This document shows, one piece after another, positions 1 through 64,000 of a stretch of 64,000 nt of DNA (position 1 is its first letter; each line of letters starts with the position of its first letter). The position numbers and the translations under genes were made by a program. The notes below the pieces were generated by a model. The model had not been told where the DNA came from and ran no database searches. It was given only the letters and a program-made list of their open reading frames with translations. Where the stretch lies: assembly GCF_014196205.1 (NCBI RefSeq), contig NZ_JACIDE010000014.1, forward strand, positions 1 to 64,000. Direction: 5' to 3'. Source of the DNA: Anoxybacteroides voinovskiense (GTDB taxonomy: Bacteria; Bacillota; Bacilli; Bacillales; Anoxybacillaceae).

Positions 1-2
1 TT

Positions 3-236
3 GGCACCAGCGAGGATGCGGTATACAACCAGCTCTTTGCGGCATTTATCGCTTATGTGCTACTGAGATGGCTATATCATCGCACGGAAAAACGGGCAAC
101 CTCGTCCCTTACCTTTCTTTCGTTTGTTCGTCGTTTTTTCTCTGGACAACTTCCTCTCGAATGGAAATCCGAGATGGCAGCTGTCTTATTTGAGTATGCT
201 CGAATATACGGGAAGAGTATGCCTAATTTTGGATAA
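3..236 (+). mobile_element. C-terminal fragment of an IS4-type transposase
   Basis: The window opens inside an open frame that runs to a TAA at 234-236 and encodes about 77 residues. The segment around YVLLRWLYHRTEKR, followed by a basic tail, resembles the C-terminus of IS4-superfamily transposases; this is recognition from memory. The N-terminal catalytic part lies outside the window. The element's right end should fall just after the stop codon, where a different reading frame (the next entry) continues without a start codon, so this insertion probably truncated that gene. Family confidence is moderate and the IS name is unknown. Confidence 0.6.
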
Positions 237-738
237 TCAACAGCCGTGTACTAATGAGAACTTATTTTTTGTTGAAATTTATGAAATTGAGGGAGATTTA
301 GCGTTACAAACAGATAACCAAGAATCTTTAACCTCCACATTAACTAATAATATACTGCAACCTAAATCAGCCGACGCTGCAACTTATTATACAGGTACCG
401 TTTCAAAAACATATGTTGCTTATAGTTGGGTTGGTCTTCCTCTTTGGGAAATTTATACAAAAGGTGAATTTAGATACGATAAATCTACTGTAACCCCATA
501 TTTTTATGACGGATGGGTAAAAAAACGTTTTACTGGTTTTATATGGCAAATAGACAACTACGGAGAGGGGACAACAATTGCAGCTGATGGTTCTTGGGCA
601 ACAGTATATACAAGAGCCAATTTTCACTATGGGTTAGAATATTCAGGAATAGGACTTGTTGTTCAATACTTAGACGTAAGAAATCAAATCAAGTGTGATA
701 AGTATGGTAATATTTTTAAAGACACTATTATCAGATAA
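237..738 (+). pseudogene. 5'-truncated gene of unknown function, disrupted by the IS
   Basis: An open frame runs from within the transposase tail to the stop at 736-738. No ATG, GTG or TTG occurs in this frame for a long stretch after the IS end, and a start at 124 would lie inside the transposase gene, so the native 5' end is missing. The remaining protein is rich in Tyr, Trp, Gly and Thr (YSWVGLPLWEIYTKGEF, YGEGTTIAADGSW), a composition typical of exported beta-rich Bacillus proteins. I do not recognise the family. It is followed 26 bp later by a small membrane protein gene and may have shared an operon with it. Confidence 0.5.
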
Positions 739-764
739 AGTAATTAAGAGAAGGAGGCGATTAA

Positions 765-959
765 ATGGGACGGTTTCGGAAAAAAGATTATATAATATCT
801 TTTTTCTTTCTGCTCTTATCCTTTGTTATAAGTATTACACCAGTTAATGGAATAATTGTACCCATAATAAAATCTTTTTTCGCGGCATTAATTGGTGCTT
901 TATTGCTAGGGACAATTACTAATTTAATTTTTCCAAAAAAAACACGACCAACCGCTTAA
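765..959 (+). CDS. Small two-helix membrane protein, unknown function
   Basis: A 64-residue protein starting at an ATG with a strong ribosome binding site (AAGGAGGCG) 5-8 bases upstream. Two hydrophobic segments, at about residues 9-28 and 31-56, are separated by a short VNG turn; the N-terminus and the C-terminal tail (FPKKTRPTA) are basic. It follows the truncated gene at 237-738 with a short gap, which suggests one former operon, and ends next to the remnant of a second insertion sequence. I do not recognise the family. The good ribosome binding site and intact frame support a real gene. Confidence 0.6.
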   Translation: MGRFRKKDYIISFFFLLLSFVISITPVNGIIVPIIKSFFAALIGALLLGTITNLIFPKKTRPTA

Positions 960-1404
960 AAGAAAAAACTTGTTTGGTTTCGTTTTTTTTCGAGCGTCTT
1001 TCCTTTTCGTTGGTCGAGCGCGCTGGATTCAACGACAATCAACCGAACCGAATGACCTTCGTACGTCGATGTCGTTTCCCACACCCGGTAGGTGGCTCCA
1101 TTTTTCTCCGCTAAGGAGAATGGCGGACGATGGCATCGTCGTTGAACCAAGAAGGGGATAGCCTTGGTCGGATTAGCTTAGGCAAATCGATGTCATGCGC
1201 CCATCGTTCCACATGAGCGAGTGCTTGCTGACCGCTCAAAATATCCAAGGTGAGCAGCCAGACCACATCACTGGCTCGGGTTTGGCATTGGGGATCCACC
1301 GGAACGAGACGATCAATCAACGGAGGAAGGCCAAGATCCTTGAAAATGGTACTTATTATATTTAAATAGGAACTTTCATAAATGGCACGGATTTGAACGC
1401 TCAT
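960..1404 (-). mobile_element. Degenerate IS1634-type transposase with internal deletion
   Basis: Reading leftward from 1404, the first 95 or so residues (MSVQIRAIYESSYLNII..., then SDVVWLLTLDILSGQQALAHVERW) resemble the N-terminal DUF4277 domain of IS1634-family transposases. The frame then breaks near 1110. The adjacent minus-strand frame encodes the mid-protein segment NGATYRVWETTSTYEGHSVR followed by LIVVESSALDQRKGK, which also belongs to this family. The two pieces are normally separated by a longer stretch, so an internal deletion with frameshift is inferred, plus loss of everything after about 960. The sequence at 1405-1500 probably contains the left terminus of the element. It is not functional. 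Confidence 0.7.
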
Positions 1405-1516
1405 GATGTAGAAACTCCTTTGCTCTCCTTGTGTTTCAAGGATTCATTCGACATGAAGATAAAAAAATCCTCCAGATGTTTGTCGAGAGGGTGCGAAATG
1501 TAAGATTTCATTAGAA

Positions 1517-1547
1517 AACCCCTTTGTTACACATGCGTAACAAAGGG
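1517..1547 (-). terminator. Terminator hairpin overlapping the 3' end of nosF
   Basis: The arms CCCTTTGTTAC and GTAACAAAGGG form an 11-bp perfect stem around a 6-base loop, followed on the minus strand by GGTTTTC. The stop codon of nosF (1527-1529) lies inside the stem, so the last nosF codons double as terminator. Confidence 0.7.
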
Positions 1548-2252
1548 TTCGTTTTTTGGGTTTACGTGAAGGGAGAGAAAGACGTCTTCGAGCGTGCGGC
1601 ATCGATACGTTCGGTAAATGTCGGGCAACGTGCCATACGCTTTCACTTCTCCTTGGAACATAATTGCTACCCGGTCGGCGATTTCGACAACATCACGCAT
1701 AATATGACTGCTAAGGAGAATTGTTTTTCCGTTGTTTCGCAACTCACGAATAAGTTGCTTAAACTGAATCACCCAATACGGATCTAATCCGTTTGTTGGC
1801 TCATCGAAAATATAAAGGTCAACGTCGGAAAGCAGGCATTGCGCGAGATTTAAGCGTTGTGACATCCCTTTAGAGAAGGAGCCAACTTTTTGATGTCGCT
1901 CTTCCCATAACCCAACTTTTTTCAACGTTGCTTCAATCGTTACCATACTTGTATTTAAAAACTTTCCGTAATAGCTAGTAATTTCAAGCGGGGTCAATTC
2001 CTTTGGAAAGTTCATATGATCTGGCATATAAGCAAATCGTTTTTTCTTTTCTGTAGAAAACGAAATCGTTCCAGCAGTAGGTTGTTCGATCCCGGTAATT
2101 AATTTAATGAGCGTACTTTTTCCAGCTCCGTTTGCTCCGCATAGCACCACGCATTCTCCACGGGCGATATAAAGATAAACAGGATGCAGCACGCAGCGAT
2201 TTTTATATGACTTGGAAACACCATCGATCGTTAAAATAGTTGAGCCGCCCAT
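1527..2252 (-). CDS. nosF: NosF-type ABC transporter ATPase
   Basis: A 241-residue cytoplasmic ATPase of the Nos maturation transporter. Walker A (GANGAGKST) is at about residues 39-47, a degenerate signature (SFSKGMSQRL) follows, and Walker B with D-loop (FDEPTNGLDP) lies near 150-160. In characterised denitrifiers NosF works with NosD and the membrane protein NosY to deliver a sulfur species or copper for assembly of the CuZ centre of N2O reductase. The ATG lies 1 base after the nosY stop, so the two are translationally coupled. The assignment rests on the neighbours nosY, nosL and nosD; the ATPase alone could only be called a generic ABC-2-type ATPase. Confidence 0.85.
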   Translation of the reverse strand: MGGSTILTIDGVSKSYKNRCVLHPVYLYIARGECVVLCGANGAGKSTLIKLITGIEQPTAGTISFSTEKKKRFAYMPDHMNFPKELTPLEITSYYGKFLNTSMVTIEATLKKVGLWEERHQKVGSFSKGMSQRLNLAQCLLSDVDLYIFDEPTNGLDPYWVIQFKQLIRELRNNGKTILLSSHIMRDVVEIADRVAIMFQGEVKAYGTLPDIYRTYRCRTLEDVFLSLHVNPKNEPFVTHV

Positions 2253-2253
2253 T

Positions 2254-3207
2254 TTATCCTTCCCTTCTTTTCAATAAATACGTAGATAGCAAAATCGCGA
2301 CCAATGCCATCACCAATAAGGCGGTCATTGCTGCAATGTTGAGTATTCCAGTTTGGCTAAACGTTTTTAATACTAAATACTCCGGGCCGAAAATATAGTT
2401 GGCATTTAGCTGCTCGATTGCCCATACTCGTAACGTCTCGACAGGGTTCAGCAAGAGAAAAAATAACAAACTTTTTAGCTTCAGAGAATATGGAATAAAA
2501 TCGATGACTGAAAAAATGACGAATTCGTAAATGAAGACGAAAAAGCTCCATGTCAATAACGTCAGCGACAGTCCTTGCATTCTCGTCACACTAATTGCGC
2601 CGATGATTAACGAAAGGGCAGAAAAAACGACAATTAGCAATACATTAAGCAAAAGAAATGTTTGAAAAATCGATGCTCCATGCCAATGACCGCTTACTGC
2701 TAAGACAAGCCCAAACACCCCATACGATAAACCGAGCGCGATAATGAGCGAGCAGACAAGCGAGAAAAATTTGCTGAGCATATAGTAAACGTACGGAGCG
2801 TCATATGTTTTGTATAAAGCAAATCGACCGCTCTCTTTATCTGCAAGAATAGAATTTGTGCCGAGAATTAAACACATGACCGGCAAAAGCCATAAAGACA
2901 AGTTCATTAGCATTGAAATCGCTCTCGTATACGAAGATGTTTCGATTTCCGCGGCCGATCTTGTATCGATCACTATTTTTTTCAGCCCAAAATATTCCGG
3001 ATTGACGCCGGACGTATTCATATTTTGGTTCACAGAATCCAGTCCATATTGGACATCCACAGGGTCGGATTGGACGGATTGGATGCCATAAAAATAAAGA
3101 AGCCCGGAAAGAACGAGAAATAAAATAATCATATTGAACAGCCATTTGTTTCGCAACAACATGCGCAACTCATAGCGAACCATCGAATAGATGAGTGGAA
3201 TGTTCAT
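2254..3207 (-). CDS. nosY: NosY-type ABC transporter permease
   Basis: A 317-residue ABC-2-family integral membrane protein. One hydrophobic helix near residues 25-42 is followed by an extracytoplasmic stretch of about 60 residues and then five further hydrophobic segments up to the C-terminus (MTALLVMALVAILLSTYLLK, then a basic tail). This is the usual NosY layout. It forms the membrane part of the NosDFY complex. It begins shortly after nosL and ends 1 base before nosF, in the order nosD-nosL-nosY-nosF. The function is inferred from fold and context. Confidence 0.82.
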   Translation of the reverse strand: MNIPLIYSMVRYELRMLLRNKWLFNMIILFLVLSGLLYFYGIQSVQSDPVDVQYGLDSVNQNMNTSGVNPEYFGLKKIVIDTRSAAEIETSSYTRAISMLMNLSLWLLPVMCLILGTNSILADKESGRFALYKTYDAPYVYYMLSKFFSLVCSLIIALGLSYGVFGLVLAVSGHWHGASIFQTFLLLNVLLIVVFSALSLIIGAISVTRMQGLSLTLLTWSFFVFIYEFVIFSVIDFIPYSLKLKSLLFFLLLNPVETLRVWAIEQLNANYIFGPEYLVLKTFSQTGILNIAAMTALLVMALVAILLSTYLLKRREG

Positions 3208-3222
3208 CGCTTTTTCCTCCGT

Positions 3223-3675
3223 TTAATGGCTATGCATCTTGAATTCCATCATGTTTTGCTTAAGAAGTTCGTCTTTGGAAAACACTTGCCCACCGTGTTC
3301 GTTCGCAAATTTTTCTGCTGCTTGTTTCGTTAAAAAGGCGGCGATGCCGTATCCCATTGGGCTTTCGATGGATGAGTCGTGAACAAAATAACTCTTTTGA
3401 AAATCAATCCATTCTTTCGAATCATGTGCATGGACAAAGGCAGCGTCGATGTTTTTATGTTGCTGTAGATAAGTTACCATACAGCCGATATCGTCAAACT
3501 TCATCGGTTTTCCATCAATTAATACTTCCGCTGCTAACGATGCGTCACGAATCCCCATATGGCATGTATCACAGCTATCGACATTTTCGTTAATTTCTAC
3601 AGGCTTAGCTGCTTGGGCAGAGCATCCTGCTGTCATCGAAAGGGCAAGCAAAAAAGTGAGTAGTTTACGTTTCAC
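3223..3675 (-). CDS. nosL: NosL copper-chaperone lipoprotein
   Basis: A 150-residue protein with a lipoprotein signal peptide (lipobox TAGC, lipidated Cys18) and the NosL copper-binding motif CDTCHMG at about residues 35-41. NosL is an outward-facing, membrane-anchored Cu(I) chaperone that supplies copper to apo-NosZ and interacts with NosDFY. The C-terminal tail KMHSH contains further potential metal ligands. Its start overlaps the end of nosD by 11 bases, so the two are tightly coupled. No nosZ is visible in the window, so its client is not seen here; the adjacent nirK product is another extracytoplasmic copper protein. Confidence 0.88.
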   Translation of the reverse strand: MKRKLLTFLLALSMTAGCSAQAAKPVEINENVDSCDTCHMGIRDASLAAEVLIDGKPMKFDDIGCMVTYLQQHKNIDAAFVHAHDSKEWIDFQKSYFVHDSSIESPMGYGIAAFLTKQAAEKFANEHGGQVFSKDELLKQNMMEFKMHSH

Positions 3676-5023
3676 GATATTTCCTCCTCGTCGCTAAAAA
3701 GGTAACGCCACTCCAGAAAGTCAGTAAGAGAAAAACACTTAGTTGTTGGCCAGGGAAAGGAGCAGCTTCATTCTTCTTTTCCTTTGCCTCGGTACGAATA
3801 TGAATAGCTACAGGCGTTGCCAATGCATGCCGATCAACGATAAACTGATCGGATGGAATTGGTGTATATTGTTCAATCATATTCCATAAACGGACGGCAG
3901 GGCTTTCATAAAAAATTTGCAAAAGCGGTTCTTTTGTCATGAGGTAGTAAGAAGCATCGCCGCTTTTATAGGCATAGTCAACAATATTGTCGCGGTTCAA
4001 ATCCATCGGCTGCCAATCATCGTAATAATTCCCCAACCCTTCCCAACTGAAGGTGTTTTTGTTATTTTTCGCAGAGATGATTTGCCGTATGTTTTTTAAA
4101 AAGTTGTTTAAATAAATGGTGTTTTCTTTAGAAGATTTGCCGATGTCTAGCCCGGTGTCGTTTTGCTCAAATATGTTATAGCGAATCGAGCTTTTTTGGA
4201 CGTTTTCGACATACATCCCTTTTTTGTTTCCGCGCATGATGTTATTCGTAATTTCGGAATAAAACGTATCAAACATGAAAATGCCGACACCGTCAATCGT
4301 TGTATTCCATTGCAGCACATTTCCAGTCATTAGTACGTAGTCACTTTGCATAATCATAAATCCATTGCGGCTTGCGCTTACCTCATTTTGTGCGATGGCG
4401 ATATTTTTCGAGTCCATCGTATGAACGCCATATCTTGCGTTCCATATTTTATTTTTTTGCACTTCGCAAAAATTGGAGTACGAGATGTAAATGCCGTCTT
4501 GTAAGCGAAAAATATTGTTTTCTATTATTTTTGTTTGCGGTGCTTCGGTAAGGTAAATGCCAAAGCCTTTAAACGCTTTTTTTTCGGCAAAACTTGTGAT
4601 TTGGTTATGCCTGATTTCATTGCCATATCCGTTCCGAACGACGATTCCGTGGAACACGTCGTGAATAATATTGTTCAATATTTTTGTGCGATTGGCAGTA
4701 ATATAAATACCAGCGTCTTGAGATCCACTTTGCTGAATGTCTAAGCTGTCAATCACGACATCATCAGCGGCAACGGTTATGACGTTCCCTTCACCTGTTC
4801 CGATAATTATTGCTCCATCTTCGCCGCGAATTGTGACCGAGCGGTTGATGACGAGCTTTCCACGATAAGTTCCTTTTTTTAGAGTAATGACATCGCCTTG
4901 ATGGGCGAGCTGTAATGCGCGATGGAGTTCGTTTTCATTATGAACGGGAATTTCTTTTGCCATTGCTTTTGGCGCAGCAAGCGATAAAAGCAAAAGGAGA
5001 AAAAAGAGAATTTTTTTATGCAT
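3665..5023 (-). CDS. nosD: NosD, periplasmic-type beta-helix maturation factor
   Basis: A 452-residue exported protein. I chose the ATG at 5023 because it has a ribosome binding site (AGGGGTGAG) and is followed directly by a signal peptide (HKKILFFLLLLLSLAAPKAMA). The body consists of repeated parallel-beta-helix (CASH-type) rungs such as NRTKILNNIIHDVFHGI and NKIWNARYGVH. A C-terminal hydrophobic helix (LSVFLLLTFWSGVTFLA) ends in a basic tail, giving a membrane anchor. NosD partners with NosFY and NosL in N2O reductase maturation. It is the first gene of nosDLYF, 128 bp downstream of nirK. Confidence 0.87.
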   Translation of the reverse strand: MHKKILFFLLLLLSLAAPKAMAKEIPVHNENELHRALQLAHQGDVITLKKGTYRGKLVINRSVTIRGEDGAIIIGTGEGNVITVAADDVVIDSLDIQQSGSQDAGIYITANRTKILNNIIHDVFHGIVVRNGYGNEIRHNQITSFAEKKAFKGFGIYLTEAPQTKIIENNIFRLQDGIYISYSNFCEVQKNKIWNARYGVHTMDSKNIAIAQNEVSASRNGFMIMQSDYVLMTGNVLQWNTTIDGVGIFMFDTFYSEITNNIMRGNKKGMYVENVQKSSIRYNIFEQNDTGLDIGKSSKENTIYLNNFLKNIRQIISAKNNKNTFSWEGLGNYYDDWQPMDLNRDNIVDYAYKSGDASYYLMTKEPLLQIFYESPAVRLWNMIEQYTPIPSDQFIVDRHALATPVAIHIRTEAKEKKNEAAPFPGQQLSVFLLLTFWSGVTFLATRRKYRET

Positions 5024-5059
5024 ACACTCACCCCTAGCAGTATGGATGCCATTTTGCTG

Positions 5060-5100
5060 ATACAACAGCCCATTCGGTTCATCCGAATGAGCTGTTGTAT
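5060..5100 (-). repeat. Long stem-loop between nirK and nosD
   Basis: Two 18-base arms (5060-5077 and 5083-5100) are complementary except for one C-A mismatch, around a 5-base loop. No T-run follows on the minus strand, so it is more likely an mRNA stability, processing or attenuation element than a classical terminator. Confidence 0.6.
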
Positions 5101-5151
5101 TGTCAAGCCTTTTAAATCGTTTCTCTTTATGGTATATTTTCGTTAGGTGCT

Positions 5152-6228
5152 TTAATGGCCCATAGTGGCCTTGCCGTCGTCTTCGCCGGTTTCGGTGACT
5201 TTTAAAATGGCGACGGCTCCTTTTTGTGCATGGTTAAACTGGTGCGTGACAATCGGATAGTTTCCAGGACGAGTGACGGTAAATTCCACGACCGCGCCAC
5301 CGCTCGCTGGAAGCATGACCGTTTGCAATCCTTTCAAATGGTTTGCAGGGTTTCCGTCTAAGTAAACGTCATCTAGTACCGTTCCGACAACATGGAAGGA
5401 GCTCACCTCATTCGGACCGACGTTGTTGACGTAAATTCTAATATGATCGCCTACTTTCGCAACAAGTGGATGTTCTTTTAATGTAAACGTATCCCCGTTT
5501 GTATTCGGTTCCCCTGGTTTTAACGCTTTTGTTGAAAAGACGACGTGGCTTGGGACGCCATTCGCAAAGTCGTTCATGTCGTTGTATTTGTACCATTCGT
5601 TTTGAATAAGTACAAATTCGCGGTCGATGCTTTTATCTGTTGGATATCCATTTTTCGGTTTGACGATAATGGTGCCGTGCATGCCGTTAGCGATATGTGC
5701 TAAAACAGGCGATGTGCCGCAGTGGTACATAAAGACGCCCGGATTGTTTGCTGGATAGGAAAATGTTCCGGTTTCGTTTGGCTGTATGCTCGCAAAATCT
5801 TTTGATGGCGCAGCGTGAACGGCATGGAAATCCATACTATGTGGAATGGCTGGATCCATGTTTTTCAGTGTGAAATGAATGGTGTCCCCTTCGTTTACGA
5901 CAACTAATGGACCTGGTGCCTGCCCGTTAAACGTCCACGCTTTATATATTTTCCCTTTGTCAATTTCAATGTCGGTAATTTGTGCTGTCATTTCCACGTT
6001 GACGTCGTGTGGGCCGGTTCGTTCCATTTTGATTGGGACTGGAGGTTGATTTAGCCCTTTATGAGGTTCAATGACTTGCGATGTTTGCGTCGTCCCTTGC
6101 GCAGAAGCGGTGTTAGCGCTTTCTTTTTTTGGTGTGCTCGTTGCCGCAGAATTGTTGCCGCTACAGCCTGCTAAAAGCGAAACACTTAACGCAGCAGCCG
6201 TCCACATCATTTTTGTTTTTCGTTTCAT
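5152..6228 (-). CDS. nirK: Copper nitrite reductase NirK (lipoprotein)
   Basis: A 358-residue two-cupredoxin-domain enzyme that reduces nitrite to nitric oxide outside the membrane. I chose the ATG at 6228, preceded by AAGGGGGAAC; it is followed by a lipoprotein signal (LLAGC, lipidated Cys22). Visible ligands are type 1 copper H130, C170, H178 and M183 (motifs PHSMDFH, YHCG, AHIANGMHG) and type 2 copper H135, H169 and H279 (SSFHVVG). The probable catalytic pair is D133 and H228. This is the architecture of the lipid-anchored Geobacillus enzyme. An FNR-type box lies 69 bases upstream, and nosDLYF follow on the same strand. All copper ligands are intact. Confidence 0.93.
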   Translation of the reverse strand: MKRKTKMMWTAAALSVSLLAGCSGNNSAATSTPKKESANTASAQGTTQTSQVIEPHKGLNQPPVPIKMERTGPHDVNVEMTAQITDIEIDKGKIYKAWTFNGQAPGPLVVVNEGDTIHFTLKNMDPAIPHSMDFHAVHAAPSKDFASIQPNETGTFSYPANNPGVFMYHCGTSPVLAHIANGMHGTIIVKPKNGYPTDKSIDREFVLIQNEWYKYNDMNDFANGVPSHVVFSTKALKPGEPNTNGDTFTLKEHPLVAKVGDHIRIYVNNVGPNEVSSFHVVGTVLDDVYLDGNPANHLKGLQTVMLPASGGAVVEFTVTRPGNYPIVTHQFNHAQKGAVAILKVTETGEDDGKATMGH

Positions 6229-6268
6229 TTTTGTTCCCCCTTCATCAAAATAACTTTGTTTCACCATT

Positions 6269-6312
6269 ATCATAGCGGCTGGAATAGCTTGACACGTGTG
6301 ATAATTTTCACG
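6269..6312 (-). promoter_or_regulatory. FNR-type box and -10 box of nirK
   Basis: TGTGATAATTTTCACG at 6297-6312 matches TGTGA-N6-TCACA in 9 of 10 specified bases. TATGAT (6274-6269 on the minus strand) is the likely -10 box. The site centre falls about 42 bp upstream of the predicted start, the class II activator position. Confidence 0.75.
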
Positions 6313-6452
6313 GAGGAAATGTTATTTGTGAAGAATTTTTGAAATGTTCAATGAACGATTCGAAGGTAAAAATAGTAGTTTTGTTAATTATGATGGAGAG
6401 ATGAATTTGTTATATAAATATATCGTTTGCAATATAATTAACGGAAAAACAT

Positions 6453-6484
6453 GTAAAAGAGCTTGCGAAAGCAAGCTCTTTTAC
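6453..6484 (-). terminator. Strong hairpin ending the DegV-DUF3941 unit
   Basis: A perfect 14-bp stem (GTAAAAGAGCTTGC and its complement) with a 4-base loop, followed by T-rich sequence on the minus strand. The TAA of the small DUF3941 gene lies in the first arm. Confidence 0.75.
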
Positions 6485-6612
6485 AGATGGTCGGTTTTTT
6501 TCGAGTAAGCGTGTTTCCCAGCTTGGCGATTTTTTTCTCGGAGCATGTTTTTTTCGTGATGTTTCGCTTGATTGTCGCGCGCTTTTTTATCATTGTCGCT
6601 CGTGTGTGACAT
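6481..6612 (-). CDS. Small DUF3941-type protein
   Basis: A 43-residue highly charged, hydrophilic protein starting MSHTSDNDKKARDNQAKHHE and ending GKHAYSKKTDHL. The pattern matches the short DUF3941 proteins of Bacillaceae, whose function is unknown. The ATG at 6612 has a GGGGTG ribosome binding site and lies 44 bp after the stop of the DegV gene, with no terminator between, so both are probably cotranscribed. A strong hairpin closes the unit. Confidence 0.75.
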   Translation of the reverse strand: MSHTSDNDKKARDNQAKHHEKNMLREKNRQAGKHAYSKKTDHL

Positions 6613-6656
6613 CTCGGTGCACCCCTTTCTAAATCATACACCGATAGTTTGGACGG

Positions 6657-7520
6657 TTAGGCGTCGATGTATTCGTTTAAGAAAAAGAGCGCTAACGTCC
6701 CTGGACCGGCGTGGGCGCCGATCGCGCCGCCAATTGGCGAGATAAAGAAGCGAGTGCAGCCAAATTTTTCTTCAATCATCCGCTTTAATTCTAACGCAGC
6801 TTCCTCGTCATCGCCGTGGCTGATGCCGATGACCTGCTTTTGTAAGTCGTTTCCGCGTTCTTCCATTAGTTCAATCATTCGCTTGAACACTTTTTTTCGA
6901 CCGCGAATTTTTTCGATTGGAATTAATTTTCCGTCTTCAACATGAAGCAGCGGCTTAATGTTTAATATCCCACCGACAAACGCAGACGTCTTGCTGATGC
7001 GGCCGCCGCGCGCCAAAAATTCTAAGTCGTCGACGGTAAAAATATGCTCCATATGGCGGCAGTAGGCGCTAATCGTTTCACATAGCTGCTCGTACGGCAT
7101 TCCTTTCTGCGCAAGTTCGCTCGCTTTCATCACGACAAGCCCTAAACCGAGCGAAGCACATTTGGAGTCGATAATCGTTAATTGCAATTCAGGATATTGC
7201 TCAAGCACTTCTTCGCGCACCATCATAGCTGTTTGGTACGTTCCTGATAATTGGGACGAAAAGGCGATATATACCGCAGGGCGTCCAGACTCGGCAAGCC
7301 CGGTAAACAGTTCCCGCATTTTTAGTGGGCTCGCCTGCGATGTTTTCGCCACTTCGCCATTTCGCATCGCATCATACACTTGTTTTGGCTCGATCGTGAC
7401 AAAGTCTTCATAATCATTGTTATTCAAATGGACGATAAGCGGAAGAAAAGAAATATTTCGCTCTTGTAAAAAAGAGTATGGCAAATCACAGCCGCTATCG
7501 GCTACAATGTGAATGGACAT
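6657..7520 (-). CDS. yitS: DegV-family fatty-acid-binding protein (YitS-like)
   Basis: A 287-residue DegV-family protein. Family hallmarks are the N-terminal ADSGCDLP, the [10 protein letters not shown] motif near residue 90 and a C-terminal [11 protein letters not shown] region that contacts the lipid carboxylate. DegV/FakB proteins bind a fatty acid and present it to a fatty acid kinase. I chose the ATG at 7520 rather than the GTG three codons upstream, because TAGGTGAG then serves as ribosome binding site. Position next to yitT matches B. subtilis yitS. Confidence 0.85.
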
Positions 7521-7615
7521 AATACTCACCTACTTATTTCATCATTTTGCTCTTAAATAAGTGTAACGATTTTTAAATGAAAAAACAATTTTCTGTTTGG
7601 TCATGAGGTGAAAAA

Positions 7616-8458
7616 ATGGCTTGGTTGCAAATAAAAAAATTAGCGGTTGTACTGATTGGTGCATTGTTAAACGCTGTAGCACTCAATTTCTTTTTGATTC
7701 CGGCAAATGTTTATACGAGCGGATTTGCTGGGATTGCTCAGCTTACGTCGAAGCTTGCAGCGGACTATACCCCTTATCATCTTTCGACGGGGATTTTGTT
7801 GTTCCTGCTTAACATCCCTGTCGCGATTTTAGGGTGGAAACAAGTAGGGAAGTCGTTTACGCTTTATAGTTTTTTGAGCGTTTTGTTTATGTCGCTTTTT
7901 TTAGAAATGATTCCGGTGAAAAGAGTGGCTGACGACATTTTGTTAAATGCTGTATTTGGCGGAGTCATCGGGGCAATCGGGGTTGGCTGGACGCTCAAGT
8001 GGGGGGCTTCGACCGGTGGGCTTGATATTATTGCCTTAGTATTGTCGCGTATGAAAGACCGTCCTGTCGGCACGTATTTTTTTGCGTTGAATGCAGTCAT
8101 TATTTTAACGGCAGGATATGTATATGGCTGGGAAAAGGCGCTCTATACGCTTGTGACGCTATATGCATCAACAAGGGTCATTGACGCCATCCATACTCGA
8201 CATCAAAAGCTGACCGCGATGATTGTGACAAACAAAGGAGAGGAACTAAAAAAAGCGATCCACGCCAAACTCGTCCGCGGCATTACGACGATTCCGGCTA
8301 CCGGTGCTTTTTCGCAAGAAAAGAAAGATGTATTAATGATCGTTCTTACGAGATACGAGCTCTTTGACTTAGAGCGAATTATTAAAGAAGTAGACCCACA
8401 AGCATTCACTAACATCGTCCAGACGACGGCGGTGTTTGGGTTTTTTCGGAAAGAATAA
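7616..8458 (+). CDS. yitT: YitT-family membrane protein
   Basis: A 280-residue protein with five to six hydrophobic helices in the first 190 or so residues (YitT/DUF161 domain, with the conserved N-terminal LNAVALNFFLIPANVYTSG) and a soluble C-terminal DUF2179 domain (TAMIVTNKGEELKKAI, TRYELFDLERIIKEVDPQAF). Function unknown in this family. The ATG has AGGTG eight bases upstream. Divergent from the DegV gene as in B. subtilis, and followed by a terminator. Confidence 0.85.
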   Translation: MAWLQIKKLAVVLIGALLNAVALNFFLIPANVYTSGFAGIAQLTSKLAADYTPYHLSTGILLFLLNIPVAILGWKQVGKSFTLYSFLSVLFMSLFLEMIPVKRVADDILLNAVFGGVIGAIGVGWTLKWGASTGGLDIIALVLSRMKDRPVGTYFFALNAVIILTAGYVYGWEKALYTLVTLYASTRVIDAIHTRHQKLTAMIVTNKGEELKKAIHAKLVRGITTIPATGAFSQEKKDVLMIVLTRYELFDLERIIKEVDPQAFTNIVQTTAVFGFFRKE

Positions 8459-8470
8459 GTGGTAGCAACA

Positions 8471-8507
8471 AACCGTCTCCCTTTTTGGGCGGTTTTTTGT
8501 TTTTTTC
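8471..8507 (+). terminator. Terminator after yitT
   Basis: The arms AACCGTC and GGGCGGTT form a stem directly followed by a long T-run. Confidence 0.65.
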
Positions 8508-8579
8508 TGAAACTTTTTAATGCGCTATTCGTCTAAATAAATGGATTTCATTCCAGAAATTATAAAAAGGGGGATTACA

Positions 8580-10829
8580 ATGCAGAAAGATTGGCTTTCG
8601 AAGTTTTTAGTAGCTGCTGTGCTTGTTACAAGCACAGGACCGATTACCGCAAAAGCAGCGGAGAAGGAACTATATTTACCTTCACAGCAAAAACTGTATC
8701 AACAAGTAGGCGTCAATTCTACAGCGATTGATATGGAAGAAGTGAAGATTTCGAAAGAACAAGCGATTGAAATTGCGAAAAAAACAATTAACATTGACAA
8801 AGGGTATAAATTTCAGGGCATAACTTTTTCGACACAATGGTATGGAAATAAGCCGGTGTGGCAAATGTCGTGGTATAAAGAAGATAAAGGATACCATGGA
8901 ATTTATATAACGGTAAACGCTCAAACAGGAAATGTTGTAAATATTAATATTTATCATGATAAAGAAGGAAACATGCCATTTCCACCGAAAGTAAGTTATG
9001 ATCAAGCAGTGGATGTAGCGAAACAATACATTCAAAAGCTGTATCCAAAGAAATTAAACGAACTTGTCATCGATGAGCAATTGAAAAAACAGCAAAGGAG
9101 ATTACCGTACGGAGAACGACGATTTTACGCGATCCGTTTTTATCAAATGGTCGATCATGTACCATATTATGAAAACAATATTATGATAACGATTGATGGG
9201 AATGGGGAAATTCGGAACTTTGAATATAATTGGAATGATGAAGTAACATTTGAAAAGAAGGAAAACGTCATTTCTTTAGACGAAGCAAGAAAGTTGTTAA
9301 AAGACCGCATGGAATTAGAGTTACGTTACCAAATCGACTATTCATCGAAGCAGGCTCCAAAATTAATCTACGTACCGAAAACGAATGCATATCCATATTA
9401 TCAAGCGAACTTTAATGCCATTATCGACGCTCATACCGGAAAATTTATTGATATGTACGGAAAACCGGTGGAGCAAACAGCACCGATAGACGATAAGCCG
9501 TTAGCAGAAAGCGCTACTCCTTTGCCGCCGCGAAGCAAAGAATTAACGCAAAAAGAAGCCATAGAAGCAGTGAAACGAACAATGGAGCTGCCGGATTCTA
9601 TCGAACTTGATTCGGTGAATTACGAGGACCGGGGGGAAACTTCTGTATGGGTGCTTGGCTTTCGAGATAATGGAGAAGATACCAACTATATGTATGCAGA
9701 AATAAATGCAAAAACAGGGGAACTTACTCGATTTGACCGCAATGTGATGTACTATAAAGAATCGGAAGCAAACAAAAACCCGCAGGTGAACTACACGAAA
9801 GAACAGGCACTTGAAATCGCAAAAAATTTTGTAAAAAAAGTGGCTCCTGATAAAGTGGATCGTTTATATGCTACGTTGCCGCAGGAAGTACGGTATGACA
9901 GCAAATCGAACCCGCTCTTTTACGAAATGTACTTTTATCGCAAAGAAAATGGAATTCCAGTACAAGGACAAGGAATAAGTGTAGCCGTTTCTGCGGAAAC
10001 AGGAAAAATTATTCGTTTCTTTACCGAGTGGCGTAACGTATCGTTTCCGTTGCCAACCAAAGTCGTTTCGCTAGAAAAAGCAGAAGAAATGTATTTAGAG
10101 GATAAAAAGCTTGCCTTAAGCTACTTTACGACCTTAACGGCGGATGAAAAAAGAAATAGCACAGCTATTTTAGTTTATCAACCAACCCCGTCTTGGGAGG
10201 AAAAATATTTAGATGCCGTTGATGGGAAATGGAAAGATGCTTCCACTGGAAGGGTAGTCGACGACCAAAATGTAGCAACAGATATAAAAGGACATAAACA
10301 AGAACAGGCGCTGCAAGCAATGATTGATTACAATATATACGATGTGGAAAACGGGAAAGTATATCCAGAGCGAGTAGTGACAAAAGGGGAATTTGTCGAG
10401 GTTGTCATGAGAGCGATTGGGGATTACGGAACGTGGTATAATGAGAACGCAGCCGCACCATTCAAAGATGTAAAAAAAGAGGCAGACTACTACCCGTATT
10501 TACAAAGAGCGGTTGACCGCAGATTAATTAAAGTAGATGAAGAATATTTTCACCCGACAAGCCAAGTAACGCGAGAATTTGTCGCCGTGACCCTTGTTCG
10601 TGCGTTAGGATATGATAAGCTTGCTTCGCAAACCGATTTGTTTCCGATTTCGTTTAAAGATGCAAATAAGATTCAACATAAAGGTCATGTTGGGTTGATT
10701 AGTAAATTAAAAATTATGCCTGGAACGAAATCGAAAGAGTTTCAACCATCCTCTTCGTTAACAAGGGCTGATTTAGCAGTGATTATTTATCGGTTTATGA
10801 ATAAGTATCCAGATATCGCAGGAAATTAA
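8580..10829 (+). CDS. Secreted YcdB/PepSY-like surface protein with SLH domains
   Basis: A 749-residue exported protein. The ATG at 8580 has GGGGGATT upstream and starts a signal peptide ending near ITAKAAE. The body has repeated YcdB/YcdC (PepSY-like) units: each begins with a SKEQAIEIAKK/SYDQAVDVAKQ/TQKEAIEAVKR/TKEQALEIAKN-type helix and is followed by a W-strand and an A-TG turn. The last 170 or so residues form three S-layer homology modules (VTKGEFVEVVMRAIG, VTREFVAVTLVRALGY, LTRADLAVIIYRFM). It is probably bound to the secondary cell-wall polymer. PepSY-type repeats often occur in protease propeptides or inhibitors; no protease domain is visible here. Its TAA is shared with a dispersed repeat. 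Confidence 0.8.
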   Translation: MQKDWLSKFLVAAVLVTSTGPITAKAAEKELYLPSQQKLYQQVGVNSTAIDMEEVKISKEQAIEIAKKTINIDKGYKFQGITFSTQWYGNKPVWQMSWYKEDKGYHGIYITVNAQTGNVVNINIYHDKEGNMPFPPKVSYDQAVDVAKQYIQKLYPKKLNELVIDEQLKKQQRRLPYGERRFYAIRFYQMVDHVPYYENNIMITIDGNGEIRNFEYNWNDEVTFEKKENVISLDEARKLLKDRMELELRYQIDYSSKQAPKLIYVPKTNAYPYYQANFNAIIDAHTGKFIDMYGKPVEQTAPIDDKPLAESATPLPPRSKELTQKEAIEAVKRTMELPDSIELDSVNYEDRGETSVWVLGFRDNGEDTNYMYAEINAKTGELTRFDRNVMYYKESEANKNPQVNYTKEQALEIAKNFVKKVAPDKVDRLYATLPQEVRYDSKSNPLFYEMYFYRKENGIPVQGQGISVAVSAETGKIIRFFTEWRNVSFPLPTKVVSLEKAEEMYLEDKKLALSYFTTLTADEKRNSTAILVYQPTPSWEEKYLDAVDGKWKDASTGRVVDDQNVATDIKGHKQEQALQAMIDYNIYDVENGKVYPERVVTKGEFVEVVMRAIGDYGTWYNENAAAPFKDVKKEADYYPYLQRAVDRRLIKVDEEYFHPTSQVTREFVAVTLVRALGYDKLASQTDLFPISFKDANKIQHKGHVGLISKLKIMPGTKSKEFQPSSSLTRADLAVIIYRFMNKYPDIAGN

Positions 10830-10976
10830 GAAAAGCGCAAAGCGCCCGCCTATCGGCGAAGATCGCACAAGCCCCACCGAGGAGGCTTCGCCGCCGCAGC
10901 GTGGGGCGGAGCGACTCGAGCCGATGGCGCTTGGAGCTAGACAGCGCTCCACCTAATCGTAAAATTTTATACTTTC
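10827..10976 (+). repeat. Dispersed structured repeat, copy 1
   Basis: About 150 bp nearly identical to 58956-59106. It begins TAAGAAAAGCG, where TAA is the stop codon of the SLH protein gene, and contains GGAGCTAGACA near its right end. Inner complementary arms (AGCGCC, ATCGGC and GCCCCAC with their complements downstream) give a long branched hairpin. Shorter relatives lie at 13192-13229 and 33659-33780. Confidence 0.85.
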
Positions 10977-10987
10977 CTATCTTTTGA

Positions 10988-11022
10988 CAAAAAGCGATGC
11001 GGGTTTTCCGCATCGCTATTTT
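10988..11022 (-). terminator. Terminator after the DUF3813 gene
   Basis: The arms AGCGATGCGG and CCGCATCGCT are flanked by A- and T-runs on both sides, so the hairpin could act in both directions between the convergent genes. Confidence 0.7.
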
Positions 11023-11210
11023 AGATGATCCAATTCTTCTTGCAGCTGGCGCAGTTGCGCTTTTTCGGCTACGTTGGAATGGGCGTAAGCAGAAGAAAGG
11101 GCGTTTTTGGCGATGGCGATTGCTTCGTTCGTATGATTTGCTTGCTCGTTCGCAGCTTCCTTCGCCAGCATGACCGCTTTTTTTGCTTCTTGGAATAGAC
11201 GATTGCTCAT
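11016..11210 (-). CDS. DUF3813 family protein
   Basis: A 64-residue mostly helical, alanine- and glutamate-rich protein starting MSNRLFQEAKKAVMLAKEAA, resembling the DUF3813 proteins of Bacillus. Function unknown. I chose the ATG at 11210 (ribosome binding site GGAGGCGA, about 6-8 bases spacing) over the upstream GTG. It immediately follows another small gene on the same strand, and the two are probably cotranscribed. Confidence 0.75.
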   Translation of the reverse strand: MSNRLFQEAKKAVMLAKEAANEQANHTNEAIAIAKNALSSAYAHSNVAEKAQLRQLQEELDHLK

Positions 11211-11212
11211 CG

Positions 11213-11365
11213 TCACTCGCCTCCAATCGACATATCGATCGCTTGTCTTGCTTTTCGTTCTTCTGCCTCTGCATACGTCATATGATAAGGAATTCGCTCA
11301 TCGTGTTTTTCGATTGTATCGACGCTTTGTTGAATGAATCGCTTCGATTTATTTCGTTTGCCCAA
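11213..11365 (-). CDS. Small charged protein, unknown function
   Basis: A 50-residue basic protein (MGKRNKSKRFIQQSVDTIEK ... MTYAEAEERKARQAIDMSIGGE) using a TTG start at 11365 that has AAGGGGG eight bases upstream. A frame extension upstream has no ribosome binding site. Its stop lies just upstream of the DUF3813 start. I do not recognise the family; the ribosome binding site and tight packing support a real gene. Confidence 0.6.
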   Translation of the reverse strand: MGKRNKSKRFIQQSVDTIEKHDERIPYHMTYAEAEERKARQAIDMSIGGE

Positions 11366-11450
11366 GACGCATTCCCCCTTAAAAAGTGAAGACGCAACGT
11401 GCGTCACTTTTATTGTAGCCACAACGAGGAAGCGTTAGTAAGGCAATTGC

Positions 11451-12257
11451 TTACAACTTTAACAGCGCCTTTAAATAAACGCCGATGCCGTCTTCTTCGT
11501 TCGTTTTTGTTATATCGTTCGCCACCTGTTTCAGCGGCTCAATGGCGTTCCCCATCGCAATGCCATATCCTGCCCATTGAATCATCTCTAAATCGTTATC
11601 TTCGTCACCAAATGCGATGACACGCTCTTTTGGGATTTGGTAATATTCTGCCACACGTTCTAGACCAAACGCTTTATGAACGCCGGTGCGAACGATCTCA
11701 ATAATATGCCATGGTGCCGCCCAGCGTCGATGGTGCAAGACGTTCGCGTGCACCGAAGACAAATAGCGTTGAATCGCATCGGCATGTTGCTCGTCGCTAT
11801 GAATAAGGACGCTCGTCGGGTCGGCTTTTAGCAATTGCCGCAAATCTCCAATTTCAATTTTCGGATTGCCAAGTTTGACGATATCTAAGAGCTTTTCATC
11901 ATGTTCGTGAAAATAAACGTCGTCCATCACTTCTGCCAAAATGTTTTTGACATGGTATGTTTCGCTTACTTCAATAATTTCCTTTACCGTTTCGAGCGCA
12001 AGAGGGGAGTGGAACATTCCCCACGTATCGTCTGTTGGATGATGGACAAAAGCACCGTTGAAATTAATCATAGGGGTTGTTAGTTCTAACTCTTCGTAAT
12101 ACATCTTGCTCGCCCGATACGGTCTGCCGGTGGCGATGACGACAAGATGCCCTGCTTCTTTGGCGCGGAAAAGGACTTCTTTTGTTGCAGGGGAAATCGT
12201 TTTATCCTCTTTTAACAACGTTCCGTCTAAATCCAATGCGATTAAATACTGTTCCAT
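11451..12257 (-). CDS. yitU: Cof-type HAD phosphatase (YitU-like)
   Basis: A 268-residue HAD-superfamily hydrolase with a type IIB (Cof) cap. Motif I is ALDLDGTLL (nucleophile D9, general acid D11), motif II is VIATGR near residue 40, and motif IV is AFGDEDNDLEMI near residue 216. It probably dephosphorylates small phosphometabolites such as flavin or sugar phosphates; the substrate cannot be read from sequence. The ATG at 12257 has AAAGGAGAC upstream. Divergent from yitV as in B. subtilis. Confidence 0.85.
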   Translation of the reverse strand: MEQYLIALDLDGTLLKEDKTISPATKEVLFRAKEAGHLVVIATGRPYRASKMYYEELELTTPMINFNGAFVHHPTDDTWGMFHSPLALETVKEIIEVSETYHVKNILAEVMDDVYFHEHDEKLLDIVKLGNPKIEIGDLRQLLKADPTSVLIHSDEQHADAIQRYLSSVHANVLHHRRWAAPWHIIEIVRTGVHKAFGLERVAEYYQIPKERVIAFGDEDNDLEMIQWAGYGIAMGNAIEPLKQVANDITKTNEEDGIGVYLKALLKL

Positions 12258-12385
12258 ACGGTCTCCTTTACGTATCCAAAATTTTTAAAAGAACGATAAA
12301 GACATTTTCAGTGTAACTCTTTTCCAAAATTTTTGTCTACATGTTACACTAAAGAAGAGAATAACAAAAAAAGGGGTTTCGCAGT

Positions 12386-13147
12386 ATGGTTATTATTCAA
12401 AACGAAAAAATTGCTGGCATTCCGGTACTTCATGTGGTGAAGGCGGAAAAGCGACAAGAAAAGCTGCCTTTTATTATGTTTGTGCACGGCTTTACGAGCG
12501 CAAAAGAACATAATCTTCATTTTGGGTATTTATTGGCGGAAGCTGGCTATCGAGTCGTGTTGCCAGATGCCATTTATCATGGCGAACGCGAACAATCGTT
12601 GACAAACGAAAAGCTTCATTTAGCATTTTGGGACATTGTTGTGCAAACGATTCATGAAGTCGGGCAAATAAAACAAGCGCTATGTGCGCAACATCTTGTC
12701 CAAGAAGATCGTATCGGTGTTGCCGGTACATCGATGGGGGGGATTGTCACTTTTGGCTCGCTTGCGACATATCCTTGGATTAAAGCAGCTGTTTCGCTAA
12801 TGGGAAGCCCGAACTATGAAGCATTTTTTGACGCGCAAATTGAACTGGCAAAGCAAATGCGTTTATCCATTCCATTGTCAGACGAACAGCTAAAAAAAGA
12901 ACGCGAGCGTTTAGCACCGTATGACCTCGCAAGACAGCCGGAAAAATTACGTGGCCGTCCGCTCATGATGTGGCATGGGGAGCGTGACCAAGTCGTCCCT
13001 TACCACTATACATATGAGTTTTATCATCAAATAAAACCACTTTATCCAAACGAGAAGCTGAAATTCGTTTCGGACGATGAGGCTGGCCATAAAGTGACGC
13101 GAGAAGCATTTTTAGAAACTGTTAAGTGGTTTATCGAGCACGTCTAA
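12386..13147 (+). CDS. yitV: Alpha/beta hydrolase, YitV-like esterase
   Basis: A 253-residue cytoplasmic serine hydrolase. It has the oxyanion segment FVHGFTSAKEHN, the nucleophile elbow GTSMGG near residue 115, and probable Asp and His in MWHGERDQVVP and DDEAGHKV. The substrate is unknown. The ATG follows an AAAAAAGGGG ribosome binding site. The divergent intergenic region with yitU has mirror-image TACACT hexamers (12310-12315 on minus, 12345-12350 on plus) that could be the two -10 boxes. A terminator follows. Confidence 0.85.
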   Translation: MVIIQNEKIAGIPVLHVVKAEKRQEKLPFIMFVHGFTSAKEHNLHFGYLLAEAGYRVVLPDAIYHGEREQSLTNEKLHLAFWDIVVQTIHEVGQIKQALCAQHLVQEDRIGVAGTSMGGIVTFGSLATYPWIKAAVSLMGSPNYEAFFDAQIELAKQMRLSIPLSDEQLKKERERLAPYDLARQPEKLRGRPLMMWHGERDQVVPYHYTYEFYHQIKPLYPNEKLKFVSDDEAGHKVTREAFLETVKWFIEHV

Positions 13148-13175
13148 AAAGCGCAGGGCATTTGCCTTGCGCTTT
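13148..13175 (+). terminator. Terminator after yitV
   Basis: The arms AAAGCGCAGGGC and GCCTTGCGCTTT pair around ATTT; the following T-content is modest. Confidence 0.6.
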
Positions 13176-13191
13176 CATTATTTGCGTTTTT

Positions 13192-13229
13192 TGTCTAGCT
13201 GGGCAACCCAGTCGTTTCCGCTTTTCTTA
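13192..13229 (-). repeat. Dispersed repeat family, minimal 38-bp copy
   Basis: Read on the minus strand it begins TAAGAAAAGCG, using the TAA stop of the yitW-like gene, and ends with GCTAGACA. Between them lies only a small hairpin (CTGGG-TTG-CCCAG). Both ends match the 150-bp copies, so this looks like a core-less member of the same family. Confidence 0.7.
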
Positions 13230-13526
13230 AATATGCCCCAATTGCCGTAGTGCGGCTTCGCTCATTCGCTCTGGTGTCCATGGCGGATTCCACGTAATTT
13301 GTACATCGACATCTTTTACCCCTTCCATGTGTGCAAGCGCTCGTTTAACACCACCAACAATGGAATCGTGCAGCGGGCATCCAGGGGTGGTAAGTGTCAT
13401 AACAATTGATACAACTCCGTCATCAATACGCAAATCATAAATTAGCCCTAAATCAACGACATTAATGCCTAGCTCTGGGTCGTATACGGTACGAAGCTGC
13501 TCGATGACCATCTCTTTTAATTCCAT
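13227..13526 (-). CDS. yitW: DUF59/MIP18-family Fe-S assembly protein (YitW-like)
   Basis: A 99-residue SufT/MIP18-type protein. It has the DPELGINVVDLGLIYDL motif at residues 16-32 and the conserved TTPGCPLHD with the reactive Cys near residue 50, and ends in ITWNPPWTPERMS. The family takes part in iron-sulfur cluster maturation. This is the last conserved yit gene before the anaerobic island, and its stop codon is shared with a dispersed repeat. Confidence 0.87.
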   Translation of the reverse strand: MELKEMVIEQLRTVYDPELGINVVDLGLIYDLRIDDGVVSIVMTLTTPGCPLHDSIVGGVKRALAHMEGVKDVDVQITWNPPWTPERMSEAALRQLGHI

Positions 13527-13540
13527 TTGCTTTTCCTCCC

Positions 13541-14794
13541 TTATTTCCGCAATACGGAGATGATTGCTCCTGCAAACAAAATGGAAAAAATAACCATTCC
13601 GCCTTGCGCGGCATAAAATAACGGCAAGCTAGAAACAACAAGCGCTAGGATGACACCGACGAAGCTAACGAAAAATAACCCGCAGGTAAAAACAGTCCAT
13701 TTTTCATTTATCATTTGCTTTAACGTCGGTACGTTTTCTTTGCCGATTTTTTGGCTATAGCAGTGCGTCCACCATAAAAACGGCACGATTTTATATAAAT
13801 AGCCGACAATGCTTAAAATAATCCATCCGAAAAGATATCCGTATATAATCACGCCAAAACCGGCCGTATTTCCTATGATCGCGAACAGAAAAGCGAATCC
13901 ATGTAGGCAAAGCGCGATAGCGATTGCGAAAAGCGCAAATAAAAACGGACGATCTAATTTTTTCTTGACCCGCTTTCGCAAAATCGTTACGATATGGTAA
14001 CTAAATAGTGCAAACCCAAGCAACAAAAGTCCTGTTCCGCTAGCGAAAAGAGTAGAACTGTTCGTTAAAAAGCTGAAAAAGGTAATGGCGAGCCCGCTGA
14101 CGTAAATAGCGTACACGTAGCGTGCAAGCGTCATCGAAAATCCGTGTGCCAACGAAAACATCGGCACCATTTTGTAAGAAAAGCCGATAATAAGCAACGT
14201 AAACCATCCGGCAAGTCCTAATAATAGATGTGTCTTTAGCATGAACAAATGGTCTGCTATTTCGCTGCCGCTAAAAAAATGAAACGAAAGCGCTATTCCT
14301 AAAGAAACCGTCAATAGCAAGCAAAAAAGTGCTGTGCTGACAAATAACGTCATGATGTTTTTTGCCGGTTGTTTTTTAAGCGTCATCACCATTTGGATGA
14401 AAAAAAGAACAAACCCGAGCGCAAGCAACAAGCCAGCGAAAAACACGAACTCCATTTTCCAAAGGAAACTAATCGAAAGCAGAAAAATGCCAAGCGCGGT
14501 GACAAAAAATTGCACAAACCCTAACGTTTCGTTCCAAATTGGCGTTAAAAAGGCGACTGGAACGAGCTGATACATCGCGCCCATCGCGATCATTAACGCC
14601 CAACCGAGCACTGCTAAATGCATCGCCGCCCATACGCTAGGGATACGAAACGCCCCTTGAACGAGCGATGTGCCTGAAACAAGCAAAATCGCTTCAGAAG
14701 CGATGAACGCAACGACGCCAAATAAAATAAAAGAAAACGGCAAGCGAATATTTGTTTCATACGTTTGTTGTGTCGAAGGAAACATCGTCGTCAT
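13541..14794 (-). CDS. Haem-copper-oxidase-subunit-I-like membrane protein
   Basis: A 417-residue polytopic protein with about 12 hydrophobic helices. The segment MHLAVLGWALMIAMGAMYQLVP resembles the helix II haem-ligand region of haem-copper oxidase and NO reductase subunit I relatives. Further membrane histidines occur in LKTHLLLGLAGWF, LHGFAFLF and WWTHCYS. The canonical His-His pair of the CuB site is not seen, so oxidase or NO reductase activity cannot be claimed. It could be a haem-binding protein related to NO handling. It overlaps the upstream DUF2249 gene by 4 bases in an FNR-box operon next to the qNor locus. Confidence 0.65.
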   Translation of the reverse strand: MTTMFPSTQQTYETNIRLPFSFILFGVVAFIASEAILLVSGTSLVQGAFRIPSVWAAMHLAVLGWALMIAMGAMYQLVPVAFLTPIWNETLGFVQFFVTALGIFLLSISFLWKMEFVFFAGLLLALGFVLFFIQMVMTLKKQPAKNIMTLFVSTALFCLLLTVSLGIALSFHFFSGSEIADHLFMLKTHLLLGLAGWFTLLIIGFSYKMVPMFSLAHGFSMTLARYVYAIYVSGLAITFFSFLTNSSTLFASGTGLLLLGFALFSYHIVTILRKRVKKKLDRPFLFALFAIAIALCLHGFAFLFAIIGNTAGFGVIIYGYLFGWIILSIVGYLYKIVPFLWWTHCYSQKIGKENVPTLKQMINEKWTVFTCGLFFVSFVGVILALVVSSLPLFYAAQGGMVIFSILFAGAIISVLRK

Positions 14795-15000
14795 CCCTTT
14801 GTAATCGTAATTTCAAAGCTCCCGTCCTCGCGCTCTTTCGTTTCATAAAGATAGCCAAGTTCATCAAGCTGTTCGTATAAAAACATCGGGCGGCGGTCGT
14901 TAATAATCGTTAACGTTTCTCCTTTAGGAAGCGTTTCTAATGCTGCAAGCGTCCGCATCATCGGTTGCGGTGGCTCTAATCCACGATTATCTAATATCAT
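14791..15000 (-). CDS. DUF2249 protein (A)
   Basis: A 69-residue DUF2249 domain starting MILDNRGLEPPQPMMRTLAA, with the TusA/SirA-like hydrophobic core LTIINDRRPMFLYEQLDELGY. I chose the ATG at 15000, which has AGGGGTGAG nearby. DUF2249 proteins are frequent beside hemerythrin, NO reductase and FNR genes, but their biochemical role is not established. The TusA catalytic Cys-Pro is replaced by EPPQP, so sulfur transfer is unlikely. It overlaps the downstream membrane protein gene by 4 bases. Confidence 0.75.
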   Translation of the reverse strand: MILDNRGLEPPQPMMRTLAALETLPKGETLTIINDRRPMFLYEQLDELGYLYETKEREDGSFEITITKG

Positions 15001-15005
15001 CGTTC

Positions 15006-15236
15006 TCACCCCTGCTTGACAAACGTCACTTTCCAATGTTTTTTGTCGAGCTGTTCTGCTTCATACGTAAACCCTTTTGCTTTCATGACCGCAAAAAGTG
15101 GGACAGGTTTAAACGGTGCATGCAAAATAAACGTATCACCCGCTTCGAGCGGTTGAACAGCGGTCATAATTTTTTGGAACGGCTCCAACTTTTTTTGCAA
15201 ATCTTCACGAACATCCAACTCCACGATTTTTCCCAT
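15006..15236 (-). CDS. DUF2249 protein (B)
   Basis: A 76-residue DUF2249 domain: MGKIVELDVREDLQKKLEPF, then TFILHAPFKPVPLFAVMKAKGF, then a WKVTFVK strand. It shares the domain with the gene 5 bases downstream, but the two are clearly diverged. The ATG at 15236 is preferred because AAAGGGTGAG precedes it. It is the first gene of a three-gene operon (DUF2249 B, DUF2249 A, oxidase-like membrane protein) controlled by an FNR-type site. Confidence 0.72.
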   Translation of the reverse strand: MGKIVELDVREDLQKKLEPFQKIMTAVQPLEAGDTFILHAPFKPVPLFAVMKAKGFTYEAEQLDKKHWKVTFVKQG

Positions 15237-15269
15237 CGCGCTCACCCTTTCATGATCTTTTCACTTTCT

Positions 15270-15312
15270 ATGATAGTGATTTTCACTCATGGGTATTGTG
15301 ATCTCTGTCACA
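15270..15312 (-). promoter_or_regulatory. FNR-type box of the DUF2249 operon
   Basis: TGTGATCTCTGTCACA at 15297-15312 is a perfect TGTGA-N6-TCACA. A minus-strand -10 box, TATCAT, lies at 15275-15270. The site centre is about 41.5 bp upstream of the predicted start. Confidence 0.75.
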
Positions 15313-15314
15313 TA

Positions 15315-16007
15315 TTATAAAAAAATCTCCTTTTCCAATTTTTCTGCATCAATTAAGTAATAGCCATTGTCATCAATATCGATCAGTCCTTTTCGCTTCA
15401 ATTGGCTGAGCGTGCGACTAATCGTTTCGCGCGATGTGCCAATCATATTGGCGAGTTCGCGGTTTGTAAAATGCGTCGTTAAGCGGTGAAAGCGTCCTTG
15501 CAAGACCGCATTTGTTTTTGTCAGTCGCAATAACAGTAAAATAATTTGTTCGTACGTATTATGGAGAATTTGTTCTTCTAGACGGTTTTGCAAGTCGATA
15601 ATTTTTTCTCCCATCACGCGAAATAGTTTCATGCATAATTCAGGATAGCAAATAAGCGTCTGTTCAAATTCGGCGATTGGAATGGCAATGAGCGTTGCTT
15701 CTTCCATCACTTCCGCATGAGCCGGATAACTTCCTCGACGGAAAAAGCCAGCGTGCGGGAACATTTCTCCTGTTTGCAAAATCGACACAATTTGTTCTTT
15801 GCCGTTAATATCCGTTTTATAAATTTTTACCGTTCCTGATTGAATAAAAAAGACGCGTTCAAGCGGCTCTCCTTGCATAAAGACGAACGTTCTCGGTTTG
15901 TAGACACGTACTTGAGAAATTTTCACGATTGAGTCAAGTTCTTGATCGGATAATTCCCGAAAAAGCGCGACATTTTTCAGCCTTGTTTTAATCCAATCAT
16001 TCGTCAT
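15315..16007 (-). CDS. Crp/Fnr-family regulator of the NO-reductase locus
   Basis: A 230-residue regulator: an N-terminal cyclic-nucleotide-binding fold (VFFIQSGTVKIYK, GEMFPHAGFF) and a C-terminal winged helix with the recognition segment FTNRELANMIGTSRETISRTLSQLKRKG. It lacks the C-terminal CxxCxxxxC cluster of Bacillus FNR, so it is not an oxygen sensor of that kind. Its position divergent from qNor suggests an NO-responsive DNR/NNR-like or ArcR-like role (inference). I preferred the ATG at 16007 over the GTG at 16016 because AAGGAG is then spaced 8 bases. An operator-like site at 16067-16082 lies about 41.5 bp from its predicted start. Confidence 0.8.
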   Translation of the reverse strand: MTNDWIKTRLKNVALFRELSDQELDSIVKISQVRVYKPRTFVFMQGEPLERVFFIQSGTVKIYKTDINGKEQIVSILQTGEMFPHAGFFRRGSYPAHAEVMEEATLIAIPIAEFEQTLICYPELCMKLFRVMGEKIIDLQNRLEEQILHNTYEQIILLLLRLTKTNAVLQGRFHRLTTHFTNRELANMIGTSRETISRTLSQLKRKGLIDIDDNGYYLIDAEKLEKEIFL

Positions 16008-16066
16008 ATCATCCACTCCTTATGGAATTTCTAAGCAAAATTTTACGTTGTTTTCTAATGAGAAGC

Positions 16067-16082
16067 TGTGACATAAATCATA
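16067..16082 (-). promoter_or_regulatory. Crp/Fnr-type site for the regulator gene (TCATA variant)
   Basis: TGTGACATAAATCATA. A minus-strand -10 candidate, TAAAAT (16045-16040), places the site centre at about -41.5 for the regulator gene. The right half is TCATA instead of TCACA. Confidence 0.6.
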
Positions 16083-16096
16083 ACTTTTTGTGAACG

Positions 16097-16112
16097 TGTG
16101 ACGAAAATCATA
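16097..16112 (+). promoter_or_regulatory. Crp/Fnr-type site for qNor (TCATA variant)
   Basis: TGTGACGAAAATCATA lies exactly 30 bp from its near-twin at 16067. With CATAAC (16134-16139) as -10 box the centre is at about -41.5; with TACAAT (16157-16162) it is at about -64.5. Either fits activation of the qNor gene. Confidence 0.6.
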
Positions 16113-16197
16113 GGGAACGTTTGCGATACCTCACATAACGCAAGTTTTTTCAGCGCTACAATGAGAACGAAAGGAACGAAAAGGAAGGTGGAGGGAT

Positions 16198-18558
16198 ATG
16201 GAAATAAACCGGAACGTTCGCGCATCGGTCGCTCGTTCAACACAAAACAGCTTTTTAAAGTCTGTCTTAATTTTTACTATTTTAATCAGTTTTACCGTTC
16301 TATTAGTCGGCGGATATTGGATTTTTAAAGAAATGGCACCGCGCCCGAAAGAAGTCCGCAGCGAGAGCGGGGAAGTGTTATTGACAAAAGAATCGATTAT
16401 CGGCGGCCAGTCGGTGTTCCAAAAATACGGGTTGATGGATTATGGAACGGTTCTCGGGCACGGTTCTTACATGGGACCTGACTACACTGCCCAAGCATTA
16501 AAAGTGTATACGGAAGGAATGCAAGACTATAAAGCAAACGAATTGTACCATAAGCCATTTAAGCAACTATCGAGCGATGAACAACAAATCGTTCGCCAAA
16601 AGGTCATTAAAGAAATGAAAAAAAATCGCTATAACCCTGTAACAGATGTGCTCGTTTTAACGGATGCGCAAGTGTATGGATTAGAGCAAGTGCGTGATTA
16701 CTACAAAAACGTATTTACAAACGGTGATGGCTGGGGATTGAAAAAAGGGCTTATCCAAGAAAGCCATATGCCAAAAAGTGGTCGTGCTTGGGTAGCGGAT
16801 GGCGACCAAACGAAACAAATTGCAGATTTTTTCTTCTGGACCGCATGGCTATCAAGCACGTTGCGAAACGGGGATACGATTACGTATACGAACAACTGGC
16901 CATATTATGAAGATGCTGGAAATACGATGTCGTTCTCGGCGATTTGGTGGAGTGGGGCAAGTGCAACGATTTTAGTGTTATTTGTTGCGATCATTTTATT
17001 CATTCAGCACCGCTATCAGCTTAGTATGCAAGAAGCGTATAAAGACGGTCAATTCCCGATTATCGATCTACGCAAACAGCCGTTAACTGCTTCGCAAGTA
17101 AAAACAGGGAAATATTTTGCGGTTGTTTCGGTTTTATTCTTCGTTCAATCGATGTTCGGAGCGCTATTGGCGCACTACTACGTTGAGCCAGATAGCTTTT
17201 TTGGAATCAAATGGATTCACGACATCCTGCCATTTAATATTGCCAAAGGGTATCATTTACAGCTAGCAATTTTCTGGATTGCTACTTCATGGCTAGGGAT
17301 GGGGATTTTCATTGCACCGCTTGTCGGTGGCTACGAGCCGAAAAAACAAGGGATGCTTGTCGATGTACTGTTCTGGGCGCTCGTTGTGCTCGTCGGTGGA
17401 AGTATGCTCGGTGAATGGCTAGGAGTGAACGGATATTTAGGAAACAAATGGTTCTTATTTGGTGATCAAGGGTGGGAATATATTGAATTAGGTCGTATTT
17501 GGCAAATTGTATTAGTTGTCGGCATGTTGATTTGGTTGTTTATTGTGTATCGTGGGATTAAGAGCGGATTGAAACGTGAGAGCGATAAAGGCGGGTTAAT
17601 CCACTTGTTATTCTACTCAGCAATTGCTGTTCCGTTCTTTTACGTATTTGCCTTCTTTATTAATCCGGATACAAACTTTACGATGGCGGATTTCTGGAGA
17701 TGGTGGATTATCCACTTATGGGTAGAAGGAATTTTTGAAGTATTTGCCGTTGTCGTCATCGGATTTTTGTTAGTGCAGATGAAATTGGTGACGAAAAAAT
17801 CGACCGTTCGTGCGCTTTATTTCCAATTCATTATTTTGCTTGGCAGCGGCGTCATCGGAATCGGTCACCACTATTACTACAACGGTTCAGCGGAAATTTG
17901 GATTGCTCTTGGTGCAGTCTTCTCTGCGCTAGAAGTGATTCCGCTTACGTTGCTTGTCCTTGAGGCGTATGAGCAATACAAAATGATGCGCGACGGTGGA
18001 GTCGACTTCCCGTATAAAGCGACATTTTGGTTTTTAATTTCGACAGCGATTTGGAACTTAGTCGGTGCAGGGGTGCTCGGTTTCTTAATTAACTTGCCGG
18101 CTGTTAGCTACTTTGAACACGGACAATTTTTAACACCGACGCACGGCCATGGCGCGATGATGGGCGTGTACGGGATGTTCGGTATTGCTGTATTGCTTTA
18201 TTCGCTTCGCAACATCGTCAAACCAGAAGCGTGGAACGACAAATGGCTTAAATTCGCGTGCTGGATGTTAAACATTGGGCTTGCTGGAATGATTGTTGTG
18301 ACATTGTTGCCGATTGGCATTATGCAATTGAAAGAAGCGTTCTTGCACGGCTACTGGGCATCGCGTTCGCCAGACTTTCTAAAACAAGACATCGTGCAAC
18401 GTTTACTTACGCTTCGGGCAATTCCAGATACGATTTTCTTGGTCGGCGTCATTACGCTCATGGTCTTTAGCGTGAAAGCGTTGTTCCATTTGCGCAAACC
18501 GACCCATCAAGAAGAACAAGCACTGCCAGTTCCGGACTTAGCGAAAGAAGTGGAATAA
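16198..18558 (+). CDS. norB: Quinol-dependent nitric oxide reductase (qNor)
   Basis: A 786-residue membrane enzyme reducing 2 NO to N2O with electrons from menaquinol. An N-terminal helix anchors a large extracytoplasmic domain (about residues 45-250), followed by about 12 helices. Haem and FeB ligand regions are visible: KGYHLQLAIFW, WIIHLWVEGIFE, GIGHHYYYNG and THGHGAMMGVYGMFG. Length and layout agree with the structurally known Geobacillus stearothermophilus qNor. The ATG has GGAGGGAT upstream. It is divergent from a Crp/Fnr regulator and followed by a terminator. All metal-ligand histidine motifs appear intact. Confidence 0.93.
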   Translation: MEINRNVRASVARSTQNSFLKSVLIFTILISFTVLLVGGYWIFKEMAPRPKEVRSESGEVLLTKESIIGGQSVFQKYGLMDYGTVLGHGSYMGPDYTAQALKVYTEGMQDYKANELYHKPFKQLSSDEQQIVRQKVIKEMKKNRYNPVTDVLVLTDAQVYGLEQVRDYYKNVFTNGDGWGLKKGLIQESHMPKSGRAWVADGDQTKQIADFFFWTAWLSSTLRNGDTITYTNNWPYYEDAGNTMSFSAIWWSGASATILVLFVAIILFIQHRYQLSMQEAYKDGQFPIIDLRKQPLTASQVKTGKYFAVVSVLFFVQSMFGALLAHYYVEPDSFFGIKWIHDILPFNIAKGYHLQLAIFWIATSWLGMGIFIAPLVGGYEPKKQGMLVDVLFWALVVLVGGSMLGEWLGVNGYLGNKWFLFGDQGWEYIELGRIWQIVLVVGMLIWLFIVYRGIKSGLKRESDKGGLIHLLFYSAIAVPFFYVFAFFINPDTNFTMADFWRWWIIHLWVEGIFEVFAVVVIGFLLVQMKLVTKKSTVRALYFQFIILLGSGVIGIGHHYYYNGSAEIWIALGAVFSALEVIPLTLLVLEAYEQYKMMRDGGVDFPYKATFWFLISTAIWNLVGAGVLGFLINLPAVSYFEHGQFLTPTHGHGAMMGVYGMFGIAVLLYSLRNIVKPEAWNDKWLKFACWMLNIGLAGMIVVTLLPIGIMQLKEAFLHGYWASRSPDFLKQDIVQRLLTLRAIPDTIFLVGVITLMVFSVKALFHLRKPTHQEEQALPVPDLAKEVE

Positions 18559-18562
18559 ACGT

Positions 18563-18602
18563 ACAAAGTTGTCCTAAGAGCGGTTGCTTTTAGGGCAACT
18601 TT
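18563..18602 (+). terminator. Terminator after qNor
   Basis: The arms AAAGTTGTCCTAA and TTAGGGCAACTTT (one G-U pair) are followed by a T-run. Confidence 0.75.
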
Positions 18603-18613
18603 TTATTTTTTAA

Positions 18614-18637
18614 AAAAAGGAGGTTCGCCGTCCTCCT
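18614..18637 (-). terminator. Terminator for the zinc-ribbon gene
   Basis: On the minus strand the AGGAGG/CCTCCT stem is followed by a run of seven T residues, just after the TAG of the small gene. Confidence 0.6.
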
Positions 18638-18640
18638 TCG

Positions 18641-18784
18641 CTACTGTTTTTTTATGTCTTTTTTCTCGTAGCACTCAAAGCAATACAACGTTTCTTTTTC
18701 GCCGCTGATGACGCCGTTTAAAAAGCCGGATAAACAATGAATCGGTTTACCGCACTTTGCACAAAAGCCGACGAACTCTTCCAA
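18641..18784 (-). CDS. 47-residue zinc-ribbon protein
   Basis: A small protein with two Cys-x2-Cys knuckles (C8-C11 in FCAKCGK and C35-C38 in YCFECYE), as in a rubredoxin-like or zinc-ribbon fold, with an extra H16-C17. It uses a TTG start at 18784 with GGGG eight bases upstream, and its own terminator follows the stop. It is convergent to qNor. The FNR-type site at 18829-18844 lies upstream but fits the divergent gene better. I know no function; a metal-binding or redox accessory role is inferred from the motif and place. Confidence 0.65.
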   Translation of the reverse strand: MEEFVGFCAKCGKPIHCLSGFLNGVISGEKETLYCFECYEKKDIKKQ

Positions 18785-18828
18785 GGGCTATTCCCCTTTC
18801 AAACGTGTTGAGATTTTTCATAACGAAC

Positions 18829-18871
18829 TGTGACGTCCATCACTTCATGGACAACATCTAGCCGCTATGAT
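18829..18871 (+). promoter_or_regulatory. FNR-type box of DUF2249 gene C
   Basis: TGTGACGTCCATCACT at 18829-18844 is followed by a -10 box, TATGAT, at 18866-18871. The site centre is about 41.5 bp upstream of the predicted start. Confidence 0.72.
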
Positions 18872-18910
18872 GTGTATATAAATCATTATACTATAAAGGA
18901 GGTTCGTTTT

Positions 18911-19144
18911 ATGAGCCAATTTGCCGCAAAAATTTATGCGCCTGCATATGAACCGAAAGATAGACATCCAGCGATTTTTCGTTTATTTGACAGCTTAAAA
19001 TCAGGAGAAGTGATGGAGCTAACGAACGATCATGACCCGCGTCCACTTCATTACCAATTTATGATGGAACGAGAAGGACAGTTCACATGGGAATATTTAG
19101 AAGAAGGACCAGACGTCTGGCGTGTCGCTATTGGAAAAAAATAA
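18911..19144 (+). CDS. DUF2249 protein (C)
   Basis: A 77-residue DUF2249 protein (MSQFAAKIYAPAYEPKDRHP, ending with a WRVAIGKK strand). I chose the ATG at 18911 because AAGGAGG lies ten bases upstream; an extension to 18830 would run through the FNR box and promoter. The core ELTNDHDPRPLHYQFMMER contains two conserved histidines and an HDPRPL motif typical of the family. It forms a single-gene FNR unit closed by a strong terminator. This is the third DUF2249 protein within 4.4 kb. The biochemical role is unknown. Confidence 0.78.
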   Translation: MSQFAAKIYAPAYEPKDRHPAIFRLFDSLKSGEVMELTNDHDPRPLHYQFMMEREGQFTWEYLEEGPDVWRVAIGKK

Positions 19145-19149
19145 AAAAG

Positions 19150-19188
19150 AAGATGGTTCCCGATTTAACGGGAACCTTTTCTTTTTTC
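19150..19188 (+). terminator. Terminator after DUF2249 gene C
   Basis: GGTTCCCG-ATTTAA-CGGGAACC is followed by TTTTCTTTTTT. Confidence 0.8.
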
Positions 19189-19241
19189 GTTTGACATGGT
19201 AAAGTGAAACAAAAATGGACGAGGTGATTGAGGTGTTTCGA

Positions 19242-19832
19242 ATGGCTGGGGCGATTTTAGCGGGCGGAGAGTCACGCCGCTTTGGCAGCCCGAAGGCGTT
19301 TGCAAAGCAAAATGGCGTGTATTTTTTTCAACGCGCGGTTGAAGCGCTGCGTCCATCTGTCGAAGAACTGTATATTGTCAGCCATCCGACGCTTGTGGCA
19401 CGCTTTCAACAAGAAACAAACGAAAAAATAATCGTCGATGACGAAAAATACCGCGGCCAAGGCCCGCTTGCCGGCATTTATACCGTTATGAAGCAAATGG
19501 AGGCAGACTGGGTATTTGTCCTTCCGTGCGATATGCCATACATAACGGAACGAACCATTCGGAAGATGGTTTCTTTCATCGATGATTCGTTCGATATCGT
19601 CGTTTCTGCTCATTTCGGACGTATTCAACCGCTTGTTGGCGCATACCATCGTCGAGTGGTTGGCGATATGGAACAACTGTTGATGGCGGGAAATAACCGG
19701 ATGTTTTTATTGCTAGAAAAACGTCGCGTTCGCTATGTGAATGAAACGGATTTTTCCGAAGAGGCACGCGTTTTTCACAACATAAACGACGCAACAGAAT
19801 ATGGCGATATTGTGACAGAAAAAGAGTTGTGA
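19242..19832 (+). CDS. mobA: Molybdenum cofactor guanylyltransferase MobA
   Basis: A 196-residue nucleotidyltransferase. It has the N-terminal AGAILAGGESRRFGSPKAF loop that binds GTP, DEKYRGQGPLAGI, and the metal-binding LPCDMPY motif near residue 92. MobA converts Moco to molybdopterin guanine dinucleotide, the form used by NarG. The start is uncertain: ATG 19242 and GTG 19233 each have a GAGGTG six bases upstream, and an ATG at 19215 lacks one. It overlaps the FNR-type box of the next gene at its stop codon. Confidence 0.87.
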   Translation: MAGAILAGGESRRFGSPKAFAKQNGVYFFQRAVEALRPSVEELYIVSHPTLVARFQQETNEKIIVDDEKYRGQGPLAGIYTVMKQMEADWVFVLPCDMPYITERTIRKMVSFIDDSFDIVVSAHFGRIQPLVGAYHRRVVGDMEQLLMAGNNRMFLLLEKRRVRYVNETDFSEEARVFHNINDATEYGDIVTEKEL

Positions 19833-19871
19833 TGAACATCACACGCCTCCTCTCCCCGAATGATTTACAAT
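19828..19871 (+). promoter_or_regulatory. FNR-type box of the radical SAM gene
   Basis: TGTGATGAACATCACA at 19828-19843 is a perfect match and overlaps the mobA stop codon. The -10 box TACAAT is at 19866-19871, placing the site at about -42. The predicted start leaves a short leader of about 15 nt before the GTG at 19893. Confidence 0.72.
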
Positions 19872-19892
19872 GGAAACGAGGAGGGGAAAGCT

Positions 19893-20993
19893 GTGCGAGA
19901 CTTTCAACAAAATCCATTTATCGTTATTTGGGAACTGACGAGAGCCTGTCAGTTAAAATGCCTTCATTGCCGGGCGGAAGCGCAATATCATCGCGACCCG
20001 CGCGAATTGACGTTGGAGGAAGGCAAAAAGTTAATCGATGACATTTATGACATGGAACAGCCGCTGCTTGTGTTTACCGGCGGAGATCCGTTAATGCGGC
20101 CGGACGTATACGATATCGCGAAATATGCGATCGATAAAGGATTGCGTGTTTCGATGACACCAAGTGCGACGCCAAATGTGACGAAAGAGGCGATTCGTAA
20201 AGCGAAAGAAGTAGGATTAGCGCGTTGGGCGTTTAGCTTGGACGGGCCAACGGCTGAAATTCACGACCATTTTCGCGGAACGAGCGGCTCGTTTGATTTA
20301 ACGATGAAAGCGATTCAATATTTGCATGAACTAGATATTCCGATTCAAATTAATACCGTTATTTCCCGCTACAACGTGCATGTATTAGATGAAATGGTAG
20401 CGCTTGTCGAGAAGCTCGGCTGCGTGCTTTGGAGCGTCTTTTTCCTCGTGCCGACGGGGCGTGGAAAAGAAACAGATATGATTTCGCCAGTAGAACATGA
20501 AAAAGTGTTTCATTGGCTATATGAAACAAGTAAGCGCGTACCGTTTGACATTAAAACGACGGCAGGACAACATTACCGACGCGTTGTTTTGCAGCAAAAA
20601 ATGCGAGAAAAACAAACAACCGGCGAAATTCGGTATGAAGATGTGCTGATGAAAGGGCTCACTGGTCAAGTCGACGGGCTTGGACGAGCGCCAAAAGGGG
20701 TAAACGACGGCAACGGGTTCGTGTTTATTTCCCATATTGGCGACGTGTATCCGAGCGGCTTGTTGCCGGTAAAAGCAGGGAACGTACGAGAAACGCCGCT
20801 CGCTGAGATTTATCGTAACTCGCCGATTTTTCAAGACTTGCGCAATCCAGACAAATACAAAGGAAAGTGCGGTGTCTGTGAGTTTCGCTACGTTTGTGGC
20901 GGTTCGCGGTCACGGGCGTATGCGGTCACAGGCGATTATTTAGAAAGCGAACCGTTTTGTGTCTACATTCCAAAAGCATTACGGAAAAACTGA
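19893..20993 (+). CDS. Radical SAM/SPASM protein (TIGR04053-like, NirJ/AhbD relative)
   Basis: A 366-residue radical SAM enzyme. Its SAM-binding 4Fe-4S motif is CQLKCLHC (residues 20-27 or so), followed by the FTGGDPLMRPD glycine-rich loop, and a C-terminal SPASM-type cluster region KGKCGVCEFRYVCGGSRSRAYA. This layout matches the uncharacterised TIGR04053 group, relatives of the haem-modifying enzymes NirJ and AhbD. The substrate is unknown; haem or peptide modification are both possible. The GTG at 19893 has GAGGAGGGG upstream. A perfect FNR-type site drives it. Confidence 0.8.
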   Translation: MRDFQQNPFIVIWELTRACQLKCLHCRAEAQYHRDPRELTLEEGKKLIDDIYDMEQPLLVFTGGDPLMRPDVYDIAKYAIDKGLRVSMTPSATPNVTKEAIRKAKEVGLARWAFSLDGPTAEIHDHFRGTSGSFDLTMKAIQYLHELDIPIQINTVISRYNVHVLDEMVALVEKLGCVLWSVFFLVPTGRGKETDMISPVEHEKVFHWLYETSKRVPFDIKTTAGQHYRRVVLQQKMREKQTTGEIRYEDVLMKGLTGQVDGLGRAPKGVNDGNGFVFISHIGDVYPSGLLPVKAGNVRETPLAEIYRNSPIFQDLRNPDKYKGKCGVCEFRYVCGGSRSRAYAVTGDYLESEPFCVYIPKALRKN

Positions 20994-21019
20994 CTCGAAT
21001 GATGGGTCAGTTTTTTTTA
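20988..21019 (+). terminator. Terminator after the radical SAM gene
   Basis: AACTGACTC/GGGTCAGTT stem followed by eight T; it includes the stop codon. Confidence 0.75.
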
Positions 21020-21076
21020 TATTCCTTCAGGCGTGTTGATTAACCATTAAAAACCAGTTGAAATCGCTCTATTCCT

Positions 21077-21217
21077 AGCTTTTCTGCCGTAGTCGGCAAG
21101 CGAACCGCTTGCCGACTGGGCATGCTGTACGCATGCCCTCCTCGAACAATGAACGCTTTGCGGGCAAATGACATTTGCCCGCCGGCGTTCTTGTTCGAGG
21201 GAAGAGGCAGAAAAGCT
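21077..21217. repeat. Cloverleaf-forming intergenic element (about 141 nt)
   Basis: An outer perfect 12-bp stem (21077-21088 with 21206-21217) encloses three arms. Arm 1 is an 11-bp hairpin at 21092-21116 (GTCGGCAAGCG/CGCTTGCCGAC). Arm 2 is an 8-bp hairpin at 21118-21138 (GGGCATGC/GCATGCCC). Arm 3 is a long arm at 21140-21200 made of 10 bp (CCTCGAACAA/TTGTTCGAGG), a one-base bulge, 6 bp (GAACGC/GCGTTC) and a 10-bp apical hairpin (GCGGGCAAAT/ATTTGCCCGC). Nearly every base pairs, in DNA or in RNA of either strand. It lies in the 455-bp gap between the radical SAM gene and narK, downstream of a terminator and upstream of the narK promoter. No tRNA features were recognised. Confidence 0.8.
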
Positions 21218-21357
21218 TGTGTTCAGTCAAATGATTCTGTGTTTTTAGTAAAATAATGGATAATCAACACTCGTGATATTCCTTCCTTTTTTCGCTCACA
21301 CTGTAATTAGTGACGGCCCTCACATTTTTTTAACAAATATGTGACAGCGTAAAAAAC

Positions 21358-21400
21358 TGTGATAAACTTCACAAATTTTCTTCCGTGAATTCCGTATGAT
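21358..21400 (+). promoter_or_regulatory. FNR-type box of the first narK
   Basis: TGTGATAAACTTCACA at 21358-21373 is a perfect match; the -10 box TATGAT is at 21395-21400. The site centre is about 41.5 bp upstream of the predicted start. Confidence 0.8.
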
Positions 21401-21448
21401 GATGGTGACAACAACGCCTAGGGTTGTTGAAGAGGAGGGGAAAGGGAC

Positions 21449-22627
21449 ATGAGGTTAAAAGAATTTTTAAAAGTTGGGCATTTGCCGACACTGCTTTCAT
21501 CTTTCTTCTATTTCGACGTTAGTTTTATGATTTGGGTCATTTTAGGAGCGACAGGGACGTTTATTGTGGAAGATTTAGGGTTGACTCCTGCGCAAAAAGG
21601 AATGATGGTCGGAATCCCGGTGTTAGGAGGAGCAATCCTTCGCATTCCGATGGGATTGTTAGCCGATCGGTTCGGTGGAAAAAGAATTGGTATTATCGGT
21701 ATGTTGTTGACGATGGTTCCACTTCTTTGGGGCTGGCTGTTGGCAGATAGTTTGCCACAAATTTATGCGCTCGGTCTTTTGTTAGGGGTAGCAGGAGCAA
21801 GTTTTGCGGTAGCGCTACCATTAGCAAGCCGTTGGTATCCGAAAGAACATCAAGGGTTGGCAATGGGGATTGCTGGAGCAGGAAACAGCGGTACTGTATT
21901 GGCGATGTTATTCGGTCCACGCATTGCTGAAGCATATGGTTGGAATAGTGTATTCGGTTTGGCGCTTATTCCGTTACTCGTTGCGCTCATTGTCTTTATC
22001 CTTTTTGCGAAAGATTGTCCGACAGCGGTTAAACCAACGAAAGTATCCGAATATGCTCGCGTCATCAAAATGAAAGAAACGTGGCTGTTCAGCTTTTTCT
22101 ACAGTTTATCGTTCGGCGGATTTGTCGGCATGACGAGCTATTTAACGTTATTCTTTTTCGATCAATACGGCGTCAGCAAAGTCACGGCTGGCGATTTCGT
22201 CACACTTGTTGTATTTGCCGGCAGTTTTGTTCGCCCAATTGGCGGGTATTTAGCGGATAAATACGGAGGAATGAATTTGCTTGTTTGGTTATTTATCGGT
22301 GCGACGATTACGTTGACGATTGTCGGTTTTCTTCCGCCAGTTTACGTCGCATTATCGCTTTTATTTGTCACACTTATCTTTTTCGGAACAGCAAACGGGG
22401 CATTGTTCCAAGTCATCCCGAACGTTTTTCCAAAAGAAGTCGGTTTGCTCACGGGATTTGTTGGAGCGGCCGGCGGATTAGGCGGATTCTTTTTGCCGAA
22501 CATTTTAGGCACATTTAAGCAATGGACGAATTCGTATTCGTACGGATTTTGGTGGGTCGCCGCTACGATGTTAGTTGCCGTCTTGTTCATGAACTATTTA
22601 CGAAAAAAAGTAAATGAACTGCACTAA
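21449..22627 (+). CDS. narK: Nitrate/nitrite MFS transporter, NarK1/NasA type
   Basis: A 392-residue major facilitator with 12 helices. It carries the RIPMGLLADRFGGKR loop after helix 2, the nitrate-signature-like GIAGAGNSGTVLAMLF in helix 5, and GFVGAAGGLGGFFLPN in helix 11. This short form without an N-terminal extension resembles the proton-linked NarK1/NasA group that imports nitrate. The ATG has GGAGGGGAAAGG upstream. It is an FNR-type unit paired with a second NarK just downstream. Confidence 0.88.
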   Translation: MRLKEFLKVGHLPTLLSSFFYFDVSFMIWVILGATGTFIVEDLGLTPAQKGMMVGIPVLGGAILRIPMGLLADRFGGKRIGIIGMLLTMVPLLWGWLLADSLPQIYALGLLLGVAGASFAVALPLASRWYPKEHQGLAMGIAGAGNSGTVLAMLFGPRIAEAYGWNSVFGLALIPLLVALIVFILFAKDCPTAVKPTKVSEYARVIKMKETWLFSFFYSLSFGGFVGMTSYLTLFFFDQYGVSKVTAGDFVTLVVFAGSFVRPIGGYLADKYGGMNLLVWLFIGATITLTIVGFLPPVYVALSLLFVTLIFFGTANGALFQVIPNVFPKEVGLLTGFVGAAGGLGGFFLPNILGTFKQWTNSYSYGFWWVAATMLVAVLFMNYLRKKVNELH

Positions 22628-22657
22628 TTTTTTAACATTATTTGAACAATATAATTT

Positions 22658-22700
22658 TGTGATGAAAGTTACATTTTTTTCTTTTCATGTTTTCTATGAT
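22658..22700 (+). promoter_or_regulatory. FNR-type box of the second narK
   Basis: TGTGATGAAAGTTACA at 22658-22673 (one mismatch in the right half); -10 box TATGAT at 22695-22700, giving a site centre of about -41.5. Confidence 0.75.
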
Positions 22701-22740
22701 GAAAACAAAAGGAATGATTTTAAAAAAGGAGAGACGAAAA

Positions 22741-24051
22741 ATGAGTGAAACAACAAAGAAAAAAGGGAGAATCGGTTCTTACTGGAATCCAGAAGATCCA
22801 GTGTTTTGGGAAAAAGAAGGGAAACGGCATGCAAGACGTAACCTTTGGATTTCTGTTCCGACATTAATGCTTGCCTTTATCGTTTGGCAAATTTGGTCCG
22901 TTGTTGCGGCGCGCTTAAACGATATTGGGTTCCATTTTACGCAAAGCCAATTGTTTACATTGGCAGCGGTTCCAGGGCTTGTCGGGGCAACGCTTCGTTT
23001 TGTATATACGTTTGCCGTTGGTAAGTTTGGCGGAAGGAACTGGGTAGTGTTTTCGACCGGTATTTTGCTTTTGCCAGCAATTGGTGTAGGATTAGCGGTG
23101 CAAAATCCGGACACTCCGTATGGGGTAATGTTATTGCTTGCTGCGCTTTGTGGGCTTGGCGGCGGAAACTTTTCATCTGCACTTGCAAACATTAGTTTCT
23201 TTTATCCGAAAAAAGAAAAAGGAACGGCGCTTGGGATTAACGGTGGATTAGGAAATATGGGGGTATCGGTCGTTCAGTTCGTTACTCCGCTGATCGTTAC
23301 TGCTGGGGTGTTTGGCGCTATTGGCGGTGAGGCGCAAGTATTGACAGATGGAACAAAAGTATGGTTACAAAACGCTGCATTTATTTGGGTCATTCCGATT
23401 ATTGTATTTACGATTATCGCTTATTTCGGAATGGATAATCTTCCGAACGCAAAACAGTCAGTCGCAGAACAGTTCGTCATCGTCAAACGGAAACATACAT
23501 GGATTATGACATGGCTATATATCGCGACATTCGGTTCGTTTATCGGCTATGCGGCAGCGTTCCCGCTATTATTAAAATCGCAATTCCCTGAGCACGTATC
23601 GCTCGCCTTTTTAGGTGCCTTTTTAGCGGCAGCCGCTCGTCCAGTCGGTGGTTGGTTATCTGACAAACTTGGTGGTGCACGTGTAACGACATATGTCATT
23701 GTTACAATGGGGCTTGGTGCAGCCGCAGTCATGTACTTTACATTAGAAAAACAATTTGTCGGCTTCTTAATTTCGTTCTTAATTTTGTTTATTGCAGCAG
23801 GCGCAGGTTCTGGTTCGACATTCCAAATGATTCCAATCATCTTCCCGCCGAAGGAAGCAGCGCCAGTGCTTGGATTTACCGCAGCGTTTGCAGCATATGG
23901 CTCGTTCTTCATTCCGAAGTTGTTCGGATGGGCAGCGCAAAATACAGGAACACCAATTACAGCGTTTTATTTCTTCATTGCGTTTTATGTTGTATCTTTC
24001 ATTTTAAACTGGTACTATTATGCTAGAAAGAATGCCGAAATTAAATGCTAA
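22741..24051 (+). CDS. narK: Nitrate/nitrite MFS transporter, NarK2 type
   Basis: A 436-residue 12-helix facilitator. The N-terminal stretch NPEDPVFWEKEGKRHARRN before helix 1 resembles the NarK2/NarU group, which can exchange nitrate for nitrite. It has GLGGGNFSSALANISFFYPKKEKG in helix 4-5 and GINGGLGNMGVSVVQF, a nitrate signature. I chose the ATG at 22741, with GGAGAG upstream, instead of a longer frame from 22687 that would begin inside the promoter. A strong terminator separates it from modA. Confidence 0.88.
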   Translation: MSETTKKKGRIGSYWNPEDPVFWEKEGKRHARRNLWISVPTLMLAFIVWQIWSVVAARLNDIGFHFTQSQLFTLAAVPGLVGATLRFVYTFAVGKFGGRNWVVFSTGILLLPAIGVGLAVQNPDTPYGVMLLLAALCGLGGGNFSSALANISFFYPKKEKGTALGINGGLGNMGVSVVQFVTPLIVTAGVFGAIGGEAQVLTDGTKVWLQNAAFIWVIPIIVFTIIAYFGMDNLPNAKQSVAEQFVIVKRKHTWIMTWLYIATFGSFIGYAAAFPLLLKSQFPEHVSLAFLGAFLAAAARPVGGWLSDKLGGARVTTYVIVTMGLGAAAVMYFTLEKQFVGFLISFLILFIAAGAGSGSTFQMIPIIFPPKEAAPVLGFTAAFAAYGSFFIPKLFGWAAQNTGTPITAFYFFIAFYVVSFILNWYYYARKNAEIKC

Positions 24052-24055
24052 TGGG

Positions 24056-24090
24056 AAAAGGGAATATCGTTAAACGATATTCCCTTTTTT
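24056..24090 (+). terminator. Terminator after the second narK
   Basis: AAAAGGGAATATCG-TTAAA-CGATATTCCCTTTT, 14-bp stem ending in T6. Confidence 0.82.
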
Positions 24091-24117
24091 CTGAACGGCG
24101 ACAGAGGGGGAAATCGT

Positions 24118-24870
24118 TTGCGAAAAGGAATTGTTTTTATGATGCTTTTAAGTTTGTTGATGGGGGCATGCGCTGCAAAAACCGACCCACCTACGTTGAA
24201 AGTGGCGGCTGCGGCCGATTTAACGCTCGCTTTTCAAGAAGTCGGAAAGCGGTTTGAAGCAAAGACGGGGACGCGTGTCGTTTTTTCGTTCGGCTCGACG
24301 GGACAGCTGGCGGAACAAATTGAAAACGGTGCGCCGTTTGATGTATTTGCTGCTGCGAACGTTCAAGCGATTGACAAGCTGACAAAAGAAAAACTCGTTG
24401 TGCCGGAAACAGCTCATGTGTATGCGTTAGGTCGCATCGGCATCGCGACGAAATTGAAATCGGTGCAAACGTTGAACGACTTATTAAAAGATGACATTAA
24501 AAAAATTGCCATCGCGAACCCTGACCATGCGCCGTACGGATTAGCAGCGAAGCAAACGTTGCAACATGCAGGAATTTGGGAAAAAGTTCAACCGAAAATT
24601 GTATATGGCAAAAACATCGCCGATACGCTTGCATACGTAGAATCAGGAAATGCGGAAGCAGGCATTGTGGCGCTGTCGCTTATGAAGACGAGCCACGTCG
24701 ATTTCCATCTTATCAAAGAAGCGATGCATGCCCCAATTCAGCAAGCGGTGGCAGTAATGACAGCAACAAAACATCGGGAGGAAGCGAAGCAATTCGTTGC
24801 CTTTCTACGCAGCACGGAAGGACAGGAAATCATGAAAAAATACGGCTTTTCGCTTCCAAAGGGGAAATAA
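24118..24870 (+). CDS. modA: Molybdate-binding lipoprotein ModA
   Basis: A 250-residue solute-binding protein of the molybdate ABC transporter. It has a lipoprotein signal with lipobox LMGAC, then LKVAAAADLTLAFQEVGKRF, FSFGSTGQLAEQIENGAPFDVFAAAN and NPDHAPYGLAAKQTL, all typical ModA oxyanion-site segments. The TTG start at 24118 is supported by GAGGGGG seven bases upstream. It supplies molybdenum for the NarG cofactor. The modB start overlaps its stop as TAATG. Confidence 0.9.
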   Translation: MRKGIVFMMLLSLLMGACAAKTDPPTLKVAAAADLTLAFQEVGKRFEAKTGTRVVFSFGSTGQLAEQIENGAPFDVFAAANVQAIDKLTKEKLVVPETAHVYALGRIGIATKLKSVQTLNDLLKDDIKKIAIANPDHAPYGLAAKQTLQHAGIWEKVQPKIVYGKNIADTLAYVESGNAEAGIVALSLMKTSHVDFHLIKEAMHAPIQQAVAVMTATKHREEAKQFVAFLRSTEGQEIMKKYGFSLPKGK

Positions 24871-25571
24871 TGGTGGAGTCGCTCGATTTATTCCCGCTCT
24901 TTTTATCGCTTAAAGTAGCGACGGCAGCGACGGTGCTTGCCGCACTGATTGGCATTCCAATCGCTTATTACTTGAGTCGTTCCCACGGAAAAGTCGCTGA
25001 TTTCATCGATGCGCTGACGACATTGCCGGTAATTTTGCCCCCGACCGTGCTTGGGTATTATTTGCTCGTTCTGCTTGGTCGGAAAAGTCCGATTGGAAAG
25101 TTTTTAGAAGAAACGTTCGGGATAACGATTGTATTTACACCAGTTGGTGCAGCGATTGCGGCTTTCGTTGTCGCTGTACCGTTTTTAATTAAATCGTCGC
25201 GTGCTGCTTTTGCTAGTATTGATCCTAATTTGATACGTGCTGCTAAAGTATTGGGGCGCTCAGATATAAATATTTTTTTTGTTGTCATTCTTCCGCTTTC
25301 TTGGCGCGGCGTAGCGTCTGGGATTATGCTTGTCTTTGCCCGAGCGCTCGGTGATTTTGGCGCCACGTTAATGGTCGCTGGTAATATTCCGAACGAAACG
25401 TTAACAATGCCGGTAGCCATTTACGACGCGTTGCTTGCGGGCAACCATCGGTTAGCGAATGTGCTTGTTATCATCATGACGAGTGTGTCTGTGTTGCTAT
25501 TATATGTGATGAGGCGCATCGAAAAACGTATGGTTCGAGGAGATGGAGCACATGCTGCACGTAAACATTAA
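24870..25571 (+). CDS. modB: Molybdate ABC transporter permease ModB
   Basis: A 233-residue permease. I chose the ATG at 24870 (overlapping the modA stop, ribosome binding site AAAGGGGA); the longer in-frame extension runs through modA and is a shadow. It has about five helices and the EAA-loop segment RAAKVLGRSDINIFFVVILPLSWRG that contacts ModC, followed by ARALGDFGATLMVAG, typical of ModB. The last bases overlap modC by 20. Confidence 0.9.
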   Translation: MVESLDLFPLFLSLKVATAATVLAALIGIPIAYYLSRSHGKVADFIDALTTLPVILPPTVLGYYLLVLLGRKSPIGKFLEETFGITIVFTPVGAAIAAFVVAVPFLIKSSRAAFASIDPNLIRAAKVLGRSDINIFFVVILPLSWRGVASGIMLVFARALGDFGATLMVAGNIPNETLTMPVAIYDALLAGNHRLANVLVIIMTSVSVLLLYVMRRIEKRMVRGDGAHAARKH

Positions 25572-26595
25572 AAAAACGTTTCCTCATTTTCTATTAGATG
25601 TTTCCTTTACCGCGGAAAAAGGGATTACCGCCATTTTAGGACCGTCTGGATCAGGGAAAAGTTTGACGCTGCAATGCCTCGCTGGGCTTGAAACACCAGA
25701 TGAAGGGATAATTACGCTAAATGACCGTCCCTTTTTCGATGCGGGGCAACGAGTAAACATCAAACCGAGAGAACGAAAAATCGGCTATATGTTTCAAAAT
25801 TATGCGCTTTTTCCTCATTTAACGGTTAAGCAAAATATCGCGTTTGGATTGAAAGGAAAACCGAAAGCAGAAGTAGAAGAAAAAGTGGAAAAGATGCTAA
25901 AAAACATGGAGTTAGAGCGATACGGAGACCGCTATCCAGCGGAATTGTCCGGCGGGCAGCAACAGCGGGTCGCTTTAGCGCGCGCGCTTATTATTGAGCC
26001 GGATGTTTTATTGTTAGATGAGCCGCTCTCGGCAGTCGATCCCTCCATGAAAGAAACGCTAGAGCAACAGCTGCTCACATTTATTGACAAACATTTTTCC
26101 GGCGTGGTGCTATTAGTCACGCATAACCTTGAGGAAGCGGACCGGTTATGCGACCGATGGATTATTTATCATAACGGAAGCGTTATTCAGTTAGGGGCAA
26201 AAGAAGAAATATTGGCTCGACCTGTGAACGTAACGGTCGCTCGAATGCTCGGATATAAAAATATTTTTCCTGTTGCAAACATTCGTCCAGTTGACCAAGG
26301 TGTCATTGCTGTTGTTGGAGATAGCGAGTTATTTATGAAAGCCACTTCTCCATCTTCTTTCGATTTTGTCGCGATTCATTACGATCATCTTATGTTTGTA
26401 GAAAACGAGTGTGTCAATACGTTTGATTACGACATCGTGCAAACAAAAACGAGAATGAACGTTGTGGAAGCGATTTTAGAAACGAAACATTTTCAATTGC
26501 AAGTAAAAGTCCCAAGAAAAGAATGGTCTTCCTTTGGGCAAACAAAGAAAAAAATACATCTCCCACCAGAACATTTATTTTTTCTTGAAAAATAA
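25552..26595 (+). CDS. modC: Molybdate ABC transporter ATPase ModC
   Basis: A 347-residue ATPase. Walker A is GPSGSGKS near residue 30, Q-loop MFQNYALFPHL, signature LSGGQQQRVALARAL near 130, Walker B VLLLDEPLSAVD, and H-loop VTHNLEEA. The region after about residue 240 is a TOBE/MOP-like regulatory domain, poorly conserved. The ATG at 25552 is preferred because GAGGAG abuts the first ATG at 25543 with no spacing. Confidence 0.88.
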   Translation: MLHVNIKKTFPHFLLDVSFTAEKGITAILGPSGSGKSLTLQCLAGLETPDEGIITLNDRPFFDAGQRVNIKPRERKIGYMFQNYALFPHLTVKQNIAFGLKGKPKAEVEEKVEKMLKNMELERYGDRYPAELSGGQQQRVALARALIIEPDVLLLDEPLSAVDPSMKETLEQQLLTFIDKHFSGVVLLVTHNLEEADRLCDRWIIYHNGSVIQLGAKEEILARPVNVTVARMLGYKNIFPVANIRPVDQGVIAVVGDSELFMKATSPSSFDFVAIHYDHLMFVENECVNTFDYDIVQTKTRMNVVEAILETKHFQLQVKVPRKEWSSFGQTKKKIHLPPEHLFFLEK

Positions 26596-26596
26596 C

Positions 26597-26625
26597 AAGA
26601 TGGCTTAAAGAGCCGTCTTTTTTTT
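26597..26625 (+). terminator. Terminator after modC
   Basis: AAGATGGCT/AGCCGTCTT stem with one G-U pair, then eight T. Confidence 0.72.
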
Positions 26626-26695
26626 ATGGATTAATGGAATAATTACTAAAAAAATAGAAAAACTGTATAGGTAGGAAAGAGGAAGGAGTGAGGAG

Positions 26696-27103
26696 ATGTC
26701 CGGACCGTCGCTGCGACAATTAGACGCCCATCGTTCCATACATGACGGTGCCTTTATCGAGGCAAAACATTTAACCGATTTACTCGAAAAACTATACGAG
26801 GAAAAGAAAAACGACGCATTACAAGAAGTAGCGGATACGCTTGTCGAACATTGGGAAATGCGTGTGCTCGCCCATGCTCAGTCGGAAGAAGAAGGGTTTT
26901 ATAAGGAGAAGTTAGAGGGAGAGCCACAGCTAGTAGAAATAATCGCCATGCTGAAGCGTGACCATGATTTGTTGCGTATGATTGTGGCGGAGATTAAACA
27001 ACGAATGCAAACAGAAGTAAATCGCGACGTATTAGATCGTTTTCGCGCGTTGTTATTTATCAACGAAATTCATAGCCGAGAAGAAGAGCGACTTTTATTT
27101 TAA
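26696..27103 (+). CDS. Hemerythrin-like (HHE) protein upstream of narG
   Basis: A 135-residue helical protein. Histidines at about positions 12, 16, 52, 60, 90 and 126 and acidic residues in SEEEGFY and HSREEERLLF fit a hemerythrin HHE di-iron site. It lies 19 bp before narG, so it is probably cotranscribed with narGHJI. A role in NO or O2 sensing, or in protecting the nitrate reductase, is inference. The ATG follows GGAGTGAGG. No FNR-type box is seen in the 100 bp upstream. Confidence 0.72.
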   Translation: MSGPSLRQLDAHRSIHDGAFIEAKHLTDLLEKLYEEKKNDALQEVADTLVEHWEMRVLAHAQSEEEGFYKEKLEGEPQLVEIIAMLKRDHDLLRMIVAEIKQRMQTEVNRDVLDRFRALLFINEIHSREEERLLF

Positions 27104-27122
27104 ACAAAGAAAGGAGCTTGTT

Positions 27123-30100
27123 ATGGAGCGACACATTTCTCCATTCATGAAAAAGTTACGCTATTTCGGAAAATCAGAAAAAATAGCCACCCATGCGGAG
27201 TTATCGCCATATGGACGCGAATCCGAGCAGCGATACCGCCAGCGTTGGCAACATGATAAAGTAGTGCGCACGACGCATGGGGTCAATTGCACTGGTTCCT
27301 GCAGCTGGAAAGTGCATGTAAAAGACGGCATTATCGCCTGGGAAACGCAACAAACCGATTATCCGACAACAGGACCTGACATGCCAGAATATGAACCGCG
27401 TGGCTGCCCGCGTGGAGCGAGCTTCTCTTGGTATACATACAGCCCTTTGCGTGTTCGCTATCCGTACGTTCGTGGGGCGCTTTTGCAATTATGGCGCGAG
27501 GCGTTGCGCCGTGAAACTGATCCGGTGGCAGCATGGAAATCGATTGTGGAAGATCCGGAGCAATCGAAGCGATACAAACAGGCGCGTGGGAAAGGGGGGT
27601 TTGTTCGCACAAGTTGGGATGAAGTGAGCACCATGATCGCCGCATCCCTGCTACATACAATCCAACAATACGGCCCTGACCGTATTTTTGGGTTTTCGCC
27701 GATTCCAGCGATGTCGATGGTCAGTCATGCGGCAGGGTCGCGATTTTTAAATTTGCTTGGTGGAGCGATGTTAAGCTTTTATGATTGGTATGCCGATTTG
27801 CCGCCAGCATCGCCGCAAATATGGGGCGAGCAGACGGACGTTCCGGAAAGCTCTGACTGGTTTAACTCCAGCTATATGCTCATTTGGGGCTCAAATTTGC
27901 CACAAACGCGAACGCCGGACGCTCATTTTTACGTCGAAGCGCGCTATCGAGGGACGAAAGTGGTTGCCGTTAGTCCAGACTACGCGGAATTTGTTAAATT
28001 TGCCGATCAATGGTTGGCGGTGCAGCCAGGGATGGATGGAGCATTAGCGATGGCAATGACGCACGTCATTTTAAAAGAGTTTTACGTGGACAAACAAACG
28101 GATTACTTTATGGACTATGCAAAAACATTTACCGATTTGCCGTTTCTTATTCAACTAAAGCAACAGGGGGAAGGGTATATCGCTGATCGTTTTTTACGTG
28201 CAAGCGACCTTGGCATGTCCGTGACGAATGCGGAATGGAAACCGGTCGTATTTGACGAGCAGTCCAACGAATTTGTCGTGCCGAACGGAACGATCGGTCA
28301 CCGTTGGGAAGAAGGCGGAAAATGGAACTTAGATTTAGAAGGGGTATCTCCAGCGCTGACGCTTTTAGGAAAGGAAGATGCGCTCGTTACCGTTCATCTT
28401 CCGCATTTTGAAGCGGAGGAAAAAGCGGTGTTAACACGGTCTGTTCCTGTAAAAAAGACGAAACAAGGCACGTACGTCACCACGGTATTTGATTTGCTGC
28501 TAGCGAAAATGGGGGTTTCGCGCGGTCTTTCTGGCGATTATCCGACGGACTATGACGACCTAAAGCCGTATACCCCTGCTTGGCAAGAGGCGTTCACTGG
28601 TGTCGATCGCCATGTTGTTGCTCAAATTGCCCGTGAATTTGCCCAAAACGCCGTCGATTCGAAAGGGCGTTCGATGATTGTCATGGGCTCAGGGATTAAC
28701 CATTGGTACCATTCCGACGCCATTTACCGAGCGATTTTAAATCTTGTTCTCTTAACCGGCTCTCAAGGCGTGAATGGCGGCGGCTGGGCGCATTATGTTG
28801 GACAAGAGAAAGTTCGTCCGTTAGAAGGATGGCAAACGGTCGCGATGGCGCGCGACTGGGGCGGACCGCCGCGGCTGCAAAACGGAACATCGTTTTTCTA
28901 TTTTGCGACAGAGCAATGGAAATATGAAGATCAAACGATGGCTGCGCAAATTTCGCCGTTAATCACGAACCCGCGTTATGAGCACGGCGGGGACTATAAC
29001 TATTTAGCGGCTCGGCTCGGCTGGCTTCCGTCGTATCCGCAATTTAATGCAAACATGATTCGCCTGTTCGATGAAATAAAAGCAAGTTCGAATGAAGATG
29101 CCATTTCTTCGATTGTCGAGCTCATTCGTCAAGGAAAGCTTCAGTTTGCGATCGAAAATCCGTCCGACCCAGTCAATTTTCCGCGGGTGTTGTTTGTTTG
29201 GCGGGCAAACTTAATTGGCAGTTCAGCCAAAGGGCATGAATACTTTTTAAAGCATTTGCTCGGCACGCACCATGCGAACTTAAGTGAACAAAATGAACAG
29301 CTAAAAACGAATGACATCACATGGGAAGCCGATGTCTCGGAAGGAAAGCTCGATTTAATGATTAACGTTGATTTCCGGATGAGCGGGACAGGACTGTATT
29401 CCGATATTGTCTTGCCAGCGGCGACGTGGTACGAAAAATACGACATTAGCAGCACCGATATGCACCCGTTCGTGCATCCGTTTAATCCAGCGATTGCCCC
29501 GCCGTGGGAAGCAAAATCCGACTGGGACTGCTTTAAACAATTAGCGAAAACGTTTTCTGAGTTGGCGAATAAATATTTTCCAAAGCCAGTAAAAGACGTT
29601 GTTGCAACACCGTTATTGCATGATACAAAAGATGAAATTGCCCAGCCATTTGGGACGGTAGATGATTGGAAACAAACCGGTAGTACCCCAGTTCCAGGGG
29701 TGAATTTTCCACGTCTTCATATTGTCGAGCGCGACTATACAAAGGTGTACGACAAATTTATTGCACTTGGCCCAATGGTAAAAGAGCAAATCGGAGCAAA
29801 AGGAATGGGGTGGGAGGCAAAAAAAGAATATGAGTGGCTGCTCGATGCAAACGGCGCGTCTCCGTCATTTCGTGATTGTCCAAGTTTAGTGAGCGACCGC
29901 AACGTTGCGGAAACGATTTTAGCGCTATCGAGCACGACGAACGGTTCGTTGGCGTTAAAAGCGTGGAAAGCGGCAGAAACGAAAACAGGACGGAAACTAA
30001 AAGATCTTGTTGAAGAGCGGGCGGAAGAACATATTACGTTTCAAACGATTACCGCTCAGCCAAAGCAAGTATTATCGACGCCGGTTTTTAGCGGCAGCGA

Positions 30101-30767
30101 AACAGGCAATCGACGCTATTCGCCGTTTACAACAAATGTCGAGCGGCTCATTCCGTGGCGCACGTTGACAGGGAGACAACATTTTTACCTCGATCATGAA
30201 GTGATGATCGAATTCGGGGAAGAGTTGCCGACGTTTAAAGCACCGCTCCGAAAGCTTGCTTTCTACGACCACGACCACCGCCCGCAAGTGAATGGAAAAG
30301 AAATTTCCCTTCGTTATTTAACGCCGCATTTTAAATGGTCGTATCATAGCACGTACGGGGATACGTTGCCAATGTTAACGATGTTCCGCGGTGGACCGCA
30401 CGTATGGATGAACAAAGATGATGCAAACGAAGTGGGGATTACGGATAACGATTGGCTGGAGATGTATAACCGTAATGGCATTGTTGTCGCGCGAGCAGTG
30501 GTGACGCATCGCCTGCCGCGTGGGGTTGCGTTTATGTACCATGTGCAAGAACGGCACATTAACGTTCTAGGTTCGGCGATTAGTCATTTGCGTGGCGGAA
30601 CGTTTAATAGCCCGACGCGTATTCACGTCAAACCGACGCAAATGATTGGCGGCTATGCGCAATTAAGTTACGGCTTTAACTATTATGGACCGACCGGCAA
30701 CCAACGGGACGAACAAGTCATCATTCGTAAGCTCGATAAAGGGGAGGTGAATTGGCTTGAGGATTAA
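27123..30767 (+). CDS. narG: Respiratory nitrate reductase alpha subunit NarG
   Basis: A 1214-residue catalytic subunit holding Mo-bisMGD. The N-terminal His-Cys FS0 cluster motif HGVNCTGSCSW lies near residue 50. The molybdenum-ligand region DWYADLPPASPQIWGEQTD lies near residue 220. The C-terminal half has the molybdopterin-dinucleotide-binding fold (LPRGVAFMYHVQERHINV). Length is normal. Nitrate is reduced to nitrite on the cytoplasmic face with electrons from NarH. The ATG has AAAGGAGC upstream. narH overlaps its 3' end by 11 bases. Confidence 0.95.
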   Translation: MERHISPFMKKLRYFGKSEKIATHAELSPYGRESEQRYRQRWQHDKVVRTTHGVNCTGSCSWKVHVKDGIIAWETQQTDYPTTGPDMPEYEPRGCPRGASFSWYTYSPLRVRYPYVRGALLQLWREALRRETDPVAAWKSIVEDPEQSKRYKQARGKGGFVRTSWDEVSTMIAASLLHTIQQYGPDRIFGFSPIPAMSMVSHAAGSRFLNLLGGAMLSFYDWYADLPPASPQIWGEQTDVPESSDWFNSSYMLIWGSNLPQTRTPDAHFYVEARYRGTKVVAVSPDYAEFVKFADQWLAVQPGMDGALAMAMTHVILKEFYVDKQTDYFMDYAKTFTDLPFLIQLKQQGEGYIADRFLRASDLGMSVTNAEWKPVVFDEQSNEFVVPNGTIGHRWEEGGKWNLDLEGVSPALTLLGKEDALVTVHLPHFEAEEKAVLTRSVPVKKTKQGTYVTTVFDLLLAKMGVSRGLSGDYPTDYDDLKPYTPAWQEAFTGVDRHVVAQIAREFAQNAVDSKGRSMIVMGSGINHWYHSDAIYRAILNLVLLTGSQGVNGGGWAHYVGQEKVRPLEGWQTVAMARDWGGPPRLQNGTSFFYFATEQWKYEDQTMAAQISPLITNPRYEHGGDYNYLAARLGWLPSYPQFNANMIRLFDEIKASSNEDAISSIVELIRQGKLQFAIENPSDPVNFPRVLFVWRANLIGSSAKGHEYFLKHLLGTHHANLSEQNEQLKTNDITWEADVSEGKLDLMINVDFRMSGTGLYSDIVLPAATWYEKYDISSTDMHPFVHPFNPAIAPPWEAKSDWDCFKQLAKTFSELANKYFPKPVKDVVATPLLHDTKDEIAQPFGTVDDWKQTGSTPVPGVNFPRLHIVERDYTKVYDKFIALGPMVKEQIGAKGMGWEAKKEYEWLLDANGASPSFRDCPSLVSDRNVAETILALSSTTNGSLALKAWKAAETKTGRKLKDLVEERAEEHITFQTITAQPKQVLSTPVFSGSETGNRRYSPFTTNVERLIPWRTLTGRQHFYLDHEVMIEFGEELPTFKAPLRKLAFYDHDHRPQVNGKEISLRYLTPHFKWSYHSTYGDTLPMLTMFRGGPHVWMNKDDANEVGITDNDWLEMYNRNGIVVARAVVTHRLPRGVAFMYHVQERHINVLGSAISHLRGGTFNSPTRIHVKPTQMIGGYAQLSYGFNYYGPTGNQRDEQVIIRKLDKGEVNWLED

Positions 30768-32271
30768 AGCGCAGTTTGGCATGGTCATGAATTTAGATAA
30801 ATGTATTGGCTGTCATACGTGCAGCATTACGTGCAACAATACGTGGACGAACCGACCTGGGGCGGAATATATGTGGTGGAACAACGTGGAAACAAAGCCG
30901 GGGATTGGGTACCCGAAAGAGTGGGAGAATCAAGATCTCCGCAAAGGTGGCTGGGTATTACGTGATGGAAAATTAGAGCTTCGAGCAGGCGGACGTGTGA
31001 ATAAGCTGTTAAACATTTTTTACAATCCAGACATTACGCCGATTGACGATTATTATGAACCGTGGACGTACGACTACGAAACGTTAATCAATAGCCCTGA
31101 AAAGCAGCATCAGCCTGTCGCGCGCCCAAAATCACAGTTGACAGGCGAATATATGGAGCTGACGTGGGGACCGAACTGGGAAGATGATTTAGCCGGCGTC
31201 CACGAAACAGGAAAACGTGACCCGAACGTCAGAGGAATTGAGGAAAAAGTAAAATTTGAATTCGAGCAAACGTTTATGATGTATTTGCCGCGCATTTGTG
31301 AACATTGTTTAAATCCACCGTGCGTGTCTTCCTGTCCGTCGGGGGCGATTTATAAGCGGGACGAAGACGGAATTGTGCTCGTTGACCAAGAAGCGTGCCG
31401 AAGTTGGCGGTTTTGTATGACTGGTTGCCCATACAAAAAGGTGTATTTTAACTGGAAAACGCATAAAGCGGAGAAATGTACGTTTTGTTTTCCAAGAATT
31501 GAAGCGGGGCTTCCGACCGTTTGTTCGGAAACGTGCGTCGGTCGCCTTCGGTATATCGGGCTCGTCTTTTACGATTTAGATAAAGTAGAGGCTGCTGCTT
31601 CTGTAACAGACGAAAAGCAGTTATACCGCGCCCATTTAGATGTATTTTTAAACCCAAATGACCCAGAAGTAATCGCCGCTGCTCGTCAGGCGGGATATAG
31701 CGAAGATTGGATTGAAGCAGCGCAGCGGTCACCTGTGTATAAGCTCGCTGTCGAGCAACAAATTGCCCTTCCGCTTCATCCAGAATATCGAACGTTGCCG
31801 ATGGTATGGTACATTCCGCCGCTTAGTCCGATGATGGGGGCGTTTGAAGGGACAGCGGATGTCATTCACCCGCACGTCATGTTTCCGGCAATTGACCAAA
31901 TGCGCATTCCGATTGAGTATTTAGCGAATTTATTAACGGCTGGCGATACGGAAGTGATTCGCACCGTGCTCAAAAAAATGGTAGCGATGCGCAGCTACAT
32001 GCGGGCAGTGAATCTAGGGAAAGAACCGGATGTAAGCGTGCTAGAGCGAGTAGGTATGACGGAAGAAATAGCGAAAGAAATGTACCGCTTGTCTGCTGTC
32101 GCAAAATATTCCGATCGCTACGTGATTCCAACTTCCCATAAAGAGAAGGCACAACACTTATTTTTTGAACAAGGTGCTGCTGGCTATGGCGAGATGGGCG
32201 GTTGTTCGGACTGTGCGGTCGGCTATGACATGTCGAGTTTTCATCAGTTAAATAACGAGCAGTGGGGGTGA
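30757..32271 (+). CDS. narH: Respiratory nitrate reductase beta subunit NarH
   Basis: A 504-residue electron-transfer subunit with four Fe-S clusters. Cys motifs are CIGCHTCSITC (residues 16-26), CEHCLNPPCVSSCPSG, CRSWRFCMTGCPYKK and CTFCFPR...CSETC. The Trp in CRSW in place of Cys marks the 3Fe-4S cluster, as in E. coli NarH. The TTG at 30757 has GGGGAGGTG seven bases upstream and lies inside the narG end. It passes electrons from NarI haem to NarG. Confidence 0.95.
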   Translation: MRIKAQFGMVMNLDKCIGCHTCSITCNNTWTNRPGAEYMWWNNVETKPGIGYPKEWENQDLRKGGWVLRDGKLELRAGGRVNKLLNIFYNPDITPIDDYYEPWTYDYETLINSPEKQHQPVARPKSQLTGEYMELTWGPNWEDDLAGVHETGKRDPNVRGIEEKVKFEFEQTFMMYLPRICEHCLNPPCVSSCPSGAIYKRDEDGIVLVDQEACRSWRFCMTGCPYKKVYFNWKTHKAEKCTFCFPRIEAGLPTVCSETCVGRLRYIGLVFYDLDKVEAAASVTDEKQLYRAHLDVFLNPNDPEVIAAARQAGYSEDWIEAAQRSPVYKLAVEQQIALPLHPEYRTLPMVWYIPPLSPMMGAFEGTADVIHPHVMFPAIDQMRIPIEYLANLLTAGDTEVIRTVLKKMVAMRSYMRAVNLGKEPDVSVLERVGMTEEIAKEMYRLSAVAKYSDRYVIPTSHKEKAQHLFFEQGAAGYGEMGGCSDCAVGYDMSSFHQLNNEQWG

Positions 32272-32276
32272 GGAAG

Positions 32277-32801
32277 ATGAGGGAACATCAGAAAATTTTT
32301 ATGCTCGCATCATGTTTTTTACAATACCCAGAGGAGTTGGAGCTAGCTGTCATAGAGCAAGAAGTAGCATCGTTGTGCCACGACACGGTCCGGAAACTGT
32401 TTTTGCAGTTTCTGGACTATATAAAAACAACTGCACTTAGTGAGCGATGTGAAGTATACGTTCGCACGTTTGATTTTAGCGAACAAACGACGTTGTATTT
32501 AACGTATCATGCATTGGGAGACGAAAAAGAACGGGGGCAGTTGTTTATTCAGTTAAAAGAACAATTTCGGCAAGCAGGTTTTCCGTTAGTGGAAGAGGAA
32601 TTGCCGGATTATTTGCCGCTTGTTTTAGAGTTTGCGGCGATTGCCCCGATGGAAGAGGCGCAAAAAATGCTCTCGTTTCATAAAAAAAATATTGACAAGC
32701 TCGCCGAACAGCTAAAAAATGCCCACCATCCGTACTATGCTGTTATCGGTGGGTGTGCACTTGCGATCGATTCGTTTTTGCAGGAGAAAAAAGCATCGTA
32801 A
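32277..32801 (+). CDS. narJ: Nitrate reductase assembly chaperone NarJ
   Basis: A 174-residue helical chaperone of the TorD/NarJ family, needed to load molybdenum cofactor into NarG. Family features are the N-terminal LASCFLQYPEELE, the FDFSEQTTLYLTYHALGDEKERGQ motif in the middle and DYLPLVLEFAAI. I chose the ATG at 32277 after GGGGGTG. It lies between narH and narI as usual. Confidence 0.9.
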   Translation: MREHQKIFMLASCFLQYPEELELAVIEQEVASLCHDTVRKLFLQFLDYIKTTALSERCEVYVRTFDFSEQTTLYLTYHALGDEKERGQLFIQLKEQFRQAGFPLVEEELPDYLPLVLEFAAIAPMEEAQKMLSFHKKNIDKLAEQLKNAHHPYYAVIGGCALAIDSFLQEKKAS

Positions 32802-32814
32802 GGGAGGAAACGTG

Positions 32815-33507
32815 GTGAGTGCGATCGACCAATTTTTTTGGCTCATTTATCCATACATGATGCTCACATTGTTTGTTGTCGGGCATATTTATCGCTACAA
32901 TACCGACCAGTTTGGTTGGTCGGCGAAATCAAGCGAATTTTTAGAATCAAGGCAGCTTCGGTGGGGAAGTGTATTGTTCCATTGGGGCATTGTGTTTGTT
33001 TTTTTCGGACATGTGGCTGGTATTCTTATTCCGAAGCCGTTTTATCGTGCGGTTGGGATATCGGATGAAATGTATCATTTTGGAGCGGTATGGTTTGGTG
33101 GAGCAGCAGGGATCGCGACCGTTATCGGGATTGTGCTTTTATTTTGGCGGCGGTTAACGGTGCGGCGCATTTTGCAAAATAGCAAAACGAGCGATTTTGT
33201 CGTGCTTGGCTTGTTAACGGTGGTGATTATGACAGGATTTACGAATACGGTCGGCTATACGGCCACGGGAGGAGCGTTTGATTATCGGGATACGATTGGT
33301 CCGTGGTTTCGCGGCATTTTAACGTTTCAGCCATATCCACAGCTGGTGAGCGCGGCGCCGATTGGCTTTCAAGTGCATATATTGGCGGCGTTTTTGTTGT
33401 TTGGCATATGGCCGTTTACCCGGCTCGTGCACGTATGGAGCGTCCCGCTTACGTACTTGAACCGACACTATGTAGTGTATCGTCGCATGAAGGCAAAAAA
33501 ATTATAA
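32815..33507 (+). CDS. narI: Respiratory nitrate reductase gamma subunit NarI
   Basis: A 230-residue five-helix di-haem b subunit that oxidises menaquinol and anchors NarGH. Haem-ligand His regions are VGHIYRYNT, HWGIVFVFFGHVAG and, near the C-terminus, VHILAAFLLFGIWPFTRLVHVWS. Two adjacent GTG codons (32812, 32815) are possible; 32815 gives better spacing from GGGAGG. Last gene of narGHJI, followed by a terminator. Confidence 0.92.
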   Translation: MSAIDQFFWLIYPYMMLTLFVVGHIYRYNTDQFGWSAKSSEFLESRQLRWGSVLFHWGIVFVFFGHVAGILIPKPFYRAVGISDEMYHFGAVWFGGAAGIATVIGIVLLFWRRLTVRRILQNSKTSDFVVLGLLTVVIMTGFTNTVGYTATGGAFDYRDTIGPWFRGILTFQPYPQLVSAAPIGFQVHILAAFLLFGIWPFTRLVHVWSVPLTYLNRHYVVYRRMKAKKL

Positions 33508-33510
33508 ACA

Positions 33511-33547
33511 AGGAGGGTGTCCCAAAAGTAACGGGCCACCCTTTCTT
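33511..33547 (+). terminator. Terminator after narGHJI
   Basis: An AGGGTG...CACCCT stem with inner pairs around GTAAC, followed by TTCTT. Confidence 0.65.
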
Positions 33548-33658
33548 ATAACCGTATATACGTGCCGTTGCAAAACTATATATTGTATCCCCTTTGAAAA
33601 GAGGCGACCTTTTCGATCAGTCCCATATATTTTTTCAGTCGCTTTTACTTTTCTTGAT

Positions 33659-33780
33659 TGTCTAACTCCGGCTCCTAGCTGCTCGGGGGTCAAATAACCT
33701 TCCCCCTCGAGGTGGCGAGCACCTCGAGGGGGAAGAACATTCGCCCCATCGCAGCTGGACAGTCGCCTTCGCTTTTCTTA
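33659..33780 (-). repeat. Dispersed repeat family, 122-bp copy with long hairpin
   Basis: On the minus strand it begins TAAGAAAAGCG with the TAA stop of fnr and ends GGAGTTAGACA. The core differs from the 150-bp copies: it holds a 16-bp perfect hairpin (CTTCCCCCTCGAGGTG and complement) with a 5-base loop. The 33548-33658 stretch before it shows no gene. Confidence 0.75.
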
Positions 33781-34491
33781 TTCAATCCTACAGATTTCGA
33801 CTGGACAGTTTTCGCATTGCACTTCTCGTTTTAAATAGTCGAGGTCGTGAATGGTGATTTTTCCTTTATGAATGGAAAGAATGCCTTCTTGTTTTAAGGC
33901 GTTTAGCATTCGGTTGACGCTTTCTCTCGTCGTTCCACAAAAGTTCGCTAAGTCTTGATTTTTTAATGGCAAATCGATTAAAATGCTGCCGTCTTTTAGG
34001 CGAATGCCGTAGCTATTGCACATGCGAATAAGGGTGGAATAAAGCGCTCCTTTTTTGCCGAGCAAAATGAGGTCGCGAAATTTCGTTTGCGTGCGGCGAG
34101 CGTGGTTGCTCAGCCATTGCATATATTCGAACGTCAACGTTGGATTGAGGAGCAGCTGCTCTTCCAAATAATCTTTTTTAATGACAGCGACTTCGCCGTC
34201 TTCCATGACTTTAGCGTTCAATAAATATTTCGGATCGTTTGTAAACAAGGTGAGTTCCCCAATAATTTCGCCAGCGCTACAAATGCGAAAGCACATCTCT
34301 TTGCCGTCTTGCGACATTTTACTCATTTGTATTTTTCCAGAAAGAATTAAATATAACTCGTTAGCGACCATTCCTTCTTGAAATAAAAACGTTCCTTTTT
34401 TTATTTTTTGAATATGGTTTGCTGAACGGAGCAGTTCTTTTAAATGCACAAACCGTTTCTTTTCTTCAAACGCTTGAAGGGCAGTCATCAT
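33778..34491 (-). CDS. fnr: FNR-type oxygen-sensing regulator
   Basis: A 237-residue Crp/Fnr protein with an N-terminal sensor-like jelly roll (LYLILSGKIQMSKM, GEIIGELTLF) and a helix-turn-helix QDLANFCGTTRESVNRMLNALKQEG. Its C-terminal CENCPVEIC (CxxCxxxxC) is the 4Fe-4S ligand set of B. subtilis FNR. It should activate TGTGA-N6-TCACA promoters when oxygen is absent. It has its own perfect FNR-type site, implying autoregulation. Its stop codon is shared with a dispersed repeat. Confidence 0.9.
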   Translation of the reverse strand: MMTALQAFEEKKRFVHLKELLRSANHIQKIKKGTFLFQEGMVANELYLILSGKIQMSKMSQDGKEMCFRICSAGEIIGELTLFTNDPKYLLNAKVMEDGEVAVIKKDYLEEQLLLNPTLTFEYMQWLSNHARRTQTKFRDLILLGKKGALYSTLIRMCNSYGIRLKDGSILIDLPLKNQDLANFCGTTRESVNRMLNALKQEGILSIHKGKITIHDLDYLKREVQCENCPVEICRIE

Positions 34492-34559
34492 GTCTTTTCA
34501 CCTCGTGGTGGAATTTTTCTCGTTTAGCATCAACATCGCCTTCGCTTTTCCCTATTTTT

Positions 34560-34602
34560 ATTGTAAAAACAACCGTTTTTGTTAGATGTGATACATATCA
34601 CA
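34560..34602 (-). promoter_or_regulatory. FNR-type box of fnr
   Basis: TGTGATACATATCACA at 34587-34602 is a perfect match; the minus-strand -10 box TACAAT lies at 34565-34560. The centre is about 41.5 bp upstream of the predicted start, suggesting positive autoregulation. Confidence 0.78.
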
Positions 34603-34716
34603 CACGGTTGAGGAATGAGAAAAATGTCACAAGAATGTCACAAAATTTGTAGAACGTTTTCGGACGTTGTTTCTTCGATTGATATGGTATACTTATTCGT
34701 AATACCGTTTTTGCTG

Positions 34717-34759
34717 TGTGAGTGATGTCACAGCGCGATGAACGGTTGTTCCCTATAGT
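34717..34759 (+). promoter_or_regulatory. FNR-type box of moaA
   Basis: TGTGAGTGATGTCACA at 34717-34732 is a perfect match; the -10 box TATAGT is at 34754-34759. The centre is at about -41.5. This and the fnr site account for the 330-bp fnr-moaA gap; no gene or riboswitch was seen in it. Confidence 0.78.
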
Positions 34760-34823
34760 GAAAATAGAACGATGCGTAAAATAATGATGGATAAAGAATT
34801 TATGCTTGAAGAGAGGATGCGCT

Positions 34824-35846
34824 ATGAGCCAAACAAAGCCGGTTATCGTTGACAAATGGAATCGTCCGTTGCGTGATTTGCGCATTTCTGTGACCGATCA
34901 ATGCAATTTTCGCTGTGTTTATTGTATGCCGGCGGAAATTTTCGGCCCTAACTTTCGTTTTTTGCACGAAGAGGAATTGCTGACGTTGGATGAGATGGTG
35001 CTTGTTGCGGAAGTTTTTGCCGAGTTAGGGGTCGAAAAGATTCGGATTACTGGCGGCGAGCCGTTGTTAAGAAAAGGGTTGCCTTCATTTATTGAACGAT
35101 TGACAGCGATTCGTGGAATACGGGATATTGCGTTAACAACGAACGGCGTTCATTTAGTGAAACTGGCTCGGACGTTAAAAGCGGCAGGATTGCAGCGGGT
35201 GAACGTGAGCTTAGATGCGCTCGACGATGAAGTGTTTAAAAAAATGAACGGCGTCGGCGTTGGCGTTCAACCGATTTTAAACGGAATAGTAGCGGCAAAA
35301 GAAGCTGGGCTTATGGTGAAAGTAAATATGGTCGTGAAAAAAGGCTGGAACGATTCACAAATTTTGCCGATGGCGCAATATTTTAAAGAAGCAGGTATGA
35401 CGTTGCGGTTTATTGAGTTTATGGATGTCGGAACGTCGAATGCGTGGGATTTATCGCAAGTCGTCACGAAAAAAGAAATATATGAAACGATTCGAGCGAC
35501 TCACCCACTAGAGCCTGTGGAGAAAGCATATTTTGGCGAAGTGGCAAGCCGGTATCGTTATGTCGGGACGACGACAGAAGTCGGGTTTATTTCGTCGGTG
35601 ACGGAATCGTTTTGCCAGAGTTGCACAAGAGCACGCATTTCGGCTAACGGAACGCTTTATACGTGCTTGTTCGCTACGGAAGGGGTATCATTGAAACAAC
35701 TGTTGCGACAAGGGGCAGATCGAACGGCGCTGAAACAGCTCATTATTGATACGTGGAACAAGCGAACCGACCGTTATTCTGATGAGCGAACGGAGCAAAC
35801 AGCGAAAATGCGCAAGAAAATCGAGATGTCGTATATTGGTGGATAA
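34824..35846 (+). CDS. moaA: GTP 3',8-cyclase MoaA
   Basis: A 340-residue radical SAM enzyme for the first step of molybdopterin synthesis. The N-terminal cluster motif is CNFRCVYC, preceded by [11 protein letters not shown]; the C-terminal cluster motif is [21 protein letters not shown]. The essential C-terminal Gly-Gly is present (SYIGG). I chose the ATG at 34824 (AGAGG seven bases upstream) over the TTG at 34806. It is separate from the moeA-mobB-moaED cluster. Confidence 0.93.
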
Positions 35847-35847
35847 A

Positions 35848-35880
35848 GAACGGGATCGCTTATCGAGCGATCCCGTTTTA
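35848..35880. terminator. Bidirectional terminator between moaA and ric
   Basis: AACGGGATCGCT/AGCGATCCCGTT, a 12-bp perfect stem with a 5-base loop between convergent genes. Confidence 0.8.
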
Positions 35881-35884
35881 CTGA

Positions 35885-36589
35885 TTATTCCGCGTTAGCA
35901 AGAATGCGCGGAAAGAGGATGTTGTTTTCGAGATGAATATGCGTGAATAAATCTTCTTCTAGCGCTTCTAGCCGGTTGTAAACGAGCCGGTATGTTCCGC
36001 ACGCATCGAAAGGCGGCGTGAAATCGTTCGTGATTTGGCGAATCTCTTTCATAATATCTCCTGCCGTATCGTGCTCGGCAACGAGTTCTTCAATGACTTG
36101 TTTCATCGCTTGTTCGTTTTCTTTTGTTGGATGTTGTTCAAACTGGATGATGAGCGGGAATGCTTTCGTTTCTTCTTTCATTAAATGTTGCTCTAGTTCG
36201 GTTTTTAAATCGTTGAACAGTTTATGCACTTGCACTAAATGCGGCTGTTCCGGCCCGTGCACGCGCAATACTTTTGTCACGTACGGGCTAAGCTGCGGCA
36301 ATTCCTCCATTAAAAAACGGTGGTGTTTTTGGATAATATGATCGATTAATTCTGTATAGGAAGCCTCGAGCCAGTTTTTTTCTACCTTTTCAAGCGATTG
36401 TTGGTACATTGTTTGTAATTGATGTAAAATATCTTCGATTGGTAAATTTTTCTCAGCTAACGCTGCGGCAAGCGAACGGTTTCCACCGCAACAAAAGTCA
36501 ATTTTATACGTTTTAAACAAGTCGCTTGCTTTCGGAAACATGGCGACGATTTCACCGACAGTTGATTGTGCTGTAAACATTGTTTCCAT
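35885..36589 (-). CDS. ric: Di-iron Fe-S cluster repair protein (ScdA/YtfE/Ric)
   Basis: A 234-residue protein with the N-terminal ScdA domain (DLFKTYKIDFCCGGNRSLAAA, including the CCGG motif) and a hemerythrin-like di-iron domain with His/Glu ligands (HHRFLMEEL, HLMKEETKAFPL, LVAEHDTAGDIM, HIHLENNILFPRI). It repairs iron-sulfur clusters damaged by NO or oxidants, which suits a denitrifier. It is driven by an FNR-type site. Confidence 0.92.
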   Translation of the reverse strand: METMFTAQSTVGEIVAMFPKASDLFKTYKIDFCCGGNRSLAAALAEKNLPIEDILHQLQTMYQQSLEKVEKNWLEASYTELIDHIIQKHHRFLMEELPQLSPYVTKVLRVHGPEQPHLVQVHKLFNDLKTELEQHLMKEETKAFPLIIQFEQHPTKENEQAMKQVIEELVAEHDTAGDIMKEIRQITNDFTPPFDACGTYRLVYNRLEALEEDLFTHIHLENNILFPRILANAE

Positions 36590-36626
36590 CTTTAACCCTC
36601 CATTTTCGTTTTTCGGTTACAATGTA

Positions 36627-36669
36627 AGCATAGCTGTTTTTCATTTATGAAGTCGTGACGTGCATCACA
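36627..36669 (-). promoter_or_regulatory. FNR-type box of ric
   Basis: CGTGACGTGCATCACA at 36654-36669 (one mismatch); -10 candidate TATGCT at 36632-36627 on the minus strand, centre at about -41.5. Confidence 0.65.
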
Positions 36670-36721
36670 CATTCGAACAGATTTTGAACAATTCGTGCCA
36701 AATGTCCGTGGCACAGGAAAA

Positions 36722-36765
36722 TGTGACAGACGTCACAACTATTTCTGCGCTATTTTCGCTACAAT
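36722..36765 (+). promoter_or_regulatory. FNR-type box of moeA
   Basis: TGTGACAGACGTCACA at 36722-36737 is a perfect match; -10 box TACAAT at 36760-36765, centre at about -42.5. Confidence 0.75.
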
Positions 36766-36802
36766 ATAATTAATAATCGAAGCTAGTAAGTGAGGGATAA
36801 TC

Positions 36803-38062
36803 GTGGTTGAGAAGCGAACACCGATTCCAGTGATGGAAGCGATACAAAAAGTGATGCAATTTGCGAAATCAGGGAAAAAAGAAATCGTGGCGCTAGAAGA
36901 AGCGTACGGAAGATATTTGGCGGAAGATTTGCGTGCAGACCATGACGTGCCACCATTTGACCGTTCACCGTATGACGGCTTTGCGATTCGCGCTGCCGAT
37001 TCTGCTGCCGCAAGCCTTGACCATCCCGTCGAATTTGAAGTCATCGAAACGATTGGTGCAGGGCAAGTGGCTGAAAAAGAAGTCGCTCCGTTCCAAGCGG
37101 TGCGCATTATGACTGGTGCCCAAATCCCAAACGGCTGTGATGCGGTCGTTATGTTTGAAGTAGCGAACGAATACGAACGAAATGGGAAAACGTATATGTC
37201 GATCAAACGTCCGTTTCGCCCTGGGGATAACATTTCGTTTCAAGGAGAAGACACAAAAAAAGGCGAAATGCTCGTCCCGAAAGGAACGTTCATTAACCCT
37301 GGAGTCCAAGCGCTGTTAGCCACGTTTGGATACGCAAACGTTCACGTTGCGAAAAAGCCGAAAGTCGGCATTTTTGCGACTGGAAGCGAACTGCTAGACG
37401 TTTCCGAGCCGCTCGTTCCAGGCAAAATTCGCAACAGCAACGCCTATATGATTCAAGCGCAAGTGTATCGTATAGGTGCGCTTCCAGTATATTTCGGAAA
37501 ATTAATGGACGATGCCGACCGTTGCTTTGCGGCAATCGAAAACGTGTTGGATGAAGTCGATCTACTCATTACAACTGGCGGCGTTTCCGTCGGCGACTAC
37601 GATTACTTGCCGGTCATTTATGAACGGCTTGGGGCGGAAGTGTTATTTAATAAAGTCGCCATGCGCCCTGGAAGTGTAACGACAGTCGCACAAAAAGAAG
37701 GAAAACTATTGTTTGGCTTATCGGGCAACCCTTCCGCTTGTTATGTTGGCTTTGAATTATTCGTTCGCCCTGTCATTCGTACAATGCTTTATTCGGCAAA
37801 GCCGTACTTATATAAAACAACGGCGACGTTGCTTGCTGATTTCCCGAAACCAAACCCGTTTACGCGCTTTGTGAGAAGTTACGTGCATGCGAAAGAAGGG
37901 AGGCTGTACGTTACTCCAGTTGGAATGGACAAGTCGAATATCGTCACATCGTTAGCAAAAGCGAACGCCTTTATGGTATTGCCAGGAGGAACGCGCGGAT
38001 TTTCGAAAGGGGACGCTGTTGAAATTTGGCTATTAGAAAATGAAGAAGGAAGCGAGCAATGA
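36803..38062 (+). CDS. moeA: Molybdopterin molybdenumtransferase MoeA
   Basis: A 419-residue protein inserting molybdate into adenylated molybdopterin. Domain markers are the N-terminal DVPPFDRSPYDGFAIRAADS, the MoCF-fold segments FATGSELLD...GKIRNSN and TTGGVSVGDYDYLP, and FGLSGNPSACYVGFELFVRP. The GTG at 36803 has GTGAGGG upstream. First gene of moeA-mobB-moaE-moaD-ywiC, all overlapping or closely packed, behind an FNR-type site. Confidence 0.93.
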   Translation: MVEKRTPIPVMEAIQKVMQFAKSGKKEIVALEEAYGRYLAEDLRADHDVPPFDRSPYDGFAIRAADSAAASLDHPVEFEVIETIGAGQVAEKEVAPFQAVRIMTGAQIPNGCDAVVMFEVANEYERNGKTYMSIKRPFRPGDNISFQGEDTKKGEMLVPKGTFINPGVQALLATFGYANVHVAKKPKVGIFATGSELLDVSEPLVPGKIRNSNAYMIQAQVYRIGALPVYFGKLMDDADRCFAAIENVLDEVDLLITTGGVSVGDYDYLPVIYERLGAEVLFNKVAMRPGSVTTVAQKEGKLLFGLSGNPSACYVGFELFVRPVIRTMLYSAKPYLYKTTATLLADFPKPNPFTRFVRSYVHAKEGRLYVTPVGMDKSNIVTSLAKANAFMVLPGGTRGFSKGDAVEIWLLENEEGSEQ

Positions 38063-38556
38063 ACGTTTGGCAAGTTGTTGGGTATAAAAATAGCGGAAAA
38101 ACGACGTTAGTCGAAAAATGGGTAAGAAAAGCAACCGAAGAAGGCTATAAAGTTGGGACGATTAAACATCACGGACACGGTGGCTATCCAGACGTTTGTA
38201 CGGCGAACGATTCCGGTCGGCACCACGCAGCTGGAGCGCTTGCGGCATCTGTCGAAGGCGGGGGGTTGCTGCAGCTGCATGCCATTCACTCATGGACGTT
38301 GCCACAAATTTTACACATTTATTCGCTTCTTCCACTTGATTTTGTTATTGTGGAAGGATATAAAGATGAGCGATACCCGAAAATTGTGATCGTCCGAAAC
38401 GCAGCCGATTGGCAGCGGCTTTGCCATTTAGAAAAAATTGTAGCAGTCATCACTTGGGAGCCGATCGATTCGCTACAAGAGATGCCATACCCTGTTTTTT
38501 CGTTGAACGACGAAACGCAATATTTGCAATGGCTGATGAACGAGGTGAAACAATGA
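38059..38556 (+). CDS. mobB: Molybdopterin-guanine dinucleotide biosynthesis protein MobB
   Basis: A 165-residue P-loop GTPase-like protein: GYKNSGKTTLVEKW near the N-terminus, GTIKHHGHG, and DFVIVEGYKDERYPKIVI. It assists MobA in guanylation of Moco. It overlaps moeA by an ATGA junction, and the moaE start overlaps its own stop. Confidence 0.9.
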   Translation: MNVWQVVGYKNSGKTTLVEKWVRKATEEGYKVGTIKHHGHGGYPDVCTANDSGRHHAAGALAASVEGGGLLQLHAIHSWTLPQILHIYSLLPLDFVIVEGYKDERYPKIVIVRNAADWQRLCHLEKIVAVITWEPIDSLQEMPYPVFSLNDETQYLQWLMNEVKQ

Positions 38557-39017
38557 AATTTTTTACGATTACCGACCGACCGATTTCCATAGAAGAAGTA
38601 GTGCATAAAGTGATTCGTCCAGAAGCAGGAGCCGTCACAACGTTTATTGGTACGGTAAGAGAACTAACGAACGGAAAACGTACGCTGTTTTTACAATATG
38701 AGGCGTATGTTTCGATGGCGGAAAAAATGCTGGCACAAATCGGCACTGAAATAAAAGAGCGTTGGCCGGAAGCAGAAGTGGCGATTACCCATCGAATCGG
38801 CAGGCTCGAAATTTCTGATATTGCGGTTGTGATTGCTGTTTCGACCCCGCATCGAAAAGACGCGTATGAAGCGAATCGCTATGCGATTGAACGAATCAAA
38901 CAAATCGTTCCGATTTGGAAAAAAGAATATTGGGAAGATGGGACAGAGTGGGTCGGCAATCAGCTTGAAACGAAAGCATATCCGACGGGAAAACCGGAAG
39001 GAGAGGATGTTGTGTGA
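38553..39017 (+). CDS. moaE: Molybdopterin synthase catalytic subunit MoaE
   Basis: A 154-residue protein. Family segments: GAVTTFIGTVRELTNGKRTLFLQYEAYVSMAEK, HRIGRLEISDIAVVIAVSTPHRKDAYEANRYAIE, and the catalytic-lysine region IWKKEYWEDGTEWVGN. It converts cPMP to molybdopterin using MoaD thiocarboxylate. I chose the ATG at 38553 (GAGGTGAAAC upstream); the longer frame is a shadow of mobB. Confidence 0.92.
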   Translation: MKFFTITDRPISIEEVVHKVIRPEAGAVTTFIGTVRELTNGKRTLFLQYEAYVSMAEKMLAQIGTEIKERWPEAEVAITHRIGRLEISDIAVVIAVSTPHRKDAYEANRYAIERIKQIVPIWKKEYWEDGTEWVGNQLETKAYPTGKPEGEDVV

Positions 39018-39244
39018 TCACATTATTATTTTTCGCCTACTTGAAAGAAACGATCGGAAAAGAGCGACTTCAACTAGGCATTTCAGCGATGACGGTGAAA
39101 GAATTGAAACAACACCTTGCATCCGATTATGGACTAGATTTGCAACACGTCATGGTCGCGGTAAACGAAGAATATGCCGCTGACGACCGAGTGCTGCAAG
39201 CGGGAGATATCGTTGCTTTTATTCCACCGGTTAGCGGCGGATGA
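39014..39244 (+). CDS. moaD: Molybdopterin synthase sulfur carrier MoaD
   Basis: A 76-residue ubiquitin-fold protein ending in the required Gly-Gly (FIPPVSGG), the site of thiocarboxylation. It starts with a GTG overlapping the moaE stop (GTGA). Partner of MoaE. Confidence 0.92.
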   Translation: MITLLFFAYLKETIGKERLQLGISAMTVKELKQHLASDYGLDLQHVMVAVNEEYAADDRVLQAGDIVAFIPPVSGG

Positions 39245-39258
39245 AAGGAGAGAGAAGG

Positions 39259-39972
39259 ATGATTGTTCCAAAACAACACGGTGCGTGGGCGATGTTAATC
39301 ATTCCGTTTTTGTTAGGAGCATATGCAGGAGGCCTTTCTTGGTTGCACGTTCCGCTCTTTCTTGGCTGGCTAGGGCTTTATTTAGCGACATATCCGTTTT
39401 TAATGGCGGTGAAAACGAAACGAAAACAAGAATATATGCGCTGGTTTTACCGGTATTTTTTCGTTTCGCTCGTTATGTTATCCATTCCGCTTGTTTTTCG
39501 TTGGCAGCTTGTCTATTTTGGCATCGCGATGATCCCGTTCTTTTTTATTAACCTTTATTTTGCTAAAAAGAAAGACGAACGAGCATTGGCAAACGATGTT
39601 GCTGCGATTGCCTCTTTTTGCATCGGCGGACTAGCGAGTTTTTATATTGGGCGAGGTACATTAACCGTCCAAGCGTGGGAATTATATATGTTTTGTTTTC
39701 TCTTTTTTATCGGCAGTACGTTTTATGTAAAAACGATGATTCGTGAAAAGAAAAACCCGCGCTATAAATGGATTTCATGGGCGTACCATTTGTTGTTGAT
39801 TGCCATTCTTATATTCATTGGCTATCCATGGGTAGCGCTCGCCTACGTACCAAGTGTTGTTCGCGCCATTTATTTATACGGAAAATCGGTATCAGCAACA
39901 AAAGTTGGTGTTTTAGAAATTGCTAATGCGGTTTACTTTGGGCTAGCGATGCTCGTTTTACTGACGTGGTAA
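39259..39972 (+). CDS. ywiC: YwiC-like membrane protein
   Basis: A 237-residue protein with seven or eight hydrophobic helices, beginning MIVPKQHGAWAMLIIPFLLGA (the PKQHGAWAM motif marks the YwiC family). B. subtilis ywiC lies between fnr and narG, so association with anaerobic respiration is conserved although the function is unknown. The ATG at 39259 has GGAGAG upstream; an ATG at 39241 overlapping the moaD stop is possible. It ends the moe/moa operon. Confidence 0.82.
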   Translation: MIVPKQHGAWAMLIIPFLLGAYAGGLSWLHVPLFLGWLGLYLATYPFLMAVKTKRKQEYMRWFYRYFFVSLVMLSIPLVFRWQLVYFGIAMIPFFFINLYFAKKKDERALANDVAAIASFCIGGLASFYIGRGTLTVQAWELYMFCFLFFIGSTFYVKTMIREKKNPRYKWISWAYHLLLIAILIFIGYPWVALAYVPSVVRAIYLYGKSVSATKVGVLEIANAVYFGLAMLVLLTW

Positions 39973-39998
39973 AAGGAGAAGCAGCTGCTTCTCCTTTT
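39971..39998. terminator. 28-bp perfect palindrome between ywiC and second fnr
   Basis: Perfectly self-complementary, with A4 at one end and T4 at the other, centred on GCAGCTGC between convergent genes. It should terminate transcription in both directions; part of it overlaps the ywiC stop codon. Confidence 0.82.
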
Positions 39999-40000
39999 AG

Positions 40001-40684
40001 TTAATCGATACTACATATTTCCGGTGGACAATCTTCACAATCGATTTCGTTTCGTAAATAAGTTAGGTTATGCACAGTAATTTTTCCTCTTTTAATGGAA
40101 ATGATTCCTTGTTCGCGGAGATCTTTCAATAAGCGGTTGACAACTTCGCGGGAGGTGCCACAAAAATTTGCAAGCTCTTGGTTGGTTAGTTGTAAATCAA
40201 TGAGAATGCCGTTTTCCTTCATCACTCCGTAGCTATTGCACATGCGAATGAGCGTCGAATATAATGCCCCTTTTTTTCCGTGTAACACGAGGTCGCGAAA
40301 TTTTGTTTGCGTCTTTCGGAAATGATCGCTCATCCATTTCATAAATTCAAGCGCCAATTTATTATTTTCAAGCAAGCTTTTTTCGAGCACGTCTCGTTGA
40401 ATGCAGGAAACGATTCCATCTTCGAGCACTTTCGCGTTCAATAAATACTTTGCCTGTTCCGCAAAAAGGGTCAACTCGCCAACAATATCTCCTTTGCTGC
40501 ATATGCGTAACGCAAGCTCTTGTCCGTCTGCGGCAATTTTGCTAATTTGAATTTTCCCTGATTGAATGTAGTACACTTCTTCCGCTTGTTCGCCTTCACG
40601 GAATAAATACGTATCTTTTTTTATTTCGAGCTGACGGTGCGCCTTGCTCACCAGTTCTTTCATTTCCACTGTTTGCTTTTCCAT
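40001..40684 (-). CDS. Second FNR-type regulator
   Basis: A 227-residue paralogue of the fnr product at 33778-34491: same sensor fold (VYYIQSGKIQISKI, GDIVGELTLFAEQAKYLLNAKVLEDG) and helix-turn-helix (NQELANFCGTSREVVNRLLKDLREQG), and the same C-terminal CEDCPPEIC cluster ligands. Both are therefore predicted 4Fe-4S oxygen sensors. Unlike fnr it has no FNR-type box; instead a 17-bp palindrome overlaps its predicted transcription start. The ATG at 40684 has AAGGTGG upstream. Confidence 0.87.
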   Translation of the reverse strand: MEKQTVEMKELVSKAHRQLEIKKDTYLFREGEQAEEVYYIQSGKIQISKIAADGQELALRICSKGDIVGELTLFAEQAKYLLNAKVLEDGIVSCIQRDVLEKSLLENNKLALEFMKWMSDHFRKTQTKFRDLVLHGKKGALYSTLIRMCNSYGVMKENGILIDLQLTNQELANFCGTSREVVNRLLKDLREQGIISIKRGKITVHNLTYLRNEIDCEDCPPEICSID

Positions 40685-40704
40685 ATTTCAACCACCTTTA
40701 CGAA

Positions 40705-40730
40705 TACTACTAAAAGTAGTAGCTATTATC
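40705..40730 (-). promoter_or_regulatory. Palindromic operator candidate and -10 box of the second fnr
   Basis: TACTACTAAAAGTAGTA (40705-40721) has perfect 7-base arms around AAA. The minus-strand -10 candidate GATAAT lies at 40730-40725, so the palindrome covers the predicted transcription start, a typical repressor position. The cognate regulator is unknown. Confidence 0.55.
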
Positions 40731-40857
40731 GATTTAAGCGAAAAAACGATGGAAAGTCAATGAGATTATTACTGTTTTTACTATTTATATATTAGAAAAT
40801 TATGAAAGTAATAAAACGAAATGAGCGAAATAAAATAAAAAATAATTAAATATACAT

Positions 40858-40886
40858 TTGATTTTATTTTTATGCAGTATTATAAT
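40858..40886 (+). promoter_or_regulatory. argC promoter with ARG-box-like sequence
   Basis: TTGATT (40858-40863), 17 bp, TATAAT (40881-40886). The spacer region, read on the minus strand as TGCATAAAAATAAAAT, resembles the AhrC/ArgR box. Arginine repression is inferred. Confidence 0.72.
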
Positions 40887-40926
40887 GATAACTACATGAG
40901 AGAGAATGAGTTCGAGGAGGCTCGTT

Positions 40927-41964
40927 ATGAATATTGCAATCATTGGCGCCACGGGGTACGGCGGGGTAGAAGTACTGCGTTTTTTGCAACATCATCCATA
41001 TGTCACCAATTGTTTCGTCTATTCTTCGTCACAAGACGGGACGCTTCTTTCCGACAGCTTTCCGCACATCGGTGAAAAGGACGACTGGTTGTTGCAAAAA
41101 ATTGATATCGAACAAATTGCCTCGACATGTGACGTTGTCTTTTTTGCGACGCCGCCGGGAGTATCGAGTGAACTCGCGCCACTGTTGATAGAACGAGGAG
41201 TAAAAGTGATTGATTTATCCGGCGACTTTCGCTTGAAAGACCGAACAGTATACGAAAAATGGTACAAACGACGAACAGCGCAACCAATCTATTTGCAACA
41301 AGCAATATATGGATTGACCGAATGGAATCGTGAACAAATTAAAAATGCCGAGCTTCTATCTAATCCGGGCTGTTACCCGACCGCAACGTTGCTTGGCTTG
41401 GCGCCGCTTGTGCGAAATAGGTTAGTAGAAGAAGATTCGATTATCGTTGATGCCAAATCTGGCGTATCAGGAGCAGGACGACAAGCATCGTTAAACACCC
41501 ATTTTTCCGAAGTAAACGAAAACTTAAAAATTTATAAAGTAAACGCTCATCAGCACATTCCAGAAATCGAGCAAATGTTGACCGATTGGAACGAACACAT
41601 CCGACCAATTACATTCAGTACCCATCTCGTCCCGATGACGCGCGGAATTATGGCAACGATTTATGCGAAGGCGAAAAATGATGTGCCAGTTAATCATTTA
41701 ATAGATTTATATAAAACAAGTTATGCTTCTTCTCCTTTTGTCCGTATTCGCAAAGCTGGGCAGTTTCCAGCAACGAAAGAAGTGTACGGTTCGAATTATT
41801 GCGATATCGGCGTTACGTACGACGAACGAACAGGAAGGATAACGGTCGTATCAGTGATTGATAATTTAGTAAAAGGTGCGGCAGGTCAGGCCATTCAAAA
41901 CTTGAACGTCATGATGGGATGGGATGAAACGAGCGGACTGTTGTTTGCACCGATGTATCCATAG
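40927..41964 (+). CDS. argC: N-acetyl-gamma-glutamyl-phosphate reductase ArgC
   Basis: A 345-residue NADPH-dependent reductase of arginine synthesis. It has the N-terminal Rossmann motif IIGATGYGGVEVLRFL, the catalytic Cys in LLSNPGCYPTATLLGLAPL near residue 148, and HQHIPEIEQ. I chose the ATG at 40927 because the ribosome binding site GAGGAGG lies inside the longer frame starting at 40906. First gene of argCJBD-carAB-argF. Confidence 0.95.
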   Translation: MNIAIIGATGYGGVEVLRFLQHHPYVTNCFVYSSSQDGTLLSDSFPHIGEKDDWLLQKIDIEQIASTCDVVFFATPPGVSSELAPLLIERGVKVIDLSGDFRLKDRTVYEKWYKRRTAQPIYLQQAIYGLTEWNREQIKNAELLSNPGCYPTATLLGLAPLVRNRLVEEDSIIVDAKSGVSGAGRQASLNTHFSEVNENLKIYKVNAHQHIPEIEQMLTDWNEHIRPITFSTHLVPMTRGIMATIYAKAKNDVPVNHLIDLYKTSYASSPFVRIRKAGQFPATKEVYGSNYCDIGVTYDERTGRITVVSVIDNLVKGAAGQAIQNLNVMMGWDETSGLLFAPMYP

Positions 41965-41978
41965 GAAGGGGATTACAA

Positions 41979-43205
41979 ATGTTAACGAAACAAACACAAG
42001 TATATGTTGTAGCGAATGGAACGGTTGTTACACCGAAAGGGTTTAAAGCAGCAGGCGTCCATGCCGGGCTGCGCTATACAAAAAAAGATTTAGGTGTCAT
42101 TGTATGCGATGTGCCGGCTTCTTGTGCGGCGGTGTATACGCAAAGCCATTTTCAAGCAGCGCCATTAAAGGTGACGCAAGAAAGCATTGCAAAAGAACAA
42201 AAGCTGCAAGCGATTGTTGTGAATAGTGCTTGCGCCAATGCTTGTACGGGGGAGCAAGGACTGAAAGACGCTTATGAAATGCGAGCGTTGTGTGCCGAGC
42301 AATTTAATTTGCCACCACATTACGTGGCAGTTGCGTCGACTGGCGTCATCGGGGAGTTTTTGCCGATGGAAAAAATTCGGGCAGGAATGAAGCAATTAGC
42401 ACCTGTTGCTCTCGAAGAAGGGGCGCATGCGTTTCAAACAGCAATTTTAACGACGGATACGGTGATGAAACAAGCGTGCTACGAAACGACGGTCGACGGA
42501 AAAACCGTGACGGTTGGCGGGGCGGCGAAAGGGTCGGGAATGATTCACCCGAATATGGCGACAATGCTTGCTTTTATTACAACTGACGCAAATATCGCTT
42601 CTCATACGTTGCAGCAAGCGCTTCGTTCCATTACCGATGTATCGTTTAACCAAATTACGGTCGACGGGGAAACATCGACAAACGACATGGTCGTTGTCAT
42701 GGCAAGCGGTCTTGCTGGGAATGAAGAACTGACGCCAGCGCATCCAGAATGGTTAAATTTTTATCAGGCGCTAAAACAAACGTGCGAAGATTTAGCGAAG
42801 CAAATTGCCAAAGATGGAGAAGGGGCGACGAAGCTCATTGAAGCGCGCGTCTTTGGAGCAGTGAATGACGAGGAAGCAAAGCGCGTTGCGAAAAAAATCG
42901 TCGGCTCCAATCTTGTCAAAACAGCGGTGTACGGTGCGGATGCTAATTGGGGACGGATTATCGGAGCGATTGGCCATGCGGACGCAACAGTCAATCCAGA
43001 TTGCGTCGATGTTTCGCTAGGACCAATTGTTATGCTAAAGATGAGCGAACCGCAACCATTTTCGGAAGAAGAAGCAACCGCTTATTTGCAAAACGAAAAA
43101 ATCGTCATTGAAGTAAACCTGCATCTTGGAAGCGGAACAGGGGTCGCATGGGGATGCGATTTGACATATGACTACGTCAAAATTAATGCAAGCTATCGCA
43201 CGTAA
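41979..43205 (+). CDS. argJ: Bifunctional ornithine acetyltransferase/N-acetylglutamate synthase ArgJ
   Basis: A 408-residue self-cleaving enzyme. The autocleavage and nucleophile Thr lies in KGSGMIHPNMATMLAF near residue 190. Other family segments are GVHAGLRYTKKDLGVI, NSACANACTG and the C-terminal WGCDLTYDYVKINASYRT. It transfers the acetyl group from N-acetylornithine to glutamate. Ribosome binding site AGGAAGGGG. Confidence 0.95.
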   Translation: MLTKQTQVYVVANGTVVTPKGFKAAGVHAGLRYTKKDLGVIVCDVPASCAAVYTQSHFQAAPLKVTQESIAKEQKLQAIVVNSACANACTGEQGLKDAYEMRALCAEQFNLPPHYVAVASTGVIGEFLPMEKIRAGMKQLAPVALEEGAHAFQTAILTTDTVMKQACYETTVDGKTVTVGGAAKGSGMIHPNMATMLAFITTDANIASHTLQQALRSITDVSFNQITVDGETSTNDMVVVMASGLAGNEELTPAHPEWLNFYQALKQTCEDLAKQIAKDGEGATKLIEARVFGAVNDEEAKRVAKKIVGSNLVKTAVYGADANWGRIIGAIGHADATVNPDCVDVSLGPIVMLKMSEPQPFSEEEATAYLQNEKIVIEVNLHLGSGTGVAWGCDLTYDYVKINASYRT

Positions 43206-43218
43206 AGGAGAGGTTTTC

Positions 43219-43986
43219 GTGGGGGAAACGATTGTTATTAAATGCGGCGGCAGTGTGTTAAGCGAACTATCGCCATCATTTTTTGAAAGCTTGCAACTAT
43301 ATGCCCGAGAGAAAAAGATCGTCATCGTTCACGGGGGCGGTCCAGAAATCGGGCAAATGCTAAAAAAACTTTGCGTGCCAACGGAATTTGTCAACGGGCT
43401 GCGAAAAACGACGAAAGACGTATTGGAAGTTGCCGAAATGATTTTAGCTGGAAAAGTGAATAAGCAGCTTGTTGGCATATTACAACAATACGGATTATCA
43501 GCGGTCGGTGTTTCTGGTGTGGATGCACATCTTTTAGAAGCAACGGCTATCGACTTTCATACGTTAGGGTACGTTGGCGAAGTGAAGAATGTCAACTGCG
43601 CATTTTTAGAAACGCTGCTTCGCGACGGATACATTCCGGTAATTGCGCCAATCGGTGCAGATGAATTAGGGCAAACGTATAACATTAACGCCGATACAGT
43701 AGCAGGCGCAGTAGCAAAAGCGCTCAACGCGCAGCAGCTTTTATTTGTTACCGATGTTCCTGGCATTTTACAAGACGGAGTCGTCGTGGAGCAAACGACG
43801 GTCGACGACATTGAACGAATGATTGCTACTGGAGTTATTACAGGTGGAATGATTCCGAAAGTGAAAGCAGCCGTTGCGGCGTTGGAAAAATTAGGAGAAG
43901 TGATGATTGTCAGCGGAAAAACTCCGTTTTATGCAAATGGGAAATTATATGGAACGAGCATTTGGAAAGAAGTGGAGGTCTATTAA
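43219..43986 (+). CDS. argB: Acetylglutamate kinase ArgB
   Basis: A 255-residue amino acid kinase ([34 protein letters not shown]-like [33 protein letters not shown]). I chose the GTG at 43219, thirteen bases after the argJ stop, with AAAGGAGAGG upstream; the longer frame overlaps argJ. Its TAA overlaps the argD ATG. Confidence 0.94.
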
Positions 43987-45140
43987 TGGGGGCGTTATTT
44001 CCTACGTATACCCGCTGGAACATTAGTATTGAATCGGCGGAAGGAACAACCGTCGTTGCGAAAGACGGTAAACAATATTTAGATTTTGTTTCCGGCATCG
44101 CTGTTTGCAACCTTGGACATCGTCATCCAGCCGTGCAAGCAGCGTTAGAGGCACAATTAAACCGTGTATGGCATGTGTCGAATTTATTTACAAACGAACT
44201 GCAAGAAGAAGTGGCAAAATTGCTCGTTGCCAATAGCTGTGGCGATTACGTCTTTTTCTGCAACAGTGGGGCAGAAGCGAACGAAGCAGCATTAAAACTA
44301 GCCCGAAAACATACAGGGCGGCATAAAGTCATTACGTTTAAACAATCGTTTCACGGGCGGACGTTTGCGACGATGTCAGCGACCGGACAAGAAAAAATTC
44401 ATCAAGGATTTGGACCGCTTTTACAAGAATTTGTACATCTTCCGTTTAGCGATATAGAAGCGTTAGAACAGGCGATGGATGAGCAAGTTGCAGCTGTCAT
44501 GCTAGAAATTGTGCAAGGCGAAGGCGGAATTAGAAAAGCAGATGCTTCATTTTTGCAAAAAGTTGCGCAACTTTGCCAACAATATGGTGCATTGTTCATC
44601 GTCGACGAAGTACAAACCGGCATTGGCCGTACAGGAAAAGCGTTCGCTTATCAGCATTTTGCGGTGGAACCGGACATTATTACGGTAGCGAAAGGATTAG
44701 GGAGCGGATTCCCAGTAGGGGCAATGATCGGAAAAGCGTTTTTGTGTGACTCGTTTGCCGCTGGGGTGCACGGTTCTACGTTTGGCGGAAATCCATTAGC
44801 AATGGCAGCGGCTAAAGCAACATTGGACATCATTTTTCAACCGGAATTTTTACAAGAAGTGCAGGAAAAAGGGACGTATTTTTTAACAAAATTACAAAGC
44901 GCGTTACATGAGCACCAACTAGTGAAAGAAGTGCGTGGGCTTGGATTGCTCGTTGGCATAGAATGTCATCAAGAAGTAGCACACTTGATCCAAGCAATCC
45001 ACGAAAAAGGATTGCTCGTATTAACCGCTGGACCGCACGTTATTCGGTTATTGCCGCCGCTCATTGTGGAAAAACCAGAACTAGACGAAGCTGTGGCGAT
45101 TCTCGAGCAGACGTTGGCAAATGAAACAGCTAATAACTAG
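43986..45140 (+). CDS. argD: Acetylornithine aminotransferase ArgD
   Basis: A 384-residue class III PLP aminotransferase. Markers: [68 protein letters not shown], and the PLP lysine in [16 protein letters not shown] near residue 238. The start overlaps the argB stop by one base (TAATG). Confidence 0.94.
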
Positions 45141-45164
45141 CTGTATCTTTATTGAAACATATGT

Positions 45165-45194
45165 ATAAAAATTCTTTTTTGTTAATAAAAATTC
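45165..45194 (+). promoter_or_regulatory. Paired ARG-box-like half sites before carA
   Basis: The 10-mer ATAAAAATTC occurs at 45165-45174 and identically at 45185-45194, 20 bp apart, in the argD-carA gap. The spacing equals about two helical turns, as in tandem ArgR/AhrC boxes, which suggests an internal arginine-controlled site. Confidence 0.6.
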
Positions 45195-45212
45195 GTGGAT
45201 GAGGTGGCAAAC

Positions 45213-46280
45213 ATGAAGGCGCATCTTCATTTAGCAAATGGAAAGACGTTTACAGGGCAGCTTGCCACGGCGCTTCCAAACGGTGAAGTGAGCGGAGAAG
45301 TCGTATTTTTTACCGGCATGACTGGCTATCAAGAAGTATTGACGGATCCGTCGTATAAAAACCAAATGATTGTGTTCACGTATCCGCTTATCGGCAACTA
45401 CGGCATTAATGAACGAGATTTCGAAAGCAAGCGCCCGCACGTGCAGGCGGTTATCGTGTATGAAGCAAGTAATAAAGGATACCATTATGAAGCGAAATAT
45501 AGCTTGCAACAATATTTAGCGCAATGGAATATTCCGCTTTTCACACATGTGGATACGCGAGCGCTCGTCAAAGAAATTCGAACGCAAGGAACGATGCCGG
45601 CGGTCTTAACACTAGCGGAAGAGTGCGTGTTCGACGCAACCGAACAACTTTTTCCTGTCGGTGACGTATCGACAAAAACAATCGAAACGCATGGGGATGG
45701 GGAGCGGCATCTTGTGTTAATTGACTTCGGGTTTAAAAAATCGATTTTGCAGTCATTGTTAGCTCGTGGCTGCAAAGTAACGGTCGTTCCTTATGATACA
45801 CCGCTTTCTGCGATTGTCGCGTTGCAGCCGGACGGCATCGTTTTATCGAACGGTCCGGGAGACCCGAAGCAACTTGCCAACCAATTGCCAGTCATTCGCG
45901 AAATCATTGACCGCTATCCGACGCTAGCGATTTGTTTAGGGCATCAGCTTGTCGCGCTTGCGTATGGAGCGGATACGGAAAAACTTCGCTTCGGCCATCG
46001 CGGCGCCAATCAGCCGGTGTATGATTCATTGGAAAAGAAAGTATTGATGACGTCGCAAAACCATAGCTACGTTGTCAAGAAAGAAAGCTTAGCAAATACG
46101 CCGTTTATCGTTCGGTTTACAAACGTTAACGACGGCTCCGTCGAAGGAATCGTGCATCGAGAGAAGTCAATTATATCGGTGCAATACCATCCAGAAGCGC
46201 ATCCGGGGCCAAGCGATACGGATAAAATCTTCGATGAGTTTTTGCAGAAGGTAAATAAAGGAGCGAAAGTATATGCCTAA
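45213..46280 (+). CDS. carA: Carbamoyl-phosphate synthase small chain CarA (arginine-specific)
   Basis: A 355-residue glutaminase subunit. N-terminal dimerisation domain (GEVVFFTGMTGYQEVLTDPSY), class I glutamine amidotransferase with LSNGPGDP, nucleophile Cys in AICLGHQLVALA near residue 245, and the catalytic His-Glu in VQYHPEAHPGP. The ATG at 45213 has GAGGTGG upstream. It feeds ammonia to CarB; it overlaps carB by 8 bases. Confidence 0.93.
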   Translation: MKAHLHLANGKTFTGQLATALPNGEVSGEVVFFTGMTGYQEVLTDPSYKNQMIVFTYPLIGNYGINERDFESKRPHVQAVIVYEASNKGYHYEAKYSLQQYLAQWNIPLFTHVDTRALVKEIRTQGTMPAVLTLAEECVFDATEQLFPVGDVSTKTIETHGDGERHLVLIDFGFKKSILQSLLARGCKVTVVPYDTPLSAIVALQPDGIVLSNGPGDPKQLANQLPVIREIIDRYPTLAICLGHQLVALAYGADTEKLRFGHRGANQPVYDSLEKKVLMTSQNHSYVVKKESLANTPFIVRFTNVNDGSVEGIVHREKSIISVQYHPEAHPGPSDTDKIFDEFLQKVNKGAKVYA

Positions 46281-49200
46281 AGATTCATCTTTGCATTCGA
46301 TTTTAATCATCGGCTCCGGACCGATTGTCATCGGGCAGGCAGCGGAATTTGATTATTCCGGAACGCAAGCGTGCATCGCGCTAAAAGAGGAAGGATATCG
46401 CGTCATTTTAGTGAACAATAACCCAGCAACGATTATGACCGATGACGTTCACGCGGACGCTGTCTATTTTGAGCCATTGACCGTCGACAGCATCGAAAAA
46501 GTGATTGCAAAAGAGCGACCCGACGGGCTGTTAGCCACGTTTGGCGGACAGACAGGACTAAATTTAGCGTTTCAGCTACATGAAGCTGGAATTTTAAGCA
46601 AGTACGGGGTGAAGTTGCTCGGGACACCAATTGAAGCGATCAAAAAGGGAGAAGATCGCGAAGCGTTTCGCGCTCTCATGTATGAATTGAATGAACCAGT
46701 ACCAGAGAGCGAAATTGTTACCACGTTGGAAGAGGCTATTGCATTTGCTAAAAAAATTGGTTTTCCGATCATCATCCGTCCCGCTTATACGCTTGGCGGA
46801 AGCGGTGGCGGCATTGCGGAAACGATGGAACAATTTGTCGCTCTTGTGGAAAAAGGGTTAGCGGAAAGCCCGATTACGCAATGCTTAATCGAGCGGAGCG
46901 TGGCAGGCTATAAAGAAATTGAGTACGAAGTCATGCGCGACCATACCGATACGTGCATTACCGTTTGCAACATGGAAAACGTCGATCCGGTTGGTGTGCA
47001 TACAGGGGATTCGATTGTCGTTGCCCCATCGCAAACGTTGACAGACGAAGAATACCATATGTTGCGCTCTGCCGCTGTGAAAATTATTTCTGCCCTTGGT
47101 ATTATCGGCGGATGCAACATTCAATTTGCGCTTGATCCGGTCAGCAAAAATTATTACTTAATTGAAGTCAATCCGCGTGTGAGTCGTTCCTCGGCGTTAG
47201 CATCGAAAGCAACGGGATACCCGATTGCGCGCATTGCGGCGAAATTAGCGGTTGGCTATACGTTAGCAGAGCTACTTAATCCGGTCACCAAAAACACATA
47301 CGCAAGTTTTGAACCAGCACTTGATTACGTTGTCGTCAAGTTTCCGCGGTTGCCGTTCGATAAATTTCCGAACGGAAATCGGATGCTTGGCACACAAATG
47401 AAAGCAACAGGCGAAGTGATGGCCATCGACCGCAATATGGAACGCGCTTTTCAAAAAGCAGTGCATTCGCTCGAAGGGGCAAATAACGGGCTGTTTTTAC
47501 AAGAACTGGCAGAAAAAACGAATGAAGAACTACATGAATTGCTCCACAACAAAGACGATCGCCGCTTTTTTGCGATTTTAGAGCTGTTCCGTCGCGGAGA
47601 AACGATCGAAACGGTACATGAACTAACGAAAATCGACCGCTTCTTTTTAAATAGCTTTTATCAGCTCATTGCTCTTGAACAAAAAGCAAAAGCAACGGAT
47701 TTAATGAGCATCGACGAACCGACGTTACGGTTATTAAAAGAAAAAGGGTTTTCGGATGCATTTTTAGCAGACGTATGGAACGTGAGCGAACAAAGCGTGC
47801 GCGAAAAGCGAAAACAGTTCGGCATTGTCCCTGCGTATAAAATGGTCGATACGTGCGCCGCCGAATTTCACTCGGAAACGGACTATTATTATTCGACGTA
47901 TTTCGGGGAAGATGAGCGCAAGCAAAGTGAAAAAGAAAAAGTGCTAATTATCGGCGCAGGGCCAATTCGTATCGGGCAAGGGATTGAATTTGACTACAGT
48001 TCGGTTCATAGCGTATATGCACTGCAAGCCGAAGGATACGAAACGGTATTAATTAATAATAATCCAGAAACGGTAAGCACCGATTTTGCTGTAGCTGACC
48101 GGCTTTATTTTGAACCGTTAACATTAGAAGATGTTCTTAATGTCATTGAAGCTGAACAAATCGAAAAAGTTGTCGTTCAATTCGGCGGACAGACAGCGAT
48201 TAACTTAGTCAAAGGATTAGAAGAAGCAGGTGTAACCATTCTTGGGGTATCGCATGATGTCATTGACCAGCTTGAAGATCGCGACCGTTTTTATCAACTA
48301 TTAGAAGAACTCGATATTCCACACGTTCCAGGAGTAATGGCAACCGAGGAACAAGAACTGGTGGAAAAAGCAAAGCTGATTGGTTATCCGGTATTGCTCC
48401 GTCCATCGTACGTTATTGGTGGAAAAGGAATGTTTATTGTTGAGAATGAACAACAGCTAGAGCAACTACTGAAGCAACCGTTTTTGTTCACGTACCCTGT
48501 GTTAATCGACGCTTATTTAAGCGGCAAAGAAGCAGAAGTGGACGTAGCAACGGATGGAGAGGAGATATTGTTGCCAACGGTCATCGAACATGTCGAAAAA
48601 GCAGGCGTGCATTCCGGAGATAGCTTTGCGTTTTTGCCGGCGCAGACGCTGACAGAAGAAGAACAGGCAAAAATGAAACAATATGCAGAAAAAATGGTGA
48701 AAAAACTTCAATTCAAAGGGCTTATGAACATTCAGTACGTCATCGCCAACGGGGAAGTGTACGTGTTAGAAGTGAACCCGCGCGCGAGTCGAACAGTGCC
48801 GATTGTTAGCAAAATTACCGGAATCCCATTAGCGCAAATTGCGACAAAATTATTGCTTGGGAAATGCTTAAACGAACTAAACGTGCCAACCGAAGCAACG
48901 CATATCCCGTACGTTGTATTAAAATACCCTGTTTTTTCGATGCATAAACTGCCAGAAGTTGACCCGCTTGTCGGTCCGGAAATGAAATCAACAGGGGAAG
49001 GAATTAGCATTGCTAAAACCGTCGAAGAAGCAGCGGCAAAAGCGTTCCACGCCTATTTAGCGAAAAAGGAAGGGGCGTGTGAAATTTATGTCGATGCAAA
49101 AAATGACGAAGTAGCACCATTGTTAGAACAGATGAAACAAGCAAAGCTGACGATTGTTCAAGGCGTTCCGTTTACAGAATGGGCAAAGAGAAAAGAAGCA

Positions 49201-49392
49201 CTAGCGTTTTTTAATTGGCAAAAAAACGAAGGAAGTATGAAGCAACGGATGATTGCGTTGTCCCAACAGCTATTAACGTTTACGGAAATCGAAACGTTCG
49301 CATTATTTTTGTCCGCACTAGAAGTGAATGATTTTTCCGTTTGCTCGATTCAAGAGTGGTTAAAACAAACAGAGAAAGTGGTGATCGAATGA
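46273..49392 (+). CDS. carB: Carbamoyl-phosphate synthase large chain CarB (arginine-specific)
   Basis: A 1039-residue synthetase with two homologous ATP-grasp halves. Each half begins [21 protein letters not shown] or [21 protein letters not shown] and carries [13 protein letters not shown] or [13 protein letters not shown]. The C-terminal regulatory domain is short and less conserved, as in arginine-pathway enzymes without strong UMP control. It makes carbamoyl phosphate for ArgF. The stop overlaps argF (ATGA). Confidence 0.94.
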
Positions 49393-50333
49393 ATACAACA
49401 ATTTCTTCGTTAAAAGGGAAAGACGTATTAACATTAATCGATTTATCGTCAGAACAAATTCATGAGCTGTTATCGCTTGCCGAGCAACTAAAACAAAAGC
49501 AACAAGCGGGGGAGAGATACACTCCGCTTGTTGGAAAAACGTTGGCGATGATTTTTGAAAAACCGTCGACGCGGACGAGAGTGTCGTTTGAAGTCGGCAT
49601 GACGCAGCTAGGGGGGCATGCCCTTTACTTAAACAGCAACGATTTGCAGCTAGGACGCGGGGAGACGATTGCTGATACGGCAAGAGTATTGTCGCAATAT
49701 GTGGATGCGATTATGATTCGGACGTTTGCGCATGAAAAAATTGAAGAACTTGCCGAGTACGCTGACGTGCCGGTGATTAACGGATTAACGGACGATGACC
49801 ATCCATGCCAAGCGCTCGCCGATTTGTTAACGATTTATGAAGTGAAAAAGAAGCTCCAAGGGATAAAGCTGGCGTATGTCGGTGATGGCAATAACGTCGC
49901 CCACGCGTTAATGATTGCAGCAGCGAAAGTCGGAATGGATTGTGCTGTCGCATGTCCAGTCGGCTATGAGCCGAAAGAACAGTACGTCACCGCAGCAAAA
50001 GAAGCGGCAGCGAAAACAGGAGCGACGATTACTGTAACACATTCGCCAGAAGAAGCAGTACAAGCAGCAGATGTTATTTATACGGATGTATGGACGAGCA
50101 TGGGACAGGAGCAAGAAAGTGAACAGCGACTTGCTGTTTTTCAACCGTTTCAAGTGAATTCGCCATTAATGGAATACGCAAAAGATGATTACATGTTTTT
50201 GCACTGCCTGCCGGCTCATCGTGGGGAAGAAGTAACGGCAGATGTCATCGACAGCGATCATTCCTATGTGTTCCAACAAGCGGGAAATCGTCTTCATGTC
50301 CAAAAAGCTATTTTAGTATCACTATTAGCGTAA
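49389..50333 (+). CDS. argF: Ornithine carbamoyltransferase ArgF
   Basis: A 314-residue enzyme condensing ornithine and carbamoyl phosphate. It has [16 protein letters not shown] (STRTR carbamoyl-phosphate motif), [16 protein letters not shown], and the ornithine-binding [13 protein letters not shown] with catalytic Cys. I chose the ATG at 49389 in a 4-base overlap with carB. Last gene of the operon; a terminator follows at once. Confidence 0.95.
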
Positions 50334-50357
50334 ACACCGGTTTCCGGTGTTTTTTTC
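50333..50357 (+). terminator. Terminator of the arg operon
   Basis: AACACCGG-TTT-CCGGTGTT followed by T-run. Confidence 0.82.
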
Positions 50358-50418
50358 CTTTATGAATCGAGAGGGAAGCGGATATGCTAAAGATAAACTT
50401 TGAAAAGGGGGAATCACC

Positions 50419-50598
50419 ATGGGACAACCACGCCATTTTAAACCAGGGGATAAAGCACCGAACAATGGCGTCTATATCGAAATTGGCGAAACAGGTGATA
50501 ATGTGAAACATCCGAAAAAATTAAAGCTGAAAGCCGGAGATACGTTTCCGGAGACGTCTAACCATAATCGCCATTGGACGTATATGCGCAAACCGTAA
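50419..50598 (+). CDS. yjzC: YjzC-like small protein
   Basis: A 59-residue protein (MGQPRHFKPGDKAPNNGVYI ... SNHNRHWTYMRKP) matching the YjzC family found after argF in Bacillus. The ATG at 50419 has AAAAGGGGG upstream. Function unknown. A terminator follows. Confidence 0.82.
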   Translation: MGQPRHFKPGDKAPNNGVYIEIGETGDNVKHPKKLKLKAGDTFPETSNHNRHWTYMRKP

Positions 50599-50600
50599 AC

Positions 50601-50633
50601 CAAAAGCCATCTTCGTCAAGAGGATGGCTTTTG
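50601..50633 (+). terminator. Terminator after yjzC
   Basis: AAAAGCCATC/GATGGCTTTT stem with 10-base loop; its T-run merges with the -35 box of clpB. Confidence 0.72.
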
Positions 50634-50684
50634 CACTGCTAGAAGAACGTGGTATAATAAAATCAAAGGTCAAAAAAAGTCAAA
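50631..50684 (+). promoter_or_regulatory. clpB promoter with CtsR operator
   Basis: TTGCAC (50631-50636), 16 bp, TATAAT (50653-50658). GGTCAAAAAAAGTCAAA at 50668-50684 fits the CtsR consensus RGTCAAANANRGTCAAA at every position and covers the predicted start. Heat-inducible repression by CtsR is expected. No CIRCE element was seen. Confidence 0.85.
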
Positions 50685-50699
50685 AAGGTGGTGAAAAAA

Positions 50700-53294
50700 A
50701 TGGACATGACGAAAATGACAGAGAAAGTGCAAGAGGCGTTTCTTTCCGCCCAGGCGATGGCGATGCAACACCATCACCAACAACTTGACGTAGAACATCT
50801 GCTGCTTTCGTTGTTGCAACAACAAGACGGGCTTGCAAAGCGGGTATTAGAATTATTTCATATTGACGTCGATGCTTTCTATCAAGATGTTCAAGCACTG
50901 TTAACGAAAAAACCGGAAGTGCTTGGGGCGGGAAATCAAGTGTATATGTCCCATCGTCTACAGCAGCTTATCATCGCTGCTGAGCAAGAAGCAAAACAAA
51001 TGTATGATGAGTATGTATCGGTAGAACATCTTTTATTGGCACTTACGAACGAAAAAGAAACAGACATCGCCCGTCTATGGAAAAAATACCATATTAGCCG
51101 TGCCAAATTATTAGACGTATTGCGAGAAATAAGGGGGAATCAACGAGTGACGACACCGACTCCGGAAGCAACATACGAAGTGTTAAAAAAATACGGGCGT
51201 GATTTAGTCGCGGAAGTAAAAGCAGGAAAAATCGACCCAGTCATTGGCCGCGACAGCGAAATTCGCCGCGTCATTCGCATTTTATCGCGCAAGACAAAAA
51301 ACAACCCCGTGTTAATCGGAGAGCCGGGGGTCGGAAAAACAGCGATCGTCGAAGGGCTTGCCCAGCGCATTGTTCGCAAAGACGTTCCAGAAGGATTGAA
51401 AGATAAAACGATTTTTGCTCTTGATATGAGTGCATTAATTGCAGGCGCTAAATTCCGCGGCGAATTTGAAGAACGGCTAAAAGCGGTATTGAACGAAGTG
51501 AAAAAAAGTGAAGGAAAAATTATTTTATTCATTGATGAATTGCATACAATCGTCGGAGCTGGAAAAGCAGAAGGCGCCATCGATGCTGGCAATATGCTAA
51601 AACCGATGCTTGCTCGCGGAGAATTGCGCTGTATCGGAGCAACAACGCTCGATGAATATCGGCAATACATCGAAAAAGACCCAGCATTAGAACGGCGTTT
51701 TCAACAAGTGCTTGTCGAAGAACCGACCGTCGAAGACACGATTTCGATTTTGCGTGGGCTAAAAGAACGCTTTGAAATTCACCATGGGGTGAACATCCAT
51801 GACCGCGCGCTCGTTGCCGCTGCGACATTATCAGATCGATACATTTCCGAACGTTTTTTGCCGGATAAGGCGATTGACCTTGTCGATGAAGCGTGTGCGA
51901 TGATTCGTACAGAAATGGACTCGATGCCGTCTGAGTTAGACGAAGTCATGCGTCGTGTAATGCAGCTTGAAATTGAAGAAGCAGCGCTGAAGAAAGAAAC
52001 GGATGAAGCAAGCCAACAACGTTTAGCGACGCTGACGAAAGAATTAGCGGACTTGCGCGAAAAAGCAAACAGTATGAAAGCGAAATGGCAACAAGAAAAA
52101 GAAGCAATTCAGCAAGTGCATAACGTACGGGCGGCGCTTGAAAAAGCGAAACGCGAATTGGAAGAAGCAGAAAATGAATATGACTTAAACAAAGCAGCTG
52201 AATTGCGCCACGGTCGCATCCCAGAGCTTGAAAAACAATTGAAACAACTAGAGCAGGAGATGAATAAGGCAAATGAAGAGGGACGGCTTCTTCGCGAAGA
52301 AGTAACCGAAGAAGAAATTGCCGAAGTCGTTTCGCGGTGGACAGGCATCCCGCTGACAAAATTAGTTGAAGGGGAGCGGGAAAAGTTGTTGCGGCTGCAC
52401 GATTTATTGCATGAGCGTGTCATCGGGCAAGACGAGGCGGTGGAACTTGTTGCCGATGCTGTATTGCGTGCGCGTGCCGGTATTAAAGACCCGAACCGCC
52501 CAATTGGTTCATTTATTTTCTTAGGACCGACCGGTGTCGGAAAAACAGAACTAGCGAAGGCATTAGCACAAGCGTTATTTGATAGCGAAGAACAACTGAT
52601 TCGTATCGACATGTCGGAATATATGGAAAAACACGCGGTTTCCCGCTTAATTGGCGCCCCTCCTGGTTATGTCGGCTATGAAGAAGGGGGACAATTAACG
52701 GAAGCGGTGCGTCGAAAACCGTACTCGGTCATTTTGCTTGATGAAATCGAAAAAGCCCATCCGGAAGTATTTAACATTTTATTACAAGTGCTTGACGATG
52801 GACGAATTACAGATTCGCAAGGGCGGACAGTCGATTTTAAAAACACGGTCATTATTATGACATCGAATATCGGTTCGCATTTACTCCTAGAAGGGGAACA
52901 ACTTCTAGAAAAAACGCGCGAACAAGTACTGCAGCAACTTCGCCTTCATTTCCGACCGGAATTTTTAAACCGTATCGATGATATCGTCTTATTTAAGCCG
53001 CTCACAATGAACGAAGTGAAAGGAATTGTCGAGAAATTTGTAAAAGAGTTGAGCGCCCGTCTCGCCGATCGCCATATTTCATTAACGTTATCGGAAGAGG
53101 CGAAACAATATATCGCAACTACTGGCTTTGACCATGTATACGGGGCACGCCCATTAAAGCGTTTTATTCAAAAACAGATCGAAACACCGCTTGCGAAAGC
53201 AATCATTTCCGGACAGATAAAAGACTACAGCACCGTGTTCATCGATTACGAAAATGGAAAAATTACCGTCAGAAGCAAGGAAAGGCTATCCTAA
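50700..53294 (+). CDS. clpB: ATP-dependent chaperone ClpB
   Basis: An 864-residue disaggregase. N-terminal Clp repeat domain (residues 1-145 or so), AAA-1 with Walker [12 protein letters not shown] and [10 protein letters not shown], a long middle coiled-coil domain (about residues 400-530) that distinguishes ClpB from ClpC, and AAA-2 with [14 protein letters not shown] and [13 protein letters not shown]. It works with DnaK to resolve aggregates. I chose the ATG at 50700 with AAGGTGG upstream. Confidence 0.94.
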
Positions 53295-53310
53295 ACGGAC
53301 AGCCTTTCCC
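53280..53310. terminator. Hairpin between clpB and yjzD
   Basis: GGAAAGGCT/AGCCTTTCC stem around the clpB stop codon, followed by CTGTTTT; it lies between convergent genes. Confidence 0.6.
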
Positions 53311-53314
53311 TGTT

Positions 53315-53503
53315 TTAATGATGATGGCGATGTACCGGCTCGTTCGGCAATACGTTAGCGATGATAATGACAAAAACGGTCATCGCTACCCCTAGCAACG
53401 CACCTGTTGAGAATTGGTAATAAATTCCTTGCATAGAACCGATAACGTACGTCGCCATTTGCGCTAGTAAAAACGTCCAAAAAAATGTCCAGAAAAATTT
53501 CAC
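53315..53503 (-). CDS. yjzD: YjzD-like DUF2929 membrane protein
   Basis: A 62-residue protein with two hydrophobic helices and a histidine-rich tail (EPVHRHHH). I chose the GTG at 53503, six bases after GAGGTG; this gives MKFFWTFFWTFLLAQMATYV, the typical start of DUF2929/YjzD. Function unknown. Confidence 0.78.
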   Translation of the reverse strand: MKFFWTFFWTFLLAQMATYVIGSMQGIYYQFSTGALLGVAMTVFVIIIANVLPNEPVHRHHH

Positions 53504-53662
53504 GCTACTCACCTCATTTCTCCTCTTCTCCCCATATGTTATCACAATTTATCCAAATCGAAAATGTTCTTCTTTATTAGGCATTTACCTGCGCCATTTT
53601 TTTATGTTTACATATCTTTTACTGTACTACTATGTTCTTAAAGAAAGTAAGGGTGAAGTCAA

Positions 53663-54394
53663 ATGACAGTTCGGCAACGTTTTTTTCAATTCGACGACCA
53701 ATGGTGCATTCTTCATTTGCCGGAACGGCCGAACGGCTTTGCTATTTTATTACTTGGCGATGTGAATCACTACGTGACAGATAGTACGAGTTTCTGGTTA
53801 GAGCATCACGGAAGAAGAAAATTACTTGAGGAGTTGCTTACTTACGGATACACCGTTTTTTCCTCTCATTTGTACGGGCGTCATTGGGGTTGTCCAAAAG
53901 CGGTTCGGCTTACTAAACAACTCATCTACTACGTATTGAAAAGTGAAATATTAAACAATCGTGTATATATATTGGCAGAAGGAATCGGCGCACTCGTTGC
54001 GTTGCAATTGCTTGCCGATATACCGACGAAAATTCGAGCGGTTGCGTTGCTTAATCCATGTTTAGACGTACGGGCGCAACTTGCATATGAGAAGGAAAAT
54101 AAATTTTTTTATAAACGAATGAGAAAGGAAATTGCGACGGCGTACGAAATTCTAGAAACAGAAGTAGAGAACGTCCTTCCGTCCCTAACGCGAACACCGC
54201 GGCAAGTGCCGGTGAAAATATGGCAGCTGTCAGGAGTTACTCCTTATCCTTCGGCACTTCATTGTCGCAACTATGAAGAGCAAGCAAGAAACCAAGACGT
54301 TCCTGTTGACGTTGTCTATCATTTGCCGGAGAAGCGATATTGTTTTGCAGCTTCTATTCACCAATTTTATGAGCAACATAATGCATTGCCATAA
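53663..54394 (+). CDS. yjaU: YjaU-like alpha/beta hydrolase-fold protein
   Basis: A 243-residue protein with an alpha/beta hydrolase-like pattern; location matches B. subtilis yjaU. The expected nucleophile elbow reads AEGIG instead of GxSxG, so the catalytic Ser is apparently Gly and hydrolase activity is doubtful. The ATG has AAGGGTG upstream. A strong terminator follows. Confidence 0.65.
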   Translation: MTVRQRFFQFDDQWCILHLPERPNGFAILLLGDVNHYVTDSTSFWLEHHGRRKLLEELLTYGYTVFSSHLYGRHWGCPKAVRLTKQLIYYVLKSEILNNRVYILAEGIGALVALQLLADIPTKIRAVALLNPCLDVRAQLAYEKENKFFYKRMRKEIATAYEILETEVENVLPSLTRTPRQVPVKIWQLSGVTPYPSALHCRNYEEQARNQDVPVDVVYHLPEKRYCFAASIHQFYEQHNALP

Positions 54395-54395
54395 C

Positions 54396-54431
54396 CCTCC
54401 TCTATCGTTTGCTTTTCCGATAGAGGAGGGT
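54396..54431. terminator. Strong terminator between yjaU and the small minus-strand gene
   Basis: CCCTCCTCTATCG and CGATAGAGGAGGG form a 13-bp perfect stem between convergent units. Confidence 0.8.
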
Positions 54432-54434
54432 TCG

Positions 54435-54644
54435 CTATTTTTTTAACGAATCAACGAAAGAAGAAATCGCGCGAACGAACGGTTTTAGTTGATAAAACGA
54501 AGACACAATTGTATCAATGTCTTGCATTAGTTGAAGTAGGTCGAGTTGTTACGATGGGGAAGAAAGTTGTTTAGTACGCTCCTGCGGCGGAGAAGCGCCA
54601 AACATTAAGCGGGAAAATCGGTCGGTTGGTTGTACAGGTTTCAA
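54435..54644 (-). pseudogene. Small gene interrupted by an in-frame TAA
   Basis: Reading from a TTG at 54644 (AAAGGAGGGA upstream), a 70-codon frame runs to TAG at 54435 with one in-frame TAA at 54549-54551 (codon 32). Before the stop: MKPVQPTDRFSRLMFGASPP; after it: QLDLLQLMQDIDTIVSSFYQ then LKPFVRAISSFVDSLKK, a convincing amphipathic helix. The excellent ribosome binding site and protein-like downstream half suggest a recently inactivated small gene, or a 31-residue peptide with fortuitous continuation. Family not recognised; B. subtilis has yjaV, med, comZ and yjzB in this interval. Confidence 0.5.
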
Positions 54645-54730
54645 TGTGCTTCCCTCCTTTCTCCTTATTAATAGTGTATGTGTATGGATCAACTATCGAT
54701 TAGACAAACGCGGGATAGGGCAGATTTATA

Positions 54731-54775
54731 TTGCACATTTATAAAAACTCCATTAAAATTAGTACCAAGTAATAG
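54731..54775 (+). promoter_or_regulatory. fabHF promoter with FapR-like operator
   Basis: TTGCAC (54731-54736), 17 bp, TAAAAT (54754-54759). TTAGTACCAAGTAATAG at 54759-54775 resembles the FapR operator (TTAGTACCTRGTACTAA) in its left half and covers the predicted start. Malonyl-CoA-responsive control is inferred. Confidence 0.65.
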
Positions 54776-54810
54776 TAATTGGTTATATAATTCTAAAGGA
54801 GATGTTTAGT

Positions 54811-55743
54811 ATGGGTGCAGGCATTATCGGAGTCGGTCGCTATTTACCCGAGCGGGTCGTGACGAATGCGGATTTAGAAAAAATGATGGATACATCAGAC
54901 GAATGGATTCGGACACGTACTGGAATTGAAGAACGGAGAATTGCTCCAGATGATATGGATACATCCGATATGGCGTATTTTGCTGCACAAAACGCGCTCA
55001 AACATGCAAACATTACAGCGGCAGACATCGACTTAATTTTAGTGGCAACGGTCACCCCAGACCGCCCATTCCCATCGGTTGCTTGTATGCTACAAGAGCG
55101 GCTTGGCGCGACAAAAGCGGCAGCGCTTGATATTAGCGCAGCTTGTGCAGGATTTATTTATGGCATGGTAACAGCAAAACAATTTATTGACACTGGCGCT
55201 TATCGGTATATATTAGTAGTAGGTGTTGAGAAGTTGTCAAAAATCGTGAACTGGAGCGACCGCAATACGGCGGTGCTATTTGGCGACGGCGCAGGGGCGG
55301 TCGTCATGGGACCTGTTTCGGAAGGACGAGGCATTTTATCGTTCGAATTAGGAGCAGATGGGACAGGAGGAAAACACTTATATCATGAAGAATATGTCGT
55401 TATGAACGGCAGAGAAGTGTTTAAGTTTGCCGTTCGGCAAATGGGCGAATCGTGCATTCACGTGCTAGAAAAAGCCGGCTTATCGAAACAAGATGTTGAC
55501 TTCTTAATTCCGCACCAAGCCAATATACGAATTGTCGAAGCAGCAAGGCAGCGACTAGAATTGCCGGAGGATAAAATGTCAACAACGGTTAGAAAATATG
55601 GCAATACTTCTGCGGCGTCCATTCCGATTTCGATCGTGGAAGAATTAGAAGCAGGAAAAATTAACGATGACGATCTTATTATTATGGTTGGCTTTGGCGG
55701 CGGCTTAACATGGGGCGCCATCGCATTGAGATGGGGCCGTTGA
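54811..55743 (+). CDS. fabH: 3-oxoacyl-ACP synthase III FabH
   Basis: A 310-residue condensing enzyme starting fatty acid synthesis from acyl-CoA and malonyl-ACP. The catalytic triad is visible: Cys in [13 protein letters not shown] near residue 112, His in [11 protein letters not shown] and Asn in [12 protein letters not shown] chose the ATG at 54811; the ATG at 54802 would abut the ribosome binding site AAAGGAG. Followed by fabF after 35 bp. Confidence 0.94.
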
Positions 55744-55778
55744 CAACAGTCATTACAAAAGGAAAGAGAGGCAAGCAG

Positions 55779-57017
55779 ATGAAAAAACGAAGAGTCGTAG
55801 TGACAGGTCTTGGAGCTGTTACTCCCCTTGGAAATGATGTCGAAACAACTTGGAAAAATATCATTGCCGGACAAAACGGTATTGGACCGTTGACACGTGT
55901 TAACCCAGACGATTTTCCGGCAAAAGTAGCAGCGGAATTAAAAGATTTTAATCCAGAGCAGTTCATGGATAAGCGGGAAGCGCGAAAAATGGATCGCTTT
56001 ACGCAATATGCGGTTGCAGCATCGCTGATGGCGGTAAAAGACGCTCATTTAACGATTACGGAAGAAAATGCTCCGCGCGTTGGCGTATGGATCGGTTCAG
56101 GCATCGGGGGAATGGAAACGTTTGAGCAACAGTTTGAAGTTTTCCAGCAGCGCGGGTATCGGCGCGTAAGCCCGTTTTTCGTACCGATGATGATTCCGGA
56201 TATGGCGGCAGGGCAAGTGTCGATTGTATTAGGAGCGAAAGGAATTAACTCTTGTACGGTCACGGCATGTGCGACAGGGGCGAATTCGATTGGTGATGCG
56301 TTCAAAGTCATTGAGCGTGGCGATGCGGACGTCATGATTACCGGTGGAACAGAAGCACCGATTACAAGAATGGCGTTAGCAGGATTTTGTGCCAATACGG
56401 CATTATCGACAAACCCAGATCCGAACACAGCGAGCCGACCATTTGATAAAAACCGCGATGGCTTTGTGATGGGAGAAGGCGCTGGTATTCTCGTATTGGA
56501 AGAACTAGAGCATGCGTTAAAGCGAGGAGCGCGCATTTACGCCGAGATCGTTGGCTATGGTGCAACAGGCGATGCATACCATATTACTGCACCAGCACCA
56601 GGTGGAGAAGGCGGGGTGCGAGCGATGCGTCAAGCATTGGCGGATGCAGGATTGAGGCCAGAAGACATCGATTACATTAACGCGCACGGAACAAGTACAG
56701 ATTATAATGATAAATACGAAACGATGGCGATTAAAGAAGTGTTTGGCGACCACGCTTATAAGCTAGCGGTGAGCTCCACAAAATCGATGACAGGGCATTT
56801 GCTTGGAGCAGCAGGCGCTGTCGAAGCGATTTTCTCGATTTTATCGATTGTTGACGGAGTTATTCCTCCGACCATTCACTACGAAACGCCAGATCCGGAG
56901 TGCGACCTCGATTATGTGCCAAACGTCGCGCGCAAACAAGAAGTGCGCGCTGCATTAAGCAATTCGCTCGGCTTTGGCGGCCATAACGCCACGCTCATTT
57001 TCAAAAAATATGAGTAA
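55779..57017 (+). CDS. fabF: 3-oxoacyl-ACP synthase II FabF
   Basis: A 412-residue elongating condensing enzyme. It has [18 protein letters not shown] at the start, the catalytic Cys in [16 protein letters not shown] near residue 164, and catalytic histidines in NAHGTST and [13 protein letters not shown] chose the ATG at 55779 (AGAGAGG upstream); the extension to 55710 overlaps fabH. Same operon as fabH. Confidence 0.94.
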
Positions 57018-57023
57018 CCGAAA

Positions 57024-57053
57024 TGGCGATCTCGGAAAGAGGTCGCCTTTTTT
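57024..57053 (+). terminator. Terminator after fabF
   Basis: GGCGATCTC/GAGGTCGCC stem with T6. Confidence 0.75.
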
Positions 57054-57102
57054 CACCTCTTTTTCTTTCTTCACATACAATGTTGGGAAAGGAGGGAACG
57101 GC

Positions 57103-57861
57103 ATGCCGATTGTTCGGACAGATGAATGGATAGAAGAGCATCCGTTAAAACGATGCGAGCGGCTTATTCCTTATTTCGAACAAGCGACCGCCCGCGGAAT
57201 TTATCTCCATCTTACTCACCACGGAATGTCCTCAGAAAAAGGAAGCGAAACAGTAACGTTAATGAAGCGGAAAAAAATATGGGAGCGAGTCGAAACATTA
57301 TATGAACAGCTACGCAAACGTTGGAATGGACCGGATATCCCCATTTTTATTTTTCCAGCCAACGCTCACCATCAGGCGTTTGCCCGTGACTTCAACAGTA
57401 AAGGCGGGCTTGCATACCACGATAAACTTTTTTTATTTTTATTGCCGCACCATGAAACGAAAGAAATTGCGGCTGTGTTAACCCATGAGTATAGCCATGT
57501 TTGCCGGTTGGATAAACAGCGGAAAAACATATATACGCTGCTTGACGGCATTATGTTAGAAGGACTTGCTGAGCAGGCAGTTGGTCGATTTGTCGGCAAA
57601 GCATATGAAGCAAAATGGACGACGTATTATTCAGAGGAAGAGGTGCAAAAGTTTTGGAAAAAATACATTGCCCCTCATCAAGCGGTTGCCTCGTCCCACC
57701 CTTTACATGATCGTCTTCTTTACGGGCGTGGGTGGTACCCGCGAATGCTTGGGTATGCCGTCGGTTATCATATCGTTCAACAGGCGTTGGAAAAAGAAAG
57801 TTTCTTATCATTAATCGAAATGCCATCAGAACGCATCGTTCAAGTCGCAAACTTCGAGTAA
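57103..57861 (+). CDS. yjaZ: YjaZ-like DUF2268 zinc protease
   Basis: A 252-residue protein with a gluzincin-type active site THEYSHVCRLDK (HExxH) near residue 132 and a downstream LEGLAEQAVGRF glutamate as third zinc ligand. The family (DUF2268) is predicted to be a zinc protease; substrate unknown. The ATG at 57103 has AAAGGAGGG upstream. Its place after fabF is the same as in B. subtilis. Confidence 0.82.
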   Translation: MPIVRTDEWIEEHPLKRCERLIPYFEQATARGIYLHLTHHGMSSEKGSETVTLMKRKKIWERVETLYEQLRKRWNGPDIPIFIFPANAHHQAFARDFNSKGGLAYHDKLFLFLLPHHETKEIAAVLTHEYSHVCRLDKQRKNIYTLLDGIMLEGLAEQAVGRFVGKAYEAKWTTYYSEEEVQKFWKKYIAPHQAVASSHPLHDRLLYGRGWYPRMLGYAVGYHIVQQALEKESFLSLIEMPSERIVQVANFE

Positions 57862-57927
57862 AACGTCGTCATCACCGTCCGTTTTTGCACATATACGTAG
57901 ATTAGGACAAGGTGATGGAGGAAAACG

Positions 57928-58131
57928 ATGCGAATTTTTATCTATTTAGTCGGTTTTGGGCTGTCGGTCATTGGTGGGGTCACCTCGATTGCTTATTTAA
58001 ACCTTCTTACAGTGGAACGAGGATGGCTTGACTATTTTCGTTTCATTAGCACACGAATTGAATGTTATTTTTTTCTTGTTGGCATCCTTCTTATGTGGCT
58101 AAGCCTTTCTTTTCCCTCTCAAGAAGAATGA
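57928..58131 (+). CDS. Small two-helix membrane protein
   Basis: A 67-residue protein with two hydrophobic helices (residues 4-26 and about 46-62) separated by a polar loop [19 protein letters not shown]. The ATG has GATGGAGG upstream. I do not recognise a named family; it lies between yjaZ and yjbA. Confidence 0.65.
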
Positions 58132-58217
58132 TGGATAAAAAAGGGTGTCGTGGAATAAAATATTCTCCCTCTGCCTATACTGATGGACAAATAGTTTTTG
58201 AAGTGAGGGGTATCGTT

Positions 58218-58958
58218 ATGTTATATCTTCATGATATTTGGGTGAATTGGTTTGAAGGGGAAGAGAATGGATATAACGTCTGCCACTTTCATGAATGGCG
58301 AAAAGACGATCAAGTCGAATTGCTTGATCAAGTCCCGTTGTTAAAAGTATCTTCAGCCTTATTTCATTACATCGAAAATAGTTTATCGGAAATTCCGCAA
58401 TCGCTTCTTGACAATGTGTATCAAAAAGCGTATGTTCGTAAAAACCACGAGCGTATTCCGCTAGACTACGGGTTTGTCGTGACCGATGGGAAAGGGATTT
58501 TAGCGGTAGATACGCTCGGGTATAACATTCCAATTCGCAAAAGCCGCCTAATTCCAAGACAAGAACAACTCGTTTATGAAATGGCTGCCGGACAACAAGA
58601 AGAAACGTACCCGCTCCCACCATATGACAAAGAGTACCATATTTTATCGCCTGCGCCGGAGCTCATGAGCGGTCTGACGCGCAAAGAGCGGCAATTAAAG
58701 CAGCTATTATTTATGGCGTTAGATCAGCTTTATTCAACGAAAAATGTCGCGGAAGTGCGCTATTGGTATACGGAGTGGGCGCCGCATAAATATCCATTGA
58801 TTCAACAAATGTCGTTTGACGAAGCGTGGTGTCAATTATACGAGGAAACGAAGCACGGTTGGTCGGAAAAACATGTGCAATTATGCGAGAAACTCGTCAA
58901 AGGACAACCATTCTTTGAGAAATTATGGGAAATAGAACAAGAGCCACACGTGAAATAA
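58218..58958 (+). CDS. yjbA: YjbA-like UPF0736 protein
   Basis: A 246-residue soluble protein ([20 protein letters not shown] ... [19 protein letters not shown]) of the UPF0736/YjbA family, of unknown function, in its usual place before trpS. I chose the ATG at 58218 with GTGAGGGG upstream; a longer frame from 58062 would overlap the preceding gene. Its TAA is the first triplet of a dispersed repeat. Confidence 0.82.
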
Positions 58959-59106
58959 GAAAAGCGCAAAGCGCCCGCCTATCGGCGAAGATCGCACAAG
59001 CCCCACCGAGGAGGCTGTTGCCGCCGCAGTGTGGGGCGGAGCGACTCGAGCCGATGGCGCTTGGAGCTAGACAACGCCCCACCTAATCGTAAAATTTTAT
59101 ACTTTC
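58956..59106 (+). repeat. Dispersed structured repeat, copy 2
   Basis: Nearly identical to 10827-10976 apart from a few substitutions and one indel near the middle. It begins TAAGAAAAGCG with the TAA of yjbA and ends with the shared tail AAAATTTTATACTTTC. It can form the same branched hairpin. Confidence 0.85.
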
Positions 59107-59113
59107 TTACCTT

Positions 59114-59145
59114 ATAAAAAGATGCCCCTTTTACGGGACATCTTT

Positions 59146-59148
<3 letters not shown>
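59114..59148 (-). terminator. Terminator of trpS
   Basis: AAAAAGATG/CATCTTTTT stem with inner CCC/GGG pairs, flanked by A- and T-runs. Confidence 0.75.
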
Positions 59149-60425
<1,277 letters not shown>

Positions 60426-60431
60426 GTTACC

Positions 60432-60460
60432 ATTCTAAAACAATCTTCTCGTTTATGCAA
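60432..60460 (-). promoter_or_regulatory. trpS promoter
   Basis: On the minus strand: TTGCAT (60460-60455), 17 bp, TAGAAT (60437-60432). Confidence 0.7.
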
Positions 60461-60539
60461 GGAAGAGGACAGAGGATTTACCCTCCTTCCACAAACATTT
60501 TACTCATACAAATTTTGAATGACAAAGTGTTTTTTAATA

Positions 60540-60984
60540 ATTTCATTCCCTAAATATCTTATTTCAAAAATTATTTTTAAAAAATGAATTTTTGTGAGAT
60601 GCATGACTAAATATAAGAAGAAACCGAACGTTTATCATTTTTGAACTTAAAGTAAAAACGAAAGATGTAAGCGCTTTATTTTAAGAAATGTAAAATTTTA
60701 TCATTTACATTTATCGAAAAACACTATAAAATGCTAACTAGCTGAAAAAACAAAGTTACCGCAACAGTTTTAATCAAAATAAAATTCAGAAAACATAAAA
60801 ATGTGACAAAAAATCTTTTCAAATATATTAATAACGTTTATAATAAAACACAGGTAAAATATTCTGATAAATCAGACGAGAAATGGTACATAATTTAGTG
60901 GGAACAAACTGATATTATGAACAAAAGTTCCGCGCTTTGACGCCGGGCTTTTGCATATAAAAATTTTTTTAGGGGGGAAATCCA
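60540..60984 (+). promoter_or_regulatory. AT-rich opp promoter region with CodY-like box
   Basis: This 445-bp stretch holds no convincing gene. It is very AT-rich. TATAAT at 60839-60844 may be a -10 box (weak -35 TTTTCA 17 bp upstream). AATATTCTGATAAAT at 60858-60872 matches the CodY consensus AATTTTCWGAAAATT at 12 of 15 positions just downstream of the predicted start. CodY control of opp is known in Bacilli; here it is inference. Confidence 0.45.
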
Positions 60985-62625
60985 TTGAAGAAAAGACTAT
61001 CACTTTTGTTCAGCCTTATGTTAGTGCTGAGCGTCTTTCTTGCTGCGTGCGGCGGGTTTAACAAAAAAGAATCTGCTGGTGAAAAAACAGGCGGCGAGAA
61101 AAAAGCCGATGTTTCGCAAGAATTGCGCGTGAACATTAACACAGAGCCATTCTCTTTACATCCAGGATTAGCGAACGACTCGACTTCTGGTACTGTATTG
61201 CGCCAAACGTTTGAAGGGTTGACAGTTATTAAAGACGGAAAACCTAAGTTGGCAGCAGCAGAAAGCTATGATGTTTCTGATGACTTAACAACGTACACGT
61301 TCAAATTGCGCGATGCAAAATGGACGAACGGTGACCCTGTCACTGCGCAAGACTTCGAGTATGCGTGGAAATGGGCGCTTGATCCGAAAAACCAATCGCA
61401 ATACGCTTATCAGCTTTACTACATTAAAAACGGTCAAGCGTTTAACGAAGGAAAAGCAAAAGCAGAAGACGTTGGTGTCAAAGCGCTTGATGACAAAACA
61501 TTACAAGTTACACTTGAAAACCCAACACCTTATTTCTTAGAACTAACAGCGTTCTATACGTACTATCCAGTAAACAGCAAAATTGCACAAAAAAATCCGG
61601 ATTGGTACAAAAACGCTGGTCCTGACTACACATCAAACGGACCGTTCAAAATGACAACTTGGGAGCATAACAATAAAATCGTTCTTGAAAAGAACGAAAA
61701 CTATTGGGATGCGAAAAACGTAAAACTTACAAAAATCAGCATGTCGATGGTTAACGATCCGAACACAGAACTTTCGATGTTCAATAACGGTGAGTTAGAC
61801 TGGGCTGGTTCGCCAACAGGTACGTTGCCAACAGATGCGCTTCCGCAATTAAAACAAGAAGGTAAGCTTCATGTGCAACCGATTGCGGGCACATATTGGT
61901 TAAAATTTAACACAGAAAAAGCGCCATTCAACAACGTAAATATTCGTAAGGCACTCGCATATGCGATTGACCGTAAAGCAATCGTAGAAAACGTTACAAA
62001 AGGGGAACAAGTACCAGCGATGGCGGCTGTGCCACCAACAATGTTCCCAGAGAACAAAGAAGGTTACTTTAAAGATAACGATGTTGAAAAGGCAAAGGAA
62101 TATTTGAAAAAAGGGTTAGAAGAGCTTGGCTTAAAAGATGTGAAACAATTACCGCCAATCACATATTCGTTTAACACATCTGAAGCACATGCGAAAATCG
62201 CTCAAGCGATTCAAGATATGTGGAAGAAAAATTTAGGCATTGAAGTAAAACTTGAAAACGCTGAATGGAATGTTTATATTGACAAATTGCATTCTGGCGA
62301 TTATCAAGTTGGCCGCATGGGTTGGTTAGGTGACTTTAACGATCCAATCAACTTCTTAGAATTGTTCCGTGACAAAAAAGGCGGCAACAACGATACAAAC
62401 TGGGAAAATCCGAAATACAAACAATTGTTGATTGACTCGCAAAAAGAAAAAGATCCAGAAAAACGGAAACAAATGTTAAAAGACGCAGAAGCAATCTTAA
62501 TGGATGAGCTTCCAGTTGCACCTATCTACTTCTATACACAAACTTGGGTGCAAAAAGACAACTTAAAAGGCGTTGAATTGTCAGGTCTTGGCGACGTCCA
62601 ATTCAAATGGGCATATTTTGAATAA
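60985..62625 (+). CDS. oppA: Oligopeptide-binding lipoprotein OppA
   Basis: A 546-residue SBP family 5 protein. Lipoprotein signal with FLAAC lipobox near residue 22, then RVNINTEPFSLHPGLANDST, the family signature region KPKLAAAESYDVSDDLTTYTF, and YYPVNSKIAQKNPDW. The TTG start at 60985 follows AGGGGGGAAA. It captures extracellular peptides for OppBCDF. A stable hairpin separates it from oppB. Confidence 0.9.
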   Translation: MKKRLSLLFSLMLVLSVFLAACGGFNKKESAGEKTGGEKKADVSQELRVNINTEPFSLHPGLANDSTSGTVLRQTFEGLTVIKDGKPKLAAAESYDVSDDLTTYTFKLRDAKWTNGDPVTAQDFEYAWKWALDPKNQSQYAYQLYYIKNGQAFNEGKAKAEDVGVKALDDKTLQVTLENPTPYFLELTAFYTYYPVNSKIAQKNPDWYKNAGPDYTSNGPFKMTTWEHNNKIVLEKNENYWDAKNVKLTKISMSMVNDPNTELSMFNNGELDWAGSPTGTLPTDALPQLKQEGKLHVQPIAGTYWLKFNTEKAPFNNVNIRKALAYAIDRKAIVENVTKGEQVPAMAAVPPTMFPENKEGYFKDNDVEKAKEYLKKGLEELGLKDVKQLPPITYSFNTSEAHAKIAQAIQDMWKKNLGIEVKLENAEWNVYIDKLHSGDYQVGRMGWLGDFNDPINFLELFRDKKGGNNDTNWENPKYKQLLIDSQKEKDPEKRKQMLKDAEAILMDELPVAPIYFYTQTWVQKDNLKGVELSGLGDVQFKWAYFE

Positions 62626-62633
62626 GATGGTGG

Positions 62634-62669
62634 ATGAAGGTATATGGGAATTTTCCCATATACCTTCAT
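62634..62669 (+). repeat. Intercistronic stem-loop between oppA and oppB
   Basis: Seventeen-base complementary arms (62634-62650 and 62653-62669) with only TT between them; no long T-run follows. Probably stabilises oppA mRNA or partly terminates, giving more binding protein than permease. Confidence 0.75.
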
Positions 62670-62712
62670 TTCGCGATATAGAGTATTTGCAAAAAAATGG
62701 AGGTGTTTCAAT

Positions 62713-63648
62713 ATGTTGCGGTATATATCAAGACGGTTATTGTCGATTTTGCTGTCGCTTTTTTTAATTATTACCGCTACGTTCTTTTTAATGAGAGCCG
62801 CACCGGGGGGACCGTTTTCAGGCGAGAAAAAATTGCCTCCGGAAATTGAGAAAAATTTAAATGAATATTATGGACTTGACCGTCCGTGGTATGAACAATA
62901 CACGGATTATTTAGTATCCATTGCGAAATGGGACTTTGGTCCGTCGTTTAAATATAAAGGACAAACGGTCAATGATTTAATTAATGAAGGCTTCCCTGTG
63001 TCGTTTTTCCTTGGGATGGAAGCGTTATTATTAGCGGTTAGCCTCGGCATTTTATTAGGGGTTATTGCTGCCTTAAATCATAACAAATGGCAAGATTATG
63101 GAGCCATGATTTTTGCTGTTCTCGGCATATCTGTTCCAAGCTTTATTATGGCGTCGCTTTTACAATATGTATTGGCGATTAAACTAGGACTGTTTCCAGT
63201 CGCTCGTTGGGAATCGCTTCAACATACCGTATTGCCAGCATTGGCGCTTGCAGCGACACCGATGGCATTCATTGCCCGCCTCACTCGCTCAAGCATGTTG
63301 GAAGTACTAAGCAATGACTATATCCGTACAGCGAAAGCAAAAGGGCTTTCGAAAGGACAAATTACGGTGAAACACGCCATTCGTAACGCATTATTGCCAG
63401 TTGTCACATATTTAGGTCCATTATCGGCTGCGGTGTTGACAGGAAGCTTTGTCATTGAGAAAATTTTTGGTATTCCAGGGCTTGGAAGTCAATTCGTATT
63501 AAGTATTTCCAACCGTGACTATACAACGATTATGGGAGTCACTGTCTTTTACAGCATTTTGCTCCTGTTCTCGGTTTTACTCGTGGATATTGCCTACGGT
63601 TTAATTGATCCACGTATTAAATTAGCCGGTGGGAAGAAAGGAGAGTAG
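62713..63648 (+). CDS. oppB: Oligopeptide ABC transporter permease OppB
   Basis: A 311-residue permease with six helices. It starts [21 protein letters not shown], then [13 protein letters not shown], and has the EAA loop [34 protein letters not shown] chose the ATG at 62713 with GGAGGTG seven bases upstream; the longer frame crosses the hairpin. Confidence 0.92.
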
Positions 63649-63650
63649 TT

Positions 63651-64000
63651 ATGCAGCAACTTCCGAAAGAAATGTTTCAACCTGCATCGGTTGATTTAAG
63701 CGAAGCGGAAAAAATTTCGAAGCCGAGTTTGTCTTTTTGGAAAGACGTTTCGATTCGTTTTCGCAAAAATAAATTAGCAATGTTTGGGCTCGTGTTGTTA
63801 ATTCTATTAGTATTTATGGCGATTTTCGGTCCACATATGACGAAATACGATTACTCGACAAACGACTTAATGAACACAAACAAACCACCTTCGGCAGAAC
63901 ATTGGTTTGGAACGGACGACCTTGGTCGTGACATTTTCACCCGGACATGGTATGGGGCGCGCATTTCGTTATTCATCGGACTAGCAGCAGCGTTAATCGA
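63651..64000 (+). CDS. oppC: Oligopeptide ABC transporter permease OppC (partial)
   Basis: The ATG at 63651 lies 2 bases after the oppB stop, with AAAGGAGAG upstream. The 116 or so residues seen contain the N-terminal helix FRKNKLAMFGLVLLILLVF and the typical AEHWFGTDDLGRDIFTRTWYGARISLFIG motif. The gene runs beyond the window. Confidence 0.92.
   Translation, partial: MQQLPKEMFQPASVDLSEAEKISKPSLSFWKDVSIRFRKNKLAMFGLVLLILLVFMAIFGPHMTKYDYSTNDLMNTNKPPSAEHWFGTDDLGRDIFTRTWYGARISLFIGLAAALI

Follow-up and report, generated by a model that had tools for sequence, protein, structure and literature searches.

In a stretch of 64,000 nucleotides from Anoxybacteroides voinovskiense (the window), four copies of a dispersed repeat begin exactly at the stop codon of the preceding gene, which raises the question of whether the element recognizes this codon or encounters it for another reason. 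The original prediction proposed either an insertion targeted to gene 3' ends or a processing or termination element that recruits the stop. We favour, with a probability of about 0.7, a family of non-autonomous hairpin elements with interchangeable cores, in which one type (E) resides at TAA triplets beside terminators and a second (AB/C) forms arrays with a turnover of units.

Repeat copies in the window

All four copies are found at the predicted places and start with TAAGAAAAGCG, and the exact 11-mer occurs at these four window sites only. In each copy the TAA is a gene stop, with the open reading frames ending at 10829, 58958, 33778 and 13227 matching the Pfam families SLH/PepSY/DUF4901, DUF3603, Crp/cNMP_binding and FeS_assembly_P, respectively. 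The predicted G(C/T)TAGACA segment is present in all four as AG(C/T)TAGACA. The proposed starts proved exact, whereas the two long copies extend about 8 bp further than described.

These two long copies are E units on the forward strand. The first begins with the stop codon (10827–10829) of an SLH/PepSY gene (8541–10829), where the sibling genome G006 contains the empty site GAAATTAATAAAAAGCG. Its hairpin body (10830–10943) reaches from GAAAAGCG to AGCTAGACA and its tail (CCACCTAATCGTAAAATTTTATACTTTCCTATCTT..., 10944–10984) is followed by TGA and the terminator, with an A-tract and a terminator-like hairpin adjoining at 10989–11020 (no strand assigned). The second unit starts with the stop of yjbA (DUF3603, 58956–58958), whose protein is 100% identical to its counterpart in Anoxybacillus sp. 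HOT.CON.20. It continues with a hairpin body (58959–59073) and a tail (59074–59114) that ends in CTTACCTTA, next to a TAA at 59115–59117 and to an A-tract and terminator-like hairpin at 59116–59147 (no strand assigned). The remaining copies are located on the minus strand. One is an AB-type unit with core A (33659–33777), which is directly preceded by the TAA stop of a Crp/Fnr gene (33778–33780) and whose array closes with the degenerate terminal direct repeat GAAAAGTAAAAGCGACTG (33636–33653). The other is a core-less AB-type unit of 35 nt (13192–13226) past the stop of yitW (FeS_assembly_P, 13227–13229).

A hairpin had been proposed for every copy. This holds for three of them, with z-scores of –3.9, –3.5 and –7.8 relative to shuffled sequences (computed with the tails of the long copies largely omitted; for the second copy, 1 of 200 shuffles folded as well), but not for the 35-nt copy (z of –0.67). 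The only match in the window above the Rfam gathering score is a T-box leader (60185–60421, minus strand) located upstream of a minus-strand gene (59146–60135), and no known RNA family was assigned to the repeats.

Unit layouts and conserved structure

The genome, with a size of 3.23 Mb in 58 contigs, contains 56 matches to the left-end pattern GAAAAGCGNANANCG compared to 2 for its reversed control, 69 matches to the looser pattern GAAAAGCGNNNNCG (control: 20) and 91 matches to the right end AGYTAGACA (control: 16). With one 116-bp unit as BLAST query we obtained 56 pieces, and full-length identical copies are present at three places, one of them the first E unit of the window. In total, the genome contains 45 E-type loci, a count that excludes a pattern match inside a gene (L134), and 31 AB/C-type arrays. 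The latter number includes GAAAAGCGAAGGCG at 34537–34550 (minus strand of the window), located 5' of the Crp/Fnr gene. As the sibling genome G005 reads GGAAAGCGAATAAATG at this position, the match may have arisen by chance or represent a remnant.

E-type units are organized as TAA-GAAAAGCGCAAAGCGCC...GGCGCTTGGAGCTAGACA, mostly followed by the common tail CCACCTAATCGTAAAATTTTATACTTTCTTACCTT, and measure 49–179 bp up to TAGACA. AB/C-type units start with GAAAAGCGRAGGCGACTG-NNY-AGC, or with the C-type head GAAAAGCGGAGAACG, enclose one of several unrelated cores and terminate in ...GCAGCTAGACA, after which the left repeat recurs. They are found as single units, as head-to-tail arrays and as solo left repeats, and in the arrays interchangeable hairpin cores alternate with a constant repeat of 18–24 bp. 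At two loci of G006 (L289 and L282), E units are located just 3' of a degenerate AB solo repeat, and both layouts can thus occupy one site.

The structure of the ends is conserved, with compensatory pairing in the stems. Among 49 distinct units from several genera, complete pairing was found for the outer stem in 22, where both sides have changed (AGCGCC/GGCGCT, AGCGGC/GCCGCT, AGTGGC/GCCACT, GATGCC/GGCATC and GGTGGC/GCCACC), and for the inner stem in 43. The evidence resides in the variable positions only, as the search pattern fixed some letters of stems and bulge. Both stems are separated by a conserved bulge, in which T(Y)GNNY faces a single A. In the AB type of the studied genome (27 units), the outer stem reads GGCGAC/GGAGCC or nearly so and contains two G-A mismatches. 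We also considered the variable NNY of the bulge as a guide to the flanking sequence, but the correlation of nine position pairs in 36 units (p between 0.014 and 0.95, with the copies being related) was too weak to support this proposal.

Relation to stop codons

Throughout the genome, 42 of the 45 E loci have TAA as the triplet at their left edge. Whereas this part of the original prediction thus applies generally, the exact coincidence with a stop, found in four of four window copies, is a local feature. A same-strand stop at a distance of 0 was found at 16 of the 45 E loci (17 when L131 is included, where 243 open codons precede the unit and the gene was missed by gene prediction) and for 5 of 31 AB/C arrays. 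Two further E units are located 3 nt and one 4 nt past a stop. Upstream of 23 of the 45 units, gene prediction finds an opposite-strand gene (22 if L131 follows a missed gene), and at three the upstream same-strand gene is distant. One of the E loci (L187:3497–3574) has a tRNA-Ala directly followed by TAA and an E unit and then by a terminator. Among AB/C arrays, 18 of 31 are found between –1 and +5 nt from a same-strand stop. A distant genome, G098, contains 32 array rows that represent 30 distinct arrays, and 8 of these rows are located at –1 to +3 nt, where about 0.4 would be expected. The enrichment near stops is real, while exact coincidence with the stop is not universal. Random distances from stop codons, which had been named as the observation that would speak against the prediction, are half borne out for E units, where TAA is constant and the stop variable. 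A recognition or recruitment of the stop codon as such is not supported, given the units with an antisense gene or a tRNA upstream and the near-constant TAA at the left edge.

These distances bear on a reading that we consider improbable, in which the stop itself would govern insertion or selection, either since TAA is needed as stop or since the element acts on translation termination, as described for REPs in E. coli. REPs up to 15 nt from a stop can reportedly affect translation (PMC12306157). Although the E loci at distance 0, the stop-proximal AB/C arrays and their equivalents in G098 would all be accounted for, more than half of the E loci contain a TAA without predicted stop, and in most stop-adjacent empty sites, as judged by eye, the stop is the sole TAA preceding the stem.

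Empty sites and adjacent terminators

Flanks of the units were mapped to the two sibling genomes G006 and G005 at a flank identity of about 82–99%, with 40 candidates scored per sibling and 40 and 41 matches obtained for 75 segments. At 20 E loci we directly observed empty-site junctions in the two siblings. At L162, the sequence CCATTAA, followed by the unit and TAAAAAAGC, corresponds to CCATTAAAAAAAGC in both siblings, and similarly clear junctions are found at L136, L169 and L187. In the last case, CCATTAA, a unit ending in CTTACCTTA, and TAAGAAAAACCC correspond to the empty site CCATTAAGAAAAACCC, and its empty counterpart in G005 (L250) has flanks of 98–99% identity. At yjbA, GTGAAATAA and TAAAAAGATG enclose the unit where the empty site reads GTAAAGTAAAAAGATG. 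L136, L175 and L187 have an identity of 95% or more in both flanks, while L162, L169 and yjbA show like junctions at lower flank identity and the flanks at L143 (in G006), L154 and L183 have diverged. Slippage deletions might account for the 'empty' versions of L145 and L175.

The repeat is thus an inserted element that favours gene 3' ends, as had been proposed, although a recognition of the stop codon itself is not supported. The question of whether the insertion replaces the native stop is answered by the 14 loci next to a stop for which a relative contains the empty site, at 11 of which this stop is intact (L136, L146, L150, L152, L153, L155, L162, L169, L179 and both E copies of the window). 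Two others (L135 and L154) are ambiguous and at L182 the stop differs, the insertion at L182:1170–1190 coinciding with an earlier stop and the sibling gene being two codons longer. We thus reject a replacement of the stop codon as a rule. On the right-hand side, the triplets of the 42 E loci that have a right end comprise 22 TAA, 9 CAA and 7 TGA, with four unread. TAA is found on both sides at many loci, but as 16 of the 38 triplets that were read on the right are CAA or TGA, we do not claim a clean duplication of a 3-bp target.

A steadier partner of E units than the stop codon is the hairpin on their right. Among the 39 units with a recognizable tail (three of the 42 are tail-less and were omitted), 36 are followed by a strong terminator-like hairpin starting 0–27 nt away (6 nt on average) and three show a low hairpin score. 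The same score was attained in 169 of 1170 trials with shuffled flanks, and at 33 of 39 loci the hairpin was better than all 30 of its own shuffles. A search for the tail across the order confirmed this relationship in 15 of 20 loci, one being from the genome of the window, compared to 73 of 600 shuffles. The right end faces the hairpin for either orientation, sense or antisense, of the neighbouring gene. Most of the coincidence with stop codons thus probably arises from insertion at a TAA adjoining a terminator: as terminators in this genome often begin directly after the stop, the TAA that is used is often the stop.

In the mechanism that we favour, the constant ends would fold as a hairpin with the conserved bulge and enclose interchangeable cores. 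E-type units would insert as single copies at a TAA, or a related YRA, that borders the A-tract of an intrinsic terminator, with the right end nearly always oriented towards the terminator stem. The bulged hairpin being conserved, a trans-acting enzyme probably recognizes the folded ends, possibly as single-stranded DNA. Terminators would be targeted rather than merely tolerated, although survival bias could mimic such targeting.

An arrangement between stop and terminator, in combination with the strong compensatory pairing, would also be expected for a functional RNA element of the 3'-UTR that acts on mRNA stability or termination and is copied around under selection. Siblings, however, differ in the presence of units and in their cores at the same genes, and about half of the E units are found outside the 3'-UTR of any same-strand gene, making this proposal even less probable than a dependence on the stop. 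Considered as mobile elements, the repeats form an active family of conserved structure that would use terminators as safe harbours.

Turnover between sibling genomes

The presence of E units differs between the siblings. Among the mapped E loci (22 in G006 and 21 in G005 of 45), G006 lacks the unit at 20 and carries it at 2, whereas G005 lacks it at 12 and carries it at 9 (with L148 judged by eye). The AB/C arrays show a cassette-like turnover, as 16 of the 23 loci that were compared differ in content. The ambiguous rows L138 and L187 minus are omitted from this comparison, for which unit types were assigned automatically by short marks, with part of the rows viewed by eye. At L019 the core is A in the studied genome but B and C in G005 and G006, respectively, L029 is found as A, as A-B-C and as a solo repeat, and the fnr locus of the window, with its core A, contains A-C-B in G005. 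Among the seven unchanged rows, five are without any full unit. The arrays apparently change faster than neighbouring genes and might serve as fast strain markers.

AB/C-type units are accordingly gained, lost and swapped in place in head-to-tail arrays. Homologous recombination and slippage between copies might be the sole cause of these changes, without a dedicated enzyme, as units are bordered by direct repeats of 18–24 bp and solo repeats resemble deletion products. The three cores at L019 require a donor for each, although recombination could still provide it, and we regard a purely recombinational origin as a serious possibility, though not as the more probable one. With more reservation, and as a rather doubtful extension, the repeats might constitute an undescribed non-coding cassette system widespread in Bacillales, where hairpin units with exchangeable cores would be taken up, lost and replaced at attachment-like solo GAAAAGCGRAGGCGACTG-NNY-AGC repeats beside terminators by an enzyme reading the bulged, folded single strand.

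A candidate for the mobilizing enzyme

The genome contains two Y1 (IS200-like) transposase genes identified by Pfam, both RAYT-like (L190 and L191, on C8 and C45), which are 93% identical over 190 amino acids. Each has a neighbour that we take to be yifB/comM-like, and the segments appear as if duplicated. Relatives of these genes were found in 95 of 150 genomes, in 36 of 46 with the repeat and in 59 of 104 without it (p = 0.016). The association is not significant for genomes with at least 10 copies, 4 of 16 of which are without a RAYT-like gene (p = 0.41), and a family end is located within 1.5 kb of a RAYT gene at only 2 of 13 distinct places. With this weak association, RAYT is not established as mover, and the survey of RAYT-like genes in 150 genomes has tied no mobilizing enzyme to the repeat ends. 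The identity of the mover becomes testable in this family, as does the choice between a targeting of terminators by hairpin elements and their mere survival at such sites.

Relation to known elements and distribution

The family shares features with several known systems. In neisserial intergenic mosaic elements (NIMEs), a short constant repeat, the 20-bp inverted repeat dRS3, alternates with interchangeable longer units in intergenic arrays. Compared by description, the AB/C arrays are alike in their constant short repeat and interchangeable units, but their repeat is direct, contributes to a hairpin arm and is frequently located near stops and terminators. As in REP/BIME sequences and their RAYTs, we find structured extragenic repeats, some near stops, with a possible link to an HUH transposase. 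In contrast, the units measure about 110–180 bp, a GTAG or CGTC tag at the end of the palindrome is absent upon reading (head GAAAAGCG, other end AGCTAGACA) and, unlike in a REPtron, RAYT genes are without flanking repeats at 11 of 13 places. With its short, non-coding and multi-copy units (56 pieces matching one 116-bp unit; 45 E loci), the E family resembles MITEs and in particular, compared by description only, the mobile bcr1 of the Bacillus cereus group within the Bacillaceae. It appears to differ in the lack of a clean target duplication and in its weak terminal inverted similarity (TAAGAAAAG/CTTTCTTA and TAAGAAA..CTTTCTTA, by eye). Pneumococcal BOX elements are modular non-coding repeats with a variable number of units; by description, the present repeats are alike in both respects, but contain other modules and reside in another host. 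Group IIC introns insert beside terminator hairpins, as E units do, but the latter leave no room for an intron that includes a reverse transcriptase. Finally, the repeats might be related to Bhal-1 of B. halodurans, which is reported to have 74 bp and 36 copies (PMC2267715). Among the matches listed in searches of the open-access literature we found no description of the family, and the listed papers containing its motif strings are apparently unrelated. Taken together, the family resembles REP/mosaic elements and MITEs, without the tag of the former and with the features of the latter in part.

The repeat family is large, recently active and present in many Bacillus-like bacteria. The left-end motif GAAAAGCGNANRYGNCTNGNYNAG, a pattern that misses the shorter form in the genome of the window, is found in 46 of the 150 genomes, which span 32 of the 83 genera sampled in the order, compared to one for the reversed control, with up to 60 copies per genome and a spacing that is often about 121–127 bp. 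The E tail was detected in 17 of 150 genomes, including the one studied here, and its control in none. In another genus of the same family of bacteria, a miniature E unit of 49 bp (L365) contains both ends with almost no core and is located beside a terminator-like hairpin.
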